Assembly: GCA_030433135.1 (NCBI GenBank)
Contig: JAUILF010000015.1
Coordinates: 1-33,400 of the forward strand
DNA: 33,400 bases
Reading direction: 5' to 3'
Origin: Bacteroidia bacterium
GTDB lineage: Bacteria > Bacteroidota > Bacteroidia > Chitinophagales > Saprospiraceae
Position numbers and translations under genes: made by a program. The notes under the pieces are model-generated. The model worked only from the letters and a program-made list of their open reading frames with translations. It did not search any database and was not told where the DNA came from. Of the stretch, positions 1-33,400 are shown piece by piece (position 1 is the first letter of the stretch; the number at the start of each line of letters is the position of its first letter).

Positions 1-1
1 T

Positions 2-1453
2 TATAAGAGTCGTTTTGCCAAGGGCACCAACTTGCATTATTTCCTAGCCTTACCCATTTTAGCACTCCTTTTTCTCAGCAATAGTGCGAGGTTGTCAGAA
101 TCTGATTTGTTGTTTGCCACGCCCGGTTTTCTAGAAACTTTAAGTCAGCCATTAATTATATATGGAAGTGAAAGTATACCTGAAAAAAATGGTCCGGTTT
201 TACAATGGGGCGAACAGAGGTACCGAATTCCCGCAACTATCTCTGATCAGACTTCGCCACTCGTTCCTCATTTGACTTACAATTTGAACAAAGAGGATAT
301 TGATATACAATCATTTGAAATCATTTCAAGAGACGAATATCAGGACATCAATCTAAGGCTGAGCATAACTCAATTTAACGATGGTTCTGTAAAGTCATTT
401 GAAGAAAAAATTCATCAATTATCACATGAATTTTCAAACGAGTTCAAAGAAGAACTTCGCAACTTAACTGATAAATCAGAAGTATCTATTACCGGAAACG
501 TAAACGACATCAAAAACAGAGTCACAAGACATATCAGAGTCCATTTTAATATAAATGATCCAGCATCCAAAGTTAATTATATAAAATTCGGTCCCAGGAT
601 CTTTGAAGTAAACGAGAATAATGGCTTTTTCTATCGCCCTTTCCTTCCTCAAATCAATAAAGTGGAATATTCGGATCTGATCGAGATTCTCAATTCAAAT
701 GAGACGACATTTGTTACAGAGGGGATTCCCAGGCATCCGACAGATATCACGATCCTTGAATCCAATGGACCCTCTGTCGAAGTCGATCGGGATCAAATCT
801 TAAACCGGTTAAAAAACGAAAGGCAAATTCCATATCCTGTTACCATTCGGTTTAGCATTGAAGGAACCAGTTATTTCTCAGTTTTCGATGACGAATCTAA
901 TCCAACGATTGAATATAATCACTGGGCAGACCTGAAATCAGAGGACCCTCTCAGCATGGTTCCTGCCATCAGAAGTAGGGTAAATGAAGATATTTCTATA
1001 AAGTGGAATAATCTGGAAATTTATGCGGAAGGCCGGAATGAATATCAACCCATGCTAAAAACCTGGAACAGCTTTGGGTACAAAGCCGGATTCGATTATA
1101 CAAATGGAGATCACCGTCTCAACAACACTTGTGAAATAACTGTTGCCGAAGTTGAAAACTTACTGATGTTGGGTCCGGAAATCAGGATAAATGATCAAAG
1201 AAGCAGACAGACAGTCACCCTGGGCTTAAGGTATATTGACCATATTGGAATTCCTTTTGAGACACAGCTCTTTTATGATAACAGCTATGGCACCAGAGGC
1301 TCCATCAGTTCAAGAAAAAATTTAAAAAAGGTTTTGGACAGGCTAAAACCAGGTGACTTTATCAACATCAATAAAATCATGCTTGGAGAGGATGTTACGT
1401 TCAAAAGTCATCAGCTACCAATCTGGCATTTCCGATTTAAGATTGTGGAATAG
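2..1453 (+). CDS. C-terminal part of a membrane protein, possibly M56/BlaR1-like; 5' end outside window
   Basis: Frame is open from position 2 (YKSRFAKGTNLHYFLALPILALLFLSN...). The listed start at 32 is a TTG inside an open frame. A basic stretch followed by a single TM helix (HYFLALPILALLFL) and a long extracytoplasmic domain resembles the end of the BlaR1/M56 membrane domain in Bacteroidota. Confidence 0.5.
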   Translation, partial: YKSRFAKGTNLHYFLALPILALLFLSNSARLSESDLLFATPGFLETLSQPLIIYGSESIPEKNGPVLQWGEQRYRIPATISDQTSPLVPHLTYNLNKEDIDIQSFEIISRDEYQDINLRLSITQFNDGSVKSFEEKIHQLSHEFSNEFKEELRNLTDKSEVSITGNVNDIKNRVTRHIRVHFNINDPASKVNYIKFGPRIFEVNENNGFFYRPFLPQINKVEYSDLIEILNSNETTFVTEGIPRHPTDITILESNGPSVEVDRDQILNRLKNERQIPYPVTIRFSIEGTSYFSVFDDESNPTIEYNHWADLKSEDPLSMVPAIRSRVNEDISIKWNNLEIYAEGRNEYQPMLKTWNSFGYKAGFDYTNGDHRLNNTCEITVAEVENLLMLGPEIRINDQRSRQTVTLGLRYIDHIGIPFETQLFYDNSYGTRGSISSRKNLKKVLDRLKPGDFININKIMLGEDVTFKSHQLPIWHFRFKIVE

Positions 1454-1470
1454 ACCATTGCCAGAGTCGC

Positions 1471-1510
1471 AAAAAGAAGGGCCAAACAACGAGTGTGTTC
1501 GACCCTTTTG
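1471..1510. terminator. Possible bidirectional terminator between convergent genes
   Basis: AAAAAGAAGGGcc...gaCCCTTTTG inverted repeat in the gap between the + CDS ending at 1453 and the - CDS ending at 1568. Confidence 0.35.
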
Positions 1511-1567
1511 AAAAATAGTTTGACACTAAAACTACTATTATTATGTCATTCTATAAACTCAGACATG

Positions 1568-2920
1568 TTAAAACTTGACCAGGAAGGTTGCCCACAGTGC
1601 ACGATGTAACTCCGGCACACCACCGTCTCCTATCTCATAATTGATGTAAGAATTAAATCCATGGATGTAAGTCAGATCCAGGCCCAGCCTTTTGCCCAGG
1701 CCTACCTCAAAACCCATATCCAGGGAAAAATTAGTATTCCGCACAAGATCCGGTATTCGCTCGGACCGTAGTGAGGTTGGCATATTGGGTGAAGCTGCAT
1801 CCAGTTTCACTAATCCACTTCGTTTATTGGACAAAAGTGAGATCATACTCACTCCCAGATGTGGTGAAAAAACTTTTTGAGGAAATAGCGTAACCGATAC
1901 CGGCACACGGAGGTAACTCAAAACCTCCGTACCTCCGGAGTATACGGTACCGTTTGTCAGAGACGATACATTTCCCAATTGGTCAGCATTGAATGACTGA
2001 GGGTCAAGTCGATTGATGTCACTGAGTTGACTGTCCTCCTGCAGATAAGAAAAATCCTGATTATCCGGGACCCTCCAATAGCTCACTCCCATGCCAATGG
2101 CGACATTTCGACCCAGGCTATAACTCACACCCAGCCCTGCATGCAACCCAGGCTTTTGAAACGACATTGTGGTAGAAGCCCCTATCCCTACATTCCACCT
2201 CCATTTTTTCTCGATGTCGATGGCAACGATCTCCTCGCGGAAATCAGCCACCCTTAATCCCTCCAGTACCGGATTAAGTTCGGGAAGTACTTTGGGACTG
2301 AAAGTCACAGGTTCAAGAACATCGACATTCACGGTTGACAAATCACCCTGTTCTCTCTCTACTGTTACTTCAGAAGATCTGGCAACATCCATTGTCGCCT
2401 CTTCCACCTTACTGGATTCGTCAGTAGACAATAGCGCTTCTTCTACTTTCAAGGGTTCTTCAGCATCCACCAGGCTCGATTCGGTACCTTGTCTCACCTG
2501 GTCTACATCGTGTTCATCAGCCTGAAACGTGGCACTCAGTCGATCACTGCGTGAATCCAAGTCCCCTTCGGACTCTCCTACATGATCTTTCAATTCACTG
2601 CTAACCCTCAAATCCGAATCGCCTACTTCATTTTCCAAAGCAGGGTTTGATTCCGCCACAAGGGCTTCGTTTTCCCTAACTCCCGATTGTGGTGAATCAA
2701 GCTCAACCAGTTCTATTCCATCCATACTGTTTACGATCAGCTTTGGATACCAGATCCATCCCACCACCACCAGCAGCAAGGCAACGGCTGCCGCAGAACC
2801 AAACCACCACAGAGGTACTACTCTTCGAGTAGGCATCTCCTTATCCAGGAGTTCCTGCATGGCCGTCCATCCCTTGTCCTCCAGGCTCATTTGGTCTTTA
2901 TCCTTCATTTCCCCGGACAT
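1568..2920 (-). CDS. Putative anti-sigma factor with N-terminal cytoplasmic segment, one TM helix, long acidic linker and C-terminal outer-membrane beta-barrel-like domain
   Basis: 450 aa. Overlaps the end of the ECF sigma gene. TM about aa 37-58 (LWWFGSAAAVALLLVVVGWIWY). C-terminal amphipathic strands (WRWNVGIGASTTMSF, GLHAGLGVSYSLG, NVAIGMGVSYWRV) ending in aromatic ALWATFLVKF. Confidence 0.65.
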   Translation of the reverse strand: MSGEMKDKDQMSLEDKGWTAMQELLDKEMPTRRVVPLWWFGSAAAVALLLVVVGWIWYPKLIVNSMDGIELVELDSPQSGVRENEALVAESNPALENEVGDSDLRVSSELKDHVGESEGDLDSRSDRLSATFQADEHDVDQVRQGTESSLVDAEEPLKVEEALLSTDESSKVEEATMDVARSSEVTVEREQGDLSTVNVDVLEPVTFSPKVLPELNPVLEGLRVADFREEIVAIDIEKKWRWNVGIGASTTMSFQKPGLHAGLGVSYSLGRNVAIGMGVSYWRVPDNQDFSYLQEDSQLSDINRLDPQSFNADQLGNVSSLTNGTVYSGGTEVLSYLRVPVSVTLFPQKVFSPHLGVSMISLLSNKRSGLVKLDAASPNMPTSLRSERIPDLVRNTNFSLDMGFEVGLGKRLGLDLTYIHGFNSYINYEIGDGGVPELHRALWATFLVKF

Positions 2921-3461
2921 AATCTTTGCTTTGTTTTTTTAATAAATACTGCAGCTTTTTTCTCGCATTGGCGAGATGCCACTTGGATGTGTTTTCACTC
3001 ATCCCCAATTGTTCTCCGATCTCCCGGTGGTTATATCCTTCGATGGCATACATCCGAAACACACGTTCCGATGTTGCCGGTAATTGCTCGATCAATCGCA
3101 TCAGGTCTTCGAGGTAAAGACCTGGCACTACTTCAGGGTTCTGTGCCTGATCATAGTCTTCAAAGACCATAAATTGCAGGTATTTCGACTGCTTCCTGAA
3201 ATAATCTGCCAGAGTGTGGTAGACAATTCTGCGGATCCACCCTTCCAGCGACCCTTTGAAAGCAAACGACTGAATATTTTTAAATACTTTGAGAAAACCA
3301 TCATTGCAGATCGTCAATGCCACTTCCTCATCAGAGGTGTACCTCTTGCACATAGCGATCATGGTCGCAAAAAAGCGACGATACAGGGCCTCCTGAAAGG
3401 TTCGCTTATTCTCTGCACAACCCCTGACCAGTTCCTCCTCGGTGTATTCTCTATTCGGCAT
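2898..3461 (-). CDS. RNA polymerase ECF-type sigma-70 factor
   Basis: 187 aa. Region 2 (FATMIAMCKRYTSDEEVALTICNDGFLKVFKNIQSFAFKGSLEGWIRRIVYHTLADYFRK) and region 4 HTH (LPATSERVFRMYAIEGYNHREIGEQLGMSENTSKWHLANARKKLQ). Confidence 0.93.
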   Translation of the reverse strand: MPNREYTEEELVRGCAENKRTFQEALYRRFFATMIAMCKRYTSDEEVALTICNDGFLKVFKNIQSFAFKGSLEGWIRRIVYHTLADYFRKQSKYLQFMVFEDYDQAQNPEVVPGLYLEDLMRLIEQLPATSERVFRMYAIEGYNHREIGEQLGMSENTSKWHLANARKKLQYLLKKQSKDYVRGNEG

Positions 3462-3501
3462 TCACTCAATAGCCATCATCATATCTTGACAACGTAATTC
3501 A

Positions 3502-4329
3502 TTAAAACAAAAATCCAATCCGGACATTCATCCTGCGATAAATTAACTCAATATCCGAAGTTGTTGACCCTTCTCTTCGCTCAAAAAAGGCTTTTTGAAA
3601 TTTCAAACCAAGGTCCAAAGTCATATTCATGCCCTTACTGCCCCCCAGTCTGTATCCAACAGCCGGATTAAACATCCAGCCTCCCTGTGCATTCCAGATC
3701 CCCACATCACGATTTTTAAAAGCTATACCATATCCTCCACGAACCGTATAATAAGGTGTTACTTTCTGTGGAAGAAAATAGCCGCGTACCTCAGCAAAGA
3801 TGGGCATTATCACTTCATTGGTACCGGGTTGATAAAAATCCACGCCGCTTCCCAGGCCAAAACCCAGCATCCGTGATTTCTGATAACCAAAAACGGCGGT
3901 TAATTCACTACCTACTCCATTGCTCCCATCTTCACTGACCGTCGCAAATACAATTCCGGCAGTTGCCGCATGATAGTACCCCTGCTCCCTGAACATATAT
4001 GGCTTGGGTGCCTTTACTTTTGGCAAAGCTGCCATTCCTCCACTGACTCTGTCCGGATAACTGACAGATTTAATTTCCTTGAGGGGAATGGTTATCGTGT
4101 CACCAAATTCGGCGACAATGCGGTAGGACTGACCTACTTCCAAGCCAATCAACTTACCCTTCAGGATTACTCCTTTCCTCAATGTCAATTCAATTTCATC
4201 CCAGCCACTATTATCTTCACTGTAGAGCAGATTCCGTTGAGCCTGCGACAAAGCTGTAATCCCCAGAATAAAGAGCCCGATTAATACTAATTGCTTCTTC
4301 ATAAGGCCATTTTTAATTCGGGTAATCAC
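3502..4329 (-). CDS. Hypothetical outer-membrane beta-barrel-like protein
   Basis: 275 aa with N-terminal signal (KKQLVLIGLFILGITALSQAQ); alternating hydrophobic/aromatic C-terminal strands ending IGFLF. Start overlaps the upstream LVIVD gene. Confidence 0.65.
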   Translation of the reverse strand: MITRIKNGLMKKQLVLIGLFILGITALSQAQRNLLYSEDNSGWDEIELTLRKGVILKGKLIGLEVGQSYRIVAEFGDTITIPLKEIKSVSYPDRVSGGMAALPKVKAPKPYMFREQGYYHAATAGIVFATVSEDGSNGVGSELTAVFGYQKSRMLGFGLGSGVDFYQPGTNEVIMPIFAEVRGYFLPQKVTPYYTVRGGYGIAFKNRDVGIWNAQGGWMFNPAVGYRLGGSKGMNMTLDLGLKFQKAFFERREGSTTSDIELIYRRMNVRIGFLF

Positions 4330-5612
4330 GATTGATTTTGAACCGGTATATGGCTAATCAACTGCAGATTTCGGGGATCACTGGCATCAAACTGTCTCAT
4401 ACCTTCGGTTCCAATGACCAGTAGCAAGCCGTTTGGCAAAGCGATCACATCCTCTGCCTTGATCTGTTCGTGGTGATCCAACTCCCTGACGGCCTCACGG
4501 TCTGCTACATCCATCACCTTCAGGCCATATTCACCCTCACAGATATAGAGGTACTCACCCTGCAAAGCCAGTCCACGTGGATTTTCCATCGCATAGGTTG
4601 CCAGAAGGTTGGGGGCAGTAACCTCAGTAATATCTATCACATCCAACTGATTGTTGAAACCTTCGCATTCCGTTCCGTCTCTCAGTGTAACATAAGCTGT
4701 ATTATCATCAGCCACGACCGGGTCACAAGCCCTGGCATGATCAAATGTAGATAACAGGTAGGGCGATGATGGTTGGGTAACATCATAGACAAACATGCCC
4801 GCGGTGGACCCGATAAACAACTTGTCCTTGAAGGGATAAATAGTCTCAATACCCCAGCCCAGGTTAACCTGGTTTCGAGAAACAGGTCGGGAGGGATCTT
4901 CCAGGTCATATACTTTCAAATCATAGTCGGATACGAGGTATAGGTGCTGATGACTAATAGTAAAGCGGGCCGTAGAACCCCCGGTTCCGACATTTCCATT
5001 TTGATCCGGTGCGAAAGAAAGGGCATCGAAGGCGACATCTTGTCTAATAAAAAAGCCTCCACCGGTATTATTCCCCCAACGCAGACTATTAAAATTGGGA
5101 TCGGAGCAGTCGATGGTTCGCAACTGATCCGTTGGCCGGTATCCTACCAGAAATCCACGACCAGGCTCTTCCCAGGTATCATAGAAGGCGTTGGCAATCT
5201 TTGACTTTTCGACGGGTTGCTGGATGCTGGATATGTCCAGGGTCAGCAATGCATCCCACTTGTTGGCTTGCAAATGATTATCGACAATGGCAAAGTGCTC
5301 ATTTCCATCAATGTGTAAAAAGCCCTGGTTCACCGGGTTGGAGGGATCCGAATTATCAAAAATATGGATACCCTTCTGGAGCTCATTAATTAACAGGTAG
5401 TGATCATAATAGTAAATAATTCCAGGTCTTTGCAGTGGTCTTGGTTCCTGTATTTCGACAGGCTGGTTCAATTGAGCCTGGCTGCGGTAGACGGGCTGAA
5501 ATTCTACGAATGTTTGGGTCTCGTTACACTCGTCCTTCAGACAAGAAGTGATGAGCAAACCACTCAGCAATAGAAAACAAACCGGAAGTAGATCTCTCAT
5601 GTCATTTATCAT
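4326..5612 (-). CDS. LVIVD-repeat beta-propeller-like lipoprotein
   Basis: 428 aa. Lipobox-like LLISSC then repeats such as LLINELQKGIHIFDNSDPSNPV, LYLVSDYDLKVYDLEDPSRPV, LFIGSTAGMFVYDVTQPSSPYLL, LYICEGEYGLKVMDVADREAV. Confidence 0.85.
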   Translation of the reverse strand: MINDMRDLLPVCFLLLSGLLITSCLKDECNETQTFVEFQPVYRSQAQLNQPVEIQEPRPLQRPGIIYYYDHYLLINELQKGIHIFDNSDPSNPVNQGFLHIDGNEHFAIVDNHLQANKWDALLTLDISSIQQPVEKSKIANAFYDTWEEPGRGFLVGYRPTDQLRTIDCSDPNFNSLRWGNNTGGGFFIRQDVAFDALSFAPDQNGNVGTGGSTARFTISHQHLYLVSDYDLKVYDLEDPSRPVSRNQVNLGWGIETIYPFKDKLFIGSTAGMFVYDVTQPSSPYLLSTFDHARACDPVVADDNTAYVTLRDGTECEGFNNQLDVIDITEVTAPNLLATYAMENPRGLALQGEYLYICEGEYGLKVMDVADREAVRELDHHEQIKAEDVIALPNGLLLVIGTEGMRQFDASDPRNLQLISHIPVQNQS

Positions 5613-5847
5613 TGGTTATCTATCTGGTAAGACCGGAAAGCAGTCACTCAGGGTTGGGTCATGGGTACGCTTTTTTTTAATTCAAGGGTTCAAGTCTTCT
5701 CAAGTCAAAATAAGCACTGAATATCATTTATTGACTTTAAGTCAATTTTAAGGCTTGTATAGTGGACAAAATGCTGTATTATTTATATCTTGTTTCCTGC
5801 CAATGAGGGGATAACGCCCTTTTTCATTTTTAACATCAGGTCAGCAA

Positions 5848-7638
5848 ATGGATACACAAACCTTAGAAAAGAAGCTTATTGCAGGAGGAGCTTACCTCAT
5901 TCAGGATAGTAATCACTCAGACATTTTTGTTCCGGAAGACTTTGATGAAGATCAACAAATGATCCGGGACATGACGCGCGAGTTTGTATCGAAGCAAGCC
6001 CGTGAGCGGGGGCATCTACTCGAAGAGCAAGTCTCCTTAATGGAAGAGGCCGGTGCTTTAGGTCTCCTGGGAGCACATATTCCGGAACAATATGGTGGCA
6101 TGGGGCTCGACACTAATACAAACACTTTGATCTCCGAAGAAGTAGGTGCCGGTGGCGGATCCTTTAACACCACCTTTGCTGCACATACCGGCATAGGGAT
6201 GTTGCCCATTTTATACTTTGGAACCGAGGAGCAAAAACAGAGGTACCTACCCAAACTTGCAAGTGGTGAATGGAAAGCCGCGTATTGTCTGACTGAGCCC
6301 GGATCCGGTTCGGATGCGTTGGCTGCCAAAACACGGGCAGATTTAAAACCATCCGGAGATACCTATGTGATCAACGGTCAGAAGATGTGGATTTCCAATG
6401 CGGGTTTTGCGGACGTATTCATTGTATTTGCACAGGTAGAAGGAGAAAAATTCACCGGTTTTGTGATGCCGGCCAACCTGCCCGGAATCACGCTCGGAGA
6501 GGAAGAAGACAAAATGGGCATTAAAGGCTCCTCTACCAGACAGGTTTTCTTTGAAAATGTAGAGGTGCCGTTGTCGGCTGTGCTGGGAGATGTAGGCAAG
6601 GGTCACCTAATTGCCTTCAACACCTTGAATATCGGACGATATAAGTTGGGAAACCTGGCTATGGGAGGTTGCAAGCTGGCCAATACCGAAAGCATCAGGT
6701 ATGCCAATGCCCGGGTACAATTCAAGCAACCCATTGCCAATTTTGGTGCTATCCAGGAAAAATTGGCCCGACAGGCAATCAAAACCTTTGTACTGGAGAG
6801 TACGGTATATCGTATCTCGGGATTACTTGAACAGCAAAAGAACTCATTGTTGGAGCAAGGAGAATCGATCGAACAGGCGATGCTTCAGTCTGCTGAAGAG
6901 TATGCGATAGAATGCGCCGCCATAAAAATCGCCGGGTCCGAATACCTGGATAAAATCATAGATGAAATGGTTCAGGTTTTCGGTGGGTACGGGTTTTCTG
7001 AAGAATACCCTGCTGCCAGAGCCTACAGAGATCAACGAATAAACCGGATTTACGAAGGCACCAATGAGATCAACAGAATGTTGATGGTAAACATGTTACT
7101 GAAAAGAGCACTGAAAGGTAAAATAGATATGGTGGGTCCTGCCTGGGAGGTTCAGAAGGAATTAACCCGAATGCCAGACTTGTCACAACCCCAGGGCACA
7201 TTTGGAGTAGAACACAAAGCTCTTAAGGATTTTAAGAAGCTGGGGCTTATGGTTTTGGGAGCAGCTGCCAAGATGCAGATGGACGGAGAGCTGGATCTTA
7301 AGAATGAACAGGAGGTACTCATGCTTGGGGCGGACATTCTCACCGAAATACTACTGGCAGAGTCACTTCTGCTCCGGGTGGAAAAAATTTCATCAAATGA
7401 CGGACCCTTGTCGCCAGAACTATACCAGTCAATCCTGAAAGTTCACTTTTACGAGGCCAATTCGAGAATGCAAAAACTATCTACTGATGCATTGGTAAGT
7501 TTTGTAACAGGTGATTTGCTTAAAACCTTTATCTTAGGAGTGAAGAGATTTACCGGGTATCCACCCGTCAATATAAAAGAACATAAAAGGGCTATTGCCA
7601 AACACCTTATTGCCAAAGATGGATATGCTTTATCCTGA
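5848..7638 (+). CDS. Acyl-CoA dehydrogenase family protein
   Basis: 596 aa with AYCLTEPGSGSDA, KMWISNAGFADVFIVFA, QVFGGYGFSEEYPAARAYRDQRINRIYEGTNEINRMLM; C-terminal extension as in VLCAD-like proteins. Confidence 0.95.
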   Translation: MDTQTLEKKLIAGGAYLIQDSNHSDIFVPEDFDEDQQMIRDMTREFVSKQARERGHLLEEQVSLMEEAGALGLLGAHIPEQYGGMGLDTNTNTLISEEVGAGGGSFNTTFAAHTGIGMLPILYFGTEEQKQRYLPKLASGEWKAAYCLTEPGSGSDALAAKTRADLKPSGDTYVINGQKMWISNAGFADVFIVFAQVEGEKFTGFVMPANLPGITLGEEEDKMGIKGSSTRQVFFENVEVPLSAVLGDVGKGHLIAFNTLNIGRYKLGNLAMGGCKLANTESIRYANARVQFKQPIANFGAIQEKLARQAIKTFVLESTVYRISGLLEQQKNSLLEQGESIEQAMLQSAEEYAIECAAIKIAGSEYLDKIIDEMVQVFGGYGFSEEYPAARAYRDQRINRIYEGTNEINRMLMVNMLLKRALKGKIDMVGPAWEVQKELTRMPDLSQPQGTFGVEHKALKDFKKLGLMVLGAAAKMQMDGELDLKNEQEVLMLGADILTEILLAESLLLRVEKISSNDGPLSPELYQSILKVHFYEANSRMQKLSTDALVSFVTGDLLKTFILGVKRFTGYPPVNIKEHKRAIAKHLIAKDGYALS

Positions 7639-7654
7639 CTCCCGCACCAAAGAT

Positions 7655-8359
7655 TTAATCTTCGAGCAGTAGGGTATGCTGTAGGGTACTGATCAGATAG
7701 GTTCTCCATTTATCGATTTCAACATTGAGGAGAGTCTTTCGATTGGTACCCGCAGCAACATTGAGTTTCACAAAACCGATAACGGATGACCAGGCTGTGA
7801 GATACAGCAATTCCGGTTTGTTTTTGTTCTTAATACTACCATCTGCCACTCCTCTTCTAATTTCCTCGGTTATCAGGGAAATGGGAAGGTTCTGAATATC
7901 CTGCACCCTTCGGTAATACATACTCTCTTTCATAGCCGTAGTCAGTTTGGCCTGGTCGCGGCCAAATTTACTCGAGCGGTTGAGTTTCATATAGTCGAGG
8001 ATCACCTCGGCATACAAAAAGTGTTCATCACAAAAGTCCAGATAGGTTTTAACCAGTCCCATCACCTTCTCCAGTCCATTCTTTTCCCGGTCGTGCTCCA
8101 GGCTACGGTACAGGTATTCGTTGAGACTTTGCAGTGCTCGATAGGTCACTGCCATGTATAGGTTTTCCTTGGTATCAAAGTAAAAATATACGGTACCCTT
8201 ACTGACGCCTACTTCTCTGGCTACATCTTCCATCTTGGCATTGGCATAGCCGACAGCCGTAAAAATGTGTTCAGCAGCATCAATGATTTTCTTCTCCTTT
8301 TGATTGCGTCTGTGATTAGCAGCAGGACGGTTCATACCATGAATATAATGCAACAACAA
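7655..8359 (-). CDS. TetR/AcrR family transcriptional regulator
   Basis: N-terminal HTH KIIDAAEHIFTAVGYANAKMEDVAREVGVSKGTVYFYFDTKENLYMAV. Listed start at 8359; the internal Met of MNRPAANHRRNQKEK is another candidate. Confidence 0.93.
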   Translation of the reverse strand: MLLHYIHGMNRPAANHRRNQKEKKIIDAAEHIFTAVGYANAKMEDVAREVGVSKGTVYFYFDTKENLYMAVTYRALQSLNEYLYRSLEHDREKNGLEKVMGLVKTYLDFCDEHFLYAEVILDYMKLNRSSKFGRDQAKLTTAMKESMYYRRVQDIQNLPISLITEEIRRGVADGSIKNKNKPELLYLTAWSSVIGFVKLNVAAGTNRKTLLNVEIDKWRTYLISTLQHTLLLED

Positions 8360-8454
8360 ATATCAAATGTATACCATTCTTTTCATTGGTTTTTTAACTG
8401 GTCTGCTCCCGGATCGATTGCGAACAGATCACAGTATTTCCGGGAACCATTAAA

Positions 8455-8484
8455 AAAAGGCCGTTGGGGGATCAACAGCCTTTT
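8455..8484. terminator. Terminator-like hairpin flanked by A and T tracts
   Basis: AAAAGGCCGTTG-ggggat-CAACAGCCTTTT, 11 of 12 positions complementary, in the divergent 8359/8717 intergenic region. Confidence 0.5.
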
Positions 8485-8501
8485 CAGGTGGCGAGATAAA
8501 A

Positions 8502-8524
8502 TGTGATCATTAAGATTGATCACA
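8502..8524. promoter_or_regulatory. Perfect inverted repeat, candidate operator
   Basis: TGTGATCA-ttaagat-TGATCACA, 8-bp perfect arms with 7-bp spacer, in the divergent intergenic region. Confidence 0.45.
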
Positions 8525-8716
8525 GGTTTTAAGAATGTTGAGTAATCAAACCAAGAGCACCTGATTTTCGCTGATTTCTTTTTATCTCAGGTCTACCTCT
8601 CATTACTCACCATTTTTACCTTCTCTCTTAATTTAACACTTTTTATTGATGAAAACCAGTCTTGATGTAATTTTACATAGATTCGCGCCATAAGAGTTCT
8701 AAATCCAGGATGTTCA

Positions 8717-10357
8717 ATGTCAAAAGTACTGAGGATACATAACGACGATAATGTTTGGGTGGCACTGGAAGATTTACACCCGGATGAAGTGGTAAGGATT
8801 GCTGGTACAGAAGTGCCCATCATCAGCACGGTTCAGGCCAAGCATAAAGTAGCAGCTACTGATATTCCGAAAGGTGGTTTGATCACCATGTATGGAACTA
8901 CCGTTGGGAAAGCTCTTCAACCCATATTCAAAGGTACATCGATCACCACAGAAAACACCATACATGCTACAGCCGAAGTAACGCAGGCAGACACAACCTA
9001 TGAGTGGAATGGCCCTGATGTAAGCGCATGGCAAAATCGCACCTTCTCCGGTTACCATCGCAAAGATGGAAAAGTGGGAACCAGAAACCACTGGTTGTTT
9101 ATACCTCTGGTGTTTTGTGAAAACCGTAATATTCGGGTACTTCAGGACTCCCTACTGGAGCCTCTGGGTTATCACAACCGGAGGAGCCAGGTCATGGATG
9201 TTAAACCACTGATTCAGGCAATTCAGAAAGGGTCATCTTATGCTGATCTGAGCGTGGAGAAGAAAACATTTTCCGAGAGCTCTGACAGGGTATTCCCCAA
9301 TGTGGACGGCATCAAATTTCTGACTCATGAAGGTGGATGCGGAGAATCGAGACAGGATTCGGAAATGCTTTGCAAGTTACTGGCTACCTATATAAGTAAC
9401 TCCAATGTGGGTGGCGCTACTATTCTAAGTCTGGGATGTCAGAATGCCCAGATCAGGATTCTTCAGGACTTTCTGGAAGAACTCTCACCGGATCTGGGTA
9501 AGCCGGTGTACTTTTTCGAACAACAATCCAGCAAATCCGAAAAGGAATTTCTTTCTCAAATTTTGAAGAGCACTTTTGATGGATTGCAACAGATCAATAA
9601 AATAGAGAGAAAGCCTGCATCCATTTCGCATATCACCCTGGGATTGGAATGTGGAGGTTCAGACGGGTTTTCAGGTATATCGGCCAATCCGTCGCTTGGT
9701 CACTGTTCTGACCTATTGGTCGCTCTGGGAGGCACTACCATACTCAGCGAATTTCCGGAGTTACATGGCGCTGAGCAAGAACTGGTAAATCGATGCAAAT
9801 CAGAAGCCATGGCGGAAAAATTTGTCACCCTGATGGAGAAATACAATCAGAGGGCCAAGGCTGATGGCACAGGATTTGAGTCAAATCCGTCTCCCGGCAA
9901 CATCCGCGACGGCTTAATCACGGATGCAATTAAATCTTTGGGCGCGGCTAAAAAGGGAGGCACCTCTATGATTTCAGGTGTAATGGACTATGGGGAAATC
10001 GCTACTCAACCGGGGCTAAACCTACTTTGTACGCCCGGAAATGATGTGGAGTCCACGACCGGTCTGGCCGGATCAGGTGCCAACTTAATCGTCTTTACAA
10101 CCGGCCTGGGAACCCCGACCGGAAACGTCATATCCCCTACCCTGAAGATGTCTACCAATAACGCCCTGGCCCAACGGATGTCTGACATTATAGATATCAA
10201 TGCCGGAACAGTTGTTACTGGTGAGCATACTATTGAGCAAAAGGGAGAAGAACTTCTGGAACTTTTGATCAGGACCGCCAGTGGAGAATATTTTCCCGCC
10301 GCAGAACGACTCGGGCAAGATGACTTTATCCCCTGGAAAAGAGGAATTAGCCTTTAA
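8717..10357 (+). CDS. UxaA-family (altronate/galactarate-type) dehydratase
   Basis: 546 aa. N-terminal SAF-like part (VAATDIPKGGLITMYGTTVGKAL), then GKVGTRNHWLFIPLVFCENRNI, FLTHEGGCGES, GLECGGSDGFSGISANPSLG, TGLGTPTGNVISPTLKMSTN. Confidence 0.9.
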   Translation: MSKVLRIHNDDNVWVALEDLHPDEVVRIAGTEVPIISTVQAKHKVAATDIPKGGLITMYGTTVGKALQPIFKGTSITTENTIHATAEVTQADTTYEWNGPDVSAWQNRTFSGYHRKDGKVGTRNHWLFIPLVFCENRNIRVLQDSLLEPLGYHNRRSQVMDVKPLIQAIQKGSSYADLSVEKKTFSESSDRVFPNVDGIKFLTHEGGCGESRQDSEMLCKLLATYISNSNVGGATILSLGCQNAQIRILQDFLEELSPDLGKPVYFFEQQSSKSEKEFLSQILKSTFDGLQQINKIERKPASISHITLGLECGGSDGFSGISANPSLGHCSDLLVALGGTTILSEFPELHGAEQELVNRCKSEAMAEKFVTLMEKYNQRAKADGTGFESNPSPGNIRDGLITDAIKSLGAAKKGGTSMISGVMDYGEIATQPGLNLLCTPGNDVESTTGLAGSGANLIVFTTGLGTPTGNVISPTLKMSTNNALAQRMSDIIDINAGTVVTGEHTIEQKGEELLELLIRTASGEYFPAAERLGQDDFIPWKRGISL

Positions 10358-10360
10358 GCC

Positions 10361-11200
10361 ATGGTAGTAGACGCACACCAGCACTTCTGGAAATTTGATC
10401 CGGTAAGGGACACCTGGATGGACCCATCCTCCATGCAGGCCATTCGAAGAGACTTTTTACCGGCAGATCTGGCTCCCATATTAGATAAATTGGGAATTGA
10501 TGGCACCATTGCGGTGCAAGCCGATCAAAGTCAGGCCGAGACTCAATTTCTGCTGGAGCAAGCTCAGTCAAGTAATATTGTTTTTGGTGTGGTAGGCTGG
10601 GTTGACCTGATGGCCAACGATCTTGAAAAACATTTAGAACATTATCAATCAGAATCAACCCTGGTCGGCTTTCGACATATCCTTCAGGCAGAACCAGCAG
10701 GTTATATGCTACAACCCGAATTTATCCGGGGTGTGCAGCTACTGGCGAAGTTTGATTTCACCTATGACATACTGGTCTATGCACATCAGCTGGATGATGT
10801 CTTAAAGTTTATTCCTCACCTGGAAGGTCAGAGGCTTATTATTGACCACCTGGCGAAACCGGATATCAAGCATGGTGAGATAAGCAAATGGAGACACCAG
10901 ATGAAGGAGGTATCCGGTCATAGCAACATCTATTGCAAAATTTCTGGCATGATCACCGAGGCAGACTGGAGCAAATGGAAACCGGAAGACCTCCATCCAT
11001 ACATGGACACCGTGTTTGAATATTTTGGAGTAGATCGCTGTGTATATGGTAGCGACTGGCCGGTTTGTACCCTGGCAGGCTCATATCAACAGGTCTTTGG
11101 AGTAATTGATAGCTATCTAAGCCAGTTTGATCAGACGGAGAGAGACAAAGTCCTGGGGAAAAACGCCCTTGATTTCTATAATATTGACATCCCCAAATGA
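10361..11200 (+). CDS. Amidohydrolase-family TIM-barrel hydrolase (L-fucono-lactonase-like)
   Basis: 279 aa. VVDAHQHFWKFDP at the N-terminus, LIIDHLAKPDI, YCKISGMITEADW, CVYGSDWPVCTLAGSY. Confidence 0.9.
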   Translation: MVVDAHQHFWKFDPVRDTWMDPSSMQAIRRDFLPADLAPILDKLGIDGTIAVQADQSQAETQFLLEQAQSSNIVFGVVGWVDLMANDLEKHLEHYQSESTLVGFRHILQAEPAGYMLQPEFIRGVQLLAKFDFTYDILVYAHQLDDVLKFIPHLEGQRLIIDHLAKPDIKHGEISKWRHQMKEVSGHSNIYCKISGMITEADWSKWKPEDLHPYMDTVFEYFGVDRCVYGSDWPVCTLAGSYQQVFGVIDSYLSQFDQTERDKVLGKNALDFYNIDIPK

Positions 11201-11925
11201 TCATTCATCTAATATCCAGTCCAAGGACGATCTCCACAGCCCTGATGTACTCCTTTGCTCAAAGAGCCGACACCGTGGTCTGGGACGAACCCTTCTACGG
11301 AATCTATCTGACCCATACCGGTTTTGATCACCCTGGCCGGGATGAGATCATCAAACACATGCCGGACAGTACCGACCATGTCCTCAATCGTATAGCAGAA
11401 TTGGGCAAAACCAGTCATGTATTTATCAAAAACATAGCATCGCATTTCAAAGTGCTAGATCCCGGCATATGTGTGAACCACCAGAATGTACTATTGATCC
11501 GGGACCCCAAGAGAATTGTTATCTCCTTTGATAAGGTGATCCATGCCCCTACGCAACAGGATATTGGAATACAACGCCAATTTGAGCTGTACGAACACTT
11601 AAGCCAATTGGGTAAGCCTCCCCTTGTAGTGGATTCGACTCAGATTGCACTTTATCCATCCCAACAATTGCAGTCACTTTGTGATAATCTGGGCCTTGAA
11701 TTCGATCAAAAGATGCTTTCGTGGCCTGCAGGTCCTAAAACGTATGATGGTATTTGGGCACCATACTGGTATAGTTCTGTGCAAAAATCCACTGGCTTTC
11801 ATGCATCATCGAACCATGATCCTGAGGTTCCACCACATCTTGATGATTTATATCAGGAAGCACTCACCTACTACCAGTTTTTATCCGAAAAAATAGAAAA
11901 TCGACAACATGCTTCAGACCTTTGA
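11197..11925 (+). CDS. Sulfotransferase-like protein
   Basis: 242 aa. N-terminal PAPS-loop-like HLISSPRTISTALMYSFAQR and 3'-phosphate-loop-like VLLIRDPKRIVISFDKV. ATGA overlap with the upstream gene. Confidence 0.75.
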   Translation: MIIHLISSPRTISTALMYSFAQRADTVVWDEPFYGIYLTHTGFDHPGRDEIIKHMPDSTDHVLNRIAELGKTSHVFIKNIASHFKVLDPGICVNHQNVLLIRDPKRIVISFDKVIHAPTQQDIGIQRQFELYEHLSQLGKPPLVVDSTQIALYPSQQLQSLCDNLGLEFDQKMLSWPAGPKTYDGIWAPYWYSSVQKSTGFHASSNHDPEVPPHLDDLYQEALTYYQFLSEKIENRQHASDL

Positions 11926-12808
11926 CGAAAGGAACCAGGACCTACTTGTTTTTGTAAGAGACCAGCTGGTTCACAGGACGGAAGCCAAAGTATCCGTATT
12001 TGATTCTTCCGTACAGGGAGGGGATGCTGTTTGGGAAGGCATCAGGCTTTATAAGGAAGGCATATTCTTACTGGATCGTCACCTACTCAGGTTGTACGAA
12101 TCAGCTCATGCCATGCAGTTTGACCCTTTGCCAGACCTGAAGTTCATTAAGGACAAGTTGATAGAAACTCTCCGTGCCAACAACATGGACAAAGATGTCC
12201 ATATTCGACTTACTCTAACCAGAGGTGAAAAAATCACTTCGGGGATGGACCCAAGACTCAACCAATCCGGTGCCTGTCTTATAGTATTGGCGGAATGGAA
12301 GCCCCCGGTATACGACAATAAGGAGGGAGTAAGCATTATCACTTCTACTATCCGACGTAATTCCCCAAACCACCTGGATTCCAAAATCCATCACAATAAT
12401 CTGATCAATAACATCCTGGCTAAGATTCAGGCCAATGTGGCCGGGGCTGATGCTGCTCTCATGCTGGATGTTCACGGATTTGCATCGGAGTTAAACGGGA
12501 CTAACATTTTCGCTATACGGAATGAAAGTGTTCTCACTCCTCATGCCGATGCCTGTTTGCCCGGAATAACAAGAGGTTTGGTCATCGAACTTTGTGAGGA
12601 ACTGGGCATTCCGCTTGTGGAAAAAAATCTTTCTCTCACCGAATTGTACAATGCAGATGAAGTGTTTACGACCGGAAGTATGGGCGAACTAACCCCGGTC
12701 CGAAGCATCGATGGCAGAACCATCAAGTCTGTCAATGGCAACCTATTGAACCGGATCCGTAAGGCATTTGAAGCAACCAGAAGCAAATACTGTACCCCCA
12801 TAACTTGA
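11909..12808 (+). CDS. Class IV (branched-chain/D-amino-acid type) PLP aminotransferase
   Basis: 299 aa. DSSVQGGDAVWEGIRLYKEGIFLLDRHLLRL, SKIHHNNLINNILAKIQA, ELNGTNIFAIRN, LPGITRGLVIEL, DEVFTTGSMGELTPV. Overlaps the upstream gene by 17 bp. Confidence 0.92.
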   Translation: MLQTFDERNQDLLVFVRDQLVHRTEAKVSVFDSSVQGGDAVWEGIRLYKEGIFLLDRHLLRLYESAHAMQFDPLPDLKFIKDKLIETLRANNMDKDVHIRLTLTRGEKITSGMDPRLNQSGACLIVLAEWKPPVYDNKEGVSIITSTIRRNSPNHLDSKIHHNNLINNILAKIQANVAGADAALMLDVHGFASELNGTNIFAIRNESVLTPHADACLPGITRGLVIELCEELGIPLVEKNLSLTELYNADEVFTTGSMGELTPVRSIDGRTIKSVNGNLLNRIRKAFEATRSKYCTPIT

Positions 12809-12932
12809 TAACCAACCGGCAGTCTGTTGGGTGAAACAAAACAGATCTAAAGTTGACGAAAGTTTCAGGATCAAAACATTTATCAGTCTCAATATTTTGT
12901 ATACTTAGCACCCTAAAACCGTACACCAAAAG

Positions 12933-15900
12933 ATGTCCATCAAGGATAAACTGACATCATTAGATGATTACTATCGGCAGATCAAGACCGTAATTCTGGA
13001 TCGACAGCATCCGGTAACAGGTCTGCTCCCTGCCAGTACCGCCGTCACTATACATGGTGATTACCGGGATGCCTGGGTACGAGACAACGTCTATAGTATT
13101 ATTGCTGTGTGGGGGCTGGCACTTGCATACCGCAACAGTGGTAGCCGACCAGCTCGTGCTTACGAGCTCGAAAGCGCTACCATCAAGTTGATGCGAGGGT
13201 TATTGCGCTCCATGATGCGCCAGTCTCATAAAGTTGAGCAATTTAAATCCTCGCTGGCACTTCACGATGCTCTTCATGCCAAGTATGATACTCAGACCGG
13301 GAATACCGTGGTTGGTGATCACGAATGGGGCCACCTGCAGATTGATGCGACATCCATTTACCTGGTCATGCTGGGCCAGATGATCGGTTCCGGACTTCCC
13401 ATTATTTCCACCATGGACGAAGTCAATTTTATACAAAACCTGGTATACTACATTGAGCGAGCTTACAGGATCCCGGATTATGGCATCTGGGAAAGGGGTG
13501 AAAAAACCAACGTCGGATATGTGGAATTGAATGCCAGCTCGATGGGAATGGCTCGCTCAGCTCTACGGGCAATGTCAGGGTTCAATCTCTTTGGTAATAA
13601 AGGCGAAGAATCGACGGTAGTACATGTCATGCAGGACAATATTGCCTATGCCGAGATCACACTGGAGTCCATGCTCCCCAGGGAGTCCTCCACGAAAGAA
13701 GTGGACAGTGCCCTGTTGAGTATCATTGGTTTCCCGGCTTTTGCCGTGCATGATCCGGATCTGGTCTCTCTGGTAAAATCGGTTATTCGCAGAAAACTCG
13801 CCGGAAGATTTGGCTACAAAAGGTTTCTACTGGATGGCCATCAGACGGTTATGGAGGACCCGGACAGACATTATTACAATCCGGAAGAACTCAAACAGTT
13901 TGAAGATATTGAGTCTGAATGGCCTCTGTTTTATTGTTATGAATTTCTGAATGCCCTCTTCGAAAAAGATGAGAAAGAGGCGCTGAAGTTTCAGAAGAAG
14001 GTTCAGGAAGTCATGGTGGAAAAAGCCGGTATGTCGCTGATACCGGAGCTTTATTATGTGCCTGAAGTCAGCATAGAAAAAGAAAAAAGAAATCCTCATT
14101 CACAGGAACGGCTCCCCAATAGTAATATCCCCCTGGTTTGGGCTCAAAGTCTCTACCTGCTGGGATCACTGATGAAGGATGGCCATCTGACCATACACGA
14201 CATCGACCCGCTCAAATTGAGTAAGAAGATATCTCATCGCCACCCTACCATTCAAATCCTTTTGCTTACCAAAAGTCCTTTAATCAAAAGGCTGCTGGAG
14301 AAAGAAAATATTCCGGTTCAATCGCCGGAAGATCTCGGCGATACGATCGTTTGCTTTCCAGATACTATTTCACAGGTATATACTCATGTCGGTGCTAATA
14401 AAAAACTGGGTCTCACCGGAAGAAGCCCGAGGCGACTGAAGACGCTGGTTACAAGCAGACTTTTTAACATCAATGGTCAACAGGTCATTTGTATTTCTTT
14501 GTTCTTTCTCCCCAAAGAGTTCTATCTCGCCTTTGATGTAGATTTTTTGATTAACAGGTTTAAGGGTGAGTTGAGTTATATCCACCGGCATTGGAATCAA
14601 CCTGGCCAGCCACTGGTCACAGTGCTACTGACCGAATCTATGTGGCATTCCGGTAACCTTGGCCTCACGTTTTTGAAAGAACTTCAGACAGGCTCCGTGG
14701 TGGGATTGCCGGTCAAACTTGGATCTTTCGATGAATTAGCTCCTTACACCACGATGACTCCCGTCAACAACCCTGAAATCCATCTTGAACCCGAACCACT
14801 TGAACTACATACCGAGAAAACGTTCTTTCTCAAAATCCGGGGTGAACAGGTACCATTGAGCAATGAACAGGAGCTCGAAATCGAACTGGTAGCCAATCCG
14901 AAATTACTGGAGGAAATGCTGCTTACTTCGGTCAACATCTATGAGCAGATCGAAATCCTGGAACAAATTATTAAGACCTCCGGTCTCGATCATTCGATTT
15001 CTATCAATGGCGAAGAGACCCTTGTCAGTACATTGACCGAACAAATTTACTTTGAGGCCGGTCGTCTGCATCACTGGTCTGTTGTCAGACTCGCCTCAGC
15101 CCTTCTGGGCAAAGTGGATATTAATCTCCAACACTCGATTAATATTTTGCTCGCACGGCAAAAAATCATCCAGGTGGGTAAGGCTTTTAGTGATGATTCG
15201 CTCATCATCAGGCCCATACCTTTCAGTGACCTTATGTCCAAGATCAATACCTTCTGCAGGGATGACCTCAGGGATAGGGTATTTACGCAAGAAATATTGA
15301 TTTACGTGGGTCTGCTCAACAAGATCAACCCTGACATATTTAAGGATATGATCACGATCAGGGTGAGCTATATCACCTTGTTGCTTACTTCGGACGTAGC
15401 ACGAGAACTTGACATTCTGCAGGATGATGCCATTGACGCATTAATGGATATGGCGCCATCAAGTATTCAGGCCAGGCTGGAAAAAGTCCTGACACAGTAT
15501 CAATCTGCCAGAAATGTGGTACGGGACATGGAATCTCTCAAGGTCAAACAAATAGGAAGAGGGTTATCCTGGGTAAATGACCTCAATCAGCCCGTTGACA
15601 CACCTGAAGAAGGCTGGTTGAGCTGGAGAAAATCTACCGGTACGCTGAGCAGACTGGACCGCAATCTGATCAAAGGGATATGGCACCTCTTCGAACATTG
15701 TAAAGGTTTAATTATTGGTGGTAAATTAGAAAAGAGAAACCGGCTGGATAGCAACCTGATACTTTCAGATATGACACCCGGCGAAAAAGCGTTTGCCTTC
15801 AGGATCGAACACCTCTTAAACAAAATACCCGCTCCGGAGTACCGGCAACTTACCCTGGAGGCCATGACCGTAGCCGCCCGGTTTTCGGAGCAGAACCCCT

Positions 15901-16130
15901 CACTCTATGTTGACGATTACCTGGTTTTTGATGTGATCAATGGACATGCGGTACGGCTGGCTTTTCTGGATGCTCACCCTGAATGGGAAGACTCTTACCA
16001 GGATCGTAAGGCAGATGCATGGACTGAGTTTTACAGCCTACCACCACGACGAACCACGCATTTCATCATGGAATCGTTCAAGTATCTGCTCAATTATCAA
16101 CCTCAACAACTGGAGGAAAGTACTACCTAA
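12933..16130 (+). CDS. GH15-like / phosphorylase b kinase alpha/beta regulatory subunit-like protein
   Basis: 1065 aa. AVTIHGDYRDAWVRDNVYSIIAVWGLALAYR, DEVNFIQNLVYYIERAYRIPDYGIWERGEKTNVGYVELNASSMGMA, SSTKEVDSALLSIIGFPAFAVHDPDLV, PNSNIPLVWAQSLYLLGSL; C-terminal DMTPGEKAFAFRIEHLLNKIPAPEYRQLTLEAM. Resembles remembered animal PHKA sequence along its length. Confidence 0.9.
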   Translation: MSIKDKLTSLDDYYRQIKTVILDRQHPVTGLLPASTAVTIHGDYRDAWVRDNVYSIIAVWGLALAYRNSGSRPARAYELESATIKLMRGLLRSMMRQSHKVEQFKSSLALHDALHAKYDTQTGNTVVGDHEWGHLQIDATSIYLVMLGQMIGSGLPIISTMDEVNFIQNLVYYIERAYRIPDYGIWERGEKTNVGYVELNASSMGMARSALRAMSGFNLFGNKGEESTVVHVMQDNIAYAEITLESMLPRESSTKEVDSALLSIIGFPAFAVHDPDLVSLVKSVIRRKLAGRFGYKRFLLDGHQTVMEDPDRHYYNPEELKQFEDIESEWPLFYCYEFLNALFEKDEKEALKFQKKVQEVMVEKAGMSLIPELYYVPEVSIEKEKRNPHSQERLPNSNIPLVWAQSLYLLGSLMKDGHLTIHDIDPLKLSKKISHRHPTIQILLLTKSPLIKRLLEKENIPVQSPEDLGDTIVCFPDTISQVYTHVGANKKLGLTGRSPRRLKTLVTSRLFNINGQQVICISLFFLPKEFYLAFDVDFLINRFKGELSYIHRHWNQPGQPLVTVLLTESMWHSGNLGLTFLKELQTGSVVGLPVKLGSFDELAPYTTMTPVNNPEIHLEPEPLELHTEKTFFLKIRGEQVPLSNEQELEIELVANPKLLEEMLLTSVNIYEQIEILEQIIKTSGLDHSISINGEETLVSTLTEQIYFEAGRLHHWSVVRLASALLGKVDINLQHSINILLARQKIIQVGKAFSDDSLIIRPIPFSDLMSKINTFCRDDLRDRVFTQEILIYVGLLNKINPDIFKDMITIRVSYITLLLTSDVARELDILQDDAIDALMDMAPSSIQARLEKVLTQYQSARNVVRDMESLKVKQIGRGLSWVNDLNQPVDTPEEGWLSWRKSTGTLSRLDRNLIKGIWHLFEHCKGLIIGGKLEKRNRLDSNLILSDMTPGEKAFAFRIEHLLNKIPAPEYRQLTLEAMTVAARFSEQNPSLYVDDYLVFDVINGHAVRLAFLDAHPEWEDSYQDRKADAWTEFYSLPPRRTTHFIMESFKYLLNYQPQQLEESTT

Positions 16131-16243
16131 AACTGACTGAAACAGCGGGACTCATTTCGCTAAAATCAGTCTGCAAGTCGAAGGTTGGGCCAATTTGGTC
16201 ATAAAATATGTGTGTCACAAGCCAGGATTTCCTATTATAGAAA

Positions 16244-16436
16244 GATTCAACCCGGACTATGCATTAGGTCTTTCTATTACGAGCCAAATATGCTGCAAAT
16301 ACGGGCACATAAGCACTTTTTGATTCTCACCATAATGATTAACTATGTTTGCGAGTCAAAAAGCACTTGGAGCACCCGTCTTTATTGCCTATTTGACTCT
16401 CATGACGAAACCCCAATGAATAATCCGGGTTCAATC
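16244..16436. repeat. Long imperfect palindrome, copy 1 of an interspersed repeat
   Basis: Left arm gattcaacccggactatgcattaggtctttctattacgagccaaata...gcaaatacgggcac...aagcactttttgattc. The reverse complement of the right arm reads gattgaacccggattattcattggggtttcgtcatgagagtcaaata...gcaataaagacgggtg...aagtgctttttgactc. Tip of about 20 bp. Confidence 0.85.
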
Positions 16437-16453
16437 AAACCTTGTTGGGTACT

Positions 16454-18910
16454 ATGATTTACTTGTCTCTGCTTATTAGCCACATTAAAATTGCTTTCAG
16501 ATCCTTGTTGCGGCACCCTGGATTCAGTACGATCAATATTGCCGGACTTGCTTTGGGTATGTCCGTTTTTCTACTGATTCTTTCCTACACCAGTTATCAG
16601 GATAGCTTCGACCGGTTTCATCCTGATGCTGACCGTCTATACCGGGTAAATCAGACGGCCATCTGGTCCTCCGATGGTGGTATTATGGGATCAACGCCAC
16701 CACCCCTGGCGCAAGTTCTGGCTGATGATTTCCCCGAGGTTGAATCCACCACCAGGATCAACACTCCTGGTGACATGAAAGTCAGATATGAAAAGGGGGC
16801 CCGGGAACTCATCGTATTTCAGGAAGACCATGTTCTTGCAGCCGACAGCAATTTCTTTGAGTTCTTTGCCATACCATTATTGGCAGGAGATCCCGATAAT
16901 GCGCTGGCAGGCACTAATAAAGCTGTTATCTCCGGTGATGCAGCGTCCAGATATTTCGGTGATGAGTCCCCACTGGGAAAGACGCTATTAATAGGTAAGG
17001 ATCAAATGCCGGTTGAAGTAACCGGGGTTACTGGTCATCAACCGGACAACATGCATTTCCATTTTGACTTCCTGCTATCCATGCCCACCAATGCCGGTGT
17101 GGAGGAATTCAACTGGAGCTGGATCTGGACACAGATGGCAACCTATGTAAAGCTGCGTCAGGATGCGGACGCGATAGTACTGGAAGACAAACTGGCATCT
17201 ATAGAAGATTCCTATGTTCAATCCACCTTTGCACGATTAGGGATGGATATGGAAGACTTTATGAAAGACAAAGGTAAGTGGTCCTTTTACCTGCAGCCCG
17301 TTGAAAGAATCCATCTCTATTCTCAGGATATTGGAAACAGGCTTGGTAATACCGGCAGTATTCAAACTGTTCAGATTTTTCGCTTACTGGCCTTCCTGGT
17401 ACTGTTTATTGCTATCATAAATTTTGTCAACCTGGCCACAGCAAGGGCCAGCGAGAGAGGTAAGGAAGTAGGTGTCAAACGGGCGATGGGAGTATCTCGC
17501 AGCAACCTCATTTCACAATTTCAGACAGAATCTATCGTGACATCGCTTTTGGCTACCCTGGTGGCCATCCCTCTCCTGATCGGACTCAAGAGGCTACTTC
17601 ATGTCCTGGTAGGCTTAGAGATTCCTTCGTTCTGGTTGTCGGAGCCAAAGTATGTGGGTGTGTTCCTGATCATCCCGGTCATCGTAGGAGTGATCGCCGG
17701 AATATACCCTTCTCTCTACCTTACTTCATTTAGTACGGTCAAGGTGCTGAAAGGGACGATCACATCAAACACCGGCAACAATCAATTGAGAAAAGTACTG
17801 GTTACCACCCAGTTTACGATATCTCTGGCACTTATCGCCGGAACCATGATCATCTTTAGCCAGCTTTCCTACCTGAATGACAAACACCTGGGTTTCGACC
17901 GGGAAAACATTCTCGTAGTTAACTACGCAGATCAACTGGGAACAGATATTGAGTCTTTTCGACATGAGGTTGCGGCAACCACGGGTGTTGTGGAGGCATC
18001 TGTTGCTATGGATGTACCCGGGAGAGGAACCTGGGAAGATATCTTTTCCACTGAAGGTTCTGATCTAAAACTCTCGGTAGCTCAATTGAAGGTCGATGAG
18101 TACTTTGTACCGGTTATGAATATGAAAATGGCAGAGGGGCGGGCCTTTGGTGAAAATCGTAGCATCGATCAATACAGCGTAGTCATTAACGAAAGCCTGG
18201 CAAGTATGTTTGGTTGGACTAACCAGGAGGCACTGGATCATACCATCACATACCCCGGCCATGAAAAGCCATTCGATATTATTGGAGTGGTGAATGATTT
18301 TCACTTTCAATCATTAAGGCAGGATATCTCACCCCTGGCCCTGTTTCATTCCAGATCTGACATGTGGGGAGATCAGCAAAATGTCGTGGTAAAATTCCAG
18401 CAGCAGAGCCTGTCTGCAGTCATAGCATCTATCGAAGAAAGCTGGGATGTACGTTCGGCCGGGACTCCACTCAGCTATTCCATCCTGGATGAAGAATTAA
18501 ATAACCTTTATGATGAAGAGCAAAGCCTGGGTAGCCTATTGGCCTGCTTTACGGGACTTGCTATTTTGATTGCCATGCTTGGTCTGATTGGACTGGTGGC
18601 TTTTTCAACCAACCGCAGAAAAAAGGAGATTGGTATCCGAAAAGTCCTGGGAGCGTCAATCACCCGGATTTTTCTCCTGATAAACCGTCAGTACTTGGTG
18701 ATGATCGGTATCGCCATGCTCATCTCCATACCTGCTACATGGTGGATGGCAGAGCAATGGTTAGCTAACTTTTCCTACCATACTAATGTTAAATGGTACG
18801 TCTTCCTGCTAAGTGGAATAGTCATCACCCTGATTTCACTTATCAGTGTTAGCTATCTGACCTATAGTGCAGCCTCAGCGAACCCTGCCGAAGCTATTCA
18901 GGACGAATGA
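16454..18910 (+). CDS. ABC transporter permease (FtsX/MacB-like)
   Basis: Listed ORF start 16442 is TTG; ATG at 16454 gives MIYLSLLISHIKIAFRSLLRHPGFSTINIAGLALGMSVFLLI. C-terminal GLIGLVAFSTNRRKKEIGIRKVLGAS and NPAEAIQDE. Confidence 0.93.
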   Translation: MIYLSLLISHIKIAFRSLLRHPGFSTINIAGLALGMSVFLLILSYTSYQDSFDRFHPDADRLYRVNQTAIWSSDGGIMGSTPPPLAQVLADDFPEVESTTRINTPGDMKVRYEKGARELIVFQEDHVLAADSNFFEFFAIPLLAGDPDNALAGTNKAVISGDAASRYFGDESPLGKTLLIGKDQMPVEVTGVTGHQPDNMHFHFDFLLSMPTNAGVEEFNWSWIWTQMATYVKLRQDADAIVLEDKLASIEDSYVQSTFARLGMDMEDFMKDKGKWSFYLQPVERIHLYSQDIGNRLGNTGSIQTVQIFRLLAFLVLFIAIINFVNLATARASERGKEVGVKRAMGVSRSNLISQFQTESIVTSLLATLVAIPLLIGLKRLLHVLVGLEIPSFWLSEPKYVGVFLIIPVIVGVIAGIYPSLYLTSFSTVKVLKGTITSNTGNNQLRKVLVTTQFTISLALIAGTMIIFSQLSYLNDKHLGFDRENILVVNYADQLGTDIESFRHEVAATTGVVEASVAMDVPGRGTWEDIFSTEGSDLKLSVAQLKVDEYFVPVMNMKMAEGRAFGENRSIDQYSVVINESLASMFGWTNQEALDHTITYPGHEKPFDIIGVVNDFHFQSLRQDISPLALFHSRSDMWGDQQNVVVKFQQQSLSAVIASIEESWDVRSAGTPLSYSILDEELNNLYDEEQSLGSLLACFTGLAILIAMLGLIGLVAFSTNRRKKEIGIRKVLGASITRIFLLINRQYLVMIGIAMLISIPATWWMAEQWLANFSYHTNVKWYVFLLSGIVITLISLISVSYLTYSAASANPAEAIQDE

Positions 18911-19051
18911 AACGCGAGCACCTATGCAACTAATCCATTTTTGAATCCGTCTTTGTATTAAACGCACAGCATGCCATAGAAGTTTCTGTTGCTTATTTCG
19001 GGTGAAACGGGCCGGCCAGCACCACTTTTCGTTAACGATCAATAACCTGAC

Positions 19052-21472
19052 ATGATTCAGAATTACATTAAAACTGCCTTTCGGAACCTGTGGAAGCACA
19101 AAGGATATACAGCCATAAACATGTTAGGTCTCGCCATTGGAATGGCCTGTGTAATGCTGATCATGCTCTATGTCCGATCAGAAATCAGTTACGAGCAATT
19201 CCACGAAAATAAAGATGAAATATATCTGCTCAATGTTCAGGGAACCAATCCTCAGACGGGTGAAGTAACCAGGAGAGCCATTGGCCCCTATCGGCTGGCC
19301 GATGAACTTGCCGTGGATTTTCCGGATTTCGAAAATATCATAAGGTTCGCTGCCCAGGGAAGAGAAACCGTGGAGTACGGTGACGAGACTTACCGTGAAG
19401 AAAATCTGGCATTTGTAGATGATGGTGTTTTTGAAGCCTTTACATTTCCGCTGATCAAGGGTGAGCCTTCCACGGTACTGGATGATCCCTATTCGATTGT
19501 AATTACCGAAGCTGTAGCCACCAAGTGGTTTGGCACGGATGAGCCTGTCGGCAAAGTGGTTCGATTACGTGATCGTGATTTTACGGTAAAGGGGCTCATG
19601 GAGGAAATTCCCGGGAACTCCCAATTTGATTTCAATATCCTGGTATCGATGAACTGTGCTCCCCAGGTTTTTTCCCGGATAGTTTTGGAGAACTGGGGCG
19701 AGGGTTACGTAGTCACCTTTGTACAATTGGCTGAGGAGTCTACACCTGAAGACTACAGGGGGAGACTAGCTGATTTTACAGCAGTAAAATTAGAAGCATG
19801 GAAATCCTTTTCTCCTGTCATTGCCATGCACCCACTTACAGATCTCTATCTGGACTCCGGTGATTTGGCTGGTTGGCCACCCGGAGGAGACCGGACTTAT
19901 GTATATGCCTTTTCCGTTATTGCCCTGTTTATTCTAATCATAGCCTGTATCAATTTTATGAACCTGGCTACTGCCAGGTCGAGCCTCAGAGCCGGTGAAG
20001 TGGGGTTGCGAAAGGTAGTAGGTGCAGAGCGATCACAACTTATCGGCCAATTCCTGAGTGAGAGTATCATCATGGCATTCATGTGCCTGGTCATTGCAGT
20101 GCTTCTGACAAAAGTCACTTTACCTTTTTTCAACAACCTCGCTGACCGGGAGATAACCCTGCACATCTTTAATGACATACCTGCCCTGGCGATCTTTGTG
20201 GCCCTGACACTTATCGTCGGATTACTGGCAGGGAGTTACCCGGCTCTATTATTATCCCGATTCGATCCGGTTAAAGTGCTCTCGGGAAAGCAAACAACAA
20301 GTCTTAAGGGAGGTGGCTTGCGCAAAGTCCTGGTAACCTTCCAGTTTTGCACCTCGATATTCCTACTCATTGTGACCGCCATAGTTTACAAGCAGTTAGA
20401 ATATGCCCGGAATGTAAACCTTGGGTTCAACAAGGAAAATCTGGTTCTGATCGCCGGTACCCCTTTGGATTTCAGAGGGCAGTATGAGCAATTTCGCAAT
20501 GAGTTACTGTCCAACCCGAAAATCGTCAATGCAGGTGGTTCTTCCCGGGTACCTCCCGGGCAACTGACCAGCTCATTGAGGGCAAGACCCGAGGGAATCC
20601 CGGAAGATCAGCAGCGTGGCATGCAAACGGTATGGACCGATTTTGACTTCATTGAAACTCTTGGTATTGAAATGGCAGCCGGAAGAAGCTTTTCACGGGA
20701 TTTTCCGGCCGATGCTTCGACCGGATTTATCCTTAATGAAGCCGCGGTAGAGGAAATAGGATGGACTAATGAGTCGGCTCTCAACAAATCCTTTGGCAGC
20801 TCAGAAATCAGTGACTGGGAAGAGGGTCAATGGGAAAACCGGGATGGAAAAGTAATCGGTGTACTTAAGAACTTTCACTTCGAATCACTCCGGGAGGAGA
20901 TTATTCCCACGGTCTATTTCGTCGCACCATACATGGCATGGAACTATGTAATACGTATCCGATCCGGCGACATTCCACAAACCATTGCCTTTATCGGTGA
21001 AAAATGGGAGCAGTTCAACCCGGAAGTGCCCTTCGAGTATACCTTTGTCGATGAGAACTTTGCAGAACTCTATCAAAATGAAGAGAGGCAGGCAAAGATC
21101 TTCGGAACGTTTGCAGGTCTGGCGATATTCATCGCATGCCTGGGATTGATCGGTCTGGCTTCTTTTACGGCTGAGAGACGCAAAAAGGAAGTAGGTATCC
21201 GCAAAGTCCTGGGGGCATCCAGTATGGAACTGGTATACCTTCTGTCCAAAGAATTTACCTGGATTGTAGTGGTAGCCTTTCTCATAGCAGCTCCTGTGGC
21301 ATGGATGATTATGCAAAACTGGATGGAAAATTTTGCCTACCAGGCCAATATTGGGATCATGATTTTTGTTTTTGCCGGTGTCTCAGCCTTGCTCGTCGCC
21401 TGGCTTACGGTTGGATTTCAGACTGCCCGGGCGGCTTTCAGCAACCCGGTAAAAGCTATTCAATATGAATAG
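19052..21472 (+). CDS. ABC transporter permease (FtsX/MacB-like), paralogue of the preceding gene
   Basis: 806 aa. MIQNYIKTAFRNLWKHKGYTAINMLGLAIGMACVMLI, GLIGLASFTAERRKKEVGIRKVLGASS, NPVKAIQYE. Confidence 0.93.
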   Translation: MIQNYIKTAFRNLWKHKGYTAINMLGLAIGMACVMLIMLYVRSEISYEQFHENKDEIYLLNVQGTNPQTGEVTRRAIGPYRLADELAVDFPDFENIIRFAAQGRETVEYGDETYREENLAFVDDGVFEAFTFPLIKGEPSTVLDDPYSIVITEAVATKWFGTDEPVGKVVRLRDRDFTVKGLMEEIPGNSQFDFNILVSMNCAPQVFSRIVLENWGEGYVVTFVQLAEESTPEDYRGRLADFTAVKLEAWKSFSPVIAMHPLTDLYLDSGDLAGWPPGGDRTYVYAFSVIALFILIIACINFMNLATARSSLRAGEVGLRKVVGAERSQLIGQFLSESIIMAFMCLVIAVLLTKVTLPFFNNLADREITLHIFNDIPALAIFVALTLIVGLLAGSYPALLLSRFDPVKVLSGKQTTSLKGGGLRKVLVTFQFCTSIFLLIVTAIVYKQLEYARNVNLGFNKENLVLIAGTPLDFRGQYEQFRNELLSNPKIVNAGGSSRVPPGQLTSSLRARPEGIPEDQQRGMQTVWTDFDFIETLGIEMAAGRSFSRDFPADASTGFILNEAAVEEIGWTNESALNKSFGSSEISDWEEGQWENRDGKVIGVLKNFHFESLREEIIPTVYFVAPYMAWNYVIRIRSGDIPQTIAFIGEKWEQFNPEVPFEYTFVDENFAELYQNEERQAKIFGTFAGLAIFIACLGLIGLASFTAERRKKEVGIRKVLGASSMELVYLLSKEFTWIVVVAFLIAAPVAWMIMQNWMENFAYQANIGIMIFVFAGVSALLVAWLTVGFQTARAAFSNPVKAIQYE

Positions 21473-21563
21473 GTATCCCTCTTAACCTCCTTCGAATAAA
21501 TAACTCCGTGGTTTTGAATCGTTTTGACGAACATCTTCAGTATGGTAACTTCGGTGGAAAAAG

Positions 21564-22355
21564 ATGCCGGAGTTACCAGAAGTCAACACGGTCCGAAAAG
21601 GATTTGACCAGGCAGTATTAGATCTCAAGATCATTGAGGTCGAGGTTTATGACGACAAGATCCTAAGGAATGCAAGCGGTGTGGAATTTGAATCCACCCT
21701 CACAGGACAAACGTTTACCGGATCCTATCGACAGGGAAAATATTTTTTTGGTGATCTGGATGATGGCAGTGCTGTACTTTTTCACCTGGGGATGACTGGC
21801 GATATCATCTATTACCATGATGATGCAGATCGCCCGCCACATGAGCGTTTCAGCATCAAATTCTCCTCCGGGCTAAAACTGGGATATGATGATCCCAGGA
21901 AGTTTTCTGACATCCGCATCCTGGAAAACCGCCAGGCCTATCTGGAACAAATAGGTCTGGGACCTGATGCCCTGGAAATAGATGCCAAATCTTTCCGGGA
22001 AATCTTCGATGGTCGAAAGACCACCATCAAAGCATTGCTAATGAACCAGAAACTCATTGCCGGAATTGGCAACTTATATGCAGATGAAATATGCTTCCAG
22101 GCCCGGCTACATCCCGGATCGAGAGCAGGTGCACTGAGCGATAGACACACTGATTCTTTATATCTGAAAATGAGAGAAATACTGCAAACGGCTTGTGACC
22201 GTGATGCCTATTACAAGGTTTATCCCGATGACTGGTTTTGGAAATGGCGAACAGACAAAATCGAATTTCTGGAAGAAAAAGGACGTATATGCAAAAGTAA
22301 AATTGCAGGTCGGACGACCTATTACATAGAGGATTACCAAAAGTTGATAGTCTAA
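21564..22355 (+). CDS. Fpg/Nei family DNA glycosylase without recognisable C-terminal zinc finger
   Basis: N-terminal MPELPEVNTVRKGF catalytic Pro-Glu, SYRQGKYFF, FHLGMTGDI, DPRKFSDI, LLMNQKLIAGIGNLYADEICFQARLHPG (H2TH). The C-terminus ends EFLEEKGRICKSKIAGRTTYYIEDYQKLIV with no CxxC...CxxC. Confidence 0.88.
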   Translation: MPELPEVNTVRKGFDQAVLDLKIIEVEVYDDKILRNASGVEFESTLTGQTFTGSYRQGKYFFGDLDDGSAVLFHLGMTGDIIYYHDDADRPPHERFSIKFSSGLKLGYDDPRKFSDIRILENRQAYLEQIGLGPDALEIDAKSFREIFDGRKTTIKALLMNQKLIAGIGNLYADEICFQARLHPGSRAGALSDRHTDSLYLKMREILQTACDRDAYYKVYPDDWFWKWRTDKIEFLEEKGRICKSKIAGRTTYYIEDYQKLIV

Positions 22356-22384
22356 AAATTAAAACCTTGTCCTAAGTATGAGTA

Positions 22385-23527
22385 CTACCTTTTATTCCAG
22401 TAGATTTTTAGGTTATGGGTACTTCTACCTGCTGCAATGATATCAGGCTTGCCATCGTCATTGAGGTCAGCTATCTTCAGATCCTCACAAGCCATCCCAT
22501 TTTGGTCAATCCACTGCTCCTGCCAGCTAGACCAGTTTCCATCATTGGCGATCATGATTTTCACTCCAACATCTCCCTCACTATTAGCTTCTCTCCAACC
22601 TACGACAATCTGCTCTAAGCCCTGATTAATCAAATCCTCACAGGCCACTGCATGCCCCTGCGCAAGATTGCTTAACAAAGTCTGTTTGGATCCATCCTCG
22701 GGATAAACCACCAGATTTTTACCATGCATGGGTTGTATTCCTGCAATAAATCGATCCGTGAATCTGATTTCCCCAAATGCCCCATCTGACAAAGTCATAC
22801 GAGGGTTTTCAATCTGATTCCATGTGCCATCGTGATATCCGAAAAACTTGCTTCCCTCCTTTCCACCTATAAGTAAGGCATCCTGACTCCTGCCCGGCAC
22901 CACTTCAAAATTATGGGTAAGATGCATGGAACTATCCACCAGAATTTTCTTCCATGGGCTGCCCGGAGTTTCAGGTAATCCATAGGCAAAGACTTTTACG
23001 CCCGCACCCTTGCCTCCAACATTCCCCCTGCCATGGAGTGGCAAAACCACCAACTGGGCACCATCCGTGGTCATAACCCAATGCATTCTGTGTACCGTCG
23101 GCTCGTGCGGTAATTCTATCGCCTTCCACTTTTCCATAGGATTGTCGGGTCTCTGCAGGTAATGGACCGAACCGGATAAGGTTGGATCCGAAGTTTCCCC
23201 GGGGTTCCAGCGAGCCCCTACCGCTACTTCCACCTTACCATCCCCATCGAGATCCCGGGCGGTCAGGCAAACATTGTCCCTTTCGGTGAGATTTTCGACC
23301 ATCACATGTCGATTCCAGCCTGGGTTGCTATACCACACAAACTCACTGGCATCTGCCATGAGGATGTCAGGATCACCATCTCCATCCACATCACCAATGG
23401 CCAGACCGTAGCCTATATCCACCTGATCATCAATAACCTGTTCCTCTATCGACAAAAGTTGAGCCGATGTACTCTGTGCCCATAAGAGCAGTACCAGGCA
23501 CCATGTAGCTTTTCTGTATTTTTTCAT
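22385..23527 (-). CDS. FG-GAP/VCBS-repeat secreted protein
   Basis: 380 aa with signal peptide (TWCLVLLLWAQSTSAQ) and repeats GDVDGDGDPDILMADASEFVWYSNPGW, RDLDGDGKVEVAVGARW, ADLNDDGKPDIIAAGRSTHNLKIYWN. Confidence 0.85.
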   Translation of the reverse strand: MKKYRKATWCLVLLLWAQSTSAQLLSIEEQVIDDQVDIGYGLAIGDVDGDGDPDILMADASEFVWYSNPGWNRHVMVENLTERDNVCLTARDLDGDGKVEVAVGARWNPGETSDPTLSGSVHYLQRPDNPMEKWKAIELPHEPTVHRMHWVMTTDGAQLVVLPLHGRGNVGGKGAGVKVFAYGLPETPGSPWKKILVDSSMHLTHNFEVVPGRSQDALLIGGKEGSKFFGYHDGTWNQIENPRMTLSDGAFGEIRFTDRFIAGIQPMHGKNLVVYPEDGSKQTLLSNLAQGHAVACEDLINQGLEQIVVGWREANSEGDVGVKIMIANDGNWSSWQEQWIDQNGMACEDLKIADLNDDGKPDIIAAGRSTHNLKIYWNKR

Positions 23528-23551
23528 GGTATCGAAGTCATTGGGAAATTA

Positions 23552-24148
23552 CTATTCACGCGGCGGTGTAATCATGATATGTGCCCGGTGCGTGCCAGGA
23601 TCCATGATCCATGGACCACCCGGAACCATGGGTTTCAACGGCAAACCGGTTGATGCAGCAGTGGCCCAGGGAATATAAACGACATAGCGATAATTGGCAT
23701 TGACCACCGTTCCTGTTTCCGGATCGTACCTGCCATCACTTCCCTCCAACAAATGTAAAGTGGTTGGTTGTTCGGGCATCTGCAACGTTCCTGCCTTTGC
23801 TTCCTGCTCTCTGGTATCAAAGACTTCACTGTCAGATTTACCCTCAGCTCTCAGTGCTCTTCCACGTTCCATAAACGATTGCAGGTCCTTATGGTAACAA
23901 ACACATTGAAACCGATCACGATTGGGGTCATCTGCAATGCAAATCAGACTATTGGTTCCCTCCTTCAACTGAACCAGGTTGCCGTCAGTATCATATCCGT
24001 ATACGGACGCTCCGGCCCGGTCTTCTTCAGGCGCAGCCATGACAGCCGAGGCCAACTGGATCTCACGGTCAGGAATATTGTCCTGAGCACAGCTGGAGAA
24101 GGTGTACATATAAAGTAGTGTAAATGCAAAGAGTTGGACTTTCATCAT
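23552..24148 (-). CDS. Hypothetical small lipoprotein
   Basis: Listed ORF starts at 24217; the internal Met-Met at 24148 gives MMKVQLFAFTLLYMYTFSSCAQDN, a signal peptide with lipobox-like SSC. No family recognised. Confidence 0.65.
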   Translation of the reverse strand: MMKVQLFAFTLLYMYTFSSCAQDNIPDREIQLASAVMAAPEEDRAGASVYGYDTDGNLVQLKEGTNSLICIADDPNRDRFQCVCYHKDLQSFMERGRALRAEGKSDSEVFDTREQEAKAGTLQMPEQPTTLHLLEGSDGRYDPETGTVVNANYRYVVYIPWATAASTGLPLKPMVPGGPWIMDPGTHRAHIMITPPRE

Positions 24149-24233
24149 GATATAGTATATGTTGTACCTCAATAAGATACTAAATTTCAAAGTGTGGAGA
24201 TATCGCTTTGTCCTCAAATCGTTTCAAAGCCTT

Positions 24234-26393
24234 TTATTCAGGAAGGGCAAAACAGTAGTAAGTATCACCTGCTTTGGTTCCGGGTTTGCCACCACCACCG
24301 GCTGCGATCACCACATATTGCCGGTCTTGTACCTCGTAGGTAGCAGGTGTCGCATAACCACCTGCTTCCATCTGATACTCCCATAACATCTTGCCGGACT
24401 CACTGTCGAAAGCATGAAAGCGCTCGTCCATAGAAGCAGCAATAAAAACCAGATTGCCGGCTGTAACCAGGGGACCTCCCATGTTGAAAGTACCGGTAGG
24501 AGGAAAACCTCTTGCTTCCAGTTCGGGATAGGTACCCAGCGGAATCTGCCAGGTCACTGCGCCCTTATCCAGGTCAATGGCCGATAGGGTGCCCCAGGGT
24601 GGAGCATTGACCGGAAATCCTTCCAGGTCCTTAAACACATTATGACCGGTAGCAACATAGGGGATGGACTCAGCGAAACTCATTTCAACGTCCGCCCTGT
24701 TTAACAGGTCTGACTTCCCTCTGTCATGCAAAAAGTCCAGTAGTGATTTTTTTTCGTCATTGGTCAATGTACCAAATCCGGGCATTTGTCCTCTGCCATT
24801 CTTCAGAAGTTGATCAAGTTGTTCTTTACTGCGAGTTGGTACAATGCTTCTGAGCACGACCAATGAATGGGATCCCGGTTGTGCGGTGGTGTCAGCACCG
24901 TGACAAACCTGGCAATTTGACTGGTAAATTCGCTCTCCAAGAGAATAACTGGAAAACCTTTCCGGGGGCTCCGAAGGTTGCATGGATATCCATTCCGCCT
25001 CATTGCTGGCATTGACAAACAGCCACCTTTTTTCCGGATCATAGGCAGCTCCTCCCCAGTCTGTGCCTCCATTGAACTGCGGTAAAACCACGGCTCCCTT
25101 TTCTGAGGGAGGGAGGAAAATATCCCCGGTATCCATGGAGTCCAGTCTACTTCTAACTGCTTCCGCCGAAGTCTCACTGATAGTGGTGACATTTTCATGG
25201 GTAAATCCCTGCACTGCATACCGCAACCCCTCCGGTGGAAATGGCTGTGTAGGCCAGGTTTCCTCTCCGGGGATCTGACTGGCAGGAACCTTTCTTTCCT
25301 CTATCGGAAATACCGGTTTGCCGCTAGTTCTTTCCAACACGAAAAGATGGCCCATCTTGGTAGGTTGGGCCACGGCCTCAATAACTTCTCCCTCTACCTC
25401 CACTTCCACCAGATTCGGAGGACAAGGAATATCGTAATCCCAAATATCATGATGAACCGCCTGGAAATGCCAAATTCTCTCCCCTGTAGCCGCATCCAGG
25501 GCCAATATGCAATTGGCAAAGAGGTTTTCCCCGAGTCGATTACCACCCCAGTGATCGTAAGATGCAGAGCCTGTACCACAGAATACTATTCCTTTTTCCT
25601 CATCCAGGGTAAATCCACCCCAGGGGTTGGCACCTCCGTTGTGAAGCCATGAGTACTCGGACCAGGTTTCATATCCATATTCCCCGGGTCTGGGAATGGT
25701 GTAAAATGTCCACTTTATTTCTCCTGTCTTTACATCGTAGGCCCGAATATGTCCAGGAGCTGCCGGGCCGGGACCTTCTCCCAGAGTTGTCCCCATAATT
25801 AACAATGAATCGTAGATGATCCCTGGAGTTGCCGCGGTAACAAAGAGACCTCTTACCTCCCTTCCCAGCCCCGCATAGAGGTCAACCACACCCCCATCTC
25901 CAAACGATTCGATCAAGGCCCCATCTGCAGCACTGACCGCAAAGAGATTGGATCCGGCCACAAAGAAAATGCTCCCTTCATGGCCATCACTCCAAAAGGT
26001 GACACCACGATTTACCCCTCTGGAATCCACTTGAGCTGAAGGGTCAAACTTCCAAATCTCCCTCCCTGAAGCCGCATCCAGTGCTACCAACATCAACCCG
26101 GGGGTTGTCACATACATGACACCCTCAACCACAATCGGATTACACTGAATGGTGGAGGCCGGTGAATGCCTTGCATCACCGGTAGAGTATGTCCATGCCA
26201 ATGAAAGTTCCTCCACATTGTCAACATTAATCTGATCCAGCCTTGAGTACTTGGATCCCGATTTATCACTACTATAAACCGGCCAATCTGTAGCATTTTC
26301 TGCCTCGTTTTGAACACAAGCCAGATAGCTTAAAATAACCAACCCCGTTATGAGTCTAGTGATTCTGCACATCCAAACAATATACTGAATCAT
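24234..26393 (-). CDS. PQQ-dependent dehydrogenase-like beta-propeller with internal cytochrome c domain
   Basis: 719 aa. DWPVYSSDKSGSKYSRLDQINVDNVEELSLAWTY, FQAVHHDIWDYDIPCPPNL, QFNGGTDWGGAAYDPEKRWLFVNASN, heme motif CQVCH, then further propeller GGPLVTAGNLVFIAASMDERFHAFDSESGKMLWEYQM. Confidence 0.92.
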   Translation of the reverse strand: MIQYIVWMCRITRLITGLVILSYLACVQNEAENATDWPVYSSDKSGSKYSRLDQINVDNVEELSLAWTYSTGDARHSPASTIQCNPIVVEGVMYVTTPGLMLVALDAASGREIWKFDPSAQVDSRGVNRGVTFWSDGHEGSIFFVAGSNLFAVSAADGALIESFGDGGVVDLYAGLGREVRGLFVTAATPGIIYDSLLIMGTTLGEGPGPAAPGHIRAYDVKTGEIKWTFYTIPRPGEYGYETWSEYSWLHNGGANPWGGFTLDEEKGIVFCGTGSASYDHWGGNRLGENLFANCILALDAATGERIWHFQAVHHDIWDYDIPCPPNLVEVEVEGEVIEAVAQPTKMGHLFVLERTSGKPVFPIEERKVPASQIPGEETWPTQPFPPEGLRYAVQGFTHENVTTISETSAEAVRSRLDSMDTGDIFLPPSEKGAVVLPQFNGGTDWGGAAYDPEKRWLFVNASNEAEWISMQPSEPPERFSSYSLGERIYQSNCQVCHGADTTAQPGSHSLVVLRSIVPTRSKEQLDQLLKNGRGQMPGFGTLTNDEKKSLLDFLHDRGKSDLLNRADVEMSFAESIPYVATGHNVFKDLEGFPVNAPPWGTLSAIDLDKGAVTWQIPLGTYPELEARGFPPTGTFNMGGPLVTAGNLVFIAASMDERFHAFDSESGKMLWEYQMEAGGYATPATYEVQDRQYVVIAAGGGGKPGTKAGDTYYCFALPE

Positions 26394-26446
26394 TCGGCGT
26401 CATGGCACCAGCGCATGGGTCCGGATTCGGGTTTTCGCAAGAAAGT

Positions 26447-26823
26447 CATGGAACCGTTACTATACTTAGGTTTTCTATTACGAACTGAATCCGCCTGTCC
26501 GCTATGACTGGCCAGGGGGCTGCAAATACGGGCACATAAGGGCTTTTTGATTCTCACTCTCATACCAAGTGTGCGGATGCTGACACAAATGATACGGCAG
26601 CTGATCAATGAACCTTACCTACTCCCCTCTTGAGCAGTTGGGCTAAAGTTCGGCCACCCCCATCCAGAGGATCGGCTGAAGCCCATCGCAATTGAGTAAG
26701 ATCTATTGGATTGAAATATTTATAAGAGTCAAAAAGCCTTGCAGCGCTGCGCCCTACGTGGCCCGTCTTTATTGCCATTAGGCTCTCATGACAAAACCGC
26801 AATGAATAATTCCGGTTGAATCC
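26447..26823. repeat. Long imperfect palindrome, copy 2 of the same interspersed repeat, with a longer tip
   Basis: Shares ctgcaaatacgggcacataag..ctttttgattctcac, gagtcaaaaagc, cccgtctttattgcc, ctctcatgac.aaacc.caatgaataat.ccggtt.aatc with copy 1. Right-arm reverse complement (ggattcaaccggaattattcattgcggttttgtcatgagag) matches the left arm (ggaaccgttactatacttaggttttctattacgaa). Tip of about 166 bp. Confidence 0.8.
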
Positions 26824-26845
26824 TTATGCGCATGGCACAATACTA

Positions 26846-26853
26846 TATATTTG
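26846..26853 (+). promoter_or_regulatory. Possible Bacteroidota-type -7 box
   Basis: TATATTTG fits TAnnTTTG, about 95 bp upstream of the 26949 start; no well-spaced -33 TTG seen. Confidence 0.3.
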
Positions 26854-26948
26854 TGTACAGTTGTATGTGGTGATAGACAGATCCTATCATCTTACCATAC
26901 CAACAGTTACCAAACTGCAGATGACAACATTTAGTCCAATCTGAAGAT

Positions 26949-28835
26949 TTGCGTATGGCCCCGGAACAAAAGACGAGGAAGTCTATAAAAAAGAAAAGGA
27001 AGAAAAAACCTGTACCAAAACGCAGCCGGGGATCACGCCTGTCGCGTTTCCTTACTCCCGCTAATGCTTTTATGGCCATCTTTATCATGATGGCTCTGAG
27101 TGCCTTCTTTATCTATTTGGGGCACGATGATCTGATGGGACTTCCTCCAAATGTGCCCAAGAGTTCAATCCTTGTTCCCCAACTTGGAACCTTTCTGGTA
27201 CTCGCTTCGGCGTTTGGTTATTTTGGCTATCATTACCTGTCTGGGAATGCGGTATGGACCGGTTTACACAAGGTCTTCCTGGGCGTGGCTTTTGCTGCCA
27301 TATGTTTCTTGTTTGCTATGTCATTCAAGCAGGATATTGCGCTCAATGGCGATAATGCCGAGTACATGATTTCTGCTCAATCACTGGTCGAAAGAGGTGG
27401 AGTCTATCGCCTGTATACGCCATCCGAGACTCCCAATACTTTAGCTTCCATCGGTCTACCCGTCATGCTGGCTCCTATTTATGCCATATGGGGATTTGAC
27501 ATTTATAAAATGAAAATGCTGATTCTCCTCTTTGGCATTTCACTATTTCCCTTGTCCTTCAGGCTATTCAAAAATTATCACAATAATAGTTTCAGCGCCC
27601 TCCTGGCCATCACGGTAGCATCCAGCCCATACCTCATTGCTAATGCGACAGCAGTAATGACAGAAGCACCCTATCTGTGCTGGTCACTACTTGCCCTGAT
27701 CAGCTCGTTTCAATATCTGTCTTCCAAAAGATTTCACTGGTTTTATTATGCATCAACTTTGATCCTGATCGTAATGTCCTACCTGACCCGGGCTGTAGGG
27801 GTGGCTATTCTGGTGGCCTTGCTGACCACGCTGTTTCTCCGTATTCCATGGGGAAAATTAGGTAGTGGAGTGTTTGCCGGGGAAAACCGATTGCCGGTAC
27901 TTAAGTTACTGGCAGTGTCTGTTCCCCTGGTACTCGGTTTCCTGGTTCTTCAGTTGAGCATGTCCAATGACGGCATCTCGCAGCTGGATGTATTTTTCGG
28001 GAAGGACCTCTTTTCCTATTTCAATGCCAATATGACAGCATCCATGCATGTGGCAGGACATATGTTGTTTAGTAATGAAGCCTATCGCTGGTATCAAATG
28101 TTACCAGATGTTGGACTTAGCCCAACCGACCTGGGATATCTGGTGGCTGAACTTCTGATCCTGGCTGGTCTGGTCAGAGGGTTACTCTCTCTGGATCTGA
28201 ATGCATACTATAGCCTGACCGCTCTCCTGTTAATTTTACTGGCGAGTCTGACCCCTCAGGAAATGGTGATCATGAGGTACTTATCTGTTTTGATGCCCTT
28301 CATCATATATTACTTTGTGCATGGTGTGGACTGGGCAAGCAGATCCATCTTCCAACGATTTCATGCAAAGTCATCCTGGCATTCCCTTTTTCCGGTCATG
28401 GCACTGGCTACGATCTTCATGGTGGGTATGTCCGGCAATATTACCAACCTTTCTAAGGCAAAAGTAGGTACAGGGCCACATGCAGATGCCTATATCTATG
28501 CAGCATCATGGTGTGGAAAAAATCTTCCTTCAGATTCCTATGTTATGTCTTTCAAACCCAGGATCACTTACCTGTACTCCGGACTAAAGGGAAGATACAT
28601 TGCTTCAACAAGAGACCAATATTCAGAGGAGTTTGCCCGGGAAAAATTAGAAGAGATTGAAAGAGAAGGAGTAACTCATCTTATCATTGATGGTTTGAGT
28701 GGTACTACGCAAGATGTCATTTTTCCTATCATTCAAAACAATGCGCATCTCTTTGAAGCATATGACATACCGGAGTTGGAAAGAAAATGCACCGTCATCC
28801 GTTATAAAGGAGCTGACGGTAGTGTCATCGAATGA
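26949..28835 (+). CDS. Polytopic membrane GT-C-like glycosyltransferase
   Basis: 628 aa. Lys/Arg-rich N-terminus (KKKRKKKPVPKRSRG), many TM helices, ALNGDNAEYMISAQSLVERGG in the first large loop, soluble C-terminal tail. Confidence 0.7.
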   Translation: MRMAPEQKTRKSIKKKRKKKPVPKRSRGSRLSRFLTPANAFMAIFIMMALSAFFIYLGHDDLMGLPPNVPKSSILVPQLGTFLVLASAFGYFGYHYLSGNAVWTGLHKVFLGVAFAAICFLFAMSFKQDIALNGDNAEYMISAQSLVERGGVYRLYTPSETPNTLASIGLPVMLAPIYAIWGFDIYKMKMLILLFGISLFPLSFRLFKNYHNNSFSALLAITVASSPYLIANATAVMTEAPYLCWSLLALISSFQYLSSKRFHWFYYASTLILIVMSYLTRAVGVAILVALLTTLFLRIPWGKLGSGVFAGENRLPVLKLLAVSVPLVLGFLVLQLSMSNDGISQLDVFFGKDLFSYFNANMTASMHVAGHMLFSNEAYRWYQMLPDVGLSPTDLGYLVAELLILAGLVRGLLSLDLNAYYSLTALLLILLASLTPQEMVIMRYLSVLMPFIIYYFVHGVDWASRSIFQRFHAKSSWHSLFPVMALATIFMVGMSGNITNLSKAKVGTGPHADAYIYAASWCGKNLPSDSYVMSFKPRITYLYSGLKGRYIASTRDQYSEEFAREKLEEIEREGVTHLIIDGLSGTTQDVIFPIIQNNAHLFEAYDIPELERKCTVIRYKGADGSVIE

Positions 28836-28957
28836 CAGAATAGGTACCTTCTAATCCCCTGCTGAGTACAAACACGAATAAGACGGCTTGTGGTGCGACC
28901 ATCAAACTGCAAAAAGTTGGGACTTGCCTAATATATTGCAAATACTGCCCATATGTA

Positions 28958-28987
28958 TTTGACGGACCTACTTAAATCAGTACTTTG
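28958..28987 (+). promoter_or_regulatory. Possible Bacteroidota-type promoter
   Basis: TTTG (28958-28961), 19-bp spacer, TACTTTG (28981-28987), about 100 bp upstream of the 29091 start. The -7 match is imperfect. Confidence 0.3.
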
Positions 28988-29090
28988 CAGTGAGATTACT
29001 GTTGGATTTGGTCCCTGATTGACTAATCAATCAAACTCAGGATATAAGTTTGACACCAGCATAACCCCAACCAAGCAGTAGAGCTGTTAC

Positions 29091-30992
29091 ATGTCATCTA
29101 GAAAAGAGCGCAAAGGAAAGAAACGAAAACAACCCTTAAGAAAGGCACAAAAAAAACGCCCTTCGGAGAAAAAGCAAAGATCATCTGCCAAGCTTGCTTT
29201 TATGTCAAAGCCATGGGTTGCAGGAGTTGTTTTTGGAATAGCATACATCTGGATGATTACTCGGTTTTTTGTAAACTTTGGTGCCCATCCTACACGTAAC
29301 AGCAAGCTTATCAATATCCATTCGACTTTTAGTGAGACCGGGGAAATATTGATTTTCTCTATCCTGATCATAGTCTTTGGATACTTCGCAGCTCGGATCC
29401 TCAGAGTTTATAAACTTCCTAGGCGGTGGGACATAGTTGCTGGTGTGGTGGCCTTTGGGGCTCTCACTGCGTTATATGCCATGGCATTTACAGAAGAATT
29501 ATCTCCTAATGGTGACAACGCCGAGTATCTGATGAACACCAAATCATTGGTTGAGGAGGGAAGTATTTACCGGCTAAACAGTCGAGCTGACACTCGCAAC
29601 ACACTGGCTTCAAGGGGACTCCCGATTATCCTGGCACCCATCTATAAAATATGGGGATTCGATCTCGTCAAAATGAAGATGCTGATCATGGGTATGGGGT
29701 TGGCACTCTTTCCATTATTAGTGCTGTTATTTCAAAACTATATATCCCTGTCAAAGTCGATTCTCATTTCCATGGTGGTCGTGCTTTCCCCTCATTTATT
29801 GGCCGCAGCCTGTAATATAATGACAGAGATACCCTACGTCTTCTGGTCTGTGTTGACACTTTTGATGATGCAATTGCTAGCCAAAAATGGTTTGAATCAA
29901 TGGAAATATCTCATCGTATTTCTGGTTTCCATATTAATGACATATCTGACCCGGCCTGTGGGGCTGACCATGGTCGCTACGGCGATGGCATACATGTTTT
30001 TTAGTGTACCATGGATTCAGTACTTAAAAAAGGGAAGCATTCGAGAGCTTTGGAAAGAGGACACATTTCGCTACCTGGTGATGATCGTTGGTCCATTGAT
30101 CCTGGGATTACTATTCTGGCAGCTCTGGCTCTCGAATACAGGCGTGTCACAGGCTGAAATCTTCTTTCGCGGTGAAATTTTTGACCGGTTCTACATCAAC
30201 CTTGAGTCCTCATTGCAGGTCTTTTCTCAAATGCTATTCAGGTTGGACACCTATCTCTGGTACATCTTCTTCGGCAACTACCGCGTGCAACCTTTGACCA
30301 TCTGGAGCTGGCCCGCTCTTCTGTGCCTGTTTGCAGGTATGATTACCTACATGAGGAAGAACAACCTGGTATTCTGGTACACCATTATTTGCTGGATCAT
30401 TATCTTATTTGCCAGCCTTACACCTGCCCAGATGGTGATTATTCGCTACATGAGTATCCTGGTTCCCTTTTTTATCTTTTTCCTCTTTGAGGGCAGCAGA
30501 ATGATCGTTAAGATATTGGGGAAACTAACGGGGAGAAAGCTTAAGGCTGGATGGGTCAACCTAATTCCCCTTCTGGTTATGGCCCAGTTGATGTTTACCA
30601 GTTTTTCTTCAGACAGAGCCGTAATCACGCTGAATACGGCCGGTGCCGGACCCAATTACGACGACTATGTGGAGGTTGCCAGGTGGAGTAATCAAAATTT
30701 GCCCGAGGATGCATATGTGGCTTGCGTCAAACCCCGGATTTTCTGGTTTTATTCCCAGAAGGACACCAGACGAAGTACTACGATCTCCGAATTCCATTCT
30801 GCTGATTATGAGAAAGAAAAACTGGAACTATGGAAAAGTCAGGGGGTTACACATCTGGTAGTTGACCGAATCAGTGGAGCATCCCGGCAAAGTATTCTGC
30901 CGATAATTCAAAATAATCCCGATTTATTTCAGACTTTGTTTATTGCACCCACATCGGGTACGACGACCATTTATAAAATAAACTTCGAATAA
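29091..30992 (+). CDS. Polytopic membrane GT-C-like glycosyltransferase, paralogue of 26949-28835
   Basis: 633 aa. Basic N-terminus; SPNGDNAEYLMNTKSLVEEGSIYRLNSRADTRNTLASRGLPIILAPIYKIWGFDLVKMKMLI matches the upstream gene; LTPAQMVIIRYMSILVPF versus LTPQEMVIMRYLSVLMPF. Confidence 0.7.
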   Translation: MSSRKERKGKKRKQPLRKAQKKRPSEKKQRSSAKLAFMSKPWVAGVVFGIAYIWMITRFFVNFGAHPTRNSKLINIHSTFSETGEILIFSILIIVFGYFAARILRVYKLPRRWDIVAGVVAFGALTALYAMAFTEELSPNGDNAEYLMNTKSLVEEGSIYRLNSRADTRNTLASRGLPIILAPIYKIWGFDLVKMKMLIMGMGLALFPLLVLLFQNYISLSKSILISMVVVLSPHLLAAACNIMTEIPYVFWSVLTLLMMQLLAKNGLNQWKYLIVFLVSILMTYLTRPVGLTMVATAMAYMFFSVPWIQYLKKGSIRELWKEDTFRYLVMIVGPLILGLLFWQLWLSNTGVSQAEIFFRGEIFDRFYINLESSLQVFSQMLFRLDTYLWYIFFGNYRVQPLTIWSWPALLCLFAGMITYMRKNNLVFWYTIICWIIILFASLTPAQMVIIRYMSILVPFFIFFLFEGSRMIVKILGKLTGRKLKAGWVNLIPLLVMAQLMFTSFSSDRAVITLNTAGAGPNYDDYVEVARWSNQNLPEDAYVACVKPRIFWFYSQKDTRRSTTISEFHSADYEKEKLELWKSQGVTHLVVDRISGASRQSILPIIQNNPDLFQTLFIAPTSGTTTIYKINFE

Positions 30993-31001
30993 ACGTCATT
31001 C

Positions 31002-31388
31002 ATGGAATTCTATCAATGGCTGGTTCCTCTGATTGCTGCTTTCTACATGGTCCGTATAATCATGCAGTATCTGCAACAAAAACGGTTGGTGGGAAGTATG
31101 ATCATTTGGCTGGTTTTCTGGCTTATCATCAGTGTATTGGCTATCATACCAGACTTCATTTCCACGAACATGGCACAGCTACTGGGATTTAAGTCCAACA
31201 TCAATGCAGTGATCTTTGTGGCCCTCGGATTCCTCTTTATCTTTATGTTCTATCTCACAGCCATGGTAGAAAAACTGGAAAAACAGCTTACTCAACTGGT
31301 TCGCAACCTGGCCCTGGAAAACAAGAAACTCAAGGACGACCTGGAAAGGATCAAAAACCCCGAGAATGAAGATTCTCCTCATTCTTGA
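31002..31388 (+). CDS. DUF2304-like small membrane protein
   Basis: 128 aa, three TM helices followed by a charged coiled coil (MVEKLEKQLTQLVRNLALENKKLKDDLERI); typical glycosyltransferase neighbour. Confidence 0.75.
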   Translation: MEFYQWLVPLIAAFYMVRIIMQYLQQKRLVGSMIIWLVFWLIISVLAIIPDFISTNMAQLLGFKSNINAVIFVALGFLFIFMFYLTAMVEKLEKQLTQLVRNLALENKKLKDDLERIKNPENEDSPHS

Positions 31389-32469
31389 ATACTATTATCC
31401 TAATATCGGTGGCCTGGAAAAACTGTTTAAGCAACTGGCCGACAAACTGGCCGCAGATGGCCATCAGATCACGGTCCTGACCAACAGGATCTCGGAGGAT
31501 CAGCCCTGGAAAGAACAAACCGGAAATGTCACCATACTACGATACCGCTTCCGGAATCGCTATCTGTTTACCTTACTGGCCTTGTTTCCGGCTCTAAGGC
31601 TGGCCCGAAATGCTGACCTCATACAAACCACCTCTTACAATGCAGGTTTCCCCGCGTTCCTGGCGGGGTGGTTATCGGGAAAAAAAGTGGTGATTACGTT
31701 TCATGAGGTTTGGGGTAAGCTCTGGTATGAACTTCCCTACATGGGCAGATTCAGCAAGATGCTACATGCTACCTTCGAGCAGTTTTTGTTAAAACTTCCC
31801 TTTACTCGGTTTGTGGCAGTTTCTGAGTTTACGCGGAGAAAATTGCATGAAGCTGGTATCAAGTCAAACCGAATTACCCGGATTTACAATGGCATTGAAT
31901 ACGAAAAACTCCAGATGGAACCCTTAAAAGGGCAATCCAACAACAGATACACCTTTCTCTATTTCGGCAGGCTGGGAATTTCCAAGGGGTTGGATGTACT
32001 GCTAGAAGCAATCGAGCATCTGTCGAAGGAAGCAACAGATTTTACCGTTATTTTGGTATTGCCACGTAAACCGGTCAAGATGCTGACCTTGATTCACAGG
32101 GATATTGAGAAGCGTGGGATTTCGGAAAACGTCTCCATCAGGCAAGAGTTAAGCAATGAAGAGCTTGTCCAACAGATCAGGGGTGCAGACGCTGTCATCA
32201 TTCCCTCCTACAGTGAAGGATTTTGCTTTACCGCAGCAGAAACGGTGGCTCTTGGCCAGCCAATTATTTCATCACATCAGGGAGCACTTCCTGAAGTAGT
32301 GGGTGGAAATTTTCTTTCATATGATAATCAGGATCCGGTACTATTGGCTAAAGCCATGAAAACAGCTCTTGAAGGCAGATGGGACTATAAGGAGCCCAGG
32401 AGGTTTCATCTGGATGATACGATTAAGGAATATATAGCCCTATACAAAAAGCTATTGTCAGAAAAATGA
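31366..32469 (+). CDS. Glycosyltransferase family 4 (GT-B)
   Basis: 367 aa. LLILEYYYPNIGGLEKLFKQLADKLAADGHQITVLT at the N-terminus; LYFGRLGISKGLDVLLEA; C-terminal EGFCFTAAETVALGQPIISS. Confidence 0.93.
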   Translation: MKILLILEYYYPNIGGLEKLFKQLADKLAADGHQITVLTNRISEDQPWKEQTGNVTILRYRFRNRYLFTLLALFPALRLARNADLIQTTSYNAGFPAFLAGWLSGKKVVITFHEVWGKLWYELPYMGRFSKMLHATFEQFLLKLPFTRFVAVSEFTRRKLHEAGIKSNRITRIYNGIEYEKLQMEPLKGQSNNRYTFLYFGRLGISKGLDVLLEAIEHLSKEATDFTVILVLPRKPVKMLTLIHRDIEKRGISENVSIRQELSNEELVQQIRGADAVIIPSYSEGFCFTAAETVALGQPIISSHQGALPEVVGGNFLSYDNQDPVLLAKAMKTALEGRWDYKEPRRFHLDDTIKEYIALYKKLLSEK

Positions 32470-32485
32470 GGCCACTTATGATGTC

Positions 32486-33400
32486 CATCATTCAAATGGA
32501 ATCCGCTGTTTGAAGTTTGCAACTTCAAACCCATATCGTTGCGGTCGTACCAGATCAGGCCGTACTATCCGGCACCCCGACCATTTACTAATGCGGTTCT
32601 CATGGATCCATAAAGGGCTTGGTATTAACAGTATAATCCAAAATGCCAGCTCTAATAACCCTACAGAATTCCTGGGTATGTCACTCCTTCAGGTTAACAA
32701 ATCACAATTACGCCCCGATGGGCCGATGGGGCTTGACTTTTTTGTCCTCCTTTACCTGCCACTTCCGTGGCAGGCTAGAACAATACGCCTCTCTGAGGCT
32801 CCCGGAGTTTAATCTCCCCCGCTATTGGAAGGTTTTGTATGGGTTTTGTGATAGCATTGAGTCACCATGATTGAATGCGACCTTACAGAACACTTGTGAT
32901 GGCCATCATTCAAATGGAATCCGCTGTTTGAAGTTTGCAACTTCAAACCCATATCGTTGCGGTAGCACCAGGTCAGGCCGTACTATCCGGCACCCCGACC
33001 ATTTACTAATGCGGTTCTCATGGATCCATAAAGGGCTTGGTATTAACAGTATAATCCAAAATGCCCGCTCTAATAACCATACAGATTTCCTGGGCATGTC
33101 ATTCCTTCGGGTTAACAAATTACAACTACGCCCCGATGGGGCTTGACCTTTTTTGTCCTTCTTTACCTGTCACTTCCTTGGCTGGCGAGAACATTACACC
33201 TCTCTGAGGCTCCTGCTTTTCATCTCCCTCCACTGTTTGAAGCTTGCTATGTGCTAGCGACGAAATTGAACCATCATTTTTGAAGGTGACCCTACAGGCC
33301 ACTATAGTGGGCATCATTCTAATGGGGCGTTGCCCCATTCTATCAGGTCCAGACCTTTCAGGCCTGGCAACTTAAACCGGGAATGTTCCCGGTTAAAAGA
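32486..33400. repeat. Hairpin-rich tandem repeat of about 410-418 bp: two full units and the start of a divergent third
   Basis: catcattcaaatggaatccgctgtttgaagtttgcaacttcaaacccatatcgttgcggt at 32486 recurs at 32904; catcattctaatgg at 33312 starts a third unit. The units stay alignable over their length. Confidence 0.9.

Follow-up and report, generated by a model that had tools for sequence, protein, structure and literature searches.

Glycoside hydrolase family GH15 spans several alpha-glucosidic specificities, and its ordinary bacterial members of the glucoamylase/trehalase type, such as two Bacteroidota proteins of 613–615 aa (genomes G020 and G014), carry an N-terminal beta domain before the barrel. 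The alpha and beta subunits of eukaryotic phosphorylase kinase (PhK) form a scaffold family with another order, in which a GH15 domain is followed by PhK-specific domains and a C-terminal KPBB_C domain. The catalytic-type residues of PhK alpha are Glu185 and Glu371, and PhK beta lacks some of the catalytic-type residues (PMC10978961). Despite both glutamates, human PhK alpha was inactive in tests with maltose, isomaltose and glycogen, and why a glucoamylase site that looks intact should lack detectable activity was left as an open question in the 2024 structure paper (PMC10978961). The domain family is in Pfam and bacterial members are in the databases. The earlier note on this DNA had allowed that the protein might belong to an already well-characterised bacterial family; in the open-licence literature we found no functional study of a bacterial full-length PhK alpha/beta homologue.

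We analysed a window of 33,400 nucleotides from a Bacteroidota genome. A PhK alpha/beta-like gene occupies 12933..16130 of the forward strand (+), from an ATG start to a protein end LEESTT, and encodes 1065 aa with all the peptides that the earlier note had quoted. As that note had also read from the last residues, a CaaX box is lacking. Nothing resembling a signal peptide is seen, and the substrate is therefore expected to be cytoplasmic. The first domain is GH15 glucoamylase-like and corresponds to D1 of PhK alpha/beta (~residues 10–415, 12960..14177, +; Pfam and phmmer), the middle region (14178..15404, +) corresponds to the PhK domains after D1 by the phmmer aligned pieces and by fold, and the phosphorylase b kinase C-terminal domain KPBB_C closes the protein (residues 825–1058, 15405..16106, +; Pfam). 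The Pfam matches are strong for both Glyco_hydro_15 (E = 1.3e-70, residues 10–812 with gaps) and KPBB_C (E = 4.3e-83, 278.6 bits against a curated cut-off of 27 bits).

When the protein was compared with all PDB chains by phmmer, human PhK alpha and beta were the sole real matches, and they were spread along its length: PhK alpha (8jfk) in three pieces (E = 1.9e-199; query 9–604, 649–855 and 887–983) and PhK beta in two (E = 8.7e-155; query 9–859 and 886–1039). The D1 domain shares 56% identity with that of human PhK alpha and 45% with that of beta, against 48% between the two human domains. We also built an AlphaFold model with 18 bacterial homologues (pLDDT 77, pTM 0.76); in a Foldseek search its top eight matches were all PhK alpha or beta chains (E 1e-48 to 1e-55), with alignments of 1063–1124 columns, TM 0.65–0.72 and an overall rmsd of ~14 Å; in the model, the large rmsd indicates that the relative placement of the domains differs from PhK or is poorly predicted. 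The likeness to PhK alpha that the earlier note had seen continuing past the catalytic-like domain into the C-terminal region is thus borne out by profile, sequence and predicted fold, and the possibility that only the first ~400 aa would match GH15 is set aside. A GH15-only protein is rejected by the KPBB_C match and by the PhK matches along the whole length. The window protein is a genuine bacterial homologue of PhK alpha/beta over its full length, a structural member of the family with the GH15, PhK-specific and KPBB_C domains in the same order.

The end-to-end match in fold and sequence with PhK alpha (PHKA1; PDB 8jfk, 8z5r) includes the same two catalytic glutamates, but the stretches specific to alpha, ~610–759 and ~965–1045 of PhK alpha, are much shorter or largely missing in the window protein by phmmer coordinates, and the window protein, predicted to be active, comes without the CaaX box and without a PhK-gamma-like kinase found in its genome. 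PhK beta (PHKB) also matches end to end, but has Gln, Asn and Lys where the window protein has Arg50, Asp138 and the catalytic Glu372. The ordinary GH15 proteins of G020 and G014 align at the catalytic pair and at the W-x-R-D and W-E motifs, but are only 15–20% identical to the window protein and have neither the KPBB_C nor the PhK middle domains. The same architecture as in the window protein is found in Campylobacterota and cyanobacterial GH15 + KPBB_C proteins; Synechococcus elongatus, our control genome, matches both models, and the full-length Campylobacterota homologues have the same length, most of them being 40–42% identical to the window protein.

The gene is bacterial, as its neighbours are ordinary Bacteroidota genes. 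Upstream lie genes for an altronate/galactarate dehydratase, an amidohydrolase, a sulfotransferase (Sulfotransfer_5) and a class IV aminotransferase, in a compact run with few-base overlaps (8717–12808) that has no obvious glycogen link; the PhK-like gene starts 124 nt after the last of these and stands alone in the window genus. Two MacB/FtsX permease genes (16442–21472) separate it from the downstream formamidopyrimidine-DNA glycosylase gene (Fpg). In a second genome of the genus (G113, locus L029) the Fpg and FG-GAP genes are kept beside the PhK-like gene, which there adjoins Fpg, so the permease pair was either inserted in the window genome or lost in G113. The GC content of the gene is 46.5% and that of the window 45.8%. 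Contamination with eukaryotic DNA is ruled out by the bacterial neighbours, the uninterrupted reading frame, the host-like GC and the presence of the gene in two further genomes of the genus. Further along, the window holds a tandem pair of similar proteins with multiple membrane spans (26949–30992; 628 and 633 aa, alike along their length by eye), which are possible membrane glycosyltransferases.

The GH15 active-site residues are intact. The glutamates of GIWERGE and IPELYYVP, suggested in the earlier note as a possible general acid and base, are Glu187 (codon 13491..13493, +; GIWERG), the predicted general acid and equivalent of PhK alpha Glu185, and Glu372 (codon 14046..14048, +; IPELYY), the predicted general base and equivalent of PhK alpha Glu371, which is a Lys in human PhK beta (alignment; PMC10978961). 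Arg50-Asp51 of AWVRDN (13080..13085, +) aligns with the W-x-R-D motif of ordinary bacterial GH15 enzymes. Together R50, D51, D138, W186, E187 and E372 are common to the window protein, PhK alpha and the two ordinary Bacteroidota proteins, which come from the same bacterial family as the window genome, and all bacterial homologues that span the site keep Glu187 and Glu372; in human PhK beta the R50, D138 and E372 positions are occupied by Q, N and K. With a Pfam GH15 match above the cut-off and the paired catalytic Glu, the protein belongs to GH15 by sequence. Its active-site loops are low-confidence parts of the AlphaFold model. An intact site does not prove activity, because human PhK alpha with the same two glutamates showed none (PMC10978961).

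The most telling evidence on function comes from outside the window, from the gene neighbourhoods of the Campylobacterota relatives. A PF02685 glucokinase gene lies on the same strand directly 3′ of the PhK-like gene in ~13 of 17 readable loci, a count that includes near-duplicates such as L034 and L037. Eleven of these loci were identified by ORF clustering (L002, L003, L006, L033, L034, L035, L036, L037, L038, L041 and L042) and two, in G790 and G887, by coordinates; in L033, L034 and L037 the PhK-like and glucokinase frames share 4 nt. In L041 a glycogen phosphorylase gene lies 16 nt upstream, giving the order glycogen phosphorylase, PhK-like, glucokinase, and L035 also has the phosphorylase upstream. 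Genes for a GalT-like protein and glycogen synthase are nearby in L033, L035 and L038, and in L033 the glucokinase is followed by the GalT-like gene, two glycogen synthases and GlgB. In L002 the pair ends an Entner-Doudoroff cluster (zwf-pgl-edd-eda-PhK-like-glucokinase), and in G820 the gene is preceded, at a distance of several kb, by a large glycogen cluster. The GalT-like gene (GalP_UDP_transf) is repeatedly found next to glycogen synthase in the glycogen clusters of Campylobacterota (L033:9867–11009, L058:8446–9444).

Co-occurrence points the same way. Among 300 Campylobacterales genomes the glucokinase is found in 11 of 15 carriers of the PhK-like gene as compared to 17 of 285 non-carriers (Fisher p = 6e-10, ignoring relatedness), and glycogen synthase in 15 of 15 carriers (weakly in G592) as compared to 108 of 285 non-carriers (Fisher p = 9e-7, ignoring relatedness). 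Four Campylobacterota carriers are without the glucokinase. A distant Bacteroidota relative, G416, is without a glucokinase of the PF02685 type, and its PhK-like gene directly follows a trio of CP_ATPgrasp, Alpha-E and transglutaminase-like genes (L031:1343–4826), unlike the Campylobacterota operons. Since glucokinase is needed only for free glucose, which phosphorylase does not make, the arrangement of the PhK-like gene with glucokinase indicates an enzyme that releases glucose. The link of this family to glucokinase/phosphorylase operons appears to be unreported within the open-licence literature searched.

In the window genus the PhK-like gene has neither glucokinase nor glycogen genes as neighbours, so that the operon argument for the window protein is carried over from relatives 41% identical to it; the Campylobacterota copies sit in glycogen/glucokinase operons, while the window copy stands apart. 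The absence of a kinase or glycogen phosphorylase gene from the window, stated in the earlier note, holds. Away from the PhK-like gene, a glucokinase is encoded in all three genomes of the genus, and in the host genome a short glycogen phosphorylase of 547 aa, which starts close to its catalytic core, lies on another contig (G000:C162). This form is presumably without the N-terminal phosphorylation peptide on which PhK acts. A PhK-gamma-like (CaMK-type) kinase, for which the earlier note had proposed a search, was not found in this genome (91% complete; three clear Pkinase matches), the best Pkinase match being PknB-like with a transmembrane segment by inspection. That the protein functions as a regulatory subunit of PhK is therefore without support, as no gamma kinase partner was found and the CaaX box is absent.

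We favour, with somewhat better than even confidence, a cytoplasmic glucoamylase-type hydrolase of alpha-glucan (glycogen) that feeds glucokinase, a kinase-free member of the PhK alpha/beta scaffold family, because the GH15 active site is intact and the relatives encode the gene in glucokinase/glycogen operons. By inverting hydrolysis in the cytoplasm, with Glu187 as acid and Glu372 as base, the enzyme would remove glucose from a storage alpha-glucan, and the glucose would be phosphorylated by the glucokinase encoded next door in Campylobacterota relatives and elsewhere in the window genome. The domains that follow probably serve in holding the glucan or in oligomerisation. Of the two roles offered in the earlier note, glucan-sensing or glucan-hydrolysing, the hydrolysing one is thus supported by the intact site and the relatives' operons, and sensing becomes the rival.

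As a catalytically silent sensor or scaffold, the protein would bind glycogen in its GH15-like pocket and control or anchor glycogen phosphorylase, glucokinase or another partner, as PhK alpha/beta do but without the kinase. Human PhK alpha, which keeps its site and yet is inactive (PMC10978961), is the precedent for this; the non-catalytic two thirds are conserved along their whole length in bacteria, and the gene adjoins glycogen phosphorylase in L041 and L035. We nevertheless consider it unlikely, as the active-site residues do not vary in the bacterial homologues that span them, an adjacent glucokinase needs free glucose, and the host phosphorylase is the 547-aa form, in which the PhK target peptide is presumably absent.

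A shade less probable is an active glycosidase whose main job is another, for example trimming the alpha-1,6 stubs that glycogen phosphorylase leaves at branch points, or hydrolysing a di- or oligosaccharide such as isomaltose, kojibiose or trehalose. The range of specificities within GH15 allows for this, glucose freed at branch points would equally need glucokinase, and there are weak matches to an archaeal trehalase (NCBIfam, E = 3e-4) and, in fold, to the bacterial glycosidase 5z3c. However, the trehalase match is far below the cut-off of that family, and the recurrent neighbours found are glycogen genes and not disaccharide uptake genes. No pattern of replacement of the GDE_C debranching enzyme is seen, as GDE_C is absent from Campylobacterales both with and without the PhK-like gene.

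The preferred hydrolase reading would have a counterpart in the history of PhK. Eukaryotic PhK alpha may descend from such an enzyme that was recruited into a regulatory role, its site kept and its activity not detected, and PhK beta may be a duplicate with a decayed site. More tentatively, the bacterial proteins could be the living, active form of the scaffold, glycogen hydrolases that act together with glycogen phosphorylase and glucokinase, perhaps in physical contact with them; eukaryotic PhK would then have arisen when such a protein turned into a regulatory scaffold for the kinase that controls phosphorylase. The bacterial versions suggest that the scaffold's tie to glycogen breakdown preceded its role as a kinase regulator. 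Being small and free of a kinase, the versions encoded in operons with glucokinase and glycogen phosphorylase lend themselves to direct tests of activity, of binding to glucan and of oligomerisation.

The gene is patchily scattered among bacteria, which is the pattern expected from gene transfer. KPBB_C is found in 3 of 198 genomes of the window genome's family, all three of the window genus, in 2 of 398 genomes of a phylum sample (the window genome and G416), in 1 of 115 genomes of the order of G416, and in 15 of 300 Campylobacterales (5%). No GH15 protein besides the PhK-like one was found in the carriers searched.

In a D1 tree with an outgroup, human PhK alpha and beta pair apart from the bacterial proteins (support 96/92), and in a 600-residue tree without an outgroup the pair has support 84/63. 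These two human sequences stand for all eukaryotes in trees without protists or cyanobacteria, the beta branch is very long, and rooting with ordinary GH15 proteins is weak, as the joining branches are very long. The trees fit a duplication that gave rise to alpha and beta once their lineage had separated from the bacterial one, and so the earlier suggestion of an origin before the eukaryotic scaffold is compatible with them at moderate support. Capture of a eukaryotic PhK alpha-like gene by bacteria and its spread among them, in place of a bacterial source of PhK, would suit the patchy distribution and a bacterial D1 whose 56–60% identity to human PhK alpha exceeds that between alpha and beta, but is improbable given the separate human pair (two eukaryotic sequences in the tree), the rejection of a grouping of PhK alpha with the G416 protein (p-AU 0.0012), gene clusters that fit a bacterial pathway and the host's own base composition.

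A phage search for homologues gave no matches, and a plasmid search none beyond GH15-like E. coli chromosomal ones at 23–24% identity. One of these (L046:3001–4212, NZ_CP134663.1) is a GH15-like protein that appears to carry a signal peptide and resembles the window protein (P0001) at that level in the GH15 part only, and its gene adjoins a type III secretion-type secretin gene.
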